From the NCBI RefSeq assembly GCF_021730305.1, contig NZ_CP032674.1, positions 1,845,001-1,909,000 on the forward strand: a stretch of 64,000 bases of DNA, read 5' to 3'. The notes beneath the pieces are model-generated. The model saw only the letters and a program-made list of their open reading frames with translations. It made no database searches and was not told where the DNA came from. Positions 1 through 64,000 of the stretch are shown piece by piece; the stretch's first letter is position 1, and each line of letters opens with the position of its first letter. Both the position numbers and the translations under genes were made by a program. Source of the DNA: Xanthobacter sp. YC-JY1. Its GTDB lineage: Bacteria; Pseudomonadota; Alphaproteobacteria; Rhizobiales; Xanthobacteraceae.

Positions 1-1
1 C

Positions 2-190
2 TATGCGCGGCTGCTCGCAGTGGGACGTGGCGTGACGCAGGACAAGGTGCAGGCCGCGGCCTGGCATCTGGTCGCCAAGAACCGTGGCCTCGGTGATCCG
101 ATGCTGGACGAGGTGGTGGCCAAGCTGCCGGAACCGGATCGCAAGAAGGCGCAGACCCAGGCCGCACGCTGGGAATCCGGTCGCTCCTGA
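2..190 (+). CDS. Sel1/TPR-like repeat protein, C-terminal fragment
   Basis: An open frame enters from the window edge and ends with TGA at 188-190, giving 62 residues. The visible part includes YARLLAVGRGV and AAAWHLVAKNRG, which look like the paired helices of a Sel1 repeat (small residues followed by GxGVxxDxxxAAxW). Sel1 proteins are solenoid scaffolds, often periplasmic. The tail after the last repeat is charged (DRKKAQTQAARWESGRS). The N-terminus lies outside the window, so length, signal peptide and function cannot be judged. A hairpin with a T-run follows 17 bases downstream, so this gene is probably transcribed separately from pal. Confidence 0.6.
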   Translation, partial: YARLLAVGRGVTQDKVQAAAWHLVAKNRGLGDPMLDEVVAKLPEPDRKKAQTQAARWESGRS

Positions 191-206
191 AGACGGAGTG
201 ATGAGG

Positions 207-239
207 GGGGCCGAGCGAGGGCTCGGTTGTGGCCCTTTT
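207..239 (+). terminator. Intrinsic terminator after the Sel1-like gene
   Basis: CCGAGC (211-216) and GCTCGG (221-226) form a perfect stem around GAGG. An outer GGGCC/GGCCC pair (208-212, 231-235) encloses it, and TTTT follows. It lies just after the stop at 190 and would separate this transcript from pal. Confidence 0.6.
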
Positions 240-594
240 GCAACGCCGGCCGCCGCCGTATCGCTGCCTTCACCCCTGCACCTCCGCGCCATGATGACGC
301 CACGTCCCGGCATCAGTGAAGGGCGTGTCGGACGAGGGGCGTTGTCGCCTCTCCCGGCCTTTCGGGCAAACACCTCATTCACCTGCCGTGCCGGTTTCTG
401 CACGTGGGAGAGGGAGGCTCGTACCGGCCCGAAGGGCGATGATAACGGCCCGGAAACCATGGCGAGCGGGAGTGGCCCGCATCCTCCGGTTTTTGGCCCT
501 CGGAGCGGCCAAGAGGCCGCGTACGGAACGTTCGCTTAACCGGACGGCTTTAGACCCGAAGCCTCCGGTGCAGCGTTGAGAAGGGAGTTACCGG
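240..594. other. Non-coding gap upstream of pal
   Basis: About 355 bases without a convincing gene. Short open frames here have unconvincing codon use. An AAGGGAG ribosome-binding site sits just before the pal start. The pal promoter should lie here, but I could not identify a credible -35/-10 pair. Confidence 0.4.
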
Positions 595-1086
595 ATGCGT
601 TTCCTCAGCCTTGCTCGCGGCTTCCGGTTCGCGGCTCTGTTTGGCTTCGCGCTGGCGCTTGCCGCGTGCGCCAACAATCCCAACCAGAATGCCGGCGTCG
701 GCGGCGCGGGTGGCCCTCCCGGTTCCCCTCAGGAGTTCGTGGTCGCCGTCGGCGATCGCGTGTTCTTCGAGAGCGACCAGACCGATCTCACCCCGCAGGC
801 CCGCGCCACCCTGGACCGTCAGGCCCAGTGGCTCCAGCAGTACAACCGCTACACCTTCACCATCGAAGGTCATGCGGACGAACGCGGAACCCGCGAATAC
901 AACATCGCGCTGGGGGCTAAGCGCGCCCAGAGCGTGCGTGACTACCTCGCCTCCCGCGGCATCGACCCGGCCCGGATGCGCACCATCTCCTACGGCAAGG
1001 AGCGCCCGGTGGCGGTGTGCAACGACATCTCGTGCTGGTCTCAGAACCGCCGCGCGGTGACGGTGTTGAACGGCGGCGGCGCCTGA
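595..1086 (+). CDS. pal: Peptidoglycan-associated lipoprotein Pal
   Basis: Outer-membrane lipoprotein of the Tol-Pal system, which ties the outer membrane to peptidoglycan and supports constriction during division. The 163-residue protein has a basic N-terminus, a hydrophobic stretch and a lipobox LAAC with Cys25 as the lipidation site. A short Gly/Pro linker (about 30-46) leads into an OmpA-C domain (about 48-163). EGHADERGTREYN at 91-103 and Arg110 match the positions that grip diaminopimelate in Pal. The start is supported by AAGGGAG about 8 bases upstream. cpoB follows 199 bases later beyond a hairpin terminator. tolB is not directly upstream, unlike the usual tolQRAB-pal order. Confidence 0.96.
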   Translation: MRFLSLARGFRFAALFGFALALAACANNPNQNAGVGGAGGPPGSPQEFVVAVGDRVFFESDQTDLTPQARATLDRQAQWLQQYNRYTFTIEGHADERGTREYNIALGAKRAQSVRDYLASRGIDPARMRTISYGKERPVAVCNDISCWSQNRRAVTVLNGGGA

Positions 1087-1107
1087 TCCTCTTTCCGAAG
1101 TCTCGCG

Positions 1108-1138
1108 AAGGCCGGCGCCCACGGGTGCCGGCCTTTGT
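1108..1138 (+). terminator. Intrinsic terminator after pal
   Basis: AAGGCCGGC (1108-1116) pairs perfectly with GCCGGCCTT (1127-1135) around a ten-base loop and runs into TTTGT. It would end or attenuate the pal transcript before cpoB. Confidence 0.65.
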
Positions 1139-1285
1139 GCGTCCAGCTCCCGCTGAACCTCGATCGGTCCACGGCAAGTCGTTGCCGGGTCACACTTTGG
1201 ACGCGATCAGCAGGGTAAAGTCGCACAGGCCGAACCGGTAATTTTTCGGCCGTGCTCCCCGCCACCAGCCCCAAGCAAAAGTCAC

Positions 1286-2245
1286 ATGAAGATGCGCCTG
1301 CGCCCGGTCGGTGTTCTTGTTCGCACCTATGCCGTCCTTTTCAGCCTTGCCTGCGCTGCGGCCCTCGGCACGGCAGCGCCGGCGGCTGCGCAGAACGACG
1401 GGAACCTCTTCGGCAACCTGTTCAAGCCGCCTCAGCCCGCGCAGGAAGCTTCGCGCGAGGATCCCGAGCTGATGGAGCGGATGGAGCGTCTGGAATCGAC
1501 CCTCCGCCAGCTCACCGGACAGGTCGAGCAACTGCAGTATCGCAACCAGCAGCTCGAAGCGCAGGTACGCCGGCTGGAGGAGGCCGGCGGCGGCCGACCC
1601 TCCGCTGCGCCGTCTGCGGCCGCGCCCGTGGCCGCGCCGGTCCAGGCGCCGGCGGTGCTTCCTTCCGGCCGTCCGGCCGCAGCGCCAGCCGCCCCGGTGC
1701 GCCGCTCCGACGCCTTCGATCCGAACATGGACCCGGCCGCGCCGGGCGCGCCCCAGCCGCTCGGCTCGCCCGCGAGCGCCACGCCCGCGCCGCGCGCGGT
1801 GGATGTCGCCCCCGTCCGTCCAACCGGCGGACAGCAGGTGGCCGCGCTGCCGTCCGCCGGCGCCACCGTGCGCGAGCTTTACGATGCCGGCCAGTCCCAG
1901 CTTCAGCGACAGGACTATGCCGGCGCCGAGCAGACCTTCCGCCAGATCATCCAGTCGTCGCCCAACGACCGCCTGATCGCGGACGCGACCTTCATGCTCG
2001 GCGAGAGCCTTTTCCTGCGGCAGAACTATTCCGACGCCGCAGCCTCCTTCCTCGAGGTCTCCACCAAATACCAGAACTCCGCGCGCGCCCCCGAGGCGCT
2101 GCTGCGGCTCGGCCAGTCGCTCGCCGGCCTCGGCGAGAAGGAGACGGCCTGCGCCACCTTCCAGGAGGTGGACCGCAAATATCCTCGCACGGCCTCCTCC
2201 GTCCGGCAGGCCGTGGAGCGCGAGCAGAAGCGCGTCGGTTGCTGA
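1286..2245 (+). CDS. cpoB: Tol-Pal associated periplasmic protein CpoB (YbgF)
   Basis: Periplasmic protein that in enterobacteria coordinates the Tol machine with peptidoglycan synthesis. The 319 residues have a signal peptide ending near AAPAAAQ (about 36), then a coiled coil with heptads such as LMERMERLESTLRQL (about 52-100). An Ala/Pro-rich linker (about 103-195) leads to a C-terminal TPR block starting near VRELYDAGQ (about 200-319). This is the family's usual domain order. The linker is long and low in complexity, as in other GC-rich alphaproteobacteria. No clear Shine-Dalgarno precedes the ATG. tilS begins 5 bases after the stop, so the two are probably cotranscribed. Confidence 0.93.
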   Translation: MKMRLRPVGVLVRTYAVLFSLACAAALGTAAPAAAQNDGNLFGNLFKPPQPAQEASREDPELMERMERLESTLRQLTGQVEQLQYRNQQLEAQVRRLEEAGGGRPSAAPSAAAPVAAPVQAPAVLPSGRPAAAPAAPVRRSDAFDPNMDPAAPGAPQPLGSPASATPAPRAVDVAPVRPTGGQQVAALPSAGATVRELYDAGQSQLQRQDYAGAEQTFRQIIQSSPNDRLIADATFMLGESLFLRQNYSDAAASFLEVSTKYQNSARAPEALLRLGQSLAGLGEKETACATFQEVDRKYPRTASSVRQAVEREQKRVGC

Positions 2246-2250
2246 GGCCG

Positions 2251-3351
2251 ATGGCGGCGGATTCCGCAAGCCTGTCTCCCGACTCCCGCTCGGCGGTTGC
2301 CGACAGCGAACTCGACGCCCTCTTTTCCAGCTTCGCCGGCCGTCCGGCCGTTCTCCTCGCTGTTTCCGGCGGGCCTGATTCCACAGCTCTGCTCCACCTC
2401 GCCGTCCGCTGGCGCGCTCGGTATCCAGGTGGCCCGCGGCTTTTTGCGGCGACGGTCGATCATGGATTGAGGCCCGCGGCAGCCGAGGAGGCGGCCGATG
2501 TGGCGCGTTTGGCCGCTCAATTGAAGGTGCCGCATCGCACGCTTCGCTGGCAGGGCGAAAAGCCCGACCGCGGCCTGCAGGAGGCGGCTCGCGAGGCCCG
2601 CTATGCGCTGCTCGCCGCCGAGGCCCGCCGGGTTGGAGCGCCGGCGCTCGCTTTGGCCCATACCCGCGACGATCAGGCGGAGACCGTGCTGTTCCGCATG
2701 GCGCGGGGCTCCGGCCTCGCCGGCCTTGCAGGAATGAGCGCCGAGACGGCGCGGAGCGGCCTTACCCTTCTGCGCCCCTTCCTCGATCTGCCGAAGGTGC
2801 GGCTCGTGGAGACGCTCGATGCGGCCGGCATCGCCTATGCGAGCGACCCATCCAATGTGGACGCCCGCTTCGCCCGCCCCCGCCTGCGCGCCCTCGCCCC
2901 CGCCTTGGAACGGGAGGGCCTCGACGCACGCGGCCTCGCCCGCCTTGCCCGCCGTCTCGCCCGTGCCGACTCGGCACTGGAGGCGGTGACGGACCGGGTG
3001 GAAGCGGAACTGGTTACCGTCGAGAAATCGCACGCCGCCATCGCGGCCGCGCCGTTCGCCGCGCTGCCGGAGGAGATTGCGCTCCGTCTGCTGGGCCGCT
3101 GCGTCGCGGCGCAGGGAAGGGAAGGACCGGTCGAACTGGCCAAGCTCGAGGTTCTGCTGGCCGCGCTTCTGGCCGCGCTGGCGTTGCCGGCTGCTCCATT
3201 TCGCCGCACCCTGGCCGGTGCCAGTGTGACCGTCCGGAGGGGGCGGGTGCTCGTATCCACCGCACCACCCCGACGGCCGATCGGGACCATCGCGACGAAT
3301 TCAAGTGCGCAGAAGGCGCCTGTCCTTGGCAAGACGGGGCCTCGCACCTAA
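2251..3351 (+). CDS. tilS: tRNA(Ile)-lysidine synthetase TilS
   Basis: Attaches lysine to C34 of the CAU-anticodon isoleucine tRNA using ATP, which switches it to AUA decoding; essential in most bacteria. The 366-residue protein carries the N-type PP-loop SGGPDST at 39-45, followed by TVDHGLRP and HTRDDQAET, both typical of TilS. The C-terminus is short, without the full extra domains of the E. coli enzyme, as is common in alphaproteobacteria. The ATG at 2251 was chosen because it lies 5 bases after cpoB and precedes the conserved domain by the expected distance; the frame stays open far upstream but only opposite cpoB. ftsH follows. Confidence 0.94.
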   Translation: MAADSASLSPDSRSAVADSELDALFSSFAGRPAVLLAVSGGPDSTALLHLAVRWRARYPGGPRLFAATVDHGLRPAAAEEAADVARLAAQLKVPHRTLRWQGEKPDRGLQEAAREARYALLAAEARRVGAPALALAHTRDDQAETVLFRMARGSGLAGLAGMSAETARSGLTLLRPFLDLPKVRLVETLDAAGIAYASDPSNVDARFARPRLRALAPALEREGLDARGLARLARRLARADSALEAVTDRVEAELVTVEKSHAAIAAAPFAALPEEIALRLLGRCVAAQGREGPVELAKLEVLLAALLAALALPAAPFRRTLAGASVTVRRGRVLVSTAPPRRPIGTIATNSSAQKAPVLGKTGPRT

Positions 3352-3465
3352 ATTAGGCGCAGGACGGTGCGGGAGGTTCCACCGACGGCGGTGCGGTGCG
3401 GAGGTTTTCCTTCCGTATGGTGAGGCGTCGAAGCAGGACCACCCTTCTGTCCCCACGAGGGTTCA

Positions 3466-5388
<1,923 letters not shown>

Positions 5389-5408
5389 GACGAATGATCG
5401 ACCGGAAA

Positions 5409-5432
5409 ACGCCCGCGCAAGCGGGCGTTTTT
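5409..5432 (+). terminator. Strong intrinsic terminator after ftsH
   Basis: ACGCCCGC (5409-5416), GCAA tetraloop and GCGGGCGT (5421-5428) form a perfect 8-bp stem followed by TTTTT. It ends the pal/cpoB-tilS-ftsH unit. Confidence 0.9.
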
Positions 5433-5544
5433 CGTTTGTGACGAGCGTCCTCGTCCGCGGTGCGCGCCCTGCGCTGGGCTCGGAGGGCAAGTTCTGCGCG
5501 GAGCCCATCGACACAATCGGCCGCGCGAGGCATAGGCAGGGCTC

Positions 5545-7083
5545 ATGTCCCTCCTCGCCCGCACCTCCATCGTCTCGGCGGCAACCCTCGTGTCCCGCGT
5601 GTTGGGCTTTGCACGGGATGCGGCCACGGCCGCCGTGCTCGGCGTAGGGCCGGTAGCGGATGCATTGGCGGCGGCCATGGCGCTGCCATTGCTGGCGCGC
5701 CGGCTGCTGGCTGAAGGCGCCTTCAATCTCGCCTTCATTCCGGCGCTCGCCCGGACGAGCGGGGTCGTGGGAACGGGCGATGAAGCGGCTGGCCGGCTGG
5801 CGGGAGCGACCCTGCTTCTGCTGTGCGGCCTCCTTCTCGTGTTCGCGGCCGTCGTCGCGCTCTTCATGCCGCAGGTGATCGGCCTGATGGCGCCGGGCTT
5901 CGAGGCGGGCGGCCAGCGGGCGGACGTCGCCATCCTCTGCGGTCGTGTGGTGGTGCTCTACATCCCCCTTGCAGGGCTCGCCGCCATCTTCGGCGGCATC
6001 GCCAACTCCGCGCATCGCGTGCTGTTGCCGGCGCTGGCTCCCGCTGCGGCCAATGTCACGGTGCTCGCGGTTATCGGTGTGCTGCTCGCCAAGGGGCTGA
6101 TGGAGAGCGATGCCGCAGCCTTCGCCATCGCGGCGGCGCAGGTGGGGGCGGGCTGCGCCCAATTCGCCATCATGAGACTGGCCGCCGGGGGCTGTCCGGC
6201 CCAGCCGCTGTTCCGCGTTCTGACGGTTCGCGATCTCCGGGCGGCGCTCGGTGTGCTGCGGGCGGCGTCGCCCGCCTTGCTGTTTGCCGGGCTGAGCCAG
6301 CTTCGCTTCATCATCGTGGTCGCCGCCGTCTCCGCCACCCCGGGCGCCGCCGCCGCCCTGAACTACGCGCAGCGGTTGATGGATCTCCCTTTGGGCCTCG
6401 TCGGTGCCAGCGCGGGGGCCGTCCTCGTGCCGGCGCTGCTCCGGCGGGGGAGAGCCGAGGCCGCGGACGATGCCGGGCGCGCGGTGCTGGCGGCGCTTGC
6501 CTTCGCCTTGCCAGCGGCGGTCGGGCTGGCTGTTCTTGCCGAGCCCATCGTGGTCACCCTGTTCCAGCGGGGTAGCTTCGACAGCGAAGACGCCCGGTTC
6601 ACCGCCGCGCTGCTGGCCGTGCTCTCGCTGTCGCTGCCGGCGCAGGGCCTGGAGCGCATCCTCTCCGCTGCCGCTTCCACGTCCGGACAGATCAAGGCGG
6701 CGGAGCGAATCGCGCTCGGCTCGCTGCTGCTGTGCATGGTTGCCGCTGCGGGGCTCGGAACGGTGGGCGGCCCCTTGATCGCGGCGGGGGCGGTGGCGCT
6801 GTCCGCCGTGGCGTCCATCCTGGCCCTGGGGGGCGTCCTCATCGCCCGTGGCGCGCTGCGCTTCTCGGCGCCGGTGCTGCTCTCGGCTGCCGGTCTCGCG
6901 GCCGCGAGCCTCACCATGGGGGCCGGGGTTGGCGCACTCGCCACGATGTGGCCCGTGCCCGAGGGGACGCTGGTGGGCACCCTGCGGCTGGCCGGGCTCG
7001 TCGCGAGCGGCGGCGTCATCTACGGCGCCGGTGCGCTCGTGGTGAAGGCGGGAGTCTCCAAGGCCTGGACGGGCCGCGTCTGA
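5545..7083 (+). CDS. murJ: Lipid II flippase MurJ (MviN)
   Basis: Flips undecaprenyl-linked lipid II across the inner membrane for peptidoglycan synthesis; member of the MOP exporter superfamily. The 512-residue protein is hydrophobic throughout with about 14 membrane segments. Family signatures are the N-terminal [12 protein letters not shown] and the [13 protein letters not shown] stretch in the first helices. The ATG at 5545 starts with [14 protein letters not shown], as expected for the family. glmM, which often follows ftsH, is absent and this gene takes its place. trpS follows 131 bases later on the same strand. Confidence 0.95.
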
Positions 7084-7214
7084 GCCAGGCAGCAGCGTTG
7101 CGGGCCGTGCCCTTGCGCCGTGCCGCCCCAGGTGGCATGACGCGCCGCATTCACTTTTGCGGGCCGTTGCCCGTGTTCAGGTCGAGCGGCGCGCCGCTCT
7201 TTGGGGAGTTCGCC

Positions 7215-8249
7215 ATGGCGGCGGTCGCAGAACGCGTATTTTCCGGCGTGCAGCCCACGGGCAACCTGCATCTCGGCAATTATCTCGGCGCCATCAAGCG
7301 CTTCGTGGAGCTGCAGAAGAGCCACGAGTGCATCTATTGCGTGGTCGACCTCCACGCCATCACCGTCTGGCAGGACCCGGAAGAGCTGAAGCGCCACACC
7401 CGCGAGGTGACGGCCGCCTTCATCGCCTGCGGCATCGATCCCAAGGCCCACATCGTGTTCAACCAGAGCCAGGTGTCCGGCCACGCCGAACTCGCCTGGG
7501 TGTTCAACTGCGTCGCCCGCATGGGCTGGCTGAATCGCATGACGCAGTTCAAGGAGAAGGCCGGCAAGGACCGCGAGAACGCCTCCGTGGGCCTCTTCGC
7601 CTACCCCACCCTGATGGCCGCCGACATCCTGCTCTATCGCGCCACCCACGTGCCGGTTGGCGACGACCAGAAGCAACACCTGGAGCTGACGCGCGACATT
7701 GCCCAGAAGTTCAACACGGACTTCGCCCCCTCCATCGCCGCCAACGGCTATGGCGAGGGCTACTTCCCCATCACCGAGCCGCTCATCGCCGGGCCGGCGA
7801 CGCGGGTGATGAGCCTGCGTGACGGTTCGAAGAAGATGTCGAAGTCGGAGGCCTCCGACTTTTCGCGCATCAACCTCACCGACGATGCCGACACCATCGC
7901 GGGCAAGGTGCGCAAGGCGAAGACCGATCCCGAGCCGCTGCCGTCCGAGGAAGAGGGCCTCAAGGGTCGTCCGGAGGCGGACAATCTCGTCGGCATCTTC
8001 GCGGCCCTGTCCGATACCGCCAAGGCGCAGGTGCTGGCGGACTATGGCAATGCCCAGTTCTCGGCCTTCAAGGCGGCGCTTGTGGACCTTGCCGTCGCGA
8101 AGCTCGGCCCCATCGGCACCGAGATGCAGCGCCTCATGGCCGATCAGGCTGCCATCGATGCCATCCTCATCGACGGTGCCGACCGCGCGCGGGTGATCGC
8201 CGACCAGACCATCCGCGACGTGAAGGACATCGTGGGCATGGTGCGCTGA
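7215..8249 (+). CDS. trpS: Tryptophanyl-tRNA synthetase
   Basis: Class I aminoacyl-tRNA synthetase that charges tRNA-Trp; cytoplasmic. The start at 7215 gives 344 residues beginning [20 protein letters not shown]; the HIGH-type element is HLGN at 19-22. The KMSKS loop appears exactly as KMSKS at 207-211. Length matches bacterial TrpS. The frame is open upstream, but that part overlaps murJ and has no family similarity. A GC-rich hairpin at 8259-8282 lies before ubiG. Confidence 0.97.
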
Positions 8250-8258
8250 GGAGCCAGC

Positions 8259-8282
8259 CCGGCGCGGCCTTGCCCGCGCCGG
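8259..8282 (+). terminator. Possible terminator hairpin between trpS and ubiG
   Basis: CCGGCGCG (8259-8266) pairs perfectly with CGCGCCGG (8275-8282). No T-run follows, so it may be a weak terminator or an mRNA-stabilising structure. Confidence 0.35.
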
Positions 8283-8332
8283 ATGCCGCGCCTAAGTGTG
8301 GGGCATAGTCCCCCGCCGCCGAGGAGGCCGTG

Positions 8333-9076
8333 ATGCCGCAGATGAACGCCACGGTCGATCCGGAAGAGGTCTCCCGCTTCGAGGCGCTCGGCGCGCAGTG
8401 GTGGGACGTGAAGGGCAAGATGGCGCCCCTGCACGCCATGAATCCCGCGCGCCTCACCTTCCTGCGTGACACGCTGGTCCGCCATTTCTCCCGGGACGCC
8501 CGGTCGCTTCGCCCGCTGAAGGGCCTCTCCCTCGTCGATATCGGCTGCGGCGGAGGCCTGCTCAGCGAGCCGCTGTCCCGCATGGGGGCCGATGTGACGG
8601 GCATCGATCCCGCCCCCGGCAATGTGGACATTGCCCGCGCCCACGCCGCGCAATCGGGTCTCACCGTGACCTATGAGGCCGAGACCGCCGAGGCGCTGGC
8701 CGAGCGGGGCGCCCGCTTCGATGTGGTGGTGGCGCTGGAAGTGGTGGAGCATGTGGCCGATGTCGGGCTGTTCGTGCGCACCGCTGGCCGTCTGGTGGCG
8801 GATGGTGGCCTGCTGGTGCTCTCCACTTTGAACCGTACGCCCAAGAGCTTCGCCCTCGCCATCGTCGGCGCCGAATACGTCCTGCGCTGGCTGGAGCCCG
8901 GCACCCATCGCTGGGAGAAGTTCGTGACGCCGGAGGAGCTGGAGGCGACGCTCGCTTCAGCCGGCTTTGCCGCTCGGGAGAAGGTGGGCCTCGCCTACGA
9001 GCCCTTTTCCGGCGATTTCCGCCTGACCGAGGATCTCTCGGTGAACTATTTCATGGTGGCGGAGCGCGAGGCCTAG
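8333..9076 (+). CDS. ubiG: Ubiquinone biosynthesis O-methyltransferase UbiG
   Basis: SAM-dependent enzyme that performs both O-methylations in ubiquinone biosynthesis, at the inner face of the cytoplasmic membrane. The 247-residue product has the Rossmann motif VDIGCGGG at 68-75 and the UbiG signatures FEALGAQWWD (near 16-25) and MNPARLTFLRD (about 36-46). GAGGAGG at 8321-8327 sits best for the ATG at 8333; GTG at 8330 and ATG at 8342 are alternatives. It is convergent with the DUF1178 gene, and both stop codons fall inside or next to a 14-bp palindrome at 9068-9081. Confidence 0.95.
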   Translation: MPQMNATVDPEEVSRFEALGAQWWDVKGKMAPLHAMNPARLTFLRDTLVRHFSRDARSLRPLKGLSLVDIGCGGGLLSEPLSRMGADVTGIDPAPGNVDIARAHAAQSGLTVTYEAETAEALAERGARFDVVVALEVVEHVADVGLFVRTAGRLVADGGLLVLSTLNRTPKSFALAIVGAEYVLRWLEPGTHRWEKFVTPEELEATLASAGFAAREKVGLAYEPFSGDFRLTEDLSVNYFMVAEREA

Positions 9077-9079
9077 GCC

Positions 9080-9583
9080 TCAGTTCCGATCTTCCGGCAG
9101 CACGGGCAGGGGGAACACCTCCACCTCGTCCTCGCGCAGGGCCTTAACCTCTTCCACAGTCGCCTCGCCGCGGATGGGACGATGCTCGATCTCCCCGTCA
9201 TGCATCTTGCGGGCGAGGTCGGCGAAGCTGTCGCCGACATCATCCGAGTTGGCGACGATGTGGTCGCGCAGCTGGCGGATCAGCGTGCGCAACTCGCTGT
9301 CGGGCCGCGCCATCATCGCCACGGGCGTCGCCTCAGACGAAGGCGCTTCGGCAGCCGCGCCACCGTCGGGCAGGCTCGTGGGTGCGCCGACAGGCTCCCT
9401 GTCCGGCATCCCCTTGTCGGTGCGCGCGACGGACGGGGCCATCACCGCCTTGTCGACCTTGGCTGAGTTGCAGGTGGGGCAGGTGACGAGGCCGCGTGCG
9501 CGCTGGGTGTCGTAGCTGGCCGAGGATGGAAACCAGCTCTCGAACTCGTGGCCTTCGTCGCACTTGAGAGTGTAGCGGATCAT
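9080..9583 (-). CDS. DUF1178 family protein
   Basis: A 167-residue protein of a conserved alpha/betaproteobacterial family with no established function. The N-terminus MIRYTLKCDEGHEFESWFPS and the CPTC pair near residue 35 suggest a small zinc ribbon, followed by VDKAVMAPSVA, a family hallmark. The rest is charged and probably less ordered. Its ATG overlaps the stop of the nitrilase-family gene (ATGA), so the two are translationally coupled, as they often are in rhizobia; this hints at a related role but proves none. Confidence 0.85.
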   Translation of the reverse strand: MIRYTLKCDEGHEFESWFPSSASYDTQRARGLVTCPTCNSAKVDKAVMAPSVARTDKGMPDREPVGAPTSLPDGGAAAEAPSSEATPVAMMARPDSELRTLIRQLRDHIVANSDDVGDSFADLARKMHDGEIEHRPIRGEATVEEVKALREDEVEVFPLPVLPEDRN

Positions 9584-10485
9584 GAGGAGGCACGCACCAC
9601 GTGGAGGTGGCCGATCTGCCCCGGCTCGGTGATCTCGAACCGGCGGCCATTGGCGAGCGAAGGCACGCGGGCGCGCGCCGCGGCGACTTCCGCCATGTCG
9701 ATCTCGGCGAGGATCACGCCCGGGTCAGTGCCGCCCTCGGCGATGACACGGCCCCAGGGGTCGATCACCAGTGAATGGCCATAGGTCTCGCGGCCATTCT
9801 CGTGTCGCCCCCCCTGCGCGGCTGCGAGGACATAGGCGCCGTTCTCGATGGCGCGGGCGCGCAGCAGCACATGCCAGTGGGCTTCCCCGGTCGGCCGGGT
9901 GAAGGCGGATGGCACGGTCAGCACCTTGGCGCCGCCCTCTGCGAGCGCCCGGTAGAGCGAGGGAAAGCGCAGGTCGTAGCAGATGGTCATGCCGAGGCGG
10001 ATGCCGTCCACGTCGGTCAGGATAGCACGCTCGCCGGGCCGGTAGGCGTTCGACTCGCGGTAGCTCTCGCCCTTGCCGAGGTCCACGTCGAACATGTGGA
10101 TCTTGTCGTAGCGGCCGGTGATCTCGCCGTCCGGGTCGATAACGAAGCCGCGGTTCACTGCCTTGGCGTCGGAAACCTTCAGCGCGAGGGAGCCGATATG
10201 GAGCGTGATGCCCAGTTCGCGCGTCAGCTGGCGCAGGGCTGCGAGGGTGGCGTCGTTGCCCTCTTCCTGCAGCTTCTCGAACAGGACCTTGCGATCCAGC
10301 TCCATGATGTTGGTGACTTCCGGCGTCTGGACATAGCGCGCGCCATCCCGCGCCGCCTCGCGGATGAGGGCGGCGGCGGCGTCCAGGTTCGCGGCCGGTT
10401 CGCGGCCGCTGCGCAACTGGACCAGACCGACGCGGAGGGTCTTGCCGGTGGGCGCGTCGGGCGCGGTCGGTTCCGAGGTGGTCAT
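9580..10485 (-). CDS. Carbon-nitrogen hydrolase (nitrilase superfamily, Nit2-like)
   Basis: Cytoplasmic amidase of the nitrilase superfamily. With start ATG at 10485 it has 301 residues and the Glu-Lys-Cys triad at E56 (QTPEVTN), K128 (YDKIHMFD) and C169 (TICYDLRFP). YDKIHMFDVD and the C-terminal LVIDPWGRVIAE resemble Nit1/Nit2 and deaminated-glutathione amidases, so removal of deaminated glutathione or an omega-amidase role is plausible. The adjacent glutaredoxin fits a thiol-related context, but substrate is inference. It is coupled to DUF1178 downstream by a 4-base overlap. Confidence 0.88.
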   Translation of the reverse strand: MTTSEPTAPDAPTGKTLRVGLVQLRSGREPAANLDAAAALIREAARDGARYVQTPEVTNIMELDRKVLFEKLQEEGNDATLAALRQLTRELGITLHIGSLALKVSDAKAVNRGFVIDPDGEITGRYDKIHMFDVDLGKGESYRESNAYRPGERAILTDVDGIRLGMTICYDLRFPSLYRALAEGGAKVLTVPSAFTRPTGEAHWHVLLRARAIENGAYVLAAAQGGRHENGRETYGHSLVIDPWGRVIAEGGTDPGVILAEIDMAEVAAARARVPSLANGRRFEITEPGQIGHLHVVRASS

Positions 10486-10615
10486 GAGGCTTGCTCTCTC
10501 GCTGCCGCCGGAGCCGGGATCGCCGTGTCGCGCCCGGCGCGGCGCGACATCAGACAGATATGGTCTTCCCGGCCGGAATGCACGGGGCCCGTCGTCCGCG
10601 TGCCCCGGGCCCGGG

Positions 10616-10870
10616 TCAGGCCGCCAGCGCGTCCAGCCGGCCGGCTTCCTCCAGAGCATAGAGGTCGTCGCAGCCGCCCACATGGGTCTCGCCGATGAAG
10701 ATCTGCGGCACGGACGTGCGGCCATTGGCGCGGCGGATCATCTCCTGCTGGCCCTCGGCGTCGGTGGTCACGTCGATTTCGGTGAAGGTCAAGCCTTTGC
10801 GCCGCAGCAATTCCTTGGCGGAATGGCAGTAGGGGCACCAGCTCTTGGTATAGATTTCGATGGGCTTCAT
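10616..10870 (-). CDS. grxC: Glutaredoxin 3
   Basis: Small thiol-disulfide oxidoreductase that uses glutathione to reduce disulfides. The 84-residue product starts MKPIEIYTKSWCPYC, with the dithiol active site CPYC at 12-15. The glutathione-binding TSVPQIFIGETHVGGCDDL (cis-Pro and GG-D) follows. Length is typical of Grx3. The frame extends further upstream, but 10870 is the family start. It lies downstream of comF and upstream of the nitrilase-family gene; the gap to the latter is 130 bases. Confidence 0.94.
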   Translation of the reverse strand: MKPIEIYTKSWCPYCHSAKELLRRKGLTFTEIDVTTDAEGQQEMIRRANGRTSVPQIFIGETHVGGCDDLYALEEAGRLDALAA

Positions 10871-10934
10871 GATGTCACGACAGATGGGACGGCTCGGGGG
10901 GCGTGCCGTCACGAAAGCGTCGCATCATAAGGGC

Positions 10935-11726
10935 TCAGCCGAATTCGACAACCCGCGCAAACGTGAGGGCATCAATGCCGGTGGCACCGGCGCGACGGAG
11001 CGCCTGCGCACAAGCATCGAGCGTCGCGCCGGTCGTATACACGTCATCGACCAGCAGCACGCGCCGGCCTTCAATGCGATGGGCCGCGTTATGCGGCACT
11101 GCAAAAGCGCCAGCGACATTTGCGCGTCGTGCATTGCGCCCCAGAGCGGTCTGCGACGGCGTCCGGCGCCGCCGCACCAGCGCGCCGGCTTCGACGGGCA
11201 AGGCTGTGGCCGCCGCCACATGCCGGGCAAGGAGCGCCGCCTGGTTGAACTTGCGCCGCCACAGCCGGATCGGATGGAGCGGCACCGGCACGATGATCTC
11301 GGCCGAGCCCGTAAGATCGGTGCCGGCCTGCAGCATCAGCCGCGCCATGGGGGCCGCGAGATCGAGGCGGTCGGCGTATTTCAGCTTGTGCACGAGGCCA
11401 CGGGCCACGTCGTCGAAGGTGACAGCCGCGCGGGCGCGATCATAGGCCGGCGGATCGGCGAGCGCCTCGGCTGAGAGCCAGCCATCGCCGAACACGCGGT
11501 CAGGATCATGGCTGAACGGCGCGCCGGTCCGCTCGCAATAGGGCCGGCTGATGAAGGAGAGCTTGCCCCAGCACGGCCCGCACAATCCCCCCGCCGCCCC
11601 GGTGATGCTGCCGCAGGCGATGCAGGTAGGCGGCAATGCGAGGCCGAGAAGAGCGGAGCCGAAGCCGCGCGCCACGGCGCCGGCCCGGCCGATCCGCTCC
11701 GAAATATCAGCTGCTGAAAGACCCAT
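10935..11726 (-). CDS. ComF family phosphoribosyltransferase-like protein
   Basis: 263 residues from ATG 11726. The N-terminus holds a zinc-ribbon-like Cys set (CIAC, CGPC, then a third Cys in SRPYCERTG). The C-terminal half is a type I PRTase fold with the PRPP loop VLLVDDVYTTGAT. ComF/GntX relatives are tied to DNA uptake or nucleotide salvage, but no substrate is established. Downstream genes are grx, the nitrilase-family gene and DUF1178. The copper ATPase gene ends 58 bases upstream on the same strand. Confidence 0.88.
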   Translation of the reverse strand: MGLSAADISERIGRAGAVARGFGSALLGLALPPTCIACGSITGAAGGLCGPCWGKLSFISRPYCERTGAPFSHDPDRVFGDGWLSAEALADPPAYDRARAAVTFDDVARGLVHKLKYADRLDLAAPMARLMLQAGTDLTGSAEIIVPVPLHPIRLWRRKFNQAALLARHVAAATALPVEAGALVRRRRTPSQTALGRNARRANVAGAFAVPHNAAHRIEGRRVLLVDDVYTTGATLDACAQALRRAGATGIDALTFARVVEFG

Positions 11727-11784
11727 GGCTGCCCCCGGATCGATTTTCCGTCCGGGGGCGGCGCCTGTAAAGCCGCGCCTTTGC

Positions 11785-14334
11785 TCAGCGCGGGGTGAAG
11801 GTCCGCAGCAGCAGGGCGTTGGCGATGACGCTGACCGAGGAGAGCGCCATGGCCGCCGCCGCCACCATGGGCGACAGGAGCAGGCCGAGGCTGGGATAGA
11901 GCACGCCGGCCGCAATCGGCACGCCCGCCGCATTGTAGAGGAAGGCGAACAGCAGGTTGCGGCGGATGTTTGCCATGGTGGCACGGGAGAGGGCCCGTGC
12001 GTGGGCGATACCGGCCAGGTCACCCTTGAGCAGGGTGATGCCCGCGCTCTCCATGGCGATGTCGGTGCCCGTGCCCATGGCAATGCCCACGTCCGCCACG
12101 GCGAGAGCCGGGGCGTCGTTCACGCCGTCACCGGCCATGGCCACCACATGACCTTCCTTGCGCAAGCGCTCGACCACCTCGGCCTTGCGGGCGGGCAGAA
12201 CTTCCGCTTCCACTTCGATGATGCCGAGGCGCTTGGCCACGGCCAGCGCCGTGGTCCGGTTGTCACCCGTGAGCATGACCACGCGCACGCCGTGCTGCTG
12301 GAGGCGCCTCAACGCGGCCTCGGTCGTATCCTTCACCGGATCGGCGATGGCGACGAGGCCGGCCGCCTTGCCGTCGATGGCGACGAACACCGCCGTCGCG
12401 CCCTCTCGGCGGAAGCTCTCGGCGATCGCCGTCTGATGGTCGGTGTGAATACCGATCTCGCTCATGAAGGCGGCGTGGCCCACGGCGACAGCGTGGCCTT
12501 CCACCTGCCCGACGATGCCCTTGCCCGCCGGGCTCTCGACACCGGACGGTTCGGAGGTGACCAGCTCGCGCGCTGCCGCCTCATGCACGATGGCGGCGCC
12601 GAGGGGGTGCTCGCTCGCCCGTTCCAGCGCGGCGGCGAGGCGCAGCACCTCATCCTCGCTGCGGCCGTTGAAGGCGCGCACGGCGATCACCTTGGGCTTG
12701 CCGACGGTGAGGGTGCCGGTCTTGTCCACCACCACCACGTCCACCTTCTCCATGCGTTCCAGCGCCTCGGCGTTGCGCACCAGCACGCCGAGCTGGGCGC
12801 CGCGGCCGACGCCCACCATCACCGACATGGGGGTGGCGAGGCCGAGGGCGCAGGGGCAGGCGATGATGAGCACGCTCACGGCCGCCATCAGAGCGAAGGT
12901 GAGACGGGGCTCGGGGCCGACCGCCATCCACACCGCGAAGGCGACGACGGCGGCCGCGAACACCAGAGGCACGAACCAGCCGGAAACCTGATCCGCCAGC
13001 CGCTGGATCGGCGCGCGCGAACGCTGCGCCTGGGCGACCATCTGCACGATCTGGGACAGCAGGGTGTCGCGGCCCACCTTCTCCGCCTTCATGGTGAAGA
13101 CGCCGGAGGCGTTGACCGTGCCGCCGATGACCTTCTCGCCCGGCTCCCGGGAGACGGGCAGCGACTCGCCGGTGACGAGGCTTTCGTCCACCACGGCGCG
13201 GCCGTCCGCCACCGTGCCGTCCACCGGCACCTTCTCGCCGGGGCGCACGCGCAGGAGGTCGCCGGGGGCGACGAGGCCGAGATCGATGGTCTCGTCCGAG
13301 CCGTCGGCCCGGATGCGCAGGGCAGTCTTGGGCGCGAGGGAGAGCAGGGCCTTGATGGCGCTCGATGTCTGCTCGCGAGCGCGCAGCTCCAGCACCTGCC
13401 CGAGCGCGACCAGCACGGTGATGACCGCCGCTGCCTCGAAATACACGGGCACGCCGCCGCCATGGGCGTGGAAATCATGCGGGAACAGGCCGGGCGCGAA
13501 GGTGCCCACGAGCGAATAGAGGTAGGCGACCCCCGTGCCCATGGCGATGAGGGTGAACATGTTGAGATGCCGCGTCTTCAGCGACAGCCAGCCGCGCTGG
13601 AGGAACGGCCATCCCACCCAGAGCACCACAGGCGTCGCGAGGACGAACTGGACGTAGTTCGAGATCTGCTGCGGCAGCGGGGACCAGCCGAAAAGGTGCC
13701 TCCCCATCTCCAGCACGAAGACGGGCAGGGTAAGGGCGAGGCCGATCCAGAAGCGGCGGGTCATGTCCACCAATTCGTGGTTCGGCCCCTCGTCGAGGGT
13801 GACGACCTCCGGCTCCAGCGCCATGCCGCAGATGGGGCAAATGCCGGGGCCGATCTGCCGGATCTCCGGGTCCATCGGGCAGGTGTAGATGGTGCCGGCC
13901 GGGACCTCGGCGGGCGGAGGCGGCGCGCTGCCGCCCACGTAGCGCACGGGATCGGCCTTGAACTTGGTCTCGCAGGACGACGAGCAGAAGAAATAGGGCT
14001 TCTTCTCGTGCCGGGCCGAGTATTTGGCGGTGCCGGGCGACACCATCATGCCGCACACCGGGTCCTTCACCGGCGCGAGATAGGTCTCGGGCGCCGCCTC
14101 GAACTTGGTCTTGCAGCCGTTGCAGCAGAAGAAATAAGTGCGCCCCTCATGCTCGGTCGTGGGCTTGCCGGCCGCCGGGTCGGTCTTCACGTCCATGCCG
14201 CAGACCGGATCCTTCACCGTCTCGGGCAAGGCCGGCCTGGCAGCCGCCGACAGGTCGAGCGGCGGCGGTGCCTTGCCACCACAGCAATCGCCGCCGTGCG
14301 AGGAATGGTCGTGCGATGAATGATCCTGTGCCAT
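11785..14334 (-). CDS. Copper-translocating P1B-type ATPase with two YHS domains
   Basis: Pumps monovalent copper (possibly silver) out of the cytoplasm. The 849-residue protein opens with a His/Cys-rich stretch (residues 3-18), then two YHS domains with DPVCGM (about 40-88 and 90-133) and a heavy-metal-binding domain with CPMDPEI and [10 protein letters not shown] (about 149-175). The ATPase core has TGES (388-391), the transport motif CPC (493-495) and the phosphorylated Asp537 in DKTGT. SEHP and GDGVNDAP follow. There is no classical GMTCxxC HMA domain, so metal loading differs from textbook CopA. It is divergent from csoR, with operator-like palindromes in between. ATG 14334 is preferred over 14373, where the extra codons are unlike coding DNA. 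Confidence 0.93.
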
Positions 14335-14413
14335 GGCGGCTCCGCAAATCCGGTTGCCAGCGTTAGGCCGCATCGGGGCAGATGGCCTTGCGCTGGCTCA
14401 TGTTCAAGACGGC

Positions 14414-14434
14414 AATAACCCCCCTGGGGGTATT
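14414..14434. promoter_or_regulatory. CsoR-type operator 1 (ATPase side)
   Basis: Near-perfect inverted repeat: AATAACCCCC and GGGGGTATT flank a CT centre. It lies 80 bases upstream of the ATPase start. Runs of C and G flanked by TA are typical of copper-sensor CsoR operators. Binding is inferred from its pairing with a csoR gene. Confidence 0.6.
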
Positions 14435-14439
14435 CTCTC

Positions 14440-14468
14440 TTGTCCAATATACCCATAGGGGGTATAGG
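14440..14468 (+). promoter_or_regulatory. csoR promoter with embedded CsoR operator 2
   Basis: TTGTCC (14440-14445), a 17-base spacer and TATAGG (14463-14468) make a sigma70-like promoter. The palindrome TATACCC-ATAGG-GGGTATA (14448-14466) fills the spacer and enters the -10. Copper-free CsoR bound there would block RNA polymerase. The predicted transcription start falls at or next to the ATG at 14476, so the mRNA may be leaderless. Confidence 0.55.
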
Positions 14469-14475
14469 GCAAGCC

Positions 14476-14751
14476 ATGCGCAGCCCGACCAAAGAGCAAG
14501 TCCAAAAGCGCTTGAGCCGCATTGAGGGCCAGGTGCGCGGCCTCTCCCGCATGGTGGAGGAGGATCGCTACTGCATCGACATCATCACCCAGCTCTCGGC
14601 GGTCCGCGCCGCCTTGCGGCGGGTGGAGGAGGAGGTGCTGAAGGATCATGTGGGGCATTGCGTCGAGCACGCCATCCGCTCGGGCGACGCGGAGGACCAG
14701 CGTCGCAAGGTGGCGGAGCTGATGGAGGTGATCGTCCGCAGCGAGCGGTAA
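14476..14751 (+). CDS. csoR: Copper-sensing transcriptional repressor CsoR
   Basis: 91-residue all-helical repressor of the CsoR/RcnR family that releases DNA when it binds Cu(I). The copper ligands are present with the spacing of M. tuberculosis CsoR: Cys33, His58 (25 residues later) and Cys62 (29 later), in YCIDI and DHVGHC. The helix-1 start EQVQKRLSRIEGQVRGL is a family hallmark. ATG 14476 was chosen; a TTG 36 bases upstream lies inside the promoter. It is divergent from the copper ATPase, so the pair forms a self-contained copper-efflux switch. Its stop is 9 bases from the convergent rsmD. Confidence 0.93.
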   Translation: MRSPTKEQVQKRLSRIEGQVRGLSRMVEEDRYCIDIITQLSAVRAALRRVEEEVLKDHVGHCVEHAIRSGDAEDQRRKVAELMEVIVRSER

Positions 14752-14760
14752 CGGAGGGGC

Positions 14761-15312
14761 TCAGGCCCGCTCGATGAAGGTCAGCTCGCTCTCGTCGTAG
14801 GCACGCCGTTCGATCTCGCGGAAGCCGTCCGGCGTCACGAACAGGCCGGTGCGCTCCTCGATGATGAGCAGTGCATCCGCGGTGAGCCAGCCGCCTTCGA
14901 CCGCAGCGGCGATCGCCTGCTCGGCGAGGCCCTTCCCGTAGGGCGGATCGCAGAAGACGAGGCCGTAGGGTTCGCCCAGTCCCATGGGTCCGAGGCTAGT
15001 GGCGTCGCGGCGGAACACCTTGGTGACGCCAGTGAGGCCCAGCGCCTCCACATTGTCGCGGACGAGGCCTCGCGCCTCCGCCGCTTCCTCCACGAACAGC
15101 GCAAAGCGCGCCCCACGGGACAGCGCCTCGATGCCCAGTGCACCGGTGCCGGCGAACAGGTCGAGTACCCGCGCGCCGTCGCACGGATCGCCATAAGCGT
15201 GGGCGAGCATATTGAACAGGCTCTCGCGCAGCCGGTCGGAGGTGGGGCGCGTGAGGCTGGAGGACGGGCCTTTCAGTGCCCGCCCCTTGAGTCGGCCACC
15301 CACGATGCGCAT
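14761..15312 (-). CDS. rsmD: 16S rRNA (guanine966-N2)-methyltransferase RsmD
   Basis: Methylates G966 of 16S rRNA in the 30S subunit. The 183-residue protein starts MRIVGGRLKGRALKGP, the family N-terminus, with RPTSDRLRESLFN next. SAM is bound by VLDLFAGTGALG (49-60) and the catalytic motif is DPPYGKG (122-128). Length is normal. It sits 16 bases downstream of rluB on the same strand, the usual alphaproteobacterial arrangement. Confidence 0.96.
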   Translation of the reverse strand: MRIVGGRLKGRALKGPSSSLTRPTSDRLRESLFNMLAHAYGDPCDGARVLDLFAGTGALGIEALSRGARFALFVEEAAEARGLVRDNVEALGLTGVTKVFRRDATSLGPMGLGEPYGLVFCDPPYGKGLAEQAIAAAVEGGWLTADALLIIEERTGLFVTPDGFREIERRAYDESELTFIERA

Positions 15313-15328
15313 GGGTCAGACGTTCCCG

Positions 15329-17308
15329 TCAGCGCTTGCCGCGCGGACCGCCCGGCTTGCCGGGGCCTGAGCGTCCGGCGCCGGGCTTGCCCCCCGGCTT
15401 TCCGCCGGAAGGCCGACCACCGGGCTTGCCGAATCCCTTGCCGGGGCCCTTCGCGCCGAAGCCCCCGGGCTTTCCGCCCGGCCGCCCGGCAGGCTTGCCG
15501 CCACCGGGACGATCCTCGAACGAGCGGGTGCGGCCGGCTGGCTTGTCGCCATAGCTGCGCTCGCGCGGCGGCCTGTCACCGAAATCGCCGCGACCTTCCG
15601 GCCGGGGCCGGGCACGGGCGGGGCGCTCGCCCTCGGCCTTGTCTCCGCCGAAGCTGCGCGCGCGTGCGGGCTTGTCGCCATAGTCGCCGCGACCCTCCGG
15701 CCTGGGCCGGGCACGGGCGGGACGCTCACCCTCTGCCCTCTCGCCTGCGAAGCTGCGGCCGCGTGCTGGCTTGTCACCGAAGTCGCCACCACGACCCTCG
15801 GGGCGCGGACGGCGGGTCGGACGGTCGCCCTCGGGCCTGTCCCCGCCGAAGCTGCGACTGCGGGCGGGCCTTTCACCGACATCGCCGCCACGTCCCTCAG
15901 GGCGCGAGCGGAACGGACGGTCGCTCTGGGGGCGGTCGCCTTCGCGGCGGGGCCCGGAGCGCTTGACGCCGCCGTCATCCTCATAGCGGCGCGGCCGCTC
16001 GTCGCCGCCGCCGGAACGTGTCGGGCGACGGCGGAAATCTTCCTTTTCCTCGCGCGGGCCGCGTCCACGCGGCGCGTCATCGCGGAAGGAGGGGCGACCC
16101 TCGCGGCGCGGACGCTCAGCGGCACCTTCGTCCCGGCTGCGACGGAAGGGACGGCCCTCGCCTTCGCCGGCGGCGGAACGGGCGCGGCGCGGCGCCTCGT
16201 CCTTCGGCGCGCGCACGCGCTCAACCTTCACGGAGCGACCCTTGCGGTCGGCGACCGTGCCGACCCGCTCGGTGCCATGCTCCTCGCTGGCGCGTCGGCG
16301 AATGCGCGGCGCGGCGGGGCGGATGATGTCCTCGACGGGCGCGTCGAACTCCTCCCGCTCGCGGCTGGCGCGGCGGGCCGGCACCTTCAGTCCGCCGGCC
16401 TTGTCAGCCTCGGCCTGACGGCGTCCGGCGGGGCGGTAGGCCGGACGCACGGGGGCTTCCTCGATCTCCCGCTCCACCAGAAGGCCAGTGAAATCGGCCC
16501 CGGCTGCAGCGGCAAGGTCTGCGCCGATCTGGTCGCGCAGCACGCGGGTGCGGACTTCCTCGACGCTGCCCTCGGGAATCTCGCCCAGCTGGAACGGGCC
16601 GTAGGACACGCGGATCAGCCGGTTCACCGCGAGGCCGAGCGCGCCGAACACGTTGCGGATCTCGCGGTTCTTGCCCTCGCGCAGGGATACAGTGATCCAG
16701 GCATTGGCGCCCTGCACGCGATCGAGCTCGGCCTCGATGGGGCCGTACTCGACGCCGTCCACGGTGATGCCCTTGATGAGCGTATCGAGCTTCGCCTGGT
16801 CGATCTCGCCGTTGGCACGCACGCGATAGCGCCGCAGCCAGCCGGTCTCGGGCAGCTCCAGCACGCGGGCGAGGCCGCCGTCATTGGTGAGCAGCAGCAG
16901 GCCCTCGGAATTGAGGTCCAGCCGGCCCACGCTGACGAGGCGCGGCAGGCCCTTGGGCAGGATCTCGAACAGCGTCGTGCGGCCTTCCGGGTCGCGGTTG
17001 GTGGTCACGACGCCCTTGGGCTTGTGGTAAAGGAAGAGGCGGGTGCGCTCCCGCTCGGGGAGTGGCTCCCCGTCTATTGTGATGGCATCAGCGGGCGTGA
17101 CGGTGACGGCAGGGCTGGTGAGCACCTCGCCGTTGACCGCCACGCGGCCGGCCTCGATCCATTCCTCGATCTCGCGTCGCGAGCCGAGGCCGGCGCGGGC
17201 GACGACCTTGGCGACACGCTCGGCCTCCTTCTGAGGGGCGGCGGGAAGTTCGCGCTTCTGGCGCGGAACGCGGTTCTTGTCCTTGCGGGGCGGTGATGTG
17301 CGCGGCAT
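15329..17308 (-). CDS. rluB: Pseudouridine synthase RluB-like with long repetitive basic tail
   Basis: Isomerises a uridine in 23S rRNA (RluB type, U2605 in E. coli). The 659-residue protein has an S4 RNA-binding domain (about 28-75) and an RsuA/RluB-type catalytic domain with Asp131 in GRLDLNSEG and REGKNREIRN downstream. The catalytic part ends near residue 275. The remaining 380 or so residues are disordered and rich in Arg, Gly, Pro, Asp and Glu, including four tandem 33-residue units and a final Gly/Lys/Pro-rich segment. Normal RluB proteins are roughly 250-320 residues, so this tail is extreme, although shorter basic tails are common in rhizobial homologues. It is divergent from tadA. 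Confidence 0.92.
   Translation of the reverse strand: MPRTSPPRKDKNRVPRQKRELPAAPQKEAERVAKVVARAGLGSRREIEEWIEAGRVAVNGEVLTSPAVTVTPADAITIDGEPLPERERTRLFLYHKPKGVVTTNRDPEGRTTLFEILPKGLPRLVSVGRLDLNSEGLLLLTNDGGLARVLELPETGWLRRYRVRANGEIDQAKLDTLIKGITVDGVEYGPIEAELDRVQGANAWITVSLREGKNREIRNVFGALGLAVNRLIRVSYGPFQLGEIPEGSVEEVRTRVLRDQIGADLAAAAGADFTGLLVEREIEEAPVRPAYRPAGRRQAEADKAGGLKVPARRASREREEFDAPVEDIIRPAAPRIRRRASEEHGTERVGTVADRKGRSVKVERVRAPKDEAPRRARSAAGEGEGRPFRRSRDEGAAERPRREGRPSFRDDAPRGRGPREEKEDFRRRPTRSGGGDERPRRYEDDGGVKRSGPRREGDRPQSDRPFRSRPEGRGGDVGERPARSRSFGGDRPEGDRPTRRPRPEGRGGDFGDKPARGRSFAGERAEGERPARARPRPEGRGDYGDKPARARSFGGDKAEGERPARARPRPEGRGDFGDRPPRERSYGDKPAGRTRSFEDRPGGGKPAGRPGGKPGGFGAKGPGKGFGKPGGRPSGGKPGGKPGAGRSGPGKPGGPRGKR
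15541..15940 (-). repeat. 99-bp tandem repeats inside the rluB tail
   Basis: The landmark AGCTGCG recurs at about 15553, 15652, 15751 and 15850, an exact 99-bp period (33 codons). Each unit encodes a variant of ARSFGG-D...GERPAR-RPRPEGRG-...GDKP. The reading frame is kept in all copies, so the array can expand or contract without breaking the gene. Confidence 0.8.
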
Positions 17309-17387
17309 GAGGGGGAGTTAGCACAGCGCAGGCTGCGCGGCGAGCGCGGCGATGGGCTGGGCGAGATCAGGGGCGGTTAAAGGCACC

Positions 17388-17831
17388 ATGTCGGGAACCT
17401 TCATGCAGATGGCGCTCAACGAGGCGCGCGCGGCGGCCGAGCGGGGCGAGGTTCCGGTCGGCGCGGTTCTCGTGCGCGGGTCGGAGGTTGTCGCCCGCAA
17501 TGGCAACCGCACGCGCGAGCTGAACGACCCCACCGCCCACGCGGAGATGCTGGTGATCCGCGCGGCGGGCGCGCAGTTCAAATCCGAGCGGCTGATGAAC
17601 TGCGATCTCTACGTGACGCTGGAACCCTGTGCCATGTGCGCGGCGGCGCTTTCCTTCGCGCGCATCCGTCGGCTTTATTTCGGCGCGCCCGATCCCAAGG
17701 GCGGCGCCGTGGAGCATGGTCCCCGCTTCTTCTCCCAGCCTACCTGCCACCATACGCCGGAGGTCTATGGCGGCATCGCCGAGCGGCAGGCGGCCGAGGT
17801 GCTGCGGAGCTTCTTCCAGGAACGCCGGTAG
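17388..17831 (+). CDS. tadA: tRNA(Arg) adenosine-34 deaminase TadA
   Basis: Converts A34 to inosine in tRNA-Arg(ACG); essential. The 147-residue protein shows the zinc deaminase signature: His51 and catalytic Glu53 in TAHAEM, then Cys81 and Cys84 in EPCAMC. The RLYFGAPDPKGGAVEHG stretch is typical of TadA. ATG 17388 was chosen over 17352 because the family starts close to MxxAL-EARAAAERGEVPVGAV. It is divergent from rluB and convergent with the dehalogenase-like gene, with a 5-base gap between stops. Confidence 0.95.
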   Translation: MSGTFMQMALNEARAAAERGEVPVGAVLVRGSEVVARNGNRTRELNDPTAHAEMLVIRAAGAQFKSERLMNCDLYVTLEPCAMCAAALSFARIRRLYFGAPDPKGGAVEHGPRFFSQPTCHHTPEVYGGIAERQAAEVLRSFFQERR

Positions 17832-17836
17832 CTGAA

Positions 17837-18748
17837 CTACGGCCGTCCCTGCGCCAGGAAGGGCATCGCCACATCGAGCGTCGCCTTCGGGGCTTCCTCC
17901 GCCAGGAAATGGCCCGCCTCGATGGCCTGTCCTTCCACCTGCGGCGCGAACGCCTTCCAGGCCTCCAGCGGGCTCGCGCCCCGGCTCGGGATGCCGGCTG
18001 CGCCCCACAGCGCGAGCGTCGGGCAGGAGAGGGTGCGCGCGGCGGCGATGTCCGCCTCATCGTGGGCGAGGTCGATGGTGGCGCCGGCCCGATAGTCCTC
18101 ACACATGGCGTGCAGCCGGTCGGGCGAGGAAATCGCGGCACGATAGGCCGCCATGGCGCGCGGATCGAAGGCCGAAAGGTCCTTGTGCGCGGTCCAGCTC
18201 GCCATGGTCCAGTCGAGGAACCATCCGGGATTAGCACCCACCAGCTTCTCGGGGAGGGGCTTGGGCTGGGCCAGCATCGCCCAGTGATAGACCTGCAGCG
18301 CCCGCGCCCGGTCCATGCGATGCCACATCACGTAGGTGGGCACGATGTCGAGCACCACCAGCCGGTCGAGGCGGCCGGGATGGTCCAGCCCGAGCCGGTA
18401 GGCGGCCCGGGCGCCGCGGTCATGGCCCATGACGGAGAAATGGGCAAAGCCCAGGTTTTCCATCACCTCCACCATGGCGGCGGCCATGGCGCGCTTGGAA
18501 TAGGGGAAATGATCGGTGCCGCCTTCCGGCGCCGCGCTCCAGCCGTACCCGGGCAGGTCGGGGATGATGAGGGTGTGCTGCTCGGCAAGCTTCGGCGCCA
18601 CGCGGTGCCACATCACGTGGCTCTGGGGGAAGCCGTGGAGCAGGAGCAGGGGCGCGCCCGTTCCCCCCTGCCGCAGAAAGATGCGGCCGGCCTTCGTGTC
18701 CACATAGTGTGAGGCAAATCCGGGAAACAGATCAGACAGATCAGACAC
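17837..18748 (-). CDS. Fluoroacetate/haloacetate dehalogenase-like alpha/beta hydrolase
   Basis: Probably hydrolyses haloacetates to glycolate. The 303-residue protein starts MSDLSDLFPGF and has the core HGFPQSHVMWHR. At the exact numbering known for the Rhodopseudomonas palustris fluoroacetate dehalogenase it carries nucleophile Asp110, carboxylate-binding Arg111 and Arg114 (GHDRGAR), Asp134, the halide pocket His155, Trp156 and Tyr219, and His280 (EAGHFLAEEAP). The complete match argues against a generic epoxide hydrolase, though the natural substrate cannot be read from sequence. It is monocistronic and convergent with tadA. Confidence 0.88.
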   Translation of the reverse strand: MSDLSDLFPGFASHYVDTKAGRIFLRQGGTGAPLLLLHGFPQSHVMWHRVAPKLAEQHTLIIPDLPGYGWSAAPEGGTDHFPYSKRAMAAAMVEVMENLGFAHFSVMGHDRGARAAYRLGLDHPGRLDRLVVLDIVPTYVMWHRMDRARALQVYHWAMLAQPKPLPEKLVGANPGWFLDWTMASWTAHKDLSAFDPRAMAAYRAAISSPDRLHAMCEDYRAGATIDLAHDEADIAAARTLSCPTLALWGAAGIPSRGASPLEAWKAFAPQVEGQAIEAGHFLAEEAPKATLDVAMPFLAQGRP

Positions 18749-18837
18749 ATGAACCTCCCTTGAGCCGTCCCGTGGGCCGGGGCGGCCGGAATTGCGGACA
18801 GCTCTTCAAGACGGGATCAAGGCGGCGGGTTCCGGGA

Positions 18838-19125
18838 TCAGTCGAACACCTTGTCGGCCGCCGTGATGAGACCGAGGCTGGGCGAGGACGCGCAGAAGCC
18901 GGCGAGCTTTTCGGCATTCTTCACGAACTTGTCCGTGTCGATGACCGGCGGGGCGTCGTCGTCCTTGTAGTAGGCGTCGAGCCACGTGAGGATGATGGTG
19001 ATCGTATCCTTGTCCGCCTGCAGGAATTGCTGGCAAGTCATGGTCGAAAGGTCCCATTTCTCGGCCGCCGCGGGGCTCAGGCCCGCGAACAGGACGATTG
19101 CACCGACACCCAGACGTTTCAGCAT
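18838..19125 (-). CDS. HdeA/HdeB-like small periplasmic protein
   Basis: 95 residues with a signal peptide ending at AAA (about 21) and a mature domain starting EKWDLSTMTCQQFLQ. The two cysteines at 31 and 78 are spaced much like the disulfide pair of the acid chaperone HdeA. The family binds unfolding periplasmic proteins at low pH in enterobacteria; in alphaproteobacteria the role is unproven. The ATG at 19125 has GGGAGGGCGCG just upstream. Upstream codons of the longer frame do not look coding. It lies between the dehalogenase and mepA on the same strand. Confidence 0.75.
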   Translation of the reverse strand: MLKRLGVGAIVLFAGLSPAAAEKWDLSTMTCQQFLQADKDTITIILTWLDAYYKDDDAPPVIDTDKFVKNAEKLAGFCASSPSLGLITAADKVFD

Positions 19126-19248
19126 CGCGCCCTCCCATGGTGCTGCGGCCCCTCGGCCTGCGGTGGCATGATGCGCCGGGGAGGGAAGCGGCACCAGCCG
19201 GAGGCCGGCACCGCGGCCGAGCACGTTCACGCGAGCGCGGATGAGGCC

Positions 19249-20130
19249 TCAGCGCGCGTCGAGCACCGCCGCGCAGGCGTCCGGCAGGTCGGCGAGGGTG
19301 AGGGGCGGCTTGGGCTTGGAGGGCTCCTTCTCCGGCTTGGGGTGCAGCACGGCGTCGGTGAACCACCAGTCCAGCTCCGATCCGCAGCCATCGCCTGTCG
19401 GCGTGGCTTCCTGCGGCCGGCAGTCGGGGCTGGAGGCCGGGCAGGTGAGGCGGATGTGCATGTGGTAGTCGTGCCCCCAATAGGGCCGCACCTTGGCGAG
19501 GAACGAGCGGTCCCCCGTCGCCTCCCGGCAGAGTGCCTTCTTGATGGCGGCATTGACGAAAATGCGCTCCACCCGCGGCTCGACGGCGGCGGCGCGGATC
19601 ACTTTCCAGGTGTCCGGCCGCCAGTTGGCGGGGTCGATGTCCTTGCGGTCGGCGCGGACCATCATTGAGGCGGACAGCTTTTCCCGTTCCTCGCGGGTGA
19701 GTTCCCGGCCGGGGCTGGGCGTCAGCCAGATGTCGGCGTCGAGGCCGATCTGGTGGGAGGCATGGCCGGTGAGCATGGGACCGCCCCGGGGCTGGGCCAT
19801 GTCGCCGACCAAAATCCCTTGCCAGCCAGACACTTTAGGCACCTGCGCCGAGAAGCGTTCAAGGAAGGCCACGAGGTCCGGGTGGCCCCAATTGCGGTTG
19901 CGCGACAGGCGCATGACCTGCCAGTTCGGACCATTGACCGGCAAGGCTTCGCCGCCGGCCAGGCAGCCCTTGGAATAGAAGCCGATGCTGCGCGCGGCCA
20001 TGGGGGCCGGCTGGGTGGCGCGGCCGAACAGTTCCTTGGCGGGCACCGGGGCTGCGGGCTTGGCCGCCGGCTGGGCCTGGGCGGCGGTGCCGAGGAGGGC
20101 GATGACTGCCGCCGCGGCGAGCCGGCGCAT
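19249..20130 (-). CDS. mepA: Penicillin-insensitive murein endopeptidase MepA
   Basis: Periplasmic LAS-type metallopeptidase that cleaves D,D (and L,D) cross-links in peptidoglycan. The 293-residue protein has a signal peptide (about 1-19), then SIGFYSKGCLAGG and NWQVMRLSRNRNWGHP. Zinc ligands are in GHASHQIGLDADIW, with the C-terminal WGHDYHMHIRL. Its ATG overlaps the L,D-transpeptidase stop by one base (TGATG), so a cross-linking enzyme and a hydrolase are made together. The C-terminus is Lys/Pro-rich. Confidence 0.93.
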   Translation of the reverse strand: MRRLAAAAVIALLGTAAQAQPAAKPAAPVPAKELFGRATQPAPMAARSIGFYSKGCLAGGEALPVNGPNWQVMRLSRNRNWGHPDLVAFLERFSAQVPKVSGWQGILVGDMAQPRGGPMLTGHASHQIGLDADIWLTPSPGRELTREEREKLSASMMVRADRKDIDPANWRPDTWKVIRAAAVEPRVERIFVNAAIKKALCREATGDRSFLAKVRPYWGHDYHMHIRLTCPASSPDCRPQEATPTGDGCGSELDWWFTDAVLHPKPEKEPSKPKPPLTLADLPDACAAVLDAR

Positions 20131-21134
20131 CAGCTCGTAACCTTCTGGGCCAGAACGACGAATCCTCCATCGCTCCGGGTTCCGGGATGGGCGGGCAGGT
20201 CGGTGAGGAACAGCGTCGCGCCCGGCGCCACCAGCGCCGCCACCTGCTTGTTGATGGAGGGATCGACGCTGATCCGGGCCAGCGCATTCTGCGCCTGACC
20301 GGCCGCGACGCCGCTGCCCTCATAGGAAACGGCGCTCCAGCGGGGCGCGGTCCCGTCCTTGCTCATCAGCACATAGACGAGATTTCCCAAGGGGTTCTGC
20401 GGATCGCGGATGCTCACGGGACCCTGCACGGCGGTCTGCGCGCCCTTGAGGACGGTGATGGTGCTGTCGGCCCGGCTGACCACCATGGAGACCGGCTCCG
20501 GGGCGGCGGTGGCATCCTGGGGGGCGCCCTCGCCGGTGGCGGAGGTGGCGAGCTGCTGCTCCAGCCCCTCGCTCATGATAAGTCCCGGATGCAAAACATC
20601 TTCTGGCGCCGAATGGCTGTCGGCGATGATCACCGGGGTGCCCAGATGGGTGATGCCGAAGACCAGCTTGGAGAAGGCCAGCGGCAGGTGCACGCAGCCG
20701 TGGGAGGAGGGGTATCCGGGGAGGCCACCCGCATGCAGGGCCACGCCGGACCACGTCAGGCGCTCCGTGTAAGGCATTGATGCGTCGTTATAAAGCGAGG
20801 AATGGTGGTCCACGTCCTTGCCCAGGATCGTGAATACCCCGGTAGGGGTATCGTGCCCTTCCTTGCCGGTGGAGACCGTGGATGCCCCTATCCGGACACC
20901 GTTGCGGTAGACGAAGCACAATTGGTCCGTCAGATTTATCACGATGGCGACGAAGCCGTCCGGCGCGCGCTCGGGATACCAGACGTAAGTGCCTGGTTTC
21001 AGAGCCTTAATTTCCGCGAGGTCGGGATCGTCGGCGGCGATGGCGGGCAGCATCGCATCGGCCACCACGGCACCGGCGAGGGTTGCGGCGAGCTTCAGGG
21101 TTCCGCGGCGGGAGAGGCTGAACGGGACGGCCAT
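20130..21134 (-). CDS. L,D-transpeptidase (YkuD domain), probably Tat-exported
   Basis: 334 residues. The N-terminus SRRGTLKLAATLAG fits a twin-arginine signal with Arg9-Arg10. The YkuD domain spans about 58-175, with His134 and SSHGCVHLP containing catalytic Cys147. The canonical SHGCxR/N has His149 here. Such enzymes make 3-3 cross-links in peptidoglycan or attach lipoproteins or outer-membrane proteins to it. The C-terminal third (about 215-334) has no clear domain. ATG 21134 is preferred; a GTG 13 codons upstream is possible. It is the first gene of a coupled pair with mepA. Codons 96-103 contain a CsoR-like palindrome. Confidence 0.9.
   Translation of the reverse strand: MAVPFSLSRRGTLKLAATLAGAVVADAMLPAIAADDPDLAEIKALKPGTYVWYPERAPDGFVAIVINLTDQLCFVYRNGVRIGASTVSTGKEGHDTPTGVFTILGKDVDHHSSLYNDASMPYTERLTWSGVALHAGGLPGYPSSHGCVHLPLAFSKLVFGITHLGTPVIIADSHSAPEDVLHPGLIMSEGLEQQLATSATGEGAPQDATAAPEPVSMVVSRADSTITVLKGAQTAVQGPVSIRDPQNPLGNLVYVLMSKDGTAPRWSAVSYEGSGVAAGQAQNALARISVDPSINKQVAALVAPGATLFLTDLPAHPGTRSDGGFVVLAQKVTS
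20834..20851. other. CsoR-operator-like palindrome inside the L,D-transpeptidase gene
   Basis: ATACCCC-GGTA-GGGGTAT is a perfect 7-bp inverted repeat resembling the two csoR-copper ATPase operators. It lies within coding sequence for DTPTGVF and uses codons (CCT, GTA) that are uncommon in this genome. It may be chance. Confidence 0.3.
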
Positions 21135-21229
21135 CGGCGATTCACCCCAGGTTTCCGAATCGGGTTTCACCACGTTTTCGCCCGGGGTTCGGTGCCTGTC
21201 CAATGCTGTCAGCTCTTGAATCGACCAAA

Positions 21230-21943
21230 TCAGCCGAGCATGGGCACCATCCGCGCCACCGCGATGCCCTCCGGGGTGATCCGGCAGGCGAGGGCGAGGG
21301 CCTCCACCCCGGCGTCCCGCGCCCGGTCGAAGGCGCGCTTGTAGGCCGGGTCGAGATCGCGGGCGAGGGCGATGGATTCGGCCGAGGCGATCTGGCTGAT
21401 ATAGACCATCACCGCCCGCCGCCCGGCCGCCACCTCGCCGGCCAGCTCCTCCAGATGCTTCGCACCCCGGGCGGTCACGCAGTCGGGGAACTCGGCCTTG
21501 CCGGGGGCGCGCATGAGGTGGACGTTCTTCACCTCCACGAGGCAGTCGGGACGGGCGTCGTCTTCCAGCTTGATGTCGACGCGGCTGGCCTTGCCGTATT
21601 TCACCTCCCGCCGCATCCGGGCGTAGCCGGAGAGGGGCGGCACCTGGCCGGCGGCGATGGCCTCGGCCACCAGCAGATTGGGGTGCATGGTGTTGACCCC
21701 CACCCATTCCGGCCCGGCACCGAAATCGGCCTCCACCAGCTCCCAGCTCAGGGCCAGCTTGCGGGCGGGGTTGAGGGAGCGGGAGAGGAGCACGCGGCTG
21801 CCGGGGGCATCGAGCCCCAGCATGGCGCCGGAATTCGCCACATGGGCGGTGGTCTCGGTGCCGTCGTCCAGCACCACGTCGGCGAGGAAACGCTTGTAGC
21901 GCCGGACCAGCCGGCCCGGCAGCAGGGGGGCCGCGAACAGCAT
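21230..21943 (-). CDS. sfsA: Sugar fermentation stimulation protein SfsA
   Basis: SfsA family protein, 237 residues, normal length. It starts [20 protein letters not shown] and contains the family signatures [34 protein letters not shown] and [16 protein letters not shown]. The fold combines an OB-like domain with a nuclease-like domain; E. coli SfsA was linked to maltose metabolism, but the biochemical role is uncertain. The first 36 coding bases lie in a 40-bp direct repeat whose other copy follows the thioesterase gene, so the gene was intact before and after the insertion but lost its upstream partner. Confidence 0.93.
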
Positions 21944-21947
21944 CAGG
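21908..21947. repeat. 40-bp direct repeat, copy 1
   Basis: Perfectly identical to 22883-22922. This copy includes the first 36 bases of the intact sfsA gene. The two copies bound an AT-rich insertion. Confidence 0.95.
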
Positions 21948-22068
21948 AGGCGCGGGCGGTCGAGTAGCTATGGTCGTTGAAGCGGCGCATAAGTTTGGTT
22001 TCTAGATCGGATGGATAATCAAAGGTCGCAGCGGCAGCGGGCCAGCATACGAGGTTGATCTTGTTTTT

Positions 22069-22077
22069 TGGTACAAT
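22069..22077 (+). promoter_or_regulatory. Extended -10 promoter candidate for the inserted gene
   Basis: TGGTACAAT has an extended -10 (TGn) followed by TACAAT, 31 bases before the ATG at 22108. A TTGATC lies upstream, but its 11-base spacing is too short for a -35. The insert may therefore bring its own promoter. Confidence 0.4.
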
Positions 22078-22107
22078 CAGAAATCTCGATTCGCACGGAT
22101 CTACCCA

Positions 22108-22872
22108 ATGCCTCTCGACGTCGAAAAAAAGCAGATGGTATTAGAGTATTGCGAGCGCGATCTACCAGATAACATTTGGTTTTTAAGGCAATTTGATTTT
22201 GTAGACAATATCCCACTGAAGCAAAAATTAGCACAAGAATTCTACGCGGCAAGGTACATCTACAAACTTGGAGAAGCTCTTTCAGTTGATGAAGCCCGAC
22301 TTCATGCGCATTTAAAATTTCAAATAATGCAATATGCGTCAATATATGAGGCGATTATAGTTTACCTTCTATGGGATAAATTTACATCACATTCAGAGTT
22401 GGAAAAGATTCAATACCATAAAACATATAAATTGGCTGCGACTTTTCCAGGCGGATTGAATATCACAAACGCAGACGGAGAAGAGGTGTTCTTGTGTGTT
22501 CAAAGAAAAGAAAAAACTAGTACATTTTCGATAAAATTCGACGACAAAGTTGATGCGGCAGTTGCAATCGGATTCGTTCAAGAGTCAATTGGAAGCGAAA
22601 TTAAGGAATTCTATCGTCTGAGAAATGCAATTCATTTGGAAACGGCAATAAAAAAATCGATTGAATATGAGTTAGGTCAGGCGCAGTTGGCTTATTGGAG
22701 GATGCAGCCATTTATCGAGTACATTAAGGCTCAGCTTCCCGTTCTCCTTCGTGATGGAGAGGGAGGTGCCACTTCTCTCCTAAGTGCCCCCCCGGTTGAT
22801 CATGTGATGGATAGTGCGCCAGTCGCGGATAATTTGGAAGCTGCAGTCCCTCCTTTGCCTCCGGCTACCTGA
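22108..22872 (+). CDS. Orphan protein in AT-rich insertion, HEPN-like RN..H motif
   Basis: I do not recognise this 254-residue protein. It is predicted mostly helical and soluble, without signal peptide or membrane segments. The stretch EFYRLRNAIHLE (about 167-178) carries R172-N173-x-x-H176, reminiscent of the RN-xx(x)-H catalytic motif of HEPN ribonucleases and of many toxin or abortive-infection proteins. A second helical region (about 64-95) contains HLKFQIMQYASIYEAIIVYLL, cut here for description. The last 40 residues are Pro/Ala-rich and of higher GC. Codon use is AT-rich, unlike every neighbour, which indicates recent transfer. A defence or toxin function is inference from motif and context only. 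A run of seven C at 22787-22793 lies near its 3' end. Confidence 0.7.
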   Translation: MPLDVEKKQMVLEYCERDLPDNIWFLRQFDFVDNIPLKQKLAQEFYAARYIYKLGEALSVDEARLHAHLKFQIMQYASIYEAIIVYLLWDKFTSHSELEKIQYHKTYKLAATFPGGLNITNADGEEVFLCVQRKEKTSTFSIKFDDKVDAAVAIGFVQESIGSEIKEFYRLRNAIHLETAIKKSIEYELGQAQLAYWRMQPFIEYIKAQLPVLLRDGEGGATSLLSAPPVDHVMDSAPVADNLEAAVPPLPPAT

Positions 22873-22918
22873 TTCTTTCCATCAGCCGGCCCGGCAGCAG
22901 GGGGGCCGCGAACAGCAT
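22865..22918 (-). pseudogene. Duplicated sfsA 5' remnant
   Basis: The second 40-bp repeat keeps the sfsA start codon and 12 codons ([12 protein letters not shown]), then runs into insert DNA and stops at TAG after 17 codons. Its ATG overlaps the thioesterase stop as TGATG, which shows the ancestral coupling of thioesterase and sfsA. Confidence 0.8.
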
Positions 22919-22922
22919 CAGG
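22883..22922. repeat. 40-bp direct repeat, copy 2
   Basis: Perfect copy of 21908-21947. It overlaps the last codon region of the thioesterase gene and marks the right edge of the insertion. Confidence 0.95.
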
Positions 22923-23388
22923 CGCGCACGTCGCTGCGGCCGGCGAGGCACATGAGGGTCTGGGTGGCGGTGGCGCAATGGATGCGCGCGCCGTCAGCCT
23001 CGGCATAGACCTCCACCTTCGCCACGGTGAGGGTGCGCCCCGCCCGCGTCACCTCGCCCACGGCCACCAGCCGCTCGCCCTTGCCGGGGGCCATGATGTT
23101 GATCTTGTACTCCACCGTCAGCACGGTCGAATCCGGCGGAAACAGGCTGAAGGCGGCATAGCCGCCGGCGGTGTCGGCGATGGCGCCGATGGAGCCGCCG
23201 TGGAAATAGCCGTGCTGCTGGGTCACCTTGTCCGCATAGGGCAGCACGATCTCCACCCGGCCCGGCGCCACCGCGCCGAGCTCGGCGCCGAGGAGGATCA
23301 TGAAGGGCTGGCGGGCGAAGCTGTCGCGCACCTTGGTCTCGAAGGCGGGGTCGCGGGGGGTGAAGGGCTCGGTCACGGTGGCCGTCAT
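22918..23388 (-). CDS. PaaI-family hotdog thioesterase
   Basis: 156-residue acyl-CoA thioesterase of the hotdog fold. The signature HGYFHGGSIGAIADTAGGYA contains the HGG turn and the acidic residue used for catalysis in PaaI enzymes. Start ATG 23388 follows a stretch of purines (minus strand CTCCCTCCCC complement) and gives the family N-terminus with ARQPFMILLGAEL. Substrate is unknown. It was probably cotranscribed with sfsA before the insertion split the pair, since its stop still overlaps a duplicated sfsA start. Confidence 0.9.
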   Translation of the reverse strand: MTATVTEPFTPRDPAFETKVRDSFARQPFMILLGAELGAVAPGRVEIVLPYADKVTQQHGYFHGGSIGAIADTAGGYAAFSLFPPDSTVLTVEYKINIMAPGKGERLVAVGEVTRAGRTLTVAKVEVYAEADGARIHCATATQTLMCLAGRSDVRA

Positions 23389-23550
23389 GCTGGGAAGGGG
23401 AGGGGAGGGAGCATAGCCGGGCGATGACGGCACCTCCAACTGAAAGGCGGGGCCGGCCGGCGCTGCGGAGTTTCCCCGCGTTGACACCAGCGGGGCCGGC
23501 GCCTTTGCTGCGCTGGGGCCGCGGAGTGCCGCGGCATGGGGGCCGGTCAC

Positions 23551-23880
23551 ATGAGCTACGTCTATCTTCTCATCGCCATCGTCGCCGAGGTCATCGCCAC
23601 CTCGGCCCTCAAGTCGGCGGAAGGCTTCACCAAGCTCGGCCCCTCGGTCATCGTGGTGATCGGCTATGCCATCGCCTTCTTCTGCCTGTCGCTGACGCTC
23701 CGCACCCTGCCGGTCGGCATCGCCTATGCCATCTGGTCCGGCGTCGGCATCGTGCTCGTCACGGGTTTCGCCTGGATCTATTACGGCCAGAAGCTGGACC
23801 TCGCGGCGCTGATCGGCCTCGGGCTCATCATCGCCGGCGTGGTCGTCATCAACCTCTTGTCGAAGAGCGTCGCCCACTGA
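23551..23880 (+). CDS. Small multidrug resistance (SMR) efflux protein
   Basis: 109-residue, four-helix inner-membrane exporter of the EmrE/QacE/Gdx family, acting as a dual-topology dimer. [21 protein letters not shown] contains the essential Glu13 (Glu14 in EmrE); the central part has [13 protein letters not shown] and the third helix carries YYGQKLD. ATG 23551 is chosen over 23536 because the family starts immediately before the first helix. It is an orphan, convergent with the next gene. Whether it exports quaternary ammonium compounds or guanidinium is not decidable here. Confidence 0.92.
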
Positions 23881-23901
23881 GGCGAAGCATCGGCGAGACG
23901 C

Positions 23902-24321
23902 CTACAGCTCCTCGGCGCCTTCCTTGGCGCGGGAGAGGAGCTTTTTCGCCTCGATGAGCGCGTCCTTCTCCGGGTCGTGCACCACGGCGCCGAACGCGCC
24001 GGCGAGGGCGGCGAGCACGGCCATGGCGCTCACCTCCTCGCGGATGTCCCCGGTCCACTTGATGTCGGCGGCCACGTCCCGCGCGCCCAGCACCGGGGCG
24101 AGGGCGGGATATTTGCCGCCATCCTCCCCCACGTCGCGAAACCGCAGGGTGAAGCCGGCATCCTCGCCGTGGAGGGTGCAGGGCAGGTAGCCGGAGGTTT
24201 CCAGCGGCACATAGCCGTCATCCAGCACCAGCTTGAGCTTAAAGGCATCGAGCGCCGCCTGAAGCGCGGCACGGTCGGGCACATCGGCCCGGTTGAGATA
24301 GGCGGTGCGGGCGCGCGCCAT
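23902..24321 (-). CDS. Conserved hypothetical protein
   Basis: I do not recognise this 139-residue protein. It starts MARARTAYLNRADVP and appears soluble, alpha/beta and acidic, without signal peptide or membrane segments. The middle part (SGYLPCTLHGEDAGFTLRF) is the best-defined region. Codon use is normal for the genome, so it is likely a real resident gene. It is convergent with the SMR gene, with a 21-base gap. Upstream lies a repeat-rich intergenic region. Confidence 0.65.
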   Translation of the reverse strand: MARARTAYLNRADVPDRAALQAALDAFKLKLVLDDGYVPLETSGYLPCTLHGEDAGFTLRFRDVGEDGGKYPALAPVLGARDVAADIKWTGDIREEVSAMAVLAALAGAFGAVVHDPEKDALIEAKKLLSRAKEGAEEL

Positions 24322-24462
24322 GGCGGGCAGCTCCAATGACTTGACTGAAAAGGGTGCCGGTCGGGCCGGCGGCGGATGAAACGGGGGAAGTTTAATTGAG
24401 ACGCGTGGCTGACGGTATCCCGCCGCATCAGCGTGTCGCGCCTCGCGCCCCGGACAAGCGAG

Positions 24463-24630
24463 GCGCCCCGGGCGCATGGAGCGTCAGCCCAATGCGAGCC
24501 GGGGCCCAGCGCTAAAGACCGCCGAAGGCGCTTCCGGCCCCCGACGCTCTCAGGGCATTGCCCCGCTGCGCGGATATTCTGCGCTGGACCCCGGATCAGC
24601 GCTCCGGCTGCGCCGTCGCTTGTCCGGGGA
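24463..24630 (+). repeat. Dispersed intergenic repeat family A, copy 1
   Basis: About 168 bp. It begins near CCCCGGGCGCATGGAGCG, passes through GCCGAAGGCGCTTCCG, and ends with GACCCCGGATCAGCGCTCCG and CGTCGCTTGTCCGGGG. It aligns along its whole length with 45884-46050, and with inverted or split copies at 27490-27649 and 36549-36822. It contains several short palindromes and no coding capacity. Confidence 0.8.
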
Positions 24631-24736
24631 ACGAGGCACCGGGCGCCCGCAAAGGCAGCGCGATGTGAGGGGCGGTAAGCCCGTGCATGACGACCGGACA
24701 AAGCGGAATGCGAGCCGGAGCCCGCACCCGGAAACG
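24631..24736. other. Non-coding remainder of the gap before rplI
   Basis: Together with the family A repeat and the rplI terminator this fills the 505-base gap 24322-24826. No gene is visible; the first part (24322-24462) should hold the promoter of the minus-strand hypothetical gene. Confidence 0.35.
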
Positions 24737-24771
24737 AAAACGGCGCCCCGGCGGTGAGGCCGGGACGCCGT
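24735..24771 (-). terminator. Intrinsic terminator of the rpsF-rplI operon
   Basis: Read on the minus strand, ACGGCG-CCCGGC and GCCGGG-CGCCGT (24759-24771 and 24740-24752) form a long stem with one mismatch, followed by TTTTCGTTT. It lies 56 bases beyond the rplI stop. Confidence 0.85.
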
Positions 24772-24826
24772 GTTCAGGGCTCGAAACCGGCGCCGGGGCG
24801 CCAGCGCCGCAGGCCTCAGACCGAAA

Positions 24827-25408
24827 TCAGGCTTCCTCGCCTTCCTCGGCGGCCAGTTCGGCGGCCACGGCGGCGCGCTCGATGGCGAGCTCGGCCTCGA
24901 TCTCGGCGTCTTCGTCACGGGCGGTGCGCACGTCCTCGCCGCGGGCCTGACGCTCGGCCTCTTCCGCGTTGCGGGCGACGTTGACCTGCACGGTCACCTC
25001 GACCTCGGGGTGCAGGCTCACCGGCACCACGTGCAGGCCCAGGGTCTTGATGGGGTGGTTCAGCACGATCTGGCCGCGATCGAGGTGGAAGCCGGAAGCG
25101 GTGAAGCCGTCGGCGATGTCGCGGGTGGAGACCGAGCCGTAGAGCTGGCCGCTCTCGCCGGCCTGACGGATCATCACCACGGCCTGGCCGGCGAGCTTCT
25201 CGGCCACCGCCTCGGCGTCCTTGCGGCGCTCCAGGTTGCGGGCCTCGAGCTCGATCTTCATGGTCTCGAAGCGGTCCTTGTTCGCCTTGGTGGCGCGCAG
25301 GGCCTTGCCGTTCGGCAGCAGGAAGTTGCGGGCGAAGCCGTCCTTGACCTTCACCACTTCGCCCATCTGGCCAAGCTTGGCGACGCGCTCGAGAAGAATG
25401 ACGTCCAT
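24827..25408 (-). CDS. rplI: 50S ribosomal protein L9
   Basis: Binds 23S rRNA near the L1 stalk and helps maintain reading frame. The 193-residue protein starts [19 protein letters not shown] and contains the family signature [13 protein letters not shown]. The C-terminal domain ends with an acidic extension ([19 protein letters not shown] onward) of about 45 residues, a common alphaproteobacterial feature. It is the last gene of rpsF-rpsR-DUF2232-rplI and is followed by a strong terminator. Confidence 0.97.
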
Positions 25409-25448
25409 TTTGATTCTCCTGTCTCTGATCGTTGGATTGGGTTGAATT

Positions 25449-26402
25449 TCAGCGGTCGTTCGCGGCGGGCGGGCTTTGCCCCGTGCCCATGCGCGAGCGG
25501 AAGTCGAACATGGCGTCGACGAAGCCGAGCACCGCCATGGCGAGGATCGGCCAGCCGAGCACGGCCGTGGTGAGCCACAGCGCGCCGAGAATGAGGAAGC
25601 GGGCCGAGTGGCCGATGGTCACGGAATGGACCACGGCGAAGCCCGCGAGCGCATACGCGCACACCAGTGTCGCGGCCGCGGCGGAGGCGGACAGTCCCAC
25701 CATCGCCCCGGCCATGGACAAGGCGATCGCCACCGCCAGCACCAGCGAGGTGACGGGCGGCAGGCGGAAGGCCGACAACGTCGGCCACGGACGCCTGAGG
25801 CGCCCGGAGATCAGCGCGGCGCGGGCCGCGAGATAGAGGCAGACGAGCTGCGAGACCATGGACATCACCGCCGCCATGCCCGGCAGCAGGCGCGCCACGA
25901 TGGCGCCCACGGCGGCGGGATCGGTCGGCTGCGCGCCCGGCAGCACCTGGCCCGAAAGCAGCGCCTCGAACGCGGCGATCACCGCCCGGCGATAGCTCTC
26001 GTAATCGCCGGCGACGGCGAACAGGGCGATGATGACGGCAAGGGTCGAGACGGCGGCCGAGAGCAGCACCAGCCCGCCCACCGGGAACCACACCAGCCCG
26101 TCGCGCCCGGCGGAATCGGGCCGGGCCAGCATTGCCGCATAGGACAAGGCGAAGGCCGGTCCGCCGAGGCTGACCATGTATGTCAGGAGGAAGGTGCCGC
26201 CGAAGCCGAGGCCGAGGCCTGCCCCGCCCACCATCACGGCGACGAAGGCCGCCAGAGGCGAGAAGGCGATGCCGGCGATCATCACCGGCAGGGGCGAGAG
26301 ATAGAACAGGGGCACGGCCAACGCCGATCCCGCCGCGGCTCCGGCGGCAAGAAGGGCGGATGCGAGGCCGGCAGCCACGCCTGTGAGAAGAAGGTACACC
26401 AT
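25449..26402 (-). CDS. DUF2232 integral membrane protein
   Basis: 317 residues with about eight membrane segments; family DUF2232 (YybS-like), function unknown. It sits between rpsR and rplI, its constant position in alphaproteobacteria. ATG 26402 ([18 protein letters not shown]) is preferred: an upstream ATG at 26471 would add 23 codons with atypical codon use (GGA, TCT, CTA). Conserved location with ribosomal genes has no mechanistic explanation. Confidence 0.85.
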
Positions 26403-26496
26403 CTCGACAAGCTGTCCCGCGGGTGCGGTTAGAGGCGGGTTTTCCGCCCCAGCAGACGCTCCGGAGGTCATTCCCCGAAGCGCGTCGCTAAAGGAA

Positions 26497-26521
26497 GGGC
26501 GCCCTCCCGAAGGGGGCGCCC
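26497..26521 (-). terminator. Hairpin between rpsR and the DUF2232 gene
   Basis: GGGCGCC and GGCGCCC arms surround a nine-to-eleven-base loop; on the minus strand TTCCTTTAG follows. It may act as a partial terminator that lowers expression of DUF2232 and rplI relative to S6 and S18. Confidence 0.45.
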
Positions 26522-26540
26522 CAATCAGCGGATCAGGCGA

Positions 26541-26801
26541 TCAGCGGATCACGAAGGGCAGCAGGCCCAGGAACCGCGCGCGCTTGATGGCGGTGGAGAG
26601 CTCGCGCTGCTTCTTGGCGGAGACCGCCGTGATGCGCGAGGGCACGATCTTGCCGCGCTCGGAGATGTAGCGCTGCAGGAGACGCACATCCTTGTAGTCG
26701 ATCTTCGGCGCGTTCGGGCCGGAGAAGGGGCAGGTCTTGCGACGGCGGAAGAAGGGACGGCGCTGACCGCCGCCGGCGCCACCGGACGATGCGAAAGCCA
26801 T
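26541..26801 (-). CDS. rpsR: 30S ribosomal protein S18
   Basis: 86-residue small-subunit protein that binds 16S rRNA as a pair with S6. The core [19 protein letters not shown] and [16 protein letters not shown] are diagnostic. The N-terminus is Gly/Arg-rich. Its ATG overlaps the rpsF stop (TGATG), which couples synthesis of the two partners. Confidence 0.97.
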
Positions 26802-27253
26802 CAGTTCTCCTCCTCGGCCTGCACTTCTTCAGTCGGACGCGGACGGCGGGGGCGATCCTCGCGGCCGCCGAAGCGGTCGCCACGATCACCGCGGTCGCCA
26901 CGCTCTCCGCGCTCGCCACGATCGTCCCGGTCACGCTTCTGGAGCATGGCGGACGGGCCGTCCTCGTGCTCCTCGACGCGCAGGGTGAGGATGCGCAGGA
27001 CGTCCTCGTCGATGCGCTGCTGGCGCTCCAGCTCCTGCACCGCCGCCGCGGGGGCGTCGATGTTGAGCAGGGTGAAGTGAGCCTTGCGGTTCTTGTTGAT
27101 GCGATAGGTGAGGGACTTCACGCCCCAATACTCGGTCTTACCGACCGAGCCGCCATTCGCCTCGATGACACCCTTGAATCGGGTGGTGAGTTCCTCGACC
27201 TGCTGCGCCGTGACGTCCTGGCGCGCGAGGAACACGTGCTCGTAGAGCGGCAT
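26801..27253 (-). CDS. rpsF: 30S ribosomal protein S6 with Arg/Asp/Gly-rich tail
   Basis: 150 residues; the S6 domain (1-100) starts [15 protein letters not shown] and contains the [19 protein letters not shown] stretch that meets S18 and rRNA. The C-terminus (about 110-150) is a low-complexity tail with repeated GDRGDR/GERGDR, like tails seen in other alphaproteobacterial S6 proteins. ATG 27253 is the family start; the open frame continues upstream into the leader. First gene of the operon. Confidence 0.97.
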
Positions 27254-27261
27254 GTGTTCAC

Positions 27262-27322
27262 TGCCTTTCGGTTTCACTCTTCCGCCCACCGGCGCCAAGC
27301 CCTTCTTGCCTTTCGGAAAGGC
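27262..27322 (-). promoter_or_regulatory. rpsF leader with duplicated CCGAAAGGC elements
   Basis: On the minus strand the leader holds GCCTTT-CCG-AAAGGC (27308-27322), a six-bp stem closing a CCG loop, and a second CCGAAAGGCA just before the start (27262-27271). Leaders of rpsF operons in many bacteria carry an S6:S18-binding structure with a conserved CCG. Autoregulation here is inference. Confidence 0.35.
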
Positions 27323-27489
27323 GCGAAGCTCGGAAGGCGGGGACACGGGACGACGGACTTTCGCCCTGCCTTCCTAAACCTTGGCCAAACCCGTGGGATG
27401 GGCCGCGGCAAAAGAAGACCGTCCGTTCAGCCCCCGGCCGGGTGCGACGGAAGCGGGGCGTATAGCAGGTTTCGACGGAAAGGCAAGGC
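27323..27489. other. Upstream region of the rpsF operon
   Basis: Non-coding. It should contain the rpsF operon promoter, but I could not assign a -35/-10 pair. A family A repeat follows at 27490. Confidence 0.3.
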
Positions 27490-27649
27490 GCCCCGGACAA
27501 GCGACGGCGGCGCCGGAGCGCCGATCCGGGGCCAGGGAAACATCCGCGCAGCGGGGCAAAGCCCGAGCGTGCGGGATTAGGAAGCGCCTTCGGCGGTTCC
27601 TTGCGCTGGACCCCGGCTCGCATTCCGCTCGCGCTGCATGCGTCCGGGG
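27490..27649 (-). repeat. Dispersed intergenic repeat family A, copy 2 (inverted)
   Basis: Reverse-complement copy of the element at 24463-24630, with CCCCGGACAAGCGACGGCG at one end, AAGCGCCTTCGGCGG in the middle and GCATGCGTCCGGGG at the other. It lies between rpsF and the deacetylase gene. Confidence 0.75.
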
Positions 27650-27678
27650 CGCGAGGTGGTTCTCCCGCCCCTGTTCCC

Positions 27679-28761
27679 TCAGTACAGCCCGACGCTGGCC
27701 GGCGGGCGGGGCGCGGTGGAGGCCGGCTTGGTGTTGGCGGGCTTGGCGCTGACGGGCTTGGGGGCGGTGGAGGCCGGCTTGGCGCCGGTGGAGCCGGTCG
27801 TGTTGGCGGCGGCCGCCGTGCTCTGCGCCTTCGGCTTCTTCTTGGGCGCCGGGTTGAGGGAGGCGACCTTGGGCTCGGGCATCGCCTTGTTCATGGCGAT
27901 GAGCTGCGAGACGGTCACGAACTTGTAGCCCTTGGCGAGGAGGTCATCGAGCGTCTTGGGCATGGCATCCACCGTGGTGGGGTGGATGTCATGGGCGAGG
28001 ATGATCGCGCCGGGATGCACATGGGAGACAATGCGGTCGTGGATGACGGTGGGATTGCGGTCCTTCCAGTCCAGCGGGTCCACGGACCAGTAGATGAAGG
28101 TGGAGCCGAACTTCTCGCGCAGGTGTGCGCGCAGCGCCGGGGTCATGGCGCCGTAAGGCGGGCGCACATTGTGGATCTTGAGGCCGGTGATCTGCTCGAT
28201 GGCGGCGTTGGTGTCGCCGATCTGCTTGTCGGCGGCGGCCACGGGGATCTTGGGCAGCTGGGGGTGGTCCCAGGAATGGTTCGCCACCTCGTGCCCCTGC
28301 GCGATCATCTGCTTGATGATGTTGGGCGAGGCGACGGCGCGGCTGCCGAGCACGAAGAAGGTGGCCTTGATGCCGCGCTGCTCCAGCATCTTCAGCAGGC
28401 GTGGCGTGGTCTCGGGGTTCGGGCCGTCGTCGAAGGTGATGGCAATGTAGGGGCCATCGACCGTCGCCGAGGAGTAGGCGATGAGGTTGTGCGGATTGGT
28501 GCCGGTCAGCTCCGCGGCGGGTGCCGACATGCCGGAGCCCGACGAGAGGTTGGCCGGGGCCGGCTCCATCATGGAGGAGGGCACCGGACCGGTCATCAGA
28601 GCGGGCTTCGGCGGGGTGAAGCTTGAGGTGGGCGGCGCGGAAGGCGCGGTTCCGGACGGCGTCAGCGTCTGCGCGCAGGCGGGGACGATGACGGTGGCGG
28701 AGAGGAGAGCGGCGGCAAGAAGCGCCGGAAATCCCCGGATGGCCTTCACTTCAGGCTTCAC
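27679..28761 (-). CDS. Polysaccharide deacetylase (NodB domain), exported
   Basis: About 360 residues from a GTG start at 28761; no ATG is available in frame, so the start is uncertain (GTG 28749 is an alternative). A signal peptide (FPALLAAALLSATVIVPACA) precedes a Pro/Ser-rich linker. The NodB domain has ITFDDGPNPE with the catalytic Asp pair, HSWDHPQLP with the zinc histidines, RPPYGAMTP and LAHDIHPTT. Family members remove acetyl groups from peptidoglycan, chitin-like or exopolysaccharide chains. The C-terminus (about 300-360) is a Lys/Pro/Ala repeat tail with several KPASTAP/KPVSAKP units. It is divergent from fabD. Confidence 0.85.
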   Translation of the reverse strand: MKPEVKAIRGFPALLAAALLSATVIVPACAQTLTPSGTAPSAPPTSSFTPPKPALMTGPVPSSMMEPAPANLSSGSGMSAPAAELTGTNPHNLIAYSSATVDGPYIAITFDDGPNPETTPRLLKMLEQRGIKATFFVLGSRAVASPNIIKQMIAQGHEVANHSWDHPQLPKIPVAAADKQIGDTNAAIEQITGLKIHNVRPPYGAMTPALRAHLREKFGSTFIYWSVDPLDWKDRNPTVIHDRIVSHVHPGAIILAHDIHPTTVDAMPKTLDDLLAKGYKFVTVSQLIAMNKAMPEPKVASLNPAPKKKPKAQSTAAAANTTGSTGAKPASTAPKPVSAKPANTKPASTAPRPPASVGLY

Positions 28762-28977
28762 GGCGGAACCACTTTCTGATGCGGACGTGCAGAGCTGCGC
28801 CCAATGTCCCTCGCTCGTTATGGATAAATTGTGAAGCGGGCGTGGCCAAGCCCCGCTTTCCTTATCGTAAGGTTGGCTTGACACAGTCGCGCCGATTGAC
28901 CGGGTGATTCCCCTGCCTTGACTCGCCCACAATCCCGGTGTCTCTGCGCTCCCCAATTTCCAGCCGGAGGGCCGCCC

Positions 28978-29964
28978 ATGAGCGAAGGGTCGCGCACAAC
29001 ACCCCAGACCGCCTTCATTTTCCCGGGTCAGGGCAGTCAGGCCGTGGGGATGGGCAAGGCCCTCGCCGACAATTTTCCCGCCGCCAAGGCGGTCTTCGAG
29101 GAGGTGGACGCCGCCCTCGGAGACAGCCTGACCAAGGTGATGTGGGAAGGTCCGTCCGACGAGCTGACCCTGACCGCCAACGCCCAGCCGGCGCTGATGG
29201 CGGTATCCATTGCCGCGCTGCGGGTTCTCGAATCGGAAGCCGGGCTTGATCTGGCCCGCGAGGCGGCCTTCGTCGCCGGCCATTCGCTGGGCGAATATTC
29301 GGCGCTGGCCGCCGCCGGTGCCCTCACCGTCACCGAGGCGGCGCGGCTCCTGCGCATCCGTGGCCGCGCCATGCAGGATGCGGTGCCGGTGGGCCAGGGC
29401 GCCATGGCCGCCCTGCTCGGCCTTGACTACGACCAGGCCGTCGCGGTGGCGGCGGAAGCCGCCGGCGACGACGTGTGCGAGGCGGCCAACGACAACGCCC
29501 CCGGGCAGGTCGTGGTCTCCGGCACCAAGGCCGCCGTGGAGCGGGCCATCCTCATCGCCAAGGAGCGCGGGGCGCTGAAGGCGGTGCTGCTGCCGGTGTC
29601 CGCCCCCTTCCATTGCCGCCTCATGGGCCCCGCGGCCGAGGCCATGGAAGTGGCCCTTTCCGGCTCCACCGTGATGACGCCGCGCGTGCCGCTGGTGGCC
29701 AATGTGCGCGCCTCCCCGGTCACCGACCCCGCCGAGATCGTCCGCCTTCTGGTGGAGCAGGTGACGGGCACCGTGCGCTGGCGCGAAAGCGTCATCTACA
29801 TGGCTGGCGCGGGCGTCACCCGCGTGGTCGAGGTGGGCGCCGGCAAGGTGCTCTGCGGCCTCGTGAAGCGCATCGACAAGCAGATCGCGGCCAGCGCCGT
29901 GGGCACGCCCGACGACGTGGCGGCCTTCATCGCCGCCCGCAACGCGGCCGCTTCCGCCGCCTGA
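28978..29964 (+). CDS. fabD: Malonyl-CoA:ACP transacylase FabD
   Basis: Loads malonyl groups on acyl carrier protein for fatty-acid synthesis. The 328-residue protein starts MSEGSRTTPQTAFIFPGQGS; catalytic Ser103 lies in GHSLGEYSAL and His212 in SAPFHCRLM, with ANDNAPGQVVVSG in between. CGGAGGG lies 6 bases before the ATG at 28978. It is followed by fabG after a 135-base gap with a long hairpin. The frame is open upstream but without family similarity. Confidence 0.97.
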   Translation: MSEGSRTTPQTAFIFPGQGSQAVGMGKALADNFPAAKAVFEEVDAALGDSLTKVMWEGPSDELTLTANAQPALMAVSIAALRVLESEAGLDLAREAAFVAGHSLGEYSALAAAGALTVTEAARLLRIRGRAMQDAVPVGQGAMAALLGLDYDQAVAVAAEAAGDDVCEAANDNAPGQVVVSGTKAAVERAILIAKERGALKAVLLPVSAPFHCRLMGPAAEAMEVALSGSTVMTPRVPLVANVRASPVTDPAEIVRLLVEQVTGTVRWRESVIYMAGAGVTRVVEVGAGKVLCGLVKRIDKQIAASAVGTPDDVAAFIAARNAAASAA

Positions 29965-29980
29965 CATCTTCTCACCGACG

Positions 29981-30017
29981 GACGCCCTCCCCGGAAAAAA
30001 ATCCGGGCGAGGGCGTC
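29981..30017 (+). terminator. Long hairpin between fabD and fabG
   Basis: GACGCCCTC-CCCGGA (29981-29994) and TCCGGG-GAGGGCGTC (30002-30017) pair over 15 bp with one bulge around an A-rich loop. No T-run follows, so it could stabilise the fabD mRNA 3' end or attenuate rather than fully terminate. Confidence 0.5.
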
Positions 30018-30099
30018 CGCGCGTCGGGACACCACCCGACCAAGCCGATACAACCGGCGGCGCAAAAGCCGCGACACCCGAAAGAAACTGGGGGCTGAC

Positions 30100-30843
30100 A
30101 TGTTCGATTTGACCGGCAAGACCGCGCTCGTGACCGGCGCCACCGGCGGCATCGGCGGCGCCATCGCCAAGGCGCTGCATGCCCAGGGCGCCACCGTCGC
30201 CGTCTCCGGCACCCGCCGCGAGGCGCTCGATGCCATCGCCGCCGAGATGGGCGGCGAGCGCGTCATCGTGCTGCCCTGCAACCTCGGCAACACCGAAGAG
30301 GTGGAGAAGCTCATCCCCGCCGCCGAGGAGGCGCTGGGCGGGCATGTGGATATCCTCGTCAACAATGCCGGCATCACCCGCGACAACATCTTCATGCGCC
30401 TGTCGGATGAGGCGTGGGACCAGGTGATCGCGGTGAACCTCACCGCCGCCTTCCGCCTGTCGCGCGCGGCCGTGCGCACCATGATGCGCCGCCGCTCCGG
30501 CCGCATCATCTCCATCACCTCCATCGTCGGCGTCACCGGCAATGCGGGGCAGGGCAACTATGCCGCCGCCAAGGCCGGCATGATCGGCATGTCCAAGTCG
30601 CTGGCGCAGGAAGTCGCCTCGCGCGGCGTGACGGTGAACTGCATCGCCCCCGGCTTCATCGCCACCCCCATGACCGACGCGCTCAACGAGAAGCAGCGCG
30701 AGGGCATCCTCAAGGCCGTGCCCGCCGCCAAGCTCGGCACGCCCGAGGACATCGCCGCCGCTTGCGTTTACCTCGCCTCCAACGAGGCCGCCTACGTCAC
30801 CGGCCAGACGCTGCACGTCAACGGCGGCATGGCGATGATCTGA
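30100..30843 (+). CDS. fabG: 3-oxoacyl-ACP reductase FabG
   Basis: NADPH-dependent short-chain dehydrogenase that reduces 3-oxoacyl-ACP in each elongation round. The 247-residue protein has the cofactor loop GATGGIGGAI (13-22), NNAG (88-91), Asn113 and the catalytic Ser141, Tyr154 and Lys158 (YAAAK). The C-terminus VTGQTLHVNGGMAMI is typical of FabG. acpP and fabF, its usual neighbours downstream, are missing here; a terminator and an unrelated patatin gene follow. Confidence 0.96.
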   Translation: MFDLTGKTALVTGATGGIGGAIAKALHAQGATVAVSGTRREALDAIAAEMGGERVIVLPCNLGNTEEVEKLIPAAEEALGGHVDILVNNAGITRDNIFMRLSDEAWDQVIAVNLTAAFRLSRAAVRTMMRRRSGRIISITSIVGVTGNAGQGNYAAAKAGMIGMSKSLAQEVASRGVTVNCIAPGFIATPMTDALNEKQREGILKAVPAAKLGTPEDIAAACVYLASNEAAYVTGQTLHVNGGMAMI

Positions 30844-30856
30844 CCCGATCCCGTCG

Positions 30857-30890
30857 CGTCCACCCGGTACCTTCAACCGGGTGGACGTTG
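30857..30890 (+). terminator. Terminator-like hairpin after fabG
   Basis: CGTCCACCCGGT (30857-30868) pairs perfectly with ACCGGGTGGACG (30876-30887) around a seven-base loop, followed by TTGT. The stem is strong and the U-tract weak. Confidence 0.6.
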
Positions 30891-30948
30891 TACGCGGGAT
30901 GGGAACTCATCTATTCTTGATGTGCGTGCGGGGGCATGGGAGGCACGC

Positions 30949-33447
30949 ATGAGGATAGAGCGGGTGCGCGCGGGCTCTCGGCCGGCGGATGTGCCTTTGC
31001 GGCAGAAGCCGAGGGGCGCGCTGTCGCGTTTCTGGGGCCGCATTCTCGATTTCTCGCTCGTTCTGTGGGTGGTCCGGGTTCCGCTGCTCAGCGTCCTCCT
31101 CGGCCTCGCCATGATGGCCGGCGTGACGCAGGCGCAGGACGTGACCCTCGACGTCGCCATGGCCGGCGCCCCGGTGGGCGCGACAGCCGGCGTCTCCCGC
31201 GCAATCCTCTCCCTCGTCGGTGCCGTCTTCCTGCTGTGGGCCATGCCGGTGCACTACGCCGCGCGGCTGCTGGTGGAGACGGACAACGGCCTCGCCGCCA
31301 AGGTCGCCCGGCGCGATTCCGCCGCCGGCCGCCGTGGCATTGCGGGGCACGACTGGCTGATGGCGGCGATGGTGCGCGAGGTGCCCCGCCTCATCGGCGT
31401 GCTCCCCTTCCTCATCTTCGCCATCGGCGCCAACGCGGCCATCTCCAACCTGCCGACGTTGGCGGACCGCCCCGCCGTCGATGCCGCCCACCACCAGCTC
31501 GTGCTGCTGGTCTGGGCCATGCTGGCGGCGGTGCCGCTCTTCTATCTTTATTGCGTGCTGCGCGGACGGCTGACGCAGGTGCAGGCCCTGGCCGCGCTCG
31601 ATCGCGCGCTCGGGCGCTGGCTGAAGCCGGTGTTCGGGCTGCTCGGCATCGCGCCCCGGCGGGACGATGCCGAGGGCCAGCTCCACGCCTCCGGCCGCCT
31701 CGCGCTCCTGGTCTACGCATTGCTGGTGGTGGCCGTGCTGGTGGCGAGCCCGCACTGGCTCGCCGCGCGCCTGCCGCTCGCTTATGCCGTGCCGCTGATC
31801 TTCGGCGGCTGGGTGCCCATCCTCGCCTATTTGTCCTCGGTGGGGCGGCGCTTCCATGTGCCGATCCTGACCGGCCTGTTCATCGCCGGCGCCATCGGCG
31901 TCTATGTGTTCGGCGACAATCACGCGGTGCGGACCGTGACCGCCGACGAGCCGGCCTACCGCCGCACCAGCCTCGTGCAGGCCGTCCATCTGTGGATGCA
32001 GGCCAATAGCTGCGCCGGGCAGCCCTCGTCCTGTCCACGCCCGATCATCGTCGCCGCGGCCGGCGGGGCGAGCCGGGCGGGCTTCTTCACCGCCAGCGTG
32101 ATCGGCCATTTCCTCGACTACGACCAGCAGAAGCCGGCCTTCAGCTTCACCCGCGCCGACGGCTCCAAGGTGAGCCGCGTGGCGCGGGATGACGGGCGCT
32201 TCACGCCGGCCATCCAGAGCGCGCTTGATGGGAAGGACATCGCCACCCGCCTGTTCGCCATCTCCGGCGTCTCCGGCGGCTCCTACGGCGCGGCGGTGGT
32301 CGCCGCCGCCTTGTCCGCCCGCACCGGCAAGGCGCCGCCTTGCCCGGAGAAGGCGCCGGCCCACTGGTTCGGCGGCGCCATCCATGGCTGGCGCGACTGC
32401 CTGGAGAGCATGACGGCGGACGACTTCCTCACCGCCACCTTCTTCGGCCTCGCCTTCCACGATCAGGTGCAGCTCTTCCTGCGCGATCGCGCCGCGCTGC
32501 TGGAGGAGGCCTGGGAGGCGAGCTTCGCCCGTCACGCGGGGGCGCCGGGCGCCCCTGCCGGCCCGGGCGCCGCCCGCCGCCTCTCCGAGCCGTTCCTCAG
32601 CGCCCCGCGCGATCCCGAGCACTGGGTGCCCTATCTCGTCCTCAACGGCACCTCGGTGGAGACCGGCCAGCGCATCATCACCACCGACCTCCTGCCGACC
32701 TACGCGGCCGCCAGCCGCTGCCCGAGCGGCGGCCCCAACGCCGAATGCCCCATCTTCACCCACGCCATCGACTTCCACAGCCTCGTGCGCTCGGACCTCG
32801 ACGTGCGGCTCTCCACGGCGGCCACCAATTCGGCCCGCTTCCCGGTGATCTCGCCGCCGGGCTCCATCTATCAGGTGGACACGGACGTGGTGGACCGCAT
32901 TGTGGACGGCGGCTATTTCGAGAATTTCGGGGCCGAGAGCGCGCTCGAGCTGGCGCAGGCCATGGTGGACGTGGAGCCGGCGCTCGCCCCCTTCGTCCTC
33001 GTCATCTCCAATGATCCGCAGAGCGTGCTCACCGAGGAGCGCACCGCCCGCGGCGTGGTGGTGCCCGACGCCGCCGAGCACAGCTTCCTGCCCGAGGTCG
33101 CCGGTCCGTTTGGCGCCATCGGCGCGGTGCGCGGCGGACGCGGCCGGCTCGCCGTCGCCCACGCCGCCGCCTGGCTCGATGCCCGCTTCGGCGGGCGCTG
33201 CCCGGTGAACCTCGTGCAAATCAAGGTCTGGCCCGAGGATAGCGCCGGCCGCTGCCCGGTGGGCACCGCCACCCCGGAGAAGATCCGGCAGGTCTCCATG
33301 AGCTGGTGGCTCTCCAAGCCCGTGCAGATGAACCTGCACGAGCAACTGGAGCCCACCGCCGACCGCTGCAACAACCGCACGGCGGTGGAGCAGGTGTGGA
33401 GCGCCCTCGCCACCCGCTCGGAAGCCTGCACCGGGCCGGCGCCCTGA
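30949..33447 (+). CDS. Membrane-anchored patatin-like phospholipase
   Basis: Predicted lipid acyl hydrolase of 832 residues. The first 330 or so residues carry about seven hydrophobic segments (LVLWVVRVPLLSVLLGLAMM and others), with no known domain. The patatin-type domain starts near 365 with an oxyanion-loop-like AAAGGASRAGF, the nucleophile Ser442 in GVSGGS and the Asp of the dyad at 653 in DGGYFENFG. Such membrane-fused patatins are found in alphaproteobacteria but are not characterised. ATG 30949 follows GGGAGG. Acyl-chain genes lie on both sides (fabDG, cfa), hinting at membrane-lipid turnover. Confidence 0.82.
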   Translation: MRIERVRAGSRPADVPLRQKPRGALSRFWGRILDFSLVLWVVRVPLLSVLLGLAMMAGVTQAQDVTLDVAMAGAPVGATAGVSRAILSLVGAVFLLWAMPVHYAARLLVETDNGLAAKVARRDSAAGRRGIAGHDWLMAAMVREVPRLIGVLPFLIFAIGANAAISNLPTLADRPAVDAAHHQLVLLVWAMLAAVPLFYLYCVLRGRLTQVQALAALDRALGRWLKPVFGLLGIAPRRDDAEGQLHASGRLALLVYALLVVAVLVASPHWLAARLPLAYAVPLIFGGWVPILAYLSSVGRRFHVPILTGLFIAGAIGVYVFGDNHAVRTVTADEPAYRRTSLVQAVHLWMQANSCAGQPSSCPRPIIVAAAGGASRAGFFTASVIGHFLDYDQQKPAFSFTRADGSKVSRVARDDGRFTPAIQSALDGKDIATRLFAISGVSGGSYGAAVVAAALSARTGKAPPCPEKAPAHWFGGAIHGWRDCLESMTADDFLTATFFGLAFHDQVQLFLRDRAALLEEAWEASFARHAGAPGAPAGPGAARRLSEPFLSAPRDPEHWVPYLVLNGTSVETGQRIITTDLLPTYAAASRCPSGGPNAECPIFTHAIDFHSLVRSDLDVRLSTAATNSARFPVISPPGSIYQVDTDVVDRIVDGGYFENFGAESALELAQAMVDVEPALAPFVLVISNDPQSVLTEERTARGVVVPDAAEHSFLPEVAGPFGAIGAVRGGRGRLAVAHAAAWLDARFGGRCPVNLVQIKVWPEDSAGRCPVGTATPEKIRQVSMSWWLSKPVQMNLHEQLEPTADRCNNRTAVEQVWSALATRSEACTGPAP

Positions 33448-33700
33448 GGGGCGAAGGCTCCGCACCCCGCCATCTCCAGCGTCGCCGGGTCAAATCGTCG
33501 CGTGCCGTATTGCGGTGCGGCACGGTTGGTGTTTTCATCTCTCCGTTGCGGCGCTTCAGGCAGGGAATTTCGGGTCGCAGGGGGTGGCCCGAACGCTCCT
33601 TGCGCCGCGTGCTGGTGCCGGTTCGCAAGTCATCGAAGCTCCAGCGCAGGCGTTGCCGGGAGGCGGGAAAGGATCGAGCGGACGAGCGCGGAGGCGGCCG

Positions 33701-34975
33701 ATGGAACGGTTGCTGGAAATACTGCTGCGACGCGTCATCGTGGATGGCGCGCTGAAGGTCACGACGGCCTCGGGCCGGAGCTTCACAGTGAGTACGCCCC
33801 CCCGCGCCGGACCGCCGCCCGCGCCGCTCGCCGTCCGCTTCACCAGCGCCGAGGCCGAGCGCGGCATCATCCTCGATCCCGAGCTGAAGCTCGGCGAGGC
33901 CTATATGGACGGCACGCTGGTGATGGAGGTCGGCAGCATCGCCGATCTCCTCGCGCTGCTCATGTCCCAGCCCGCCGCCTTCAATCCGAGCGTACCGGCC
34001 AAGGCATTCCATGTGCTGCGGCGGCTGGGCCGGCGCATCGCCCAGTTCAACCCGCCCGAGCGGTCGCGGCGCAACGTGGCGCACCATTACGACATCGACG
34101 GCCGGCTCTATTCCCTCTTCCTCGATCACGACCGGCAATACAGCTGCGCCTATTTCGAGCATGAGGGGCAGAGCCTCGACGACGCCCAGCTCGCCAAGAA
34201 GCGCCACATCGCGGCGAAGCTGGTGCTGGACCGGCCGGGGTTGAAGGTGCTGGACATCGGCTCCGGCTGGGGCGGGCTTGCGCTCTATCTCGCGGAGATG
34301 GCGGGGGCGCAGGTCTCCGGCGTCACCCTCTCGCAGGAGCAGCTGGCGCTGGCCACCGCCCGCGCCGACGAGCGGGGCATGGCGGGGCATGTCTCCTTCG
34401 CGCTGCGCGACTATCGGGACGTGGAGGGTCCGTTCGACCGCGTCGTCTCGGTGGGCATGTTCGAGCATGTGGGCGTGGCCCATTACGGCGAATTCTTCCG
34501 CAAGGCGAAGGGCCTCTTGAAGGAAGACGGCGTGATGCTGCTGCACGCCATCGGGCGGTCCGACCCGCCGGGCGTCACCAACCCGTTCATCGCGCGCTAC
34601 ATCTTCCCCGGCGGCTACATTCCCGCTTTGTCGGAGGTGACGCCGCACATCGAGAAGAGCGGGCTCGTCGTCACCGACATCGAGCTGCTGCGGCTGCATT
34701 ATGCCGAGACGCTGAAGGCATGGCGCCAGCGCTTCCTCGCCCGCCGGGAGGAGGCGGCGCGGCTCACCGACGAGCGTTTCTGCCGGATGTGGGAATTCTA
34801 TCTCGCGGCCAGCGAGATGGGCTTCCGGCACCAGGGGCTGAACGTGTTCCAGATCCAGCTTGCCCGCCGGCAGGATGCGGTGCCGCTCACCCGCGGCTAC
34901 ATCGCCGAGGCGGAAGCACGGCTCCGCCGGGCCGAGGCCGGCTGCGCCACGCCGCTGCGGCTCGCGGGGGAATAG
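33701..34975 (+). CDS. cfa: Cyclopropane-fatty-acyl-phospholipid synthase
   Basis: SAM-dependent enzyme that converts cis double bonds of membrane phospholipid acyl chains into cyclopropane rings, usually in stationary phase or acid stress. The 424-residue protein has the SAM site VLDIGSGWGGLALYLA and the Cfa signatures QYSCAYFEHEG, YRDVEGPFDRVVSVGMFEHVG (shortened here), and FIARYIFPGGYIPALSE. ATG 33701 is the family start; the 253 bases after the patatin gene contain no other gene. It is convergent with the permease gene. Confidence 0.95.
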   Translation: MERLLEILLRRVIVDGALKVTTASGRSFTVSTPPRAGPPPAPLAVRFTSAEAERGIILDPELKLGEAYMDGTLVMEVGSIADLLALLMSQPAAFNPSVPAKAFHVLRRLGRRIAQFNPPERSRRNVAHHYDIDGRLYSLFLDHDRQYSCAYFEHEGQSLDDAQLAKKRHIAAKLVLDRPGLKVLDIGSGWGGLALYLAEMAGAQVSGVTLSQEQLALATARADERGMAGHVSFALRDYRDVEGPFDRVVSVGMFEHVGVAHYGEFFRKAKGLLKEDGVMLLHAIGRSDPPGVTNPFIARYIFPGGYIPALSEVTPHIEKSGLVVTDIELLRLHYAETLKAWRQRFLARREEAARLTDERFCRMWEFYLAASEMGFRHQGLNVFQIQLARRQDAVPLTRGYIAEAEARLRRAEAGCATPLRLAGE

Positions 34976-34993
34976 CCCCCGCGAGGACCGCCC

Positions 34994-36448
34994 TCAGACG
35001 AAATACAGCCAGGTGATGAGGGCGAAGGGCGGCAGCAGGAAGGTGAGGGACCACGCCATGTAGCCGAAGAAGCTCGGCATCTTCACGCCGCGGTGGCGGG
35101 CGATGGAGAGCACCATGAAGTTGGGCGCGTTGCCGATATAGGTGATGGCGCCCATGAACACCGCGCCGGCCGAGATGGCCTCCAGCGTCACCGCCAGCGG
35201 CCCCATCAGCTGGTGGGGGTCGCCGCCGGCGAGGTTGAAGAAGACGAGATAGGTCGGGGCGTTGTCGAGGAAGGCGGAGAGCGCGCCCGTCAGCCAGAAG
35301 TACCAGACATTGACCGGCTGGCCGTCCGGGGCGGTGACGAGATTGACCAGCGGGGCCAGCGCGCCGCTGGTGCCGGCCTTGAGGATCGCGATCACCGGAA
35401 TGATGGTGAGGAAGATGGCGGCGAACAGCTTCGCCACCTCCTTGATGGGTTCCCAGTCGAAGCCGTTGCGCTCGCGCACCAGCGCCGGGGTGATGGCCAG
35501 CGAGATCAGGGCGAACACCAGGAGCAGAACGTCGCGCACCACCCATTGCAGCTCCACGTGGGTGCCGTAGACGTCGAAATTGATGCCCGGCTTCCACAGC
35601 GCCGAGATGAGGATGGCGCCGATGATGCCGCCCAGCAGCGGCACGTTCTGCGCGCCGCGCAGGCCGAGGCGCTCGGTGGTGGGCGTCGGGTCCGGCGCCT
35701 TGCGCGCGGTCGCATCCTCGCGGCTGTAGAAATAGCGGTCCAGCAGGTAGTAGGCGACGAGCAGGAAGGCCGCGACCACCGCCGTGTCGTGCAGCAGATG
35801 CGTGGTTGTCCAGAAGAAGTTCACGCCCTTCAGGAAGCCGAGGAACAGCGGCGGATCGCCCAGCGGCGTCAGCGAGCCGCCGATGTTCGACACCAGGAAG
35901 ATGAAGAACACCACCGTGTGCACGTTGTGCCGGCGTCCGTCATTGGCGCGCAGCAGCGGGCGGATCAGCACCATGGAGGCGCCGGTGGTGCCGATGAGGC
36001 TGGCGATGACCGTGCCGATGGCGAGGATCACCGTGTTCACCAGGGGCGTGCCCTTGATGTTGCCGGTGACGAGGATGCCGCCGGACACGGTGAACAGGGC
36101 GAACAGCAGGATGATGAAGGGGATGTATTCCAGGATCGCCGTATGCACCACCTCGTGCGCCGTCGCCGACGGCCCGTAGGTGAGGGAGAAGGGCACGGCG
36201 AAGGCGAGGCCCCAGAACAGCGCCACCTTGCCGTAATGGTGGTGCCAGAAGTGCGACGCGAGCAGCGGGAACAGGGCGATCGACAGCAGCATTCCGGCAA
36301 AGGGAATGCCCCAGAGCAGCGGGAGCTTGGCGCCGTTGAGGGCGGGGACTCCGTCCGCCGCCAGTGCCGGCGCGGCCGAGAGGGTGGTCAGGAGGAGTGT
36401 TGCGGCAATTCCCGAAGCGACTCTCATCCCGCGACCCGGCGCCGTCAT
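34994..36448 (-). CDS. Ion-transporter-superfamily permease (NhaD/ArsB-like sodium:proton antiporter)
   Basis: 484 residues with a signal-like N-terminus ending near APALAADG and about 12 membrane segments. TGASMVLIRPLLRAN, SNIGGSLTPLGDPPLFLGFLKG and the C-terminal LDNAPTYLVFFNLAGG with TYIGNAPNFMV are paired half-repeats typical of NhaD/ArsB-type carriers, the second with its conserved Asn-Ala-Pro. Na+/H+ exchange is the likely activity, but substrate is inference. ATG 36448 has GGGGAGG at good spacing; the upstream extension is not supported. Confidence 0.85.
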   Translation of the reverse strand: MTAPGRGMRVASGIAATLLLTTLSAAPALAADGVPALNGAKLPLLWGIPFAGMLLSIALFPLLASHFWHHHYGKVALFWGLAFAVPFSLTYGPSATAHEVVHTAILEYIPFIILLFALFTVSGGILVTGNIKGTPLVNTVILAIGTVIASLIGTTGASMVLIRPLLRANDGRRHNVHTVVFFIFLVSNIGGSLTPLGDPPLFLGFLKGVNFFWTTTHLLHDTAVVAAFLLVAYYLLDRYFYSREDATARKAPDPTPTTERLGLRGAQNVPLLGGIIGAILISALWKPGINFDVYGTHVELQWVVRDVLLLVFALISLAITPALVRERNGFDWEPIKEVAKLFAAIFLTIIPVIAILKAGTSGALAPLVNLVTAPDGQPVNVWYFWLTGALSAFLDNAPTYLVFFNLAGGDPHQLMGPLAVTLEAISAGAVFMGAITYIGNAPNFMVLSIARHRGVKMPSFFGYMAWSLTFLLPPFALITWLYFV

Positions 36449-36548
36449 CGCCACCCTCCCCGTAGATATCCCAGGGTTTGATGGACGATGGGCCGGCATG
36501 TGGCAAGGCCAAACCGGCCCCGTTGTCCGACAGGAGAACCGCCCGCGC

Positions 36549-36595
36549 GCCCCGGACGCATGCCGCGCCGGACGCATCCAGCGTCATCGGAATGC
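36549..36595 (+). repeat. Family A repeat, copy 3, left part
   Basis: CGCCCCGGACGCATGC, then GCATCCAGCGTCATCGGAATGC, corresponds to the left end of the family A element. Its right end lies at 36753-36822, with a different palindromic element in between. Confidence 0.6.
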
Positions 36596-36604
36596 ACCGG
36601 CCAT

Positions 36605-36746
36605 GCCCCTCTCCCCTCGCGGGATAGGGGTGGGGTGAGAGGGGAGAGGTGAGGGGTGAGGGGTGTGGTTCCCCTTGCCCCGTCGGATGGGTCGTGCGGC
36701 GCCAGCCCCCTCACCCCCCGGCCCCTCTCCCGCGAGGGGAGAGGGG
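36605..36746. repeat. Palindromic GC-rich element between the halves of family A copy 3
   Basis: A 19-bp perfect inverted repeat: CCCCTCTCCCCTCGCGGGA at 36605-36623 and its reverse complement at 36728-36746, separated by 104 bases of G-rich and C-rich sequence. It looks inserted between the two halves of the family A repeat. No coding capacity. Confidence 0.7.
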
Positions 36747-36752
36747 GGACGG

Positions 36753-36822
36753 CCCGCTGCGCGGGAGTTCTTGCGCTGGACCCCGGATCAGCGCTCCGGC
36801 TGGCGCCGTCGCTTGTGCGGGG
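36753..36822 (+). repeat. Family A repeat, copy 3, right part
   Basis: Contains GCTGCGCGGGAGTTCTTGCG, GACCCCGGATCAGCGCTCCG and CGTCGCTTGTGCGGGG, matching the right half of the element at 45884-46050. With the parts above it fills the 495-base gap 36449-36943; the leuS promoter should lie after it, but none is clear. Confidence 0.75.
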
Positions 36823-36943
36823 AACGGTGGGGGGGGCTCGCGTTGGCCGCCGTCGCTCGAGGAAGCGCTTCGGCGGTGCGGGAAGGTTGACCGCAGGGTT
36901 GGTTTCTGTCCTAGTCCCGGCCGTTTCGACGCCTGACGGACCC

Positions 36944-39628
36944 ATGACCCAAGATCGTATGACGGAGCACGCCCCCGAGCGCGCGCAAGAACGCACCCAG
37001 GACCGCTACAACGCCCGCGAAGCCGAGCCGAAGTGGCAGAAGACCTGGGCCGAACGCGGCATCTTCCGCACGCGCAACGACGACCCGCGTCCGAAATTCT
37101 TCGTCATGGAGATGTTCCCCTATCCGTCGGGGCGCATCCATATCGGCCACGGCCGCAACTATGTGATGGGCGACGTGCTCGCGCGCTACAAGCGCATGCA
37201 GGGCTTCAACGTGCTCCATCCCATGGGCTGGGACGCCTTCGGCCTGCCGGCGGAGAATGCCGCCATCGAGCGCGGCATCCACCCCAAGAGCTGGACCTAC
37301 GAGAACATCGCCTCCATGCGCGAGCAGCTCCAGCTGCTCGGCCTCTCGCTGGACTGGAACCGCGAGATCGCCACCTGCGACCCGTCTTATTACGTGGAGC
37401 AGCAGCGCATCTTCCTCGACTTCCTGGACAATGGCCTCGCCTACCGGAAGGAGAGCGAGGTCAATTGGGACCCGGTGGACAACACCGTGCTCGCCAACGA
37501 GCAGGTCATCGATGGCCGCGGCTGGCGCTCCGGCGCCATCGTGGAGCGGCGCAAGCTGTCGCAGTGGTTCCTGCGCATCACCCAGTTCGCCCAGGAGCTG
37601 CTCGACGCCATCGACACGCTCGACCGCTGGCCGGACAAGGTGCGCCTCATGCAGCGCAACTGGATCGGCCGCTCGGAAGGTCTCGAGGTGCTGTTCGAGT
37701 TCGCCAAGGGCTCGCTCGCCGCCGGCAAGCTGCCGGCCGACACCAAGGCGGTGAAGGTCTACACCACCCGCCCGGACACCCTGTTCGGCGCCTCCTTCCT
37801 CGCGCTCTCGCCCGACCATCCGCTGGCCAAGCACCTCGCCGGCACGGACGGGCAGCTCTCCGCCTTCATCGCCGAGTGCAAGCGCGGCGGCACCTCGGCG
37901 GAAGAGATCGAGACGCAGGAGAAGAAGGGCTACGCCACCGGCCTCAGCGTCGTCCATCCGCTGGACGCCACGCGCACCGTGCCGGTCTATGTCGCCAACT
38001 TCGTGCTGATGGACTACGGCACCGGCGCCATCTTCGGCTGCCCGGCCCACGACCAGCGCGACTTCGACTTCGCCACCAAATACGGCCTCGCCATCACCCC
38101 CGTGGTGCTGCCCGAGGGCGCGGACCCCGCCACCTTCTCGGTGGCCGAGGGGCCGTATGACGGCGACGGCACCCTGTTCAACTCCGCCTTCCTCGATGGC
38201 ATGAGCGTGCCCGAGGCCAAGGAGGCGGTGGCCCGCCAGCTGGAGCGCTTCCGCGTCGCCGGAGAGCCGCAGGGCACAAGGCGGGTGAACTTCCGCCTGC
38301 GCGACTGGGGCATCTCGCGCCAGCGCTATTGGGGCTGCCCCATCCCGGTCATCCATTGCGACGATTGCGGCCCGGTGGGCGTGCCCCGTGACCAGCTTCC
38401 GGTGGAATTGCCGGACGACGTCACCTTCGACCGTCCCGGCAATCCGCTCGACCGCGCCAAGGCGTGGCGCGACGTGCCGTGCCCCAAGTGCGGCAAGCCG
38501 GCCCGGCGCGAGACGGACACCATGGACACCTTCGTGGATTCGTCCTGGTACTTCCTGCGCTACGCCTCGGACAACGTGGAGAAGCCGCTGGACAAGGCGG
38601 CGGTCTCCCACTGGCTGCCGGTGGACCAGTATATCGGCGGCATCGAGCACGCGATCCTGCACCTGCTCTATTCCCGCTTCTTCACCCGCGCGCTCAAGCA
38701 TTGCGGCCGGGTGGACCTGGAAGAGCCGTTCGCCGGCCTCTTTACCCAGGGCATGATCGTCCACGAGACGTACAAGGATACCGAGGGCAAGTGGCTGTTC
38801 CCGGAGGAGGTGAAGCTCCTCGGCAACGGCAAGGCGGTGCGGATCTCGGACGGCACGCCCGTCACCGTCTCCCCGCCGGAGAAGATGTCCAAGTCCAAGC
38901 GCAACGTGGTGGCGCCCGAGGTGGTCGCGGATACCTACGGCGTGGACTGCGCCCGCTGGTTCATGCTCTCCGACACCCCGCCCGAGCGCGACAGCGAGTG
39001 GACGCAGGGCGGCATCGAGGGCGCCTGGCGCTTCGTGCAGCGCGTGTGGCGCCTGGTGAACGAGGCGGTGGAGCTGGGCGCCAAGCCCGGCGCGCCGCGC
39101 CCCGCGACCTTCGGCGAGCAGGCCCTCGGCCTGCGCCGCGCCGCCCACGGGTTGGTGGCGACGGTGGCCGAGGACATCGAACGGCTGCGCTTCAACGTGG
39201 CCGTGGCGCATGTCCACGAGTTCGCCAACGCCTTCGGCTCCGCCATCGCAGCCGCCCGCTCGGCGCCCGAGGTTCCGGAAGACCTCGCCTTCGCGCTCCG
39301 CGAAGCCGCCGAGATGCTGACCGGCGTCGTGGCGCCCATGACGCCGCACCTCGCGGAGGAGTGCTGGGGCGTGCTCGGCCACGGGTCGCTGGTGGCGGAG
39401 GCCTCTTGGCCGGCCACCGAGGCCGATCTGCTGCGCCGTGACACGGTCACACTTCCGATCCAGATCAATGGCAAGAAGCGCGACGATATCGTCGTCCCGC
39501 GCGAGGCGACCCCGGCCGAGGTCGAGGCCGCCGTGCTCGCGCTGGAAAGCGTCCAGCGGGCACTCGACGGACGCGCGCCGAAGCGTATCATCGTGGTGCC
39601 GCAGAGGATCGTGAATGTCGTCGCCTGA
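36944..39628 (+). CDS. leuS: Leucyl-tRNA synthetase
   Basis: Class Ia synthetase that charges tRNA-Leu and edits misactivated amino acids. The 894-residue protein has [19 protein letters not shown] with HIGH at 66-69, the connective-peptide editing domain with [11 protein letters not shown] and a C-terminal KMSKSK at 647-652, then an anticodon-binding domain. ATG 36944 is the likely start, with ATG 36959 possible; neither has a strong Shine-Dalgarno. lptE starts 14 bases before the leuS stop, and holA follows. Confidence 0.97.
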
Positions 39629-40199
39629 TCCGTCCTTCCGCATGCGCCCCACCGCCCTTCTCGGGCGGCTGATGCTGGTGTGCGCCCTTTCCGGGGCGCT
39701 CGCGGGCTGCTTTCAGCCGCTCTATGCCGAGAATTCCACCACCGGCGGGCCGGCGCTGCTCGACAAGATGAAGGACGTGGAGATCGTCCAGATCCAGGGG
39801 CGGCTCGGCAACGACCTGCGCAACGACCTGATCTTCGCCCTCACCGGCGGCGAGGGGAATCCCAAGGGCGCGCCGCTGCAGATGATCATCACGGTGGATT
39901 CCTCGGTCTCCACCGCGCTCATCAATTCGGCCTCGGGCTTGCCCGAGAACCAGATCATCCGCGTCACCGCCAACTGGCGCATCATCAAGGCGGATGACAA
40001 GAAGAAGGCCACCGTGACGGAAGGCGCCGCCACCGGCACGGCCACCATCGACACCAGCGACCAGCGCTTCGCCAATTACAGCGCGCAGATCGACGCCGAG
40101 AAGCGCGCCGCCCGCTCCGTGGCGGACCAGATCAAGGCGCAGCTCGCCGCGTGGTTCATCCGCACCGGCAACGCGCCGCCGGCCCGTTCGGCGAGCTGA
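39615..40199 (+). CDS. lptE: LPS-assembly lipoprotein LptE
   Basis: Outer-membrane lipoprotein that plugs LptD and helps insert lipopolysaccharide. The 194-residue protein has a hydrophobic signal ending in the lipobox LAGC (Cys32), then FQPLYA, a hallmark of alphaproteobacterial LptE. The start at 39615 has AGAGGA at good spacing and lies within the end of leuS; ATG 39642 is an alternative. leuS-lptE-holA is the standard order in this class. Confidence 0.92.
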
Positions 40200-40203
40200 G
40201 CGG

Positions 40204-41229
40204 ATGGTCGCGGTCCGGCCCGGCGACGCCGACGCGGCGCTCGCCCGGCGCGACCGGACAAAGAGCGTCATCCTCATCTACGGACCCGACACCGGCCTCG
40301 TGCGCGAACGCGCCGAGGGACTGGTGCGCCGCGCCGTGCCCGATGCCCACGATCCCTTCGCGCTGGTGCGGCTGGAGGGCGACGAGATCGCCTCCGATCC
40401 CCGCCGGCTGATCGACGAGACCTCCACCATCGGCCTGTTCGGCGGCGAGCGGGTGGTGTGGGTGCGTGCCGGCTCCAAGAACATCGTGCCCGCGATCCAG
40501 CCGGTGCTCTCCAACCCCTGCGACGCGCTGGTGGTGGTGGAGGCCGGCGACCTGAAGAAGGGCGCCCCGCTCCGCACCCTGTGCGAGAACGCCCAGAACG
40601 CCCTCGCCATCGCCTGCTATGCCGACAGCGAGCGGGATCTGGCCCGCCTCGTCGATGCGATGATGGCGGAGGCCGGCCTGTCCATCGATCGCGACGCGCG
40701 CGAACTGCTCGTCTCGCTCATCGGCGGCGACCGGCTGGCCTCGCGCGGCGAGATCGCCAAGCTCATCCTCTATGCCATGGGCACCGAGCGGGTGACGCTG
40801 GAGGATGTGCGCCTCATCGTCGGCGACGCCTCGGCCCTGGCGCTGGACGACGTGGTGGATTCCGCCCTCGCCGGCGAGACGCGGGACGCGCTGGCGGCGC
40901 TCTCCAAGGCCTTCGGCGCCGCGACGCGGCCGGATGCCGTGCTCGGCGGCTTGCTGCGCGCACTCACCGCCTTGCATCCCATGACGCTGGCCGTGGCGGG
41001 GGGATCGAGCCCCGAGACGGTGGTCGGCTCCGCCCGCCCGCCGGTGCATTTCTCGCGCAAGCCCAAGCTGGAGAAGGCCCTGCGCGGCCTCGATCCCGAC
41101 CGCTGCATGAAGGCGCTGCTCGCCGTGGACGACGCCGTCCTCGCCGCCCGCCGCAACGCGCCCCTCGCCCCCGCCATCTGCGAGCGCGTGGTGCTGCAGG
41201 TGGCCCAGCAGGCGGGGCGGCGGCGGTAG
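40204..41229 (+). CDS. holA: DNA polymerase III delta subunit
   Basis: Clamp-loader subunit that opens the beta clamp. The 341-residue protein starts MVAVRPGDADAALARRD; the segment ILIYGPDTGLVRERAEGL is the AAA+ start without a functional P-loop, as expected for delta. The C-terminal region HFSRKPKLEKALRGLDPDR is typical of alphaproteobacterial HolA. It starts 4 bases after lptE, so is cotranscribed with it. Confidence 0.94.
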   Translation: MVAVRPGDADAALARRDRTKSVILIYGPDTGLVRERAEGLVRRAVPDAHDPFALVRLEGDEIASDPRRLIDETSTIGLFGGERVVWVRAGSKNIVPAIQPVLSNPCDALVVVEAGDLKKGAPLRTLCENAQNALAIACYADSERDLARLVDAMMAEAGLSIDRDARELLVSLIGGDRLASRGEIAKLILYAMGTERVTLEDVRLIVGDASALALDDVVDSALAGETRDALAALSKAFGAATRPDAVLGGLLRALTALHPMTLAVAGGSSPETVVGSARPPVHFSRKPKLEKALRGLDPDRCMKALLAVDDAVLAARRNAPLAPAICERVVLQVAQQAGRRR

Positions 41230-41287
41230 GGGCGCTCTTAGGCGTCGTCATTGCGGGGCCTGTCCCAGCCTTCACTCCCGAACCGCC

Positions 41288-41397
41288 GTCATGGCCGGGC
41301 TTGTCCCGGCCATCCACGTGGTCCGGCTGGGACTAATCCTACGGACAGTGGCGCCGTCGGCCCGACGTGGATGCCCGGCACAAGGCCGGGCATGACG
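41288..41397. repeat. Dispersed palindromic repeat family B, inverted pair
   Basis: GTCATGGCCGGGCTTGTCCC and on to GGCCATCCACG (41288-41318) is mirrored by CGTGGATGCCCGGCACAAGG on to GGGCATGAC (41366-41397). Each unit is itself a hairpin. This REP type is frequent in rhizobial intergenic DNA. It occupies the centre of the 335-base gap 41230-41564; the rest of the gap shows nothing else. Confidence 0.75.
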
Positions 41398-41564
41398 GCA
41401 CCGATAGGGGTGAGCGCCGCTCACAGGCGGGCGATATCAACCCGGACGGACCCGCCCTTCGGGCCATTTTCCGCCATCGGGCGCTGGCGCCCAGCGATGC
41501 CATAAGTCCGGGGAGGGCGGCTTCGTCTCGCGTGCCGCCCGCACCAGCCTGCCCGGAGCGTCGC

Positions 41565-42017
41565 ATGAACTGGATCCTGCCGGAACGCATCGACAACCAC
41601 TTCCCCGGCCACCGTGCGGTGGTGGCGGTGTTCGCGGTGATCACGGCCATGACCATCGGGCGCAGCCTGTTCCACATGTTCGCGCCGGATGGCGGGGCGC
41701 AGTCTGTGGCGCATATTCCGCTGAGCACCTTCTCGCCCGTGCAGGCGGGGCAGGCGGTCATTTTCGTCTTCGCGCTCTGGGGCCTGTCGCAGCTCATCAT
41801 GGGGCTGCTCTACGTGGTCGCGCTGGCGCGCTATCGGGCGCTGATCCCGCTGCTGCTGGTGTTCATCGTCGTGGAATATACCGGCCGCTATTTGCTCGGC
41901 CACATGCGCCCGCTGGATGTCACCCACGCCCCGCCGGGCAAGATCCTGGACCACGTGATGATCCCGCTTGCCCTGGTGCTGCTGTTCTTCAGCCGGCCCG
42001 CCTTCGGCCGGCGCTGA
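41565..42017 (+). CDS. Hypothetical small membrane protein
   Basis: 150-residue protein with four predicted membrane segments (about 17-38, 66-88, 95-115, 130-145). I do not recognise the family. It starts MNWILPERIDNHFPGH and contains FIVVEYTGRYLLGHMRP. Codon use is normal. It is convergent with ampG with a 10-base gap between stops. Confidence 0.7.
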   Translation: MNWILPERIDNHFPGHRAVVAVFAVITAMTIGRSLFHMFAPDGGAQSVAHIPLSTFSPVQAGQAVIFVFALWGLSQLIMGLLYVVALARYRALIPLLLVFIVVEYTGRYLLGHMRPLDVTHAPPGKILDHVMIPLALVLLFFSRPAFGRR

Positions 42018-42027
42018 GGCGCGCCGC

Positions 42028-43386
42028 TCAGGCCCTGTCGCGGGCCAGCTCGGCGAAATGGCCCTTCATCTGCAGCCAGAAGAGGGCCGCCAGGCCGGGC
42101 AGGCCAGCGACGGCGGTGAGGATGAAGAATAGCGGCCAGCCCGACGCCTCGGCGATGGCGCCGCTGGAGGAGCCGAGCAGGGTGCGGCCCACCGCGGTGA
42201 GCGCCGTCAGCAGCGCGTACTGGGTCGCGGTGTGCTCCCGCGCGCCGCACAGGGCCGAGAGATAGGCCACGAAGATCACCGTGCCGATGGCGCTGGTGAA
42301 GTTCTCGATGAGGATGACGCCCGTCAGCACCGCCTCGTTCGGGCCCACATAGGCCTGGAGCGTGAAGCCGAGGTTGGAGGTGATCTGCAGCACGCCGGAG
42401 ATCCACAGGCACGTCACCAGCGGACGGGCACGGGCGATCCAGGCGCCGACGAAGCTGCCGGCGATGGTGCCGCCGAAGCCCACCACCTTCACGATCTCCA
42501 CGTAAGTCGCCTTCGAGAAGCCGATGTCCAGCACGAACGGCCCGGTGAGCACGCCGGCGAAGGCATCGCAGAATTTGAACAGCATCACGAACAGCAGGAT
42601 CATCACCGCCTGGTTGCGGCGCAGGAATTCGCCGAACGCGCCCACGGTGGTGGCGACGAGCCGATGCCCGGTGCCTTCGTCCGGCGCGCGCACCGGCGCC
42701 CGGGGCTCGCGGGCGAACAGGGTGGCGATGACGCCGATGGCCACGCACCCGGCGGCGATCATGTAGCCCCAGAACCAGCTGGTGCCGCGCGGCAGGCCTA
42801 GCGCCGTCTCCAGATAGGCGACCAGCGCGATGACGCCGGCGCCGGTGGCCAGCATGGCGATGCGGTAGCCGGTGACGTATCCGGCCATGCCGGCGGCCTG
42901 TTCGCGGGCGCTTTCCAGCCGCTCCACGCGGAAGGCATCCACCGCGATGTCCTGCGTCGCCGAGGCGATGGCCACGGCCAGCGCGCAGGCGGCGACGCCG
43001 AAGGGGGCGGTGATGGGGTCCTGGAGCGCGAGCGCCGCGATGGCGGCGATGAGCACGATCTGGCAGGCCAGAAGCCAGCCGCGCCGCCGGCCGAGCAGGC
43101 GGGACAGGATCGGTACGTCCACCGCGTCCAGCACCGGCGCCCACAGGAATTTCAGGGTGTAGGGCAGGCCCACGAGGCTGAACAGGCCGATGGCGGTGAG
43201 CGTCACCCCCACGTCCTTCATCCACAGCGAGAGCGTGCCGCCGGTGAGGGCCAGCGGCAGGCCGGAGGAGAAGCCGAGCAGGCTGACGGAGAGCACGTCG
43301 CGCTGGGTATAGAGCGCGACGGCCTCCTTCAGGGAGCGCCGGCGGGGGGCGTCGGCGCCGGTCGGGCTGAGGCTTTGCTCGGTCAT
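42028..43386 (-). CDS. ampG: AmpG-type muropeptide MFS transporter
   Basis: Imports anhydromuropeptides from the periplasm for cell-wall recycling, which also feeds beta-lactamase induction in species that have AmpR. The 452-residue protein has 12-14 membrane segments and the AmpG signature LLGFSSGLPLALTGGTLSLW in the first helix, with GRRRGWLLACQ and ATQDIAVDAFRVE later. GGAAGGA lies upstream of the ATG at 43386. It is followed on the plus strand by no partner; the response regulator lies upstream on the same strand. Confidence 0.92.
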   Translation of the reverse strand: MTEQSLSPTGADAPRRRSLKEAVALYTQRDVLSVSLLGFSSGLPLALTGGTLSLWMKDVGVTLTAIGLFSLVGLPYTLKFLWAPVLDAVDVPILSRLLGRRRGWLLACQIVLIAAIAALALQDPITAPFGVAACALAVAIASATQDIAVDAFRVERLESAREQAAGMAGYVTGYRIAMLATGAGVIALVAYLETALGLPRGTSWFWGYMIAAGCVAIGVIATLFAREPRAPVRAPDEGTGHRLVATTVGAFGEFLRRNQAVMILLFVMLFKFCDAFAGVLTGPFVLDIGFSKATYVEIVKVVGFGGTIAGSFVGAWIARARPLVTCLWISGVLQITSNLGFTLQAYVGPNEAVLTGVILIENFTSAIGTVIFVAYLSALCGAREHTATQYALLTALTAVGRTLLGSSSGAIAEASGWPLFFILTAVAGLPGLAALFWLQMKGHFAELARDRA

Positions 43387-43523
43387 CTCGATCCTTCCGC
43401 CATTCCCGGAACGCCGGTGGCGTGCCGCTGCGGGATGCTGCGCGCGGCATCCCGGTCTCGCCCTGCTTTATGAGCGTGACCGGTGAAGAGGTCCCTACCG
43501 CGGCAGAAAGGGCCGGTCCGCGC

Positions 43524-44198
43524 TCACGCCTGCGGATGGCTCCACAGGCCCTGCTCCACCTTGGACACCGCGATCACGGCCTGGGTGCGGCTTTCCACCC
43601 CGAGCTTCTGCAGGATGGCGGAGACGTGGGCCTTCACGGTGGCTTCCGAAACTGACAGCTCGTAGGCGATCTGCTTGTTGAGCCGGCCCTCGGCCAGCAT
43701 CATCAGCACCCGCACCTGCTGGGGCGTGAGGGTGGAGAGGCGGGCGATGATGGCGTCGGTCTCGGCATCGGCCTTGGTGGTCACGTTGATGTCGGGCGGC
43801 AGGAACGTCTCGCCCTTCAGCACCTGCGCCACCGCATCGCGCATGTTGCCCACGCTCATGCTCTTGGGGATGAAGCCGGAGGCGCCGAGATCGAGGCAGC
43901 GGCGGATCACCGCCGGCTCCTCGTTGCCCGAGACCACAACCACCGGTATCGCCATGTACTGGGCGCGCAGATAGATGAGGCCGGAAAAGCCCCGCGCGCC
44001 GGGCATGGTGAGATCGAGCAGGATGAGGTCGAAGTCCTGGTCGCGTTCCAGCAGCGCCGTCAGATCGTCGAAGGTGCCGACCTCCTCGATCCTGGCATCG
44101 GCGCTGCGGCCGAGCACCGCCTCGCGCAAAGCACCGCGGAACAGGGGATGGTCGTCGGCGATGACGAGGCGCAGTCCGTTCCCGGCATCTTCCACCAT
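43524..44198 (-). CDS. LuxR/NarL-family response regulator
   Basis: 224 residues: receiver domain (about 9-125) with phospho-acceptor Asp62 in LILLDLTMPG, acidic residues IADDHP and Lys in FIPKSMS, then a LuxR HTH (about 158-215) with LTPQQVRVLMMLAEGRLNKQIAYELSVSEATVKAHVS (shortened family motif). No sensor kinase is next to it, so it is an orphan and its signal is unknown. GGGGGAGGAAGC precedes the ATG at 44198. Confidence 0.92.
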   Translation of the reverse strand: MVEDAGNGLRLVIADDHPLFRGALREAVLGRSADARIEEVGTFDDLTALLERDQDFDLILLDLTMPGARGFSGLIYLRAQYMAIPVVVVSGNEEPAVIRRCLDLGASGFIPKSMSVGNMRDAVAQVLKGETFLPPDINVTTKADAETDAIIARLSTLTPQQVRVLMMLAEGRLNKQIAYELSVSEATVKAHVSAILQKLGVESRTQAVIAVSKVEQGLWSHPQA

Positions 44199-44303
44199 GC
44201 TTCCTCCCCCGCAAGGCTTCAGCTTCTTGTCGCTTGTCCGCCGCAACGTCCGCGCGAATCGATTCTGCGATCATCAATCCGTGGCGAAGCGGTGACAAGC
44301 CGA

Positions 44304-44777
44304 TCAGGGAAATTGACCAAGCGTTCCGGTGAAAGTCAAAACCACCTCGCGCCGGTGCGGCCGCTCGCGATGCTCCACGAGGTAGATCCCCTGCCACGTG
44401 CCGAGCCCCGGCCGCCCGCCACGCACCGGGATGGAGAGGCTGGAATCGCTGAGCATGGTGCGCACATGGGCCGGCATGTCGTCCGGCCCCTCGGTGTCGT
44501 GCACCCAGCGGAAATTGCGCGGCGCGAGGGTGCGCAGGGCTGTGAGAAGATCGGTCTGCACGTCCGGGTCGGCATTCTCCTGGATGGTGAGGGAGGCGGA
44601 GGTGTGCCGGCAGAAGACGGTGAGCACGCCGTCGCCGGCCGAAATCTCGCTGAGGAAGGCGGTGGCCTCGCGGGTGATGTCGGTGAAGCCCTCCCCGGGC
44701 GTCTCCACGTGAAGCACCGCCTCGGCGTGGCGCACGGCTCCGCTCAGTCTCGCCGGGGTGCGGCTGGTGCGCGCCAT
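44304..44777 (-). CDS. YjbQ family protein (secondary thiamine-phosphate synthase)
   Basis: 157-residue UPF0047/YjbQ protein. HTSASLTIQENADPDVQ and GTWQGIYLVEHR are family signatures. E. coli YjbQ has weak thiamine-phosphate synthase activity, but the physiological role is unsettled. Strong AGGAGGAGAGATCACC precedes the ATG at 44777; the frame continues upstream without similarity. It is divergent from the esterase gene. Confidence 0.9.
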   Translation of the reverse strand: MARTSRTPARLSGAVRHAEAVLHVETPGEGFTDITREATAFLSEISAGDGVLTVFCRHTSASLTIQENADPDVQTDLLTALRTLAPRNFRWVHDTEGPDDMPAHVRTMLSDSSLSIPVRGGRPGLGTWQGIYLVEHRERPHRREVVLTFTGTLGQFP

Positions 44778-44884
44778 GGTGATCTCTCCTCCTGCTTGCG
44801 CGGCTTTCGCCCGCCACGTACCAGTTGGGGACCTGTCACGCCGCGCCTTCGGGGCGGTTATTCCCGAACCATCAGGGTCCTTCA

Positions 44885-45841
44885 ATGTCGAAGCTGGTTC
44901 TCGATCCCGCCGTGTTCTCCGACGCGGCCGTCGCGCCCGACACGCGCATGGTCAACGATGCCATCGTGAAGGTCCTGGGCGCCATTCCCGACCGCTGGGC
45001 GACCCCGCTGCCGGACATCCGCGCCGCCCGCCTCGCCGGCAAGGGCGTGTTCCCGCTGGCCCCGGAGAGCCCGCGCGCCTCGGTGGAGACCATTCCCGGC
45101 CCGCGCGGCCCGGTGCCGGTGCGAATCTTCCTGCCGGACGGGGCGCCGAAGGGCGTCTATCTCCACATCCACGGCGGCGGCTGGACGGTGGGCTCGCCGC
45201 GCGAGAACGAGGCGCTGCTCGACCGCATCGCCGCCAATTGCGGCCTCGCCGTCGTCTCGGTGGACTATGCGCTGGCGCCGGAAGAGCCCTATCCCGCCGG
45301 CCCGGACGATTGCGAGGCGGCTGCGCTTTGGCTGGTGAAGGAGGGCAAGGCCCGTTTCGGCACCGAGCGCTTCGCCATCGGCGGCGAATCGGGCGGCGCG
45401 ACGCTGGCGGTCGTCACGCTGCTGCGCCTGCGCGACCGGCATGGCATCGCACCCTTCTCCGCCGCCGTGCTCACCGCCGGCTGCTACGATTTGCGCCTGA
45501 CCCCCTCCGCCCGCAACTGGGGCGACCTGCCGCTGGTGCTGAACACGCGCGACATCACCTTCTTCGTCGGCAATTACCTGCGCCTTCAGGGCAAGGCGGA
45601 CGACGCGGACGTCTCGCCGCTCCTCGCCAACCTCAAGGGCCTGCCCAAGGCGCTGTTCATCGTCGGCGGCCGGGACGCGCTGGTGGACGACACGCTCTTC
45701 ATGGCCAATGCGTGGGCCGCGGCGGGTAATGGGGCGGAGCTGGAGGTCTATCCCGGCGGCTGCCACGTCTTCATCGCCTTCCCCGGCACCATCTCCGACC
45801 AGGCGCTGAAGCGCATCGACGGCTATCTGACGGAGTTCTGA
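44885..45841 (+). CDS. HSL-family alpha/beta hydrolase (esterase/lipase)
   Basis: 318 residues of the hormone-sensitive-lipase class. The oxyanion motif HGGGW is at 96-100, the nucleophile Ser169 is in GESGG, and DALVDDTLF plus GGCHVFIAF supply the Asp and His of the triad. DYALAPEEPYPAGPDDC is characteristic. Cytoplasmic, no signal peptide. Natural substrate is unknown. Start ATG 44885 follows AGGGTCCTTCA. Confidence 0.9.
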   Translation: MSKLVLDPAVFSDAAVAPDTRMVNDAIVKVLGAIPDRWATPLPDIRAARLAGKGVFPLAPESPRASVETIPGPRGPVPVRIFLPDGAPKGVYLHIHGGGWTVGSPRENEALLDRIAANCGLAVVSVDYALAPEEPYPAGPDDCEAAALWLVKEGKARFGTERFAIGGESGGATLAVVTLLRLRDRHGIAPFSAAVLTAGCYDLRLTPSARNWGDLPLVLNTRDITFFVGNYLRLQGKADDADVSPLLANLKGLPKALFIVGGRDALVDDTLFMANAWAAAGNGAELEVYPGGCHVFIAFPGTISDQALKRIDGYLTEF

Positions 45842-45883
45842 GGCGGGCATCTGCACCGCAGTCCGTTCGGAGAACAGCTCTCG

Positions 45884-46050
45884 TGCCCCGGACGCATGCA
45901 GCGACAGCGGAATGCGTCCGGGACCCAGCGCAAGGGTTCGCCGAAGGCGCTTCCGACACTGCACCGCTCTCAGGCACTGCCCCGCTGCGCGGGAGTTCTT
46001 GCGCTGGACCCCGGATCAGCGCGCCGGCTGACGCCGTCGCTTGTCCGGGG
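45884..46050 (+). repeat. Dispersed intergenic repeat family A, copy 4
   Basis: 167 bp and the cleanest copy of the element. It starts GCCCCGGACGCATGCAGCGA, has GCCGAAGGCGCTTCCG in the middle and ends GTCGCTTGTCCGGGG. It aligns end to end with 24463-24630. Confidence 0.8.
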
Positions 46051-46058
46051 CACCCCCC

Positions 46059-46526
46059 TCACAGCTTCTCCTGCCCGTTGGGTGCGCGGAATTCGTCGAT
46101 GAGGCCGCGCAGGCGCTTGTAGAAGCGCTCGGCATAGTCGAGGGCGCGGTCCATGTCGGATGTATCGGCGTTGGGCCCCGGCGTCGGCGGCAGAGGCGGG
46201 ATGGGCGGAAGCTGGGCCGCGCGGCGCAGCGTCTCGTTTTCCGCCTGGAGGCGGGCGATCTCCGTCTCATAGGCATCACGCGAATCCGGCACCGCCTCGC
46301 AGGTGAAGCCGGCGCCGCGCTTGGCGCACAGGGAGACGCGGCCGGTTTCCCGGTCGAGCTTCAGCGCGCCGCCCTCGACCGGCGCGAAGGAGAAGCGCGG
46401 GGCGGCGGTTTCCCCGGCCGGCGAGGCGGGGGCCTGCGCGAACGCCGGCGCCGCCAGAAGCGTGGCGGCGAGGACCGCCGCGAGGGAGAGACCGGCCGAC
46501 TGCGCCGGATGAGCCGGGAAGACCAT
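46059..46526 (-). CDS. Hypothetical exported protein
   Basis: 155 residues with a signal peptide ending APAFAQA (near 31). The mature part has a small beta-rich segment (FSFAPVEGGALKLDRETG and VSLCAKRGAGFTCEAV), a short coiled coil (YETEIARLQAENETLRR), a Pro-rich patch and a helical end. I do not recognise a family beyond similar rhizobial hypothetical proteins. The two Cys could form a disulfide in the periplasm. ATG 46526 was chosen because the signal peptide starts there. Confidence 0.7.
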   Translation of the reverse strand: MVFPAHPAQSAGLSLAAVLAATLLAAPAFAQAPASPAGETAAPRFSFAPVEGGALKLDRETGRVSLCAKRGAGFTCEAVPDSRDAYETEIARLQAENETLRRAAQLPPIPPLPPTPGPNADTSDMDRALDYAERFYKRLRGLIDEFRAPNGQEKL

Positions 46527-46613
46527 GCGCGCCTCCGCATTGCGCGGCCCATTCCGCCGCGTCACTCCCGCTAGATAATCACGCCGATCGGGGCCGGAAG
46601 GGGGCAGGGCGCC

Positions 46614-47258
46614 TCAGGCCACGTCCGGCCGGTAGGGCGCGCGTCCCGAGGTGAGCGCCTCGTCCAGCAGATCGATGCGGTCCTGACCCCAGAACACCTC
46701 GCCATCCAGCACATAGGACGGCGCGCCGAACACATCGGCGGCGAGCGCCTTGACGCGGTTTTCCAGATAGATGGCGGCGATCTTCTCATTCTGCGCTGCC
46801 GCCACCAGCTCGGCCCCGGGCAGGCCCACGGCGTCGGCGCAGGCGGCGATCACCTCGGGCAGGCCGAGATTTTCCTGCCGCTCCCACACCCCGGAGAAAA
46901 TGCGGCCCATGAGGTCGCCGGGCGCGTGCCCCGCCTCGATGGCGGCGATGATGGTCTGGTCGGCCAGCGTGCCGTCGAACGGCCAGTGGGTGGGGTGGAC
47001 GTTGAGCGCCACGCCGCGCTTCTCGCGCCAGCGCTGCAGCTCGAGAATGCGGTAGCGCTGGCGCGGCGGGGCGCGCTTGGGCAAGGGCAGCCCGCCCGTC
47101 TCGGCGAAGACGGGGCCGAGCGACACCGGATGAAAGCGCACGGTGACGCCATGGCGCGCGGCGACCGCCATCACCGGGCCATGGCCCAGGAAGGTCCAGG
47201 GGCTCACGCTGGAGAAGAAATAGTCGAGGCTACGCGGCGCGGCGGCGGTGGGGCTCAT
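46614..47258 (-). CDS. 2-hydroxychromene-2-carboxylate isomerase / DsbA-like (GST kappa fold)
   Basis: 214 residues of the HCCA isomerase family: LDYFFSSVSPWTFLGHG at the start (Ser in place of the DsbA cysteines), then a helical insertion and the C-terminal VFGAPSYVLDGEVFWGQDRIDLLDEAL. The family transfers or isomerises glutathione adducts in aromatic degradation; substrate here is unknown. ATG 47258 is the family start. No aromatic-degradation genes surround it. Confidence 0.85.
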   Translation of the reverse strand: MSPTAAAPRSLDYFFSSVSPWTFLGHGPVMAVAARHGVTVRFHPVSLGPVFAETGGLPLPKRAPPRQRYRILELQRWREKRGVALNVHPTHWPFDGTLADQTIIAAIEAGHAPGDLMGRIFSGVWERQENLGLPEVIAACADAVGLPGAELVAAAQNEKIAAIYLENRVKALAADVFGAPSYVLDGEVFWGQDRIDLLDEALTSGRAPYRPDVA

Positions 47259-47454
47259 TCGGGGCAGGCCTTCTTGCGTGACGTCCTTGGGCAGGGGGAT
47301 GCTAGAGGCTCTTTCCACCGCCTTGAAGCCCACTGATCCAGATCAATCAGCGGATCAATCGACCGATCCGGAAGTTGTCCTTGCGCGGGGCGGCTTGACA
47401 GGGCGGCGCACGGTGCTTCCCTTCAGGCGGCCCGGAGACGTTCCGGGAGGCGGT

Positions 47455-47706
47455 ATGAGCGACGAACGGGAATCCGAGCTGGTCGGGCTCCAGAGCGAGC
47501 TGGCAGGGGTGGCGCTGAGGGCAGCCATGGCCAAGGATCCGCCGGGCGGACCCGAGGCGGCGGCCGCAGCCGGCGGTGCAAAGGCGCGGCGGACCGTGCG
47601 GATGAATCCGCTGGCATGGATGGCGGTGTCGTTTCTGGCCGGCGCGGTGGCGGGTTCGCTGCTCCGCCCGGTCAGGTGGGTGCGCAGAGGAAGGGACGCG
47701 GGATGA
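47455..47706 (+). CDS. Small protein with one membrane segment, paired with a holin-like gene
   Basis: 83 residues: a soluble helical N-terminal half rich in Ala/Glu and a single membrane helix (NPLAWMAVSFLAGAVAGSL). I do not recognise the family with certainty; the layout resembles DUF883/DUF3618-type proteins that often sit by holin-like genes. GGGAGG precedes the ATG at 47455. Its TGA overlaps the next start as ATGA, so the two are coupled. Confidence 0.6.
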   Translation: MSDERESELVGLQSELAGVALRAAMAKDPPGGPEAAAAAGGAKARRTVRMNPLAWMAVSFLAGAVAGSLLRPVRWVRRGRDAG

Positions 47707-48152
47707 ATTTCGACCAGCTGACGCGGAATCTGAAGATTCTGCTGCGCACCAACACCATCATTGCCGAAATCCACCTGCGCCACATCGCGGCCCGCGCCGG
47801 CCTCTTCGCCTTCGCCGCTCTGGTGGCGAGCTTCGGCGTGGTGATGCTGGGTGTCGCGCTGTTCCTGGCGCTGGAGCAGTCCATGGGGCCCATCTGGGCT
47901 GCCGTGGTGGTGGGCGGCGGCGGGCTCTTCCTCGCGCTCATCGTGGCCATCATCGGCGCGACGCTGAAGCCCTCCCGCGAGCTGGCGCTGGCCAACCAGG
48001 TGAGCCAGTCGGCCATGGATGCGGTGTCGGCGGACCTGCGCGCCACCCAGGCCAACGTCGCCTCCTACGCCTCGCTCGCCGCCGTGCCGGGGCTGATCCT
48101 GCCGGCGCTGACGCTGCTCGCCCGCCTGTTCCGCCGCCAGCCGCGGGCTTGA
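47703..48152 (+). CDS. Phage-holin-family (YqjE/DUF1469-like) membrane protein
   Basis: 149 residues with two hydrophobic hairpin helices (about 31-56 and 61-82) and a helical C-terminal part ending in a third hydrophobic segment (ASLAAVPGLILPALTLLARLF). Such proteins are widespread in proteobacteria, are stress-related and are not true phage holins. It overlaps the preceding small gene by 4 bases. Confidence 0.7.
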   Translation: MNFDQLTRNLKILLRTNTIIAEIHLRHIAARAGLFAFAALVASFGVVMLGVALFLALEQSMGPIWAAVVVGGGGLFLALIVAIIGATLKPSRELALANQVSQSAMDAVSADLRATQANVASYASLAAVPGLILPALTLLARLFRRQPRA

Positions 48153-48303
48153 GGGTTTCGGGCGCCGTCATCCGTCGGCTAGTCCGGAAGTTGGCGGTTG
48201 CCGACTTCCGTTCGCAAAGGCGGACCCGGCTGCAGCCGTGTTCCGGGGGATTCACTTCGCCGCCTTGCGGCTCTCAGTGTCCCGGAACGCTTTTCGCGGC
48301 GGG

Positions 48304-48333
48304 GTGGATCGCCCGGACAAGCCGGGCGATGAC
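48304..48333. repeat. Family B palindromic repeat
   Basis: GTGGATCGCCCGGACAAGCC on to GGGCGATGAC is a single copy of the family B hairpin unit in the gap between the holin-like gene and holC. Upstream GCGGTTGC and a GAAGTTGGC/GCCGACTTCC inverted repeat form a further small hairpin. Confidence 0.65.
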
Positions 48334-48402
48334 GCGACGAGGGGCCGTTCGCCCGCCGAAGACGCGCGCGCAGACCAACCCTCGCAGGGGCGACCGCCTG
48401 CC

Positions 48403-48855
48403 TTACGCCTTGCGCACCCAGCGCCCGTTTTCGTCCTGCTGCCAGTAGGTGAGCTCGTTGCCCGGCACCGCCTTGGCCTCGCGCCACCGCTCGCGGGCCT
48501 TGGCCACCTGCTCGTCGTCGCGCCCGTCGAAGAGATGGACGACGCGCGCATAAGGCGAGGCATCGGCGAGCGGCACCGCATCCACCAGAAAGCGCACCTG
48601 GGCGCCGTTGGGGTTCGCCTCGGAGGTGGCGATCAGCACCGGCTGGCGCTCGGGCAGCGGCTGCGCCTCCGTGCCGTGGGGCAGGAAGGACGCCTCGCTA
48701 TAGGTCCACAGATGGGAATCGAGCGCGTCCCGCCGCTCCGCCGACCCGCACTGCACCACACACCGCCAGCCGCGCTCCAGCGACTTCTCCAGCAGCATCG
48801 GCAGCACCTGCTCCAGAGGGCGGCGCTCAAGGTGGTAGAAGAGGATTTCTGTCAT
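48403..48855 (-). CDS. holC: DNA polymerase III chi subunit
   Basis: Links the clamp loader to single-stranded-DNA-binding protein. 150 residues starting MTEILFYHLERRPLEQVLP, the standard alphaproteobacterial HolC N-terminus; VVQCGSAERRDALDSHLW and VVHLFDGRDDEQVAKAR are family parts. Start ATG 48855. It lies downstream of pepA on the same strand, the usual order. Confidence 0.92.
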   Translation of the reverse strand: MTEILFYHLERRPLEQVLPMLLEKSLERGWRCVVQCGSAERRDALDSHLWTYSEASFLPHGTEAQPLPERQPVLIATSEANPNGAQVRFLVDAVPLADASPYARVVHLFDGRDDEQVAKARERWREAKAVPGNELTYWQQDENGRWVRKA

Positions 48856-49029
48856 TGCGCGGAGGCTAGCACGCGGGGGCGGGAGCGTCCTGTCTCGTGG
48901 GGCGGTCGTCCTCCGGCTTGACCGGAGGACTTGTGGCACCGTTGGTCCCAGCCGTCAGCGGTTGGCGTCGGCGGGGAAGGGTGCCCTCCGGTCGAGCCGG
49001 AGGGGCCGGTGGTGAGAGAGGCAGCCCCC

Positions 49030-50526
49030 TCACCCCTCGTAGTGATCCTTCACCAGCTGGTCGAGCAGACGCACGCCCCAGCCCGAGCCCCAGCTCTTGT
49101 TGATGTCGCTCGCGGGCGAAGACATGGCCGTGCCGGCGACGTCGAGATGCGCCCACGGGGTCTTGTCCACGAAGCGGTGCAGGAACTGGGCGGCGGTGAT
49201 GGAGCCGGCGTTGCGGCCGCCGGTGTTCTTCATGTCGGCGAACTTGGAATCGATCAGCTTGTCGTATTCCGGGCCGAGCGGCATGCGCCACACCCGTTCG
49301 CCGGTCTCCTGGCCGGCCTGGGTGAGGCGCGCCGAGAGCTCGTCGTCGTTGGAGAAGAGGCCGGCATATTCCGAGCCCAGCGCCACCAGGATCGCGCCGG
49401 TGAGGGTGGCGAGGTCGATCATGAACTTGGGCTTGAAGCGCTCCTTGGCGTACCAGAGCACGTCGCACAGCACGAGCCGGCCCTCGGCATCGGTGTTGAT
49501 GATCTCGATGGTCTGGCCGGAGAGCGAGGTGACGATGTCGCCGGGGCGCTGGGCGGCGCCGTCGGGCATGTTCTCCACGAGGCCGATGAGGCCCACCGCG
49601 TTCACCTTCGCCTTGCGGGCGGCGAGCGCATACATGAGGCCGGTGACGCAGGCGGCGCCGCCCATGTCGCCCTTCATGTCTTCCATGCCGGCGGCCGGCT
49701 TGATGGAGATGCCGCCGGTGTCGAAGGTGACGCCCTTGCCGATGAAGGCGACGGGGGGCTCGTCCTTGGCGCCGCCGTTCCAGCGCATCACGACGACGCG
49801 GCTTTCCTTGATGGAGCCCTGGCCGACGCCGAGCAGCGCCTTGAGGCCGGCTTCCGCGAGGGCGGCATCGTCCAGCACCTCGATCTCGACGCCCACGCCG
49901 GATAGATGCTCCTCGGCGCGACGGGCGAATTCCGGCGGGTCGAGCACGTTGGCGGGCTCGTTCACCAGGTCGCGGGCGAACAGGACGCCGTCGCCCACCG
50001 CCTGCCGGGCGGCATAAGAGCGCTTGGTGCCGGCCTCGTCGGAGACGAGGAGGGTCACGGCGCGGGCGGTCGGCTCGGCGTCGTCCTTCTTCTTGGTCTT
50101 GTAGCGGTCGAAGCTGTAGCTGCGCAGCGAGATGCCCAGTGCCACCTCGGCGGCGGCGTCAGCGGAGATCTTGGTGCCGGGCAGATCGAGCACCACGCTC
50201 GCCTCGCGGGCGGAGGCGGGGAGCTTGCCGGCGATGAGGCCGCCGAGCTTCAGGAAGTCCTTGGGCTTGAGGTCCGCCGCCTTGCCCACCGAGATGACGA
50301 TGAGGCGCGGCGCCTCGATGCCGGCGGGGGCGAGCAGGTCCAGCGCGCTCCAGGCCTTGCCCTTGAACTTCTCGGCGTCGAACGCGCGGGTCAGCGCCTT
50401 GTCCGCCCCCTTCACCAGCTTCTGCGCCTGCGTGCCGAAGGCGAGGCTTTCGTCGGTGAGCACCACGAGGACGCCCTTGGCGGCGGCGGTGAGCCGGGCG
50501 AACGAGACGGTGACGGGATCGGACAT
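49030..50526 (-). CDS. pepA: Leucyl aminopeptidase PepA
   Basis: Cytosolic hexameric M17 metallo-aminopeptidase. The 498-residue protein has the catalytic [10 protein letters not shown], the metal-binding [20 protein letters not shown] and the C-terminal HLDVAGTA. Length is normal. In some bacteria PepA also binds DNA for recombination and regulation; nothing here shows that. holC follows downstream, and rpsP lies upstream behind a strong terminator. Confidence 0.96.
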
Positions 50527-50703
50527 CAGGCGCTCCAGAAGCAGCGGGAGGGGCAGAATGGATTCAGAATATGCGTCGCCCTTGTCTAGCCCGGTCGGCG
50601 GACAGGGGGAACCGCCCTTGGCGTCACGGTGGTGCCGCCGCGCCCGAGCTTTCGGGGCTGGGGCTTAGATAGGTGCCGGGGCGCGGTTGTGAACCGTTGT
50701 GCC

Positions 50704-50731
50704 AAAAGAAAAGGGGGCGCCAGGCGCCCCC
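50704..50731 (-). terminator. Intrinsic terminator after rpsP
   Basis: On the minus strand GGGGGCG and CGCCCCC (50725-50731 and 50713-50719) form a stem around CCTGG, followed by TTTTCTTTT. It lies 28 bases after the rpsP stop and ends the ffh-rpsP unit. Confidence 0.85.
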
Positions 50732-50758
50732 ATTCCTCATCTTCCCGAAAGGAAAGCC

Positions 50759-51124
50759 TCACTCGGCGGCTTCGCCACCGGCGGCCGCGGCGGCCTTGTC
50801 GGCCTTCTCCTTGGCGCGCTCCTGGGCCTTCTGGCCGGGCTCGGCCTTCTTCGGGTTGTTGCGGGTTTCGCGCTTCAGCAGGCCGGCGGCGTCGAGGAAG
50901 CGGGCCACGCGGTCGGTGGGCTGGGCGCCCTTCTCGAGCCAGGCCTTCGCCTTCTCGGTGTCGAGCACCACGCGGGTCTCGGAATCCTTGGCGAGCAGCG
51001 GGTTGAAGGTGCCGATCTTCTCGATGAAGCGGCCATCGCGCGGGGCGCGGGCGTCGGCGACGACGATGCGGTAGTAGGGACGCTTCTTGGCGCCGCCGCG
51101 GGCGAGACGGATCTTGAGGGACAT
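50759..51124 (-). CDS. rpsP: 30S ribosomal protein S16
   Basis: 121-residue ribosomal protein that stabilises the 5' domain of 16S rRNA. It starts [21 protein letters not shown], followed by the diagnostic [15 protein letters not shown]. The C-terminus has an Ala/Lys/Glu extension. It follows ffh at 96 bases. The usual rimM-trmD-rplS genes do not follow. Confidence 0.97.
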
Positions 51125-51220
51125 GGTCTTCTTCCTTTTTAAATCAGTGTCTTGATTGTCGTGTTCGGGTGATCGTCCGGTGTTTCCGGTATCGAAGTGA
51201 CGGCTGTCGAGGAGGCGGCG

Positions 51221-52765
51221 TCACTTCTTCTTGCCGGGCCCTCCCACTCCGGGAAAGCCCTTCGGCAGGCCGGGGAGCCCGCCGGGGAATTTGGAGGGCA
51301 GGCCGCCGCCGGGCAGGCCGGGGAAGTTCGGCGGCAGGCCGCCGGGCGCGCCGGGGCCGCCCTTGCCCATCTTTTCCGCCATCTCCTGCAGCATCTCGGG
51401 CGAGGGGCCGCCGCCGCCGAAGCCCATCATGCCGGCGAGACCGGCGAGCGGGCCGCGCTTGCCGGCGGCGCCGCCGAGCGACTTCATCACGTCGGCCATC
51501 TGGCGGTGCATCTTCAGGAGGCGGTTGATCTCCTCCACCTTGGTGCCGGAACCGGCGGCGATGCGGCGCTTGCGCGAGGCGTCGAGCAGCTTGGGCGCGC
51601 GGCGCTCCTTGGGGGTCATCGAGTTGATGATGGCCACCTGCCGCTTGAACACCTTGTCGTCGAGATTGGCGTTGGCGATCTGGTTCTTCACCTTGGCGAC
51701 GCCGGGCATGAGGCCCATGAGCCCGCCGAGGCCGCCCATCTTGGCCATCTGCTCCAGCTGGCCGCGCAGGTCGTCAAGGTCGAAGGTGCCCTTGCGCATG
51801 CGCTCGGCGGTGATCTTCGCCTTCTCGATGTCGATATTTTCGGCGGCCCGCTCCACCAGGGCGACGACGTCGCCCATGCCGAGGATGCGGCCGGCCACGC
51901 GATGGGGATCGAAATCCTCCAGCGCGTCCATCTTTTCGCCGGTGCCCAAGAGCTTGATGGGCTTGCCGGTGACGGCGCGCATGGAAAGCGCGGCGCCGCC
52001 GCGGCCATCGCCGTCGGCGCGGGTCAACACGATGCCGGTGAGGCCGACGCGGCCGTCGAAGGCCTTGGCGGTGTTCACCGCGTCCTGGCCGGTGAGGCTG
52101 TCGGCGACGAGCAGCACTTCGTGCGGGCCGGTGACGGCCTTCACCTCGGCCACCTCGGCCATCAACCCCTCATCGAGGGTGACGCGGCCGGCGGTGTCGA
52201 GCATCACCACGTCGTAGCCGCCGAGCTTCGCCGCCTCGATGGCGCGCTTGGCGATCTGCACGGCAGACTGGCCGGCGACGATGGGAAGGGTGGCGACCTC
52301 CACCTGCTTGCCCAGGGTGGCCAGCTGCTCCATGGCCGCCGGACGGCGGGTGTCGAGCGAGGCCATCAGCACCTTGCGCTTGCCGCGTTCGGTGAGGCGC
52401 TTGGCGATCTTGGCGGTGGAGGTGGTCTTGCCCGAGCCCTGCAGGCCGACCATCAGGATCGGCACCGGGGCGGGGGCGTTCAGGTCGATGGGGTCGGCGT
52501 CGGAGCCGAGGGTCGCCACGAGCTCGTCGTGGACGATCTTCACCACCATCTGGCCGGGGGTGACGGACTTGATGACCTCCACGCCCACGGCGCGCTGGCG
52601 CACGCGGTCGGTGAAGGACCGCACCACGTCCAGCGCCACGTCCGCCTCGATCAGCGCGCGGCGCACCTCGCGCATGGCCTCGCCGACGTCGGCCTCGGTG
52701 AGAGCGCCGCGCCGCTTCAGCTTGTCGAGTATGCCGCCGAGGCGGTCGGAAAGGGTATCGAACAT
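51221..52765 (-). CDS. ffh: Signal recognition particle GTPase Ffh
   Basis: Protein part of the signal recognition particle, delivering membrane proteins to FtsY and the translocon. The 514-residue protein has an N domain (1-90), G domain with GLQGSGKTT and the LDTAGR motif, and the M domain with SMTPKERRAP and SRKRRIAAGSGT followed by a Gly/Pro/Met-rich tail of about 80 residues. ATG 52765 is preferred to the GTG two codons earlier. It precedes rpsP. Confidence 0.97.
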   Translation of the reverse strand: MFDTLSDRLGGILDKLKRRGALTEADVGEAMREVRRALIEADVALDVVRSFTDRVRQRAVGVEVIKSVTPGQMVVKIVHDELVATLGSDADPIDLNAPAPVPILMVGLQGSGKTTSTAKIAKRLTERGKRKVLMASLDTRRPAAMEQLATLGKQVEVATLPIVAGQSAVQIAKRAIEAAKLGGYDVVMLDTAGRVTLDEGLMAEVAEVKAVTGPHEVLLVADSLTGQDAVNTAKAFDGRVGLTGIVLTRADGDGRGGAALSMRAVTGKPIKLLGTGEKMDALEDFDPHRVAGRILGMGDVVALVERAAENIDIEKAKITAERMRKGTFDLDDLRGQLEQMAKMGGLGGLMGLMPGVAKVKNQIANANLDDKVFKRQVAIINSMTPKERRAPKLLDASRKRRIAAGSGTKVEEINRLLKMHRQMADVMKSLGGAAGKRGPLAGLAGMMGFGGGGPSPEMLQEMAEKMGKGGPGAPGGLPPNFPGLPGGGLPSKFPGGLPGLPKGFPGVGGPGKKK

Positions 52766-53168
52766 GGGCACCCATGCGTTGAGGGTTCACACCGGACGGT
52801 TCTGATCTCCCGCGCTGCGCAGGACGAGATGACGCCGCATCAAGCCAACGCAAAGCACGCCCGAGGGCGCATCGCGCTGTCGGGCGGGGGCCTCCGGGCT
52901 CTCGGCCCGGTCGGCGGGATCGGCATGGCCGTCCGTGTGAAGCTGGGGCTGTTAGCAGGTTTGGGCCCGGGAGGCAAATGTGCCGCCGAAACGGGCAGGC
53001 GCGCGGCCGTGGCGCGCGCCCATCCTTCACCCACTCCGGGCGGTGAGGCAAGCAGCGCCCTGCAAGCGAAGTTTGCACCGAACGCCCCTACACGCTGTCA
53101 TTGGGAGAGCGCATGTTTCCCTTAGCGCATCACGCGCGGGTCCGCCGGCCACCGGCGGGGAGGAAGCC
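52766..53168. other. Divergent non-coding region between ffh and the hydrolase gene
   Basis: About 400 bases; open frames here show no family resemblance. It should contain both divergent promoters; I could not identify them. GGGGAGGAA at the right end is the ribosome-binding site of the next gene. Confidence 0.35.
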
Positions 53169-54062
53169 ATGCCCCAGACGCCTTCGACCGCTGACCCCGA
53201 AGCGAGCCAGATCGTTCCCTTTCCCGCCGATTTCCGCATCGCGGAGATCGCGACCAACGGCACCACCCTCCATGTCCGCACCGGCGGGCAGGGGCCGGCG
53301 GTGCTGCTCATCCACGGCTATGGCGAGACCGGCGACATGTGGGGCGCGCTCGCCAACGCATTGGCGCCGACCCATACCGTCGTGGTGCCGGACCTGCGCG
53401 GCATGGGCCTCTCGGCCAAGCCGGCGGGCGGCTACGACAAGAAGACCCAGGCCGCGGACATGGCCGGCGTGCTCGATGCCCTGGGCATCGAAACCGCGGC
53501 CCTCGTCACCCACGACATCGGCAACATGGTGGGCTTCGCTTTCGCCGCGCTCTACCGCGATCGGGTGACGAAGTTCGCCCTCATCGACGCGCCGCTCCCC
53601 GGCGTCGGGCCGTGGGACGAGATCCTGAAGAACCCGCTGCTCTGGCATTTCCGCTTCGGTGGGCCGGACATGGAGCGCCTCGTCGCCGGGCGCGAGCGCA
53701 TCTATCTCGATCGATTCTGGAACGAGTTCTCCGCCGATCCCAGCCACTTCTCCGAGGCCGCGCGGGAGCATTACGCCGCGCTCTATGCCCAGCCCGGCGC
53801 CATGCATGCGGGCTTTGCCCAGTTCGCCGCCTTCGACCAGGACGCGGTCGACAATGTGGAATTCCTCACCCACGGCAAGCTCGCCATACCGGTGCTGGCG
53901 CTGGGCGGCGAGCATTCCTTCGGCCTCGGCATGGCCGAGGTAATGCGCTTCGCCGCCACCGACGTGACCGGCGACGTGGTGCCGGGCAGCGGCCACTGGA
54001 TCATGGAGGAGAACCCCGCCGCCACCATCGCGCTGGTGACGGACTTCCTCGACGGGAAGTAG
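53169..54062 (+). CDS. Epoxide-hydrolase-like alpha/beta hydrolase
   Basis: 297 residues. HGYGETGDMW supplies the oxyanion loop, Asp116 in THDIGNMVGF is the nucleophile, and His276 in GSGHWIMEENP is the base; NPLLWHFRF lies in the cap. An Asp nucleophile points to epoxide hydrolase or dehalogenase chemistry. Unlike the gene at 17837, it lacks the RxxR pair after the nucleophile, so haloacetate activity is unlikely. ATG 53169 has GGGGAGGAA at good spacing. Confidence 0.87.
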   Translation: MPQTPSTADPEASQIVPFPADFRIAEIATNGTTLHVRTGGQGPAVLLIHGYGETGDMWGALANALAPTHTVVVPDLRGMGLSAKPAGGYDKKTQAADMAGVLDALGIETAALVTHDIGNMVGFAFAALYRDRVTKFALIDAPLPGVGPWDEILKNPLLWHFRFGGPDMERLVAGRERIYLDRFWNEFSADPSHFSEAAREHYAALYAQPGAMHAGFAQFAAFDQDAVDNVEFLTHGKLAIPVLALGGEHSFGLGMAEVMRFAATDVTGDVVPGSGHWIMEENPAATIALVTDFLDGK

Positions 54063-54134
54063 ACGCCCGCTCAGGCCCGTCTCCCCCCTGCTCGGCGGTC
54101 GTGCTAAATCACGGCCGTCACAGGAGGTCAGCCC

Positions 54135-54404
54135 ATGTCCGAGAACAACGAGTTCACGCGCTTTTTCGGCGGTTCGCCGGCCTGGGTGCTGGTGCGCCTC
54201 GTGCTGCTCTCGGTGGTGGTGGGCGTGATTCTGGCCGCCCTCGGGCTCGACCCGATGAACATTCTCAACAGCCTCCAGCGGCTCATCCGCAATCTGTTCA
54301 GCTTCAGCTTCGAGGCGGTGGAGCGCATGTGGCGCTATTTCCTCCTCGGCGCGGTCATCGTCATCCCGCTCTGGATCCTCATGCGCGTGTTCGGCCGGCG
54401 CTGA
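54135..54404 (+). CDS. Small DUF6460-like membrane protein
   Basis: 89 residues with two membrane helices (about 17-36 and 66-86) and a short helical link rich in aromatic residues (LFSFSFEAVERMWRYF). It resembles small conserved rhizobial membrane proteins; family name given with moderate confidence, function unknown. AGGAGG lies upstream of the ATG. The MATE gene starts 5 bases after the stop, so the two are probably cotranscribed. Confidence 0.75.
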   Translation: MSENNEFTRFFGGSPAWVLVRLVLLSVVVGVILAALGLDPMNILNSLQRLIRNLFSFSFEAVERMWRYFLLGAVIVIPLWILMRVFGRR

Positions 54405-54408
54405 GGCC

Positions 54409-55731
54409 GTGTCGCTCGCCGCTGTCTCGGGGGGCGTAACGCACCGCCGCGTGCTCGCCATCGCGCTGCCCATGACGCTGGCGCACCTCACCACGCCTTT
54501 GCTGGGCGTGGTGGATGCGGCGGTGGTGGGCCGGCTCGGCAGCGCGTCCATGCTCGGCGGCGTGGCGCTCGCCGCCGTCATCTTCGACATGCTGTTCTGG
54601 GTGTTCGGCTTCCTGCGCATGGGCACGGTGGGCCTTGCCGCGCAGGCGCTCGGGCGGCGCGATGCGGTGGAGGAGCGGGCCGTGCTGGCGCGCGGGCTGC
54701 TGGTCGCCGGTGCGCTCGGCCTCCTGATCGTGCTCCTGCGCACGCCCATCGAGAGCGCGGCCTTGTCTCTGGCCGGGGCGAGCGACGAGGTGAATGCGGC
54801 GGTGCGCGACTATTATGCCGTCCGCATCTTCGCCGCGCCCTTCACGCTGGCGAACTATGTGGTGCTGGGCTGGCTGGTGGGTCTCGGCCGCACCGGGCGG
54901 GCGCTGGCGCTGCAGGTGGGCATCAACTTCCTCAATATGGTGCTGTCGGCCGCCCTCGTGCTCGGCGCCGGATGGGGCGTCGCCGGCTCGGCGGCGGGCA
55001 CGCTGGTGGCCGAGATTGCTGGGGCAGTAGCGGGCCTTATCCTGTGCGGCGCGCTGCTGGGCGGGCGCCTCGGGGTGGCGAAGGCGGTGCTGCTGGACAA
55101 GGCGCGCCTGTCCCAGACTGTCATGCTCAATCGCGACATCATGATCCGCACCGCGGCGCTGATGTTCGCCTTCTCCTTCTTCGCCGCGCAGGGCGCGCGG
55201 GCCGGCGACGTGACGCTCGCCGCCAACGCCATCCTGCAGAACATGGTGATGGTCGCGGCCTATTTCCTCGATGGTTTCGCCACCGCCGCCGAGCAGATCT
55301 GCGGCTCCGCCGTGGGGGCCCGGCGCAAATCGGATTTCTCCGCCGGGGTGCGGCTGTCCATCGTGTGGGGATTTGCCTTCGCGGTGCTGGCGGGGGTGGT
55401 CTACCTCGTCACCGGCCCGGCCATCGTGGACGCCATGAGCACCAGCCTGGAGGTGCGGGCCGAGGCGCGCATCTATCTCCTCTACGCCGCTTTGCTGCCG
55501 GTGGCGGGCGTCACGGCCTATGCCTTCGACGGCGTCTATATCGGTGCGCTCTGGTCGCGCGACATGCGCAACCTGATGATCGCCTCCCTCGTCGTCTATC
55601 TCGCCGTGTTCCTGGCCCTGCGCCCGCTGGGCAATCACGGCCTGTGGCTGGCCATGCTGGCCTTCCTCCTCGCGCGCGGCGGTTTCCAGGCACTGCGACT
55701 GCCGACGCTCGTGCGGCGGACCTTCGGCTGA
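54409..55731 (+). CDS. MATE-family efflux transporter (DinF-like)
   Basis: 440 residues with 12 membrane helices in two six-helix halves. The start is GTG at 54409. AIALPMTLAHLTTPLLGVVDAAVVGRLG is the family N-terminus (shortened) with Asp in helix 1, and FWVFGFLRMGTVGLAAQALGR matches the DinF branch. It exports cationic drugs or related compounds by Na+ or H+ exchange; substrate unknown. Follows the small membrane gene by 4 bases. Confidence 0.9.
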   Translation: MSLAAVSGGVTHRRVLAIALPMTLAHLTTPLLGVVDAAVVGRLGSASMLGGVALAAVIFDMLFWVFGFLRMGTVGLAAQALGRRDAVEERAVLARGLLVAGALGLLIVLLRTPIESAALSLAGASDEVNAAVRDYYAVRIFAAPFTLANYVVLGWLVGLGRTGRALALQVGINFLNMVLSAALVLGAGWGVAGSAAGTLVAEIAGAVAGLILCGALLGGRLGVAKAVLLDKARLSQTVMLNRDIMIRTAALMFAFSFFAAQGARAGDVTLAANAILQNMVMVAAYFLDGFATAAEQICGSAVGARRKSDFSAGVRLSIVWGFAFAVLAGVVYLVTGPAIVDAMSTSLEVRAEARIYLLYAALLPVAGVTAYAFDGVYIGALWSRDMRNLMIASLVVYLAVFLALRPLGNHGLWLAMLAFLLARGGFQALRLPTLVRRTFG

Positions 55732-55798
55732 GGCCAAGCCCGCGCGGCGCTTGAAGCGTCACCCGCTCGGCATCGGTCGAAGACCAAAGCCGGTGGGA

Positions 55799-56149
55799 TC
55801 AGTCCAGCTCAGGGAAGACGTGCGCCCCGTCCGCGCCCAGCGGCAGGTCGCGCACCCATGTCACGGCGGTGAGCGGCAGCGGCGCGTAAAGATGGGGGAA
55901 GAGGGCGCCGCCGCGCGAGGGTTCCCACTTCAGCGCCGCGCCCAGCGCCGCCGCCTCCACCGCCACCAGCTTCAGGTCGCTCTGGCCGGCGAAGTGCTTC
56001 GCCGCCGTCTCGCGCGCTTGGGCAGCGGTGGAGAAATGGATGTAGCCGTCCGCCACGTCCACCGGCGCCCCGGTAAACACGCCCGCCTGCTCGGCGGCGG
56101 CCCAAAAGGCGGCGGGGGCGATCTTGTAGATGAGGCTGGCGGCAGTCAC
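55799..56149 (-). CDS. DUF952 family protein
   Basis: 116 residues with the family pattern: LIYKIAPAAFW at the start, VADGYIHFSTAAQA in the middle, and LFPHLYAPLPLTAVTWVRDLP near the end. The function is unknown, though the fold resembles glutathione-utilising or ADP-ribosyl-type small proteins in my reading; that is a guess. It is convergent with the MATE gene and divergent from the S24 repressor. Confidence 0.85.
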   Translation of the reverse strand: MTAASLIYKIAPAAFWAAAEQAGVFTGAPVDVADGYIHFSTAAQARETAAKHFAGQSDLKLVAVEAAALGAALKWEPSRGGALFPHLYAPLPLTAVTWVRDLPLGADGAHVFPELD

Positions 56150-56224
56150 GGGCGATGCTCCTCGGTGGATCGGCGACGCACATAGGGCGACACGAACGAA
56201 AGGGCAACTGCGCTCGCCTTATGG

Positions 56225-56252
56225 TTGCATACGGACTGAAGTCCTGTACAAA
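56225..56252 (+). promoter_or_regulatory. Promoter with internal palindrome upstream of the S24 repressor
   Basis: TTGCAT (56225-56230), a 16-base spacer and TACAAA (56247-56252) form a sigma70-like promoter. The spacer holds GGAC-TGAA-GTCC, an operator-like palindrome. It lies 120 bases before the preferred start at 56372. Autorepression is inference. Confidence 0.45.
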
Positions 56253-56371
56253 TGGGGAACAAATTCTTATCGTCCATGCATCGGGGGGCGCGGCGTCGCG
56301 CGGGTGGCCCCGGTGCGCATCCGGATTCGCTGTCGAGGCCAAGGAACGTCGAGGCAAGGAACGTCTTTCCC

Positions 56372-57055
56372 ATGCTGACCCACGGTAAGATCTGGCGTGC
56401 CGTCGACGAACTCGCCGAGCAGCACGGCCTGTCCACCTCCGGCCTCGCGCGGCGGGCGGGGCTCGATCCAACCACGTTCAACCGCTCCAAGCGCGTGACC
56501 ATCGACGGCCGGCCGCGCTGGCCCTCCACCGAGAGCATCGCCAAGGCGCTCGCCGCCACCGGCACCAGCCCGGAACACTTCTTCTCCTTGCTGGACGCCT
56601 CCGATAGGCCGGCCCATGGCGGCGGCGCGGGCTTTGCCGAAGACGCACCCGCCCCCCCGACGCGGCCGCTCAATGCCATTCCGCAGATCGGCTTCGCCCA
56701 GGCCGGCTCAGGCGGCTTCTTCGACGATGCAGGCTTCCCGGTGGGCGCAGGCTGGGACGAGATCGTCTTTCCCGACGTCCACGATGCCCACGCTTATGCG
56801 CTGGAAATCGCCGGTGATTCCATGGAGCCGGTCTATCGCGACGGCGACGTGGTGGTGGTCTCCCCCGCCTCCGAGCCGCGCCGCGGCGACCGGGTAGTGC
56901 TGAAGACCAAGGAGGGCGAGGTGCTGGCCAAGGAGCTGGTGCGCAAGACCGCCCGCCACATCGAGCTGCGCTCCCTCAATCCCGCCCACGAGGACCGGCA
57001 GATTCCCCTCGATCAGGTGGACTGGATCGCCCGGATCGTGTGGGCGAGCCAGTAG
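56372..57055 (+). CDS. S24/LexA-CI-type self-cleaving transcriptional regulator
   Basis: 227 residues. The N-terminal HTH (about 6-70) reads LTHGKIWRAVDELAEQHGLS then TSGLARRAGLDPTTFNRSKR. The C-terminal S24 peptidase has nucleophile Ser150 in AGDSMEPVY and Lys187 in EVLAKELV; a candidate Ala-Gly cleavage bond is at 111-112 in FAQAGSGG. All parts for RecA-stimulated self-cleavage are present. It is not LexA itself (different HTH) and is widespread in alphaproteobacteria. ATG 56372 is preferred; ATG 56252 would overlap the promoter. No prophage genes adjoin it. Confidence 0.88.
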   Translation: MLTHGKIWRAVDELAEQHGLSTSGLARRAGLDPTTFNRSKRVTIDGRPRWPSTESIAKALAATGTSPEHFFSLLDASDRPAHGGGAGFAEDAPAPPTRPLNAIPQIGFAQAGSGGFFDDAGFPVGAGWDEIVFPDVHDAHAYALEIAGDSMEPVYRDGDVVVVSPASEPRRGDRVVLKTKEGEVLAKELVRKTARHIELRSLNPAHEDRQIPLDQVDWIARIVWASQ

Positions 57056-57070
57056 GAGCGGGCCGGTTCC

Positions 57071-57484
57071 TCAAAAGATAAATGTACAATTCACTGCGAT
57101 GACGATGAGCGGGATGGCGCAGAACATCGTCCACACGCAACCGAGAGCGATAAAGAACAGGGTGAACGAAGTCGGGATCGGAGAACCCAAACCGTAAATT
57201 TTTGGCCGATCACCGGTTCTTACAACGTGATCTGCTATTTTTTTGCTTTGCCGGTGAGCTAAAGCCGCTTGAACGCAGGCCCAGAGCGCCGCCAAGCTAA
57301 CAATGACGAGCATGTTCCACGCGCCAACGCTTGCCTTGCGGCAATCGGCGCCATGGGCGTCTGGATCGAGATTCGACAGGATCAGGAGCGCGACGAGGCA
57401 GAGCGAGACGCTCGCCGCGGCTGCGGCCCAAGCCATGCGCTGGTAGACGACCGGCCGAAATGCGTCATCTCGATCGAACATCAC
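57071..57484 (-). CDS. Hypothetical membrane protein of lower GC
   Basis: 137 residues with about three membrane segments (about 15-37, 54-75, 105-135). I do not recognise it. Its codon use has many A/T third positions, unlike neighbours, which suggests more recent acquisition. It is convergent with the S24 regulator (15-base gap) and ends its upstream side 31 bases from the ligase stop. Membrane topology without other domains would fit an accessory or immunity-type protein, but nothing shows that. Confidence 0.55.
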   Translation of the reverse strand: MMFDRDDAFRPVVYQRMAWAAAAASVSLCLVALLILSNLDPDAHGADCRKASVGAWNMLVIVSLAALWACVQAALAHRQSKKIADHVVRTGDRPKIYGLGSPIPTSFTLFFIALGCVWTMFCAIPLIVIAVNCTFIF

Positions 57485-57515
57485 CAGCGTCCCAAGTCTC
57501 AGGAATCAAGCGATC

Positions 57516-59147
57516 CTACCCCAGCAACGCCTCCAGCGTCTCCAGCCGGTCCGCCTCGCCCGGCGGCTTGTCCCATCTGAGGCGGGCGATGCGGGGGAAG
57601 CGCATGGCGATGCCGGAGCGGTGGCGGGTGGAGCGGGCGAGGCCCTCGAAGGCCACTTCCAGCACCAGCCCTTCGTCCTTTTCGTGCACCACCTCGCGCA
57701 CCGGGCCGAAGCGGTTGATGGTGGCGCGGCGCACGAAGGCGTCGATCTGCTTCAATTCCTCGTCGGTGAAGCCGAAATAGGCCTTGCCCACCGGCACCAG
57801 CACGTCCTCGCCCTCGTCACCTATCGTCCACACCCCGAAGGTGTAGTCCGAATAGAAGGACGAGCGCTTGCCGTGGCCGCGCTGGGCATACATGAGCACC
57901 GCATCCACCGTGTGCGGATCGCGCTTCCACTTCCACCATGGCCCCTTGGGCCGGCCGGGGAGATAAGGGCTGTCGGCCCTTTTGATCATCACCCCTTCCA
58001 CCGCCCCGGCATCCGCCCCTGCCCCGGCGGAGGCGGGGTCGCGGCGGGCGGCGGTCAGCTCCTCCCAGGTCGAGAAGGGCACCATGGGCGAGAGGTCGAT
58101 GCGCGGGGTCTGGAGCCGGGCGACGAGCGCTTCCAGCCGGGCGCGGCGGGCGGCGAAAGACTGCTCGCGCAGATCGTCCGTGCCGTCCACGAGCAGGTCA
58201 TAGGCGCGGATATGGGCGGGGAATTCCGCCAGCATCTTCACCGTCACCGTCTTCCGGTTCAGCCGCTGCTGGAGCACGTTGAACGGCTCCACGCGGCCAT
58301 CGCGGACGATGAGCAATTCGCCGTCCATGGCGCCGTCGAAGGTGATGGCTTCCGCCATGTCTGGAAAGGCGTCGGAGATGTCCTCCCCGGTGCGCGAATA
58401 GAGCCGCACCACATGCACCCCGTCCGGGCCCGTGCCGGCCACCGCCTGCACGCGGATGCCGTCCCACTTCCATTCGGCGCTGAAAGCGGCCGGGTCGAGG
58501 GTGGTGAAGTCCGTTTCCTCGATGGCGTGGGCCAGCATCACCGGGCGGAACGGGGCGGGGTTGGAGGTCTCCGGCCGCGGCCCGCGCCCCTCCACCCAGG
58601 CGAACAGCTCCTCATAGGGCGGCTCAAGGCCGGGCCAGACCAGCTCCACCTCGTCGGGCGTCACCGCTCCAAGGCTCGCCACGGCTGTCTTGGCAAGGCG
58701 CGCTGAGGCGCCCACCCGCATGGAACCGGTGATGAGCTTCAGGAGCGCCCAGCGGCCGGTCTCGTCGAGGCCGTCCAGCCAGTCCGCCAGATGCCGGGGC
58801 AGGGACACCTTGGAGAAGGTGGAGAGGCCATGGACGATCTCGGACAGCAGCGGCGCGTGCGGCCGCGCGCCCTCCGGCCGGGGCCACATGAGCGCGACGG
58901 TCTCCGAGAGGTCGCCCACATAATCATAGGACATCTCGAACAGCACCGGGTCCGCCCGTTCGGCAATCAGCGTCCGCACGACGCCCGGCTTGGCATTGGC
59001 GAAGGACAGCGCCCCGGTGAGCGCCGCCAGCGCGAGTCCGCGCTCGGGGTCCGGCGTCGAGCGGAAATAGTCCGCCATGAGCCGGATCTTGGCATTGCGC
59101 CCGGCCTCATAGGACATGCGATCGAGCAGCGCGGCGAAGCGGTTCAT
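57516..59147 (-). CDS. ATP-dependent DNA ligase of the damage-response cluster
   Basis: 543 residues; the N-terminal DNA-binding domain (about 1-200), nucleotidyltransferase domain with adenylated Lys227 in EWKWDGIRVQ, and OB-fold domain with GVMIKRADSPYLPGRPKGPWWKWK. This is the ligase that in many alphaproteobacteria clusters with an Lhr-type helicase, an MBL exonuclease and a phosphoesterase. Here only the exonuclease is near, 663 bases upstream on the same strand. Start ATG 59147; the upstream extension lies in repeat DNA. Confidence 0.93.
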   Translation of the reverse strand: MNRFAALLDRMSYEAGRNAKIRLMADYFRSTPDPERGLALAALTGALSFANAKPGVVRTLIAERADPVLFEMSYDYVGDLSETVALMWPRPEGARPHAPLLSEIVHGLSTFSKVSLPRHLADWLDGLDETGRWALLKLITGSMRVGASARLAKTAVASLGAVTPDEVELVWPGLEPPYEELFAWVEGRGPRPETSNPAPFRPVMLAHAIEETDFTTLDPAAFSAEWKWDGIRVQAVAGTGPDGVHVVRLYSRTGEDISDAFPDMAEAITFDGAMDGELLIVRDGRVEPFNVLQQRLNRKTVTVKMLAEFPAHIRAYDLLVDGTDDLREQSFAARRARLEALVARLQTPRIDLSPMVPFSTWEELTAARRDPASAGAGADAGAVEGVMIKRADSPYLPGRPKGPWWKWKRDPHTVDAVLMYAQRGHGKRSSFYSDYTFGVWTIGDEGEDVLVPVGKAYFGFTDEELKQIDAFVRRATINRFGPVREVVHEKDEGLVLEVAFEGLARSTRHRSGIAMRFPRIARLRWDKPPGEADRLETLEALLG

Positions 59148-59197
59148 GGGCGCCGGCCTTGTCCAACTGCGACCAACATCGCTCCCTGACGCGCCAC

Positions 59198-59323
59198 CCT
59201 CTCCGCCGTCATGGCCCGGCTCGTCCGGGCCATCCACGCCTCCGCCGGAGGGGCGCCCGGAAGGGAGGCGGCGGACTTGCGGCGCGGTGGATCCCCCGGA
59301 CGAGCCGGGGGATGACGGCTGGA
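59198..59323. repeat. 126-bp repeat, copy 1 (contains an inverted family B pair)
   Basis: It matches 59381-59506 with three substitutions. The unit begins CCTCTCCGCCGTCATGGCCC, includes GGGCCATCCACGCCTCC, and ends GGTGGATCCCCCGGACGAGC then GGGGGATGACGG. Its two ends are inverted family B hairpins. Confidence 0.85.
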
Positions 59324-59380
59324 GAGGGGCCGGCTCACCTCTGGCGTCAGGGGCAGTGCCGCCGGCCACTTGGTGGCCTG

Positions 59381-59506
59381 CCTCTCCGCCGTCATGGCCC
59401 GGCTTGTCCGGGCCATCCACGCCTCCGCCGGAGGGGCGCCCGGAAGGGAGGCGGCGGACTTGTGGCGCGGTGGATCCCCCGGACGAGCCGGGGGATGACG
59501 GTTGGA
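59381..59506. repeat. 126-bp repeat, copy 2
   Basis: Near-perfect copy of 59198-59323, 183 bases downstream. Together the copies occupy most of the 369-base gap between the ligase and the GIY-YIG gene. The linker between them (59324-59380) holds nothing recognisable. Confidence 0.85.
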
Positions 59507-59516
59507 AAGATCGCGA

Positions 59517-59813
59517 TCAAGGCCGGGCAATGTCATCGTACAGATCCAGCCAGTGCGGATTTTCACGTTCGATGAGATTCATTTTCCACTCGCGCGGCCA
59601 TTTCTTCAGCCGTTTCTCACGTGTGATGGCCCCATAGGCCGTGTCATGCTGTTCGAAATAGACGAGCTGCTTGACGCCGTAGGTTTTCGTGAAGCCTTTT
59701 GCTTCTTCGCTGCGGTGTTCGAAAACTCTGCGCACGAGATCGTTCGTCATTCCGATGTAGAGCGTTCCATTGGGTTCGCTGGCGAGGATGTAGACGAAGA
59801 AGGCGGCGCTCAT
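59517..59813 (-). CDS. GIY-YIG nuclease superfamily protein (UPF0213-like)
   Basis: 98 residues. VYILASEPNGTLYIGMTNDLVRR contains the GIY-YIG core (shortened reading: VYI...LYIG), and an EH-type residue with REKRLKKWPREWK follows. Small UPF0213 proteins of this kind are single-domain endonuclease-like and of unknown role. ATG 59813 overlaps the exonuclease stop (ATGA), so it is translationally coupled to it. Confidence 0.88.
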   Translation of the reverse strand: MSAAFFVYILASEPNGTLYIGMTNDLVRRVFEHRSEEAKGFTKTYGVKQLVYFEQHDTAYGAITREKRLKKWPREWKMNLIERENPHWLDLYDDIARP

Positions 59814-60859
59814 CCCCCCGCCTCCTTCTCCCCCTCCGGCGCCGGCACCACCGCCTCCTCGTCCTCCTCGCCGTAGCCCACCATGTGGAGGGGGCGGGCG
59901 CGGAGCTGGCGGGTGTGGGCCCAGTGGACGAGGGCGTCCTCGGCGCCGTGGGTCACCCACAATTCCTCGCAGCCGGTGGCGCGGATGGAGGCGCAGAGGC
60001 CGTCCCAGTCGGCGTGATCCGACACCACCAGCGGCAGTTCCACCCCCCGCTGCCGGGCGCGGGCCCGCACGCGCATCCAGCCGGAGGCGAAGCAGGTGAT
60101 GGGATCGGCGAAGCGCCGCGCCCACAGGTCCGTCATGGAGGAGGGCGGGGCAATGACGATGGCCCCGGCGAAGGCGGATTTCGGCGCGCCCTTCACCGGC
60201 AGGATCTCGCCGAAATCCATGCCGCAGCTCGCATAGTACTCGGTGATGTTGACCAGCGCGCCATGCACGTAGATGGGCGCGTCGTGCCCCGCCCGGCGGA
60301 TCAGCGCCATCATCCGCTGCGCCTTGCCAAGGGAGTAGGCGCCGACGATGTGGGTGCGCTCGGGGAAGATGCGCACCGAGGCGAGCAGCTTGTCCACCTC
60401 GCCCGCCGCCGGAGGATGGCGGAACACCGGCAGGCCGAACGTCGCCTCGCTGACGAAGACATGGCAGCGGATCGGCTCGAACGGCGCGCAGGTGGGGTCG
60501 GCGGCATCCTTGTAGTCGCCGGAGACGACGATCACGAGGCCGTCCTTCTCAAGCCGCACCTGCGCCGAGCCGAGCACATGGCCGGCGGGATGAAGGCTCA
60601 CCTTCACCCCGTTGAGGATGATCTCCTCGCCATAGGCAAGCGCCTGCGTCGCCCCCGCGAAGCCCGGCCCCATGCGCAGGGCCATGATGTCCAGCGTCGC
60701 GCGGGTGGCGAGCACGTGGGCATGGCCGGCGCGGGCATGGTCCGAGTGGCCGTGCGTGATCACCGCCCGCGGCACGGCGCGGGTGGGGTCCACATAGAAG
60801 TCGCCGGCCGGGCTGTAGAGGCCCTTGGGCGAGGGGCAGATGAGGTCTTCCGGGCGCAT
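59810..60859 (-). CDS. Ligase-associated DNA damage response exonuclease (MBL/beta-CASP fold)
   Basis: 349 residues of the metallo-beta-lactamase fold, related to SNM1-type DNA exonucleases. The metal-binding motif is HGHSDHARAGH (36-46), with ILNGVKVSLHPAGHVLGSAQ and VVSGDYKD downstream. In many alphaproteobacteria this family lies with an ATP-dependent ligase. ATG 60859 was chosen; the upstream TTG at 60922 adds codons unlike coding DNA. Divergent from the methyltransferase gene with a 77-base gap, and coupled to the GIY-YIG gene. Confidence 0.9.
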   Translation of the reverse strand: MRPEDLICPSPKGLYSPAGDFYVDPTRAVPRAVITHGHSDHARAGHAHVLATRATLDIMALRMGPGFAGATQALAYGEEIILNGVKVSLHPAGHVLGSAQVRLEKDGLVIVVSGDYKDAADPTCAPFEPIRCHVFVSEATFGLPVFRHPPAAGEVDKLLASVRIFPERTHIVGAYSLGKAQRMMALIRRAGHDAPIYVHGALVNITEYYASCGMDFGEILPVKGAPKSAFAGAIVIAPPSSMTDLWARRFADPITCFASGWMRVRARARQRGVELPLVVSDHADWDGLCASIRATGCEELWVTHGAEDALVHWAHTRQLRARPLHMVGYGEEDEEAVVPAPEGEKEAGG

Positions 60860-60936
60860 CACTTTATCGGGCGGGTTCACCACTATATGGGGAGACTTGC
60901 GCGCCTGCGCGAGGTTCCCCAACTGCGAGATCGAGC

Positions 60937-61872
60937 TTGTCCGCTGCTGCCTTCGACACCTCCGGCGATCCCGTCCTCGACCGACGGCTCGACTGGGCGC
61001 GCGCCTTCCTGGCCGAAGCCGATTTCGCCGCCGCCGCCGAGCTTCTGGCCGAGACGGTAGAGGCGGCGCCGAATTTCGCCGCCGCCTGGTTCCTGCTCGG
61101 CGAGGCGCGGGAAGGGCAGGGCGAAGGCGAGGCCGCGCGGGAGGCCTATGGCCGGGCGCTGGCGCTCGATCCCGCCGACCGGCTGGGCGCAGGGCTGCGC
61201 CGCGCGAGGCTCGGCGGGGCGCCGGAAGGGGCGGAAGGCGTCATGTCGGCGGCCTATGTGCGCACCCTGTTCGATCAATATGCCGACCGCTTCGACACCG
61301 CTTTGCGCGAGAAGCTCGCCTATCGCGGCCCCGAGCTGCTGCTGGAAGCGGTGCGGGCCGGCTGCGATGCCCTCGGCCGGGAGCTGCGCTTCGGCGCGGC
61401 GCTGGATCTCGGCTGCGGCACGGGCCTCGCCGGCGTGCTGTTCGCGCCGCTGGTCGAGCGGCTCGACGGGGTGGACCTCTCCCCCGCCATGCTGGAGAAG
61501 GCGCGGGCCCTCGGCCTCTATGCCGCCCTCGAAGCTGGCGAGATGGGCGCGGCGCTGGGGGCGATGCCGGCCGGCGGCCTCGATCTGGTCATCGCCGCCG
61601 ATGCGCTCTGCTATGTGGGCGATCTCGCCCCCATCTTCCACGCCGCCCGCGCCGCGCTGGCCCCGGGGGGCCTCTTCGCCTTCACGCTGGAGACCCATGA
61701 GGGCGAAGGCGTGCTGCTGCGCGAGACGCTGCGCTATGCCCACGCCGAGCAATATGTCCGCGCGCTGGCGCAGCATGTGGGGCTCGCCGTCGTCCTGCTG
61801 GAGCGGGCCTCCACCCGCTCGGAAAAAAGCGTGCCGGTGCCGGGCCTCGTGGGCGTGCTGGCGGCCGACTGA
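60937..61872 (+). CDS. TPR-domain SAM-dependent methyltransferase
   Basis: 311 residues from a TTG start at 60937; there is no ATG close enough and the TPR region is clearly coding. Two TPR helices-pairs (DRRLDWARAFLAEADFAAAAELL and AAAWFLLGEAREGQG, shortened) precede a class I methyltransferase with ALDLGCGTGLAG and VDLSPAMLEKA. Family members are annotated as predicted methyltransferases with TPR repeats; the target is unknown. Divergent from the exonuclease, convergent with the MFS gene. Confidence 0.87.
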   Translation: MSAAAFDTSGDPVLDRRLDWARAFLAEADFAAAAELLAETVEAAPNFAAAWFLLGEAREGQGEGEAAREAYGRALALDPADRLGAGLRRARLGGAPEGAEGVMSAAYVRTLFDQYADRFDTALREKLAYRGPELLLEAVRAGCDALGRELRFGAALDLGCGTGLAGVLFAPLVERLDGVDLSPAMLEKARALGLYAALEAGEMGAALGAMPAGGLDLVIAADALCYVGDLAPIFHAARAALAPGGLFAFTLETHEGEGVLLRETLRYAHAEQYVRALAQHVGLAVVLLERASTRSEKSVPVPGLVGVLAAD

Positions 61873-61879
61873 GGCCGCT

Positions 61880-63061
61880 TCAGCCTCTGGCGGCGTTCCG
61901 TCCCGACAGCAGGGTGATGGCGAGCGCCGCCACGCACAGGCTGAGGCCGGTGGCGCAGACGGCGGCCCAGCCGCCCCACACCCATGCCATGGTGGCCACG
62001 GCCGAGCCGAAGGCGCCGCCGAGGAACATGGTGCCCACCAGGATGGTGTTGAGGCGGGCGCGGGCGGCGGGCCTGAGCGCGAAGATGCGGTGCTGGTTGC
62101 CCACCAGCGCACTCTGGATGCCGAGGTCGATCAGCACCACGCCGACGCCCAGGCCGGCCAGTTGCGGCCACAGCGAGAAGAACAGCCACGCGGCGAGCGC
62201 CAGCACGGTGCCGAGCACCACCACGCTGGACGGTCCCCGCCGGTCGGTGAAGCGGCCGAACAGGGGCGCCGCGAGCACACCCACCAGCCCGAGGATGCCG
62301 AACAGGCCCGCCGCCTCCGCACCGAGGCCGAAGGGCGGCCCCTCCAGCCGGAAGGCGAGGATGGTCCAGAAGGCGATGAAAGAGGCGAAGATCAGCGCCT
62401 GCGTGATCGCCGCCCGCCGCAACGTCGGGAACTCCTTCCACAATCCGAAGAGCGAGGCCATCAGGCTGCCATAGCTCAGCGTGCCTTCCGGCTTGCTGCG
62501 CGGGAGCATGGCCGCCATGAGCGCGGCTGCCGCGAGCGCCATGGGCACCGCCAGCCAGAACATGGCGCGCCAGCCCGCATGGGCGGCGACGAAGCCGGCC
62601 AGGGTTCGGCTGAGCAGGATGCCGGCAAGAATGCCGGACAGCACGGTGCCCACCGTCGCCCCGCGTTTCTCCGGCGGCGCCAGATGGGCGGCGAAGGGCA
62701 CGATCTGCTGCGCCACCGTGGAGCCGAGGCCGAGCAGGAGAGACGCGGCGAGCAGCGCCAGCGCGCCCTGCGCCAGAGCAGAGAGGGCGGCGGCCGCGGC
62801 CACGGCGACGAAATGCACCACGATGAGCCGCCGCCGCTCCATCTGGTCGGCCAGGGGCACCAGCAGGAACAGGCCCGCGGCATAGCCGAGCTGCGTCACG
62901 GTGGGCACCAGCGGCGTAAGCGGGCCAGGCAGGTCCGCCTCCATCACCGCCAGCATGGGCTGGTTGTAATAGATGTTCGCCACGGCGATCCCGGCGGCGG
63001 CGGCCATGGCGAAGATGCGGGCGAAGCCCAGCTGGTTCGGGCTCGGGGCAGAAGCAGACAT
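61880..63061 (-). CDS. Major facilitator superfamily transporter
   Basis: 393 residues with 12 predicted membrane helices. IAVANIYYNQPMLAVMEADLP lies at the start, and the cytoplasmic A-type loops PLADQMERRRLIV and GRFTDRRGPSSVV are seen after helices 2 and 8. YNQPML with the downstream pattern resembles the YgaY/purine-efflux-like drug:H+ antiporter branch; substrate unknown. ATG 63061 is chosen before the first helix. Next gene upstream is the phosphatase-like one, after a 223-base gap with no gene. Confidence 0.88.
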   Translation of the reverse strand: MSASAPSPNQLGFARIFAMAAAAGIAVANIYYNQPMLAVMEADLPGPLTPLVPTVTQLGYAAGLFLLVPLADQMERRRLIVVHFVAVAAAAALSALAQGALALLAASLLLGLGSTVAQQIVPFAAHLAPPEKRGATVGTVLSGILAGILLSRTLAGFVAAHAGWRAMFWLAVPMALAAAALMAAMLPRSKPEGTLSYGSLMASLFGLWKEFPTLRRAAITQALIFASFIAFWTILAFRLEGPPFGLGAEAAGLFGILGLVGVLAAPLFGRFTDRRGPSSVVVLGTVLALAAWLFFSLWPQLAGLGVGVVLIDLGIQSALVGNQHRIFALRPAARARLNTILVGTMFLGGAFGSAVATMAWVWGGWAAVCATGLSLCVAALAITLLSGRNAARG

Positions 63062-63284
63062 GAATGGTCTCTGGCCGGGGCGGCCGGGGCAGGGCGACAG
63101 AGCGTGGGGAGGCAGGCAGGGTGCCCGATGCCCGGTCTTTCGGGGATGAGTTGCGGCGCAACATAGCCCACGCCCGCAAGGCAGGCGAGTTGCGCCCGCG
63201 CGCAGCCGCTCTCCGGGCCACGCGCCCGGTGCAGACCTGAAATCCCGCGCGAAACCCCGTCCCCGGGGACGCCGACCGCTCCCC

Positions 63285-63791
63285 TCAGGCCACCGGCAGG
63301 GAGAAGGGCTCGCCCTCGAAGGCGTCGGCGCCGCGGCCGATAGAGTGAATGGCGGCAACCATCCGTCCCTCCCGCTTCAGCGCCGCATCGGCGAGGGAGA
63401 CGATGCGCGGGTTGGGCGTCGCGGTGGGCGAGGCATGGCGCAGGCGCTGGGCCAGCTCCATCTCGTCGCGATCCGGCAGCAGCGCGCAGAGCGTGGCATA
63501 GGCCGCCGCCGTGGAGCGCGAGATGCCGGCATAGCAATGGATCACCAGCGGCGTCTGCCGCGGCCAGGCGCGCACGAACTCGAACAGCTCGAGCATGTGG
63601 GCCTCGCCCGGGGCAACCAGGCCCTCGATCTCCTCCGCGATGTCGTTGATGCCGAGGAAGAGGTGGTTGGTGGGGTCGACGTTGCTCGGCCGGGTCAGCA
63701 CCGTGCCGCCATTGATGAGGGTGATGACATGCCGCGCGCCGGTCTGTTCCACCGTTTCGTGCAGCTTGGCGAGGGAGCAGACATGGATCAT
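63285..63791 (-). CDS. Tyrosine-phosphatase-like (dual-specificity fold) protein
   Basis: 168 residues. The CX5R active-site loop is HCYAGISRS with Cys86 and Arg92. ITLINGGTVLTRP and HLFLGINDIAEE precede it, and the general acid may be in the acidic DPTNHLFLGINDI region. The family is widespread in alphaproteobacteria as a predicted tyrosine protein phosphatase; the target is unknown. It overlaps the HD-hydrolase stop (ATGA), so the two are coupled. Confidence 0.9.
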   Translation of the reverse strand: MIHVCSLAKLHETVEQTGARHVITLINGGTVLTRPSNVDPTNHLFLGINDIAEEIEGLVAPGEAHMLELFEFVRAWPRQTPLVIHCYAGISRSTAAAYATLCALLPDRDEMELAQRLRHASPTATPNPRIVSLADAALKREGRMVAAIHSIGRGADAFEGEPFSLPVA

Positions 63792-64000
63792 GGCGCAAGC
63801 TCCTCGAATCTCTTGAGGAAACGGGCTTTCGCCGTTTCCGCCTCCCAGGGGGTGAGATAATCCTTTTCCACCCCAGCGTCGAGGCGGGCCGGGCGGCCGA
63901 AAAAGGCCTTGGCCTCTTCCTCCGCGAATCCCGCCAGCCGCGTTGACTCGAAATAGGCCGAGGCGCGGTCCGCCGCCTTGACGATCTTCAAAAGTTGATC
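63788..64000 (-). CDS. HD-domain hydrolase (YfbR-like), C-terminal fragment
   Basis: The frame runs to the window edge, so only the last 70 or so residues are visible. LLKIVKAADRASAYFEST resembles the KAAD segment of YfbR-type 5'-deoxynucleotidases (COG1896), followed by AGFAEEEAKAFFGRP. The catalytic HD motif lies outside the window, so the assignment is moderate. Its stop overlaps the phosphatase-like start. Confidence 0.65.
   Translation of the reverse strand, partial: DQLLKIVKAADRASAYFESTRLAGFAEEEAKAFFGRPARLDAGVEKDYLTPWEAETAKARFLKRFEELAP

Follow-up and report, generated by a model that had tools for sequence, protein, structure and literature searches.

Foreign or displaced DNA may enter a chromosome without a recombinase when a break is healed. 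In Streptomyces, according to the available part of the report on non-homologous end joining (NHEJ), DNA of 30 bp to 18.8 kb was inserted at the healing site, with end-joining fill-ins of 1-4 nt (PMC5869714). For primate numts the available part of the source reads target duplications, which are 1-11 nt long, as filled cohesive breaks formed during passive DNA capture (PMC2567098). The locus described here, in Xanthobacter sp. YC-JY1, shares with such break-captured filler DNA the arrival of foreign or displaced DNA without a recombinase, and differs in its 40-bp duplication, as compared with the lengths given in the available parts of both reports. In the open-licence literature, with most subscription journals lying outside that search, no report of bacterial one-gene capture with a target duplication this long was found.

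The closest described proteins are of the HEPN type. HEPN proteins were noted in integron cassettes and a role as dormancy RNases was proposed for them by Anantharaman et al. 2013, whose text, as far as available, names an integron HEPN family (PDB 3jrt) and describes canonical HEPN as having a polar residue after R and the motif at a helix end (PMC3710099). The motif of the HepT toxin is given as RX4HXY in the available part of PMC7641770.

The insertion and its empty site

The window is the whole stretch of 64,000 nucleotides of the host chromosome that was analysed. Its features at the insertion are listed in Table 1. The two 40-bp copies are identical and lie exactly where the sequence-only reading of the window had placed them, and a search of the whole 5,392,410-bp chromosome with up to three mismatches allowed returned the two flanking copies only. 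The interior is AT-rich, as that reading had stated (GC 0.43 versus 0.69 in the flanks); the AT-rich portion is the central ~700 bp (GC 0.28-0.50 in 50-bp steps), and the ends of the insert, at about 0.5-0.6 GC, are less AT-rich than the centre. Its further observations of a single enclosed gene (254 codons) without a recombinase-like family match and of no tRNA at the insert were borne out, the only tRNA of the window being 33 kb distant. The gene is antisense to both neighbours.

Table 1. Features of the insertion locus (window positions)
Feature	Position	Strand	Basis and remarks
sfsA, 237 aa	21230..21943	-	Pfam PF03749 2e-42, PF17746 7e-21; start codon within left 40-bp copy
Left 40-bp copy	21908..21947		Comprises the opening 36 bp of sfsA and 4 further bp; next letters AGG-CGCG
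935-bp insert	21948..22882		GC 0.43; one gene
Gene for predicted HEPN-like protein, 254 aa	22108..22872	+	Alignment, AlphaFold2 model, fold comparison
Right 40-bp copy	22883..22922		Supplies thioesterase stop codon; remainder is a second copy of the sfsA start
Thioesterase (4HBT)	22918..23388	-	Pfam PF03061 8.5e-14; stop overlaps duplicated sfsA start codon

A total of 41 genomes was searched (the host, 13 congeners and 27 further relatives), 34 of which carry SfsA; the sfsA loci were viewed in 29 relatives, four other SfsA-bearing relatives being set aside. Alignment with relatives, a check proposed from the sequence alone, revealed an exact empty site in G002, the closest relative by SfsA identity, and removal of one 40-bp copy together with the interior yields the junction as it stands in G002. 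The thioesterase gene lies directly beside sfsA, with no insert, in 10 of the 13 congeners; adjacency of the two genes was found in one of six loci of other genera of the family and in none of ten loci of the order's other families. The insert DNA is absent from all 13 other congeners, the one genome of the genus (1/14) that contains it being the host itself. The empty site and the insert-free congeners rule out an ancestral state, in which all relatives would have the same arrangement. The corresponding 40-mer differs at 3 of 40 bases in G002 and at 2 of 40 in G009. Since the two copies in the window are identical and both have variants that neither G002 nor G009 has, it was in this lineage that the duplication arose. 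The conclusion that the locus is a derived horizontal insertion with a 40-bp target duplication holds.

The blastn alignment to G002 shows a 51-bp overlap at the insertion. The empty site reads CATCAGG-CGCG, and in the window the letters next to the left copy are AGG, with CGCG after them; from these few letters the duplicated segment may, suggestively only, be one of 44 bp with a 3-bp AGG slip.

Neither neighbour is broken, because the duplicated stretch includes both the thioesterase stop and the sfsA start; without a duplication, an insertion at this overlapping stop/start junction would break one gene. The sparing of both neighbours may explain the persistence of the insertion scar, and, as a 40-bp duplication spares both genes, the duplication length observed would represent a filtered sample. 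The stop-to-start spacing of thioesterase and sfsA differs among congeners, from about 2 to 41 bp (L003-L010, L014, L015), and the junction is thus generally labile.

An assembly artefact or contamination is very improbable. For it speaks that one genome only was found to have the insert. Against it, the host assembly consists of one contig with a completeness of 99.99% and a contamination of 0.06%, the join is exact, the neighbouring genes are both intact, and the insert gene is intact and belongs to a real family.

The predicted HEPN-like protein and its homologues

In the AlphaFold2 model and the fold comparison the 254-aa protein has the HEPN helical-bundle fold, with a low-confidence C-terminal tail of about 40 residues, and is predicted from the model to be HEPN-like. 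Residues Y169, R172, N173 and H176 are invariant, R172 and H176 being present in 13 of 13 aligned sequences. The spacing between R172 and H176 is three residues (Rx3H) instead of the canonical Rx4-6H, for which reason the protein is not filed as a canonical HEPN RNase; at most it works like HEPN. The asparagine after the arginine and the helix-end position of the motif both fit the canonical description in the available part of PMC3710099. In comparison with HepT, the window protein reads Y-x2-R-N-x2-H with no tyrosine two residues after the histidine, and a beta insertion precedes its motif helix. A HEPN/MNT module was rejected: the insert is one gene, without an MNT nucleotidyltransferase partner, and its neighbours are the thioesterase and sfsA. 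With the integron HEPN (3jrt) the protein shares a HEPN-like fold, and several of its homologues resemble integron cassettes; the differences are the Rx3H spacing and a window copy without attC. It is at most a candidate member of that family, 3jrt being absent from the 50 matches listed in each fold comparison.

Searches of the insert gene against PADLOC and NCBIfam gave no match. Weak matches were obtained to phrog_35412 (1.6e-5) and phrog_22334 (0.17), both of unknown function, a P34-Arc match fell below the Pfam cut-off, and profiles A1 and A2 gave chance-level matches only against PDB chains. The order-level search with profile A2 returned, beyond the host's own genome, one weak fragment (G571, E 4.9e-4) with two internal stops, which was left out of the family count. 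The class, order and phylum samples overlap, and their counts were kept separate. The family of the gene is rare and patchily distributed.

The flanks of 13 homologous loci were read. Four of them (L033, L034, L035 and L037) show, by eye, a GTTRRRY core situated 22-31 bp ahead of the start codon and, from the stop codon onward, a sequence resembling attC, and hence look like integron cassettes; the attC of L033 was also recovered as an inverted repeat. L039 has the 5' core only, without attC. L042, a Vibrio plasmid copy, resembles by eye what we take to be a Vibrio-type cassette, and in the remaining seven loci neither core nor attC is clear. An attC regular expression returned no candidates anywhere, over a scanned stretch that missed the stop codon, which the attC 5' core overlaps. 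The nearly identical cassette proteins of L034 (2863-3510) and L035 (10001-10648), compared by eye, belong to Halopseudomonas and Rheinheimera, respectively, and this near-identity suggests that the integron-borne form moved between genera recently.

The neighbours of several homologues point, by association, to a toxin or defence role of the family. In Methylobacterium (L038) the homologue has a type III methylase on one side and a UvrD-type helicase on the other, with GC 0.37-0.39 in flanks of 0.64-0.69; a PtuA-like ATPase is encoded three ORFs upstream of the homologue in L039; that of L040 adjoins a UG13 reverse transcriptase, and that of the viral contig L046 a phage integrase. The 254-aa protein itself would be a dormancy or defence RNase. 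The data point to a HEPN-like family that is associated with integrons and uncatalogued, and whose invariant Rx3H motif lends itself to direct tests for RNase and anti-phage activity.

In L043 (5938-7680), on a Planktothrix plasmid that also bears a BREX gene, a HEPN-like region and pentapeptide repeats are combined in one annotated protein. Where methylase and helicase meet in the type III methylase-UvrD operon there is a slot that varies (L038:9978-10711; L105-L117). Ten order-level loci contain both genes; the slot measures at most 39 bp in four, 139 bp in one and 373-1139 bp in five. The contents of the longer slots are of lower GC, with seemingly unrelated ORFs; in L038 the slot is occupied by the HEPN-like gene. 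The flanks of six tested slots have no perfect repeat of more than 12 bp.

Mobile-element readings of the insertion

From the sequence alone the insert had been proposed to be a minimal integrating cassette mobilised in trans, with the suggestion that homologous loci might each carry long direct repeats. No such repeats were seen: perfect flanking direct repeats of more than 17 bp within 2.5 kb were found at none of the eight homologues in genome contigs, a test confined to perfect repeats, as distinct from imperfect ones, and to genome loci, as distinct from plasmid and viral ones. With none in eight, a trans-mobilised unit that always makes long duplications is unsupported. The earlier interpretation thus stands as regards a horizontal insertion whose loss with one repeat copy restores the ancestral state, and is unsupported as regards mobilisation in trans. 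Its refuting case, homologues always embedded in an element that supplies the recombinase, applies in part, to several cassette-like copies and to L046 beside its phage integrase, and not to the window copy, which is neither. That HEPN-like single genes spread without a recombinase of their own, by a process leaving target duplications of about 40 bp, is considered a long shot. If true, one-gene defence modules of GC-rich bacteria with Ku would have a capture route of their own, or a mobiliser acting in trans, with duplications far longer than the end-joining scars found described.

Known classes of element were compared with the insert in turn. A transposon or insertion sequence was rejected, as the gene has no transposase match and a search of the insert for terminal inverted repeats gave nothing beyond chance, 1506 of 2000 shuffles reaching at least the same score. 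A scan of the insert for promoters and terminators gave none of either, no better than shuffles. An integron cassette at a secondary site was rejected likewise: attC is missing, and the 160 bp upstream of the gene contain no GTTRRRY. In the window copy only 10 bp separate the stop codon from the right repeat, too little to accommodate an attC. Insertion by an integron integrase is not known to make a 40-bp duplication.

Site-specific elements bounded by attL and attR have in common with the locus direct repeats that rebuild a host gene end, and exact repeats of such size that do so are typical of attL/attR. It is unlikely that the locus is what an internal deletion has spared (attL, attR and a single cargo gene) of an integrative element, be it a satellite, an ICE or a prophage, with the sfsA start as the 40-bp attachment site of its tyrosine recombinase. 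The viral-contig homologue directly beside a phage integrase speaks for such an origin. Against it, no recombinase gene stands between the repeats and nothing in the insert was recognised as a piece of an integrase; viral contigs contain no exact match to the 26-base core of the repeat, so that a phage attachment site was also rejected; and in the 11 of 29 relatives with adjacent thioesterase and sfsA, to which this search applies, the two have no larger element between them.

Direct repeats without loss of target would also result from single-crossover integration of a 975-bp circle already bearing the 40-bp sfsA start. In its favour, 40 bp is near the lower limit for homologous recombination. 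Against it, the circle must carry the lineage-private variants of the 40-mer; it would therefore derive from an already inserted copy, which moves the question back. This origin is rated improbable. Both the element remnant and the circle are less likely than the two accounts that follow.

Proposed capture at a staggered break

The account favoured, tentatively and as one that falls somewhat short of probable, is that foreign DNA was taken up at a staggered break, followed by fill-in and by Ku-LigD sealing. A foreign fragment of about 0.9 kb with one intact HEPN-like gene would have entered the lineage after its split from G002 and G009, its nearest congeners among those examined, where the chromosome broke at the overlap of thioesterase stop and sfsA start. 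Two nicks, offset by about 40 bp, would have produced long cohesive ends, the filling of both ends would have duplicated 40 bp, and Ku-LigD end joining would have sealed the fragment into the chromosome. The host possesses a Ku gene whose neighbour encodes a LigD with all three domains (polymerase, phosphoesterase, ligase), and about 3 kb away there is another Ku match; the machinery for NHEJ capture is present, a presence that does not show its use at this locus. Break capture is favoured by what the insert lacks: a recombinase match, an attC, terminal inverted repeats and a tRNA in its vicinity. The route itself is one that we infer.

The length of the duplication weighs against break capture, 40 bp being long for it and well beyond both precedents. 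Scars of this kind would also be expected in many Ku-bearing bacteria. No second insertion of like type was seen, either in a repeat scan of a contiguous 464-kb stretch of the host (8.6% of its chromosome) or at the seven gaps inspected among the 38 listed in the chained alignment of the host with G002, none of which has a long duplication.

The length is less awkward for replication template switching, in which a stalled nascent strand would have switched from the sfsA junction to foreign DNA, copied about 0.9 kb of it, and on its return annealed 40 bp back from the point where it had left; backward re-annealing would give a duplication of any length. Insertion and duplication would then arise without a staggered double-strand break, and the AGG-AGG step at the left copy looks like a slip. 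Template switching copies mostly nearby DNA, however, and the insert has no DNA-level source in its own genome or genus. That the left end is filler from the host was rejected for its first 100 bp, the best own-genome match outside the locus being 16 bp, and the same 100 bp gave chance-level matches against 101 genomes (best E 0.008). No match was found for the insert DNA in plasmids, nor for a 35-base piece of its left end in viral contigs. Template switching is ranked next after break capture, as a possible but rather doubtful origin.

Many single-gene horizontal insertions are too old to be read, and the one in the window keeps its exact target duplication. As a close relative has a clean empty site and both neighbours are spared, it offers a good natural test of whole-gene capture by bacterial end joining.

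In the 464-kb scan the 40-bp pair is the sole perfect direct repeat of at least 25 bp, at distances of 150-8000 bp, that encloses low-GC DNA. Three perfect direct repeats of at least 30 bp were found at these distances, two of which are parts of a 183-bp tandem repeat; this lies at 59198-59560 of the window and shows as perfect repeats of 57, 38 and 24 bp. The alignment with G002 covers 265 of the 464 kb. The gaps inspected were those with extra DNA on the host side, as distinct from those with extra DNA in G002, and several of them represent replaced sequence, not clean empty sites. Within this host-versus-G002 sample the insertion event looks isolated. Five other low-GC islets were found in the host scan, of which the one at 1919851 was looked at in detail. 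It belongs to another AT-rich insertion relative to G002, outside the window (G000:C1:1919638-1920829, L061), which has no long flanking repeat and holds a 261-aa ORF that, by eye, is methyltransferase-like.
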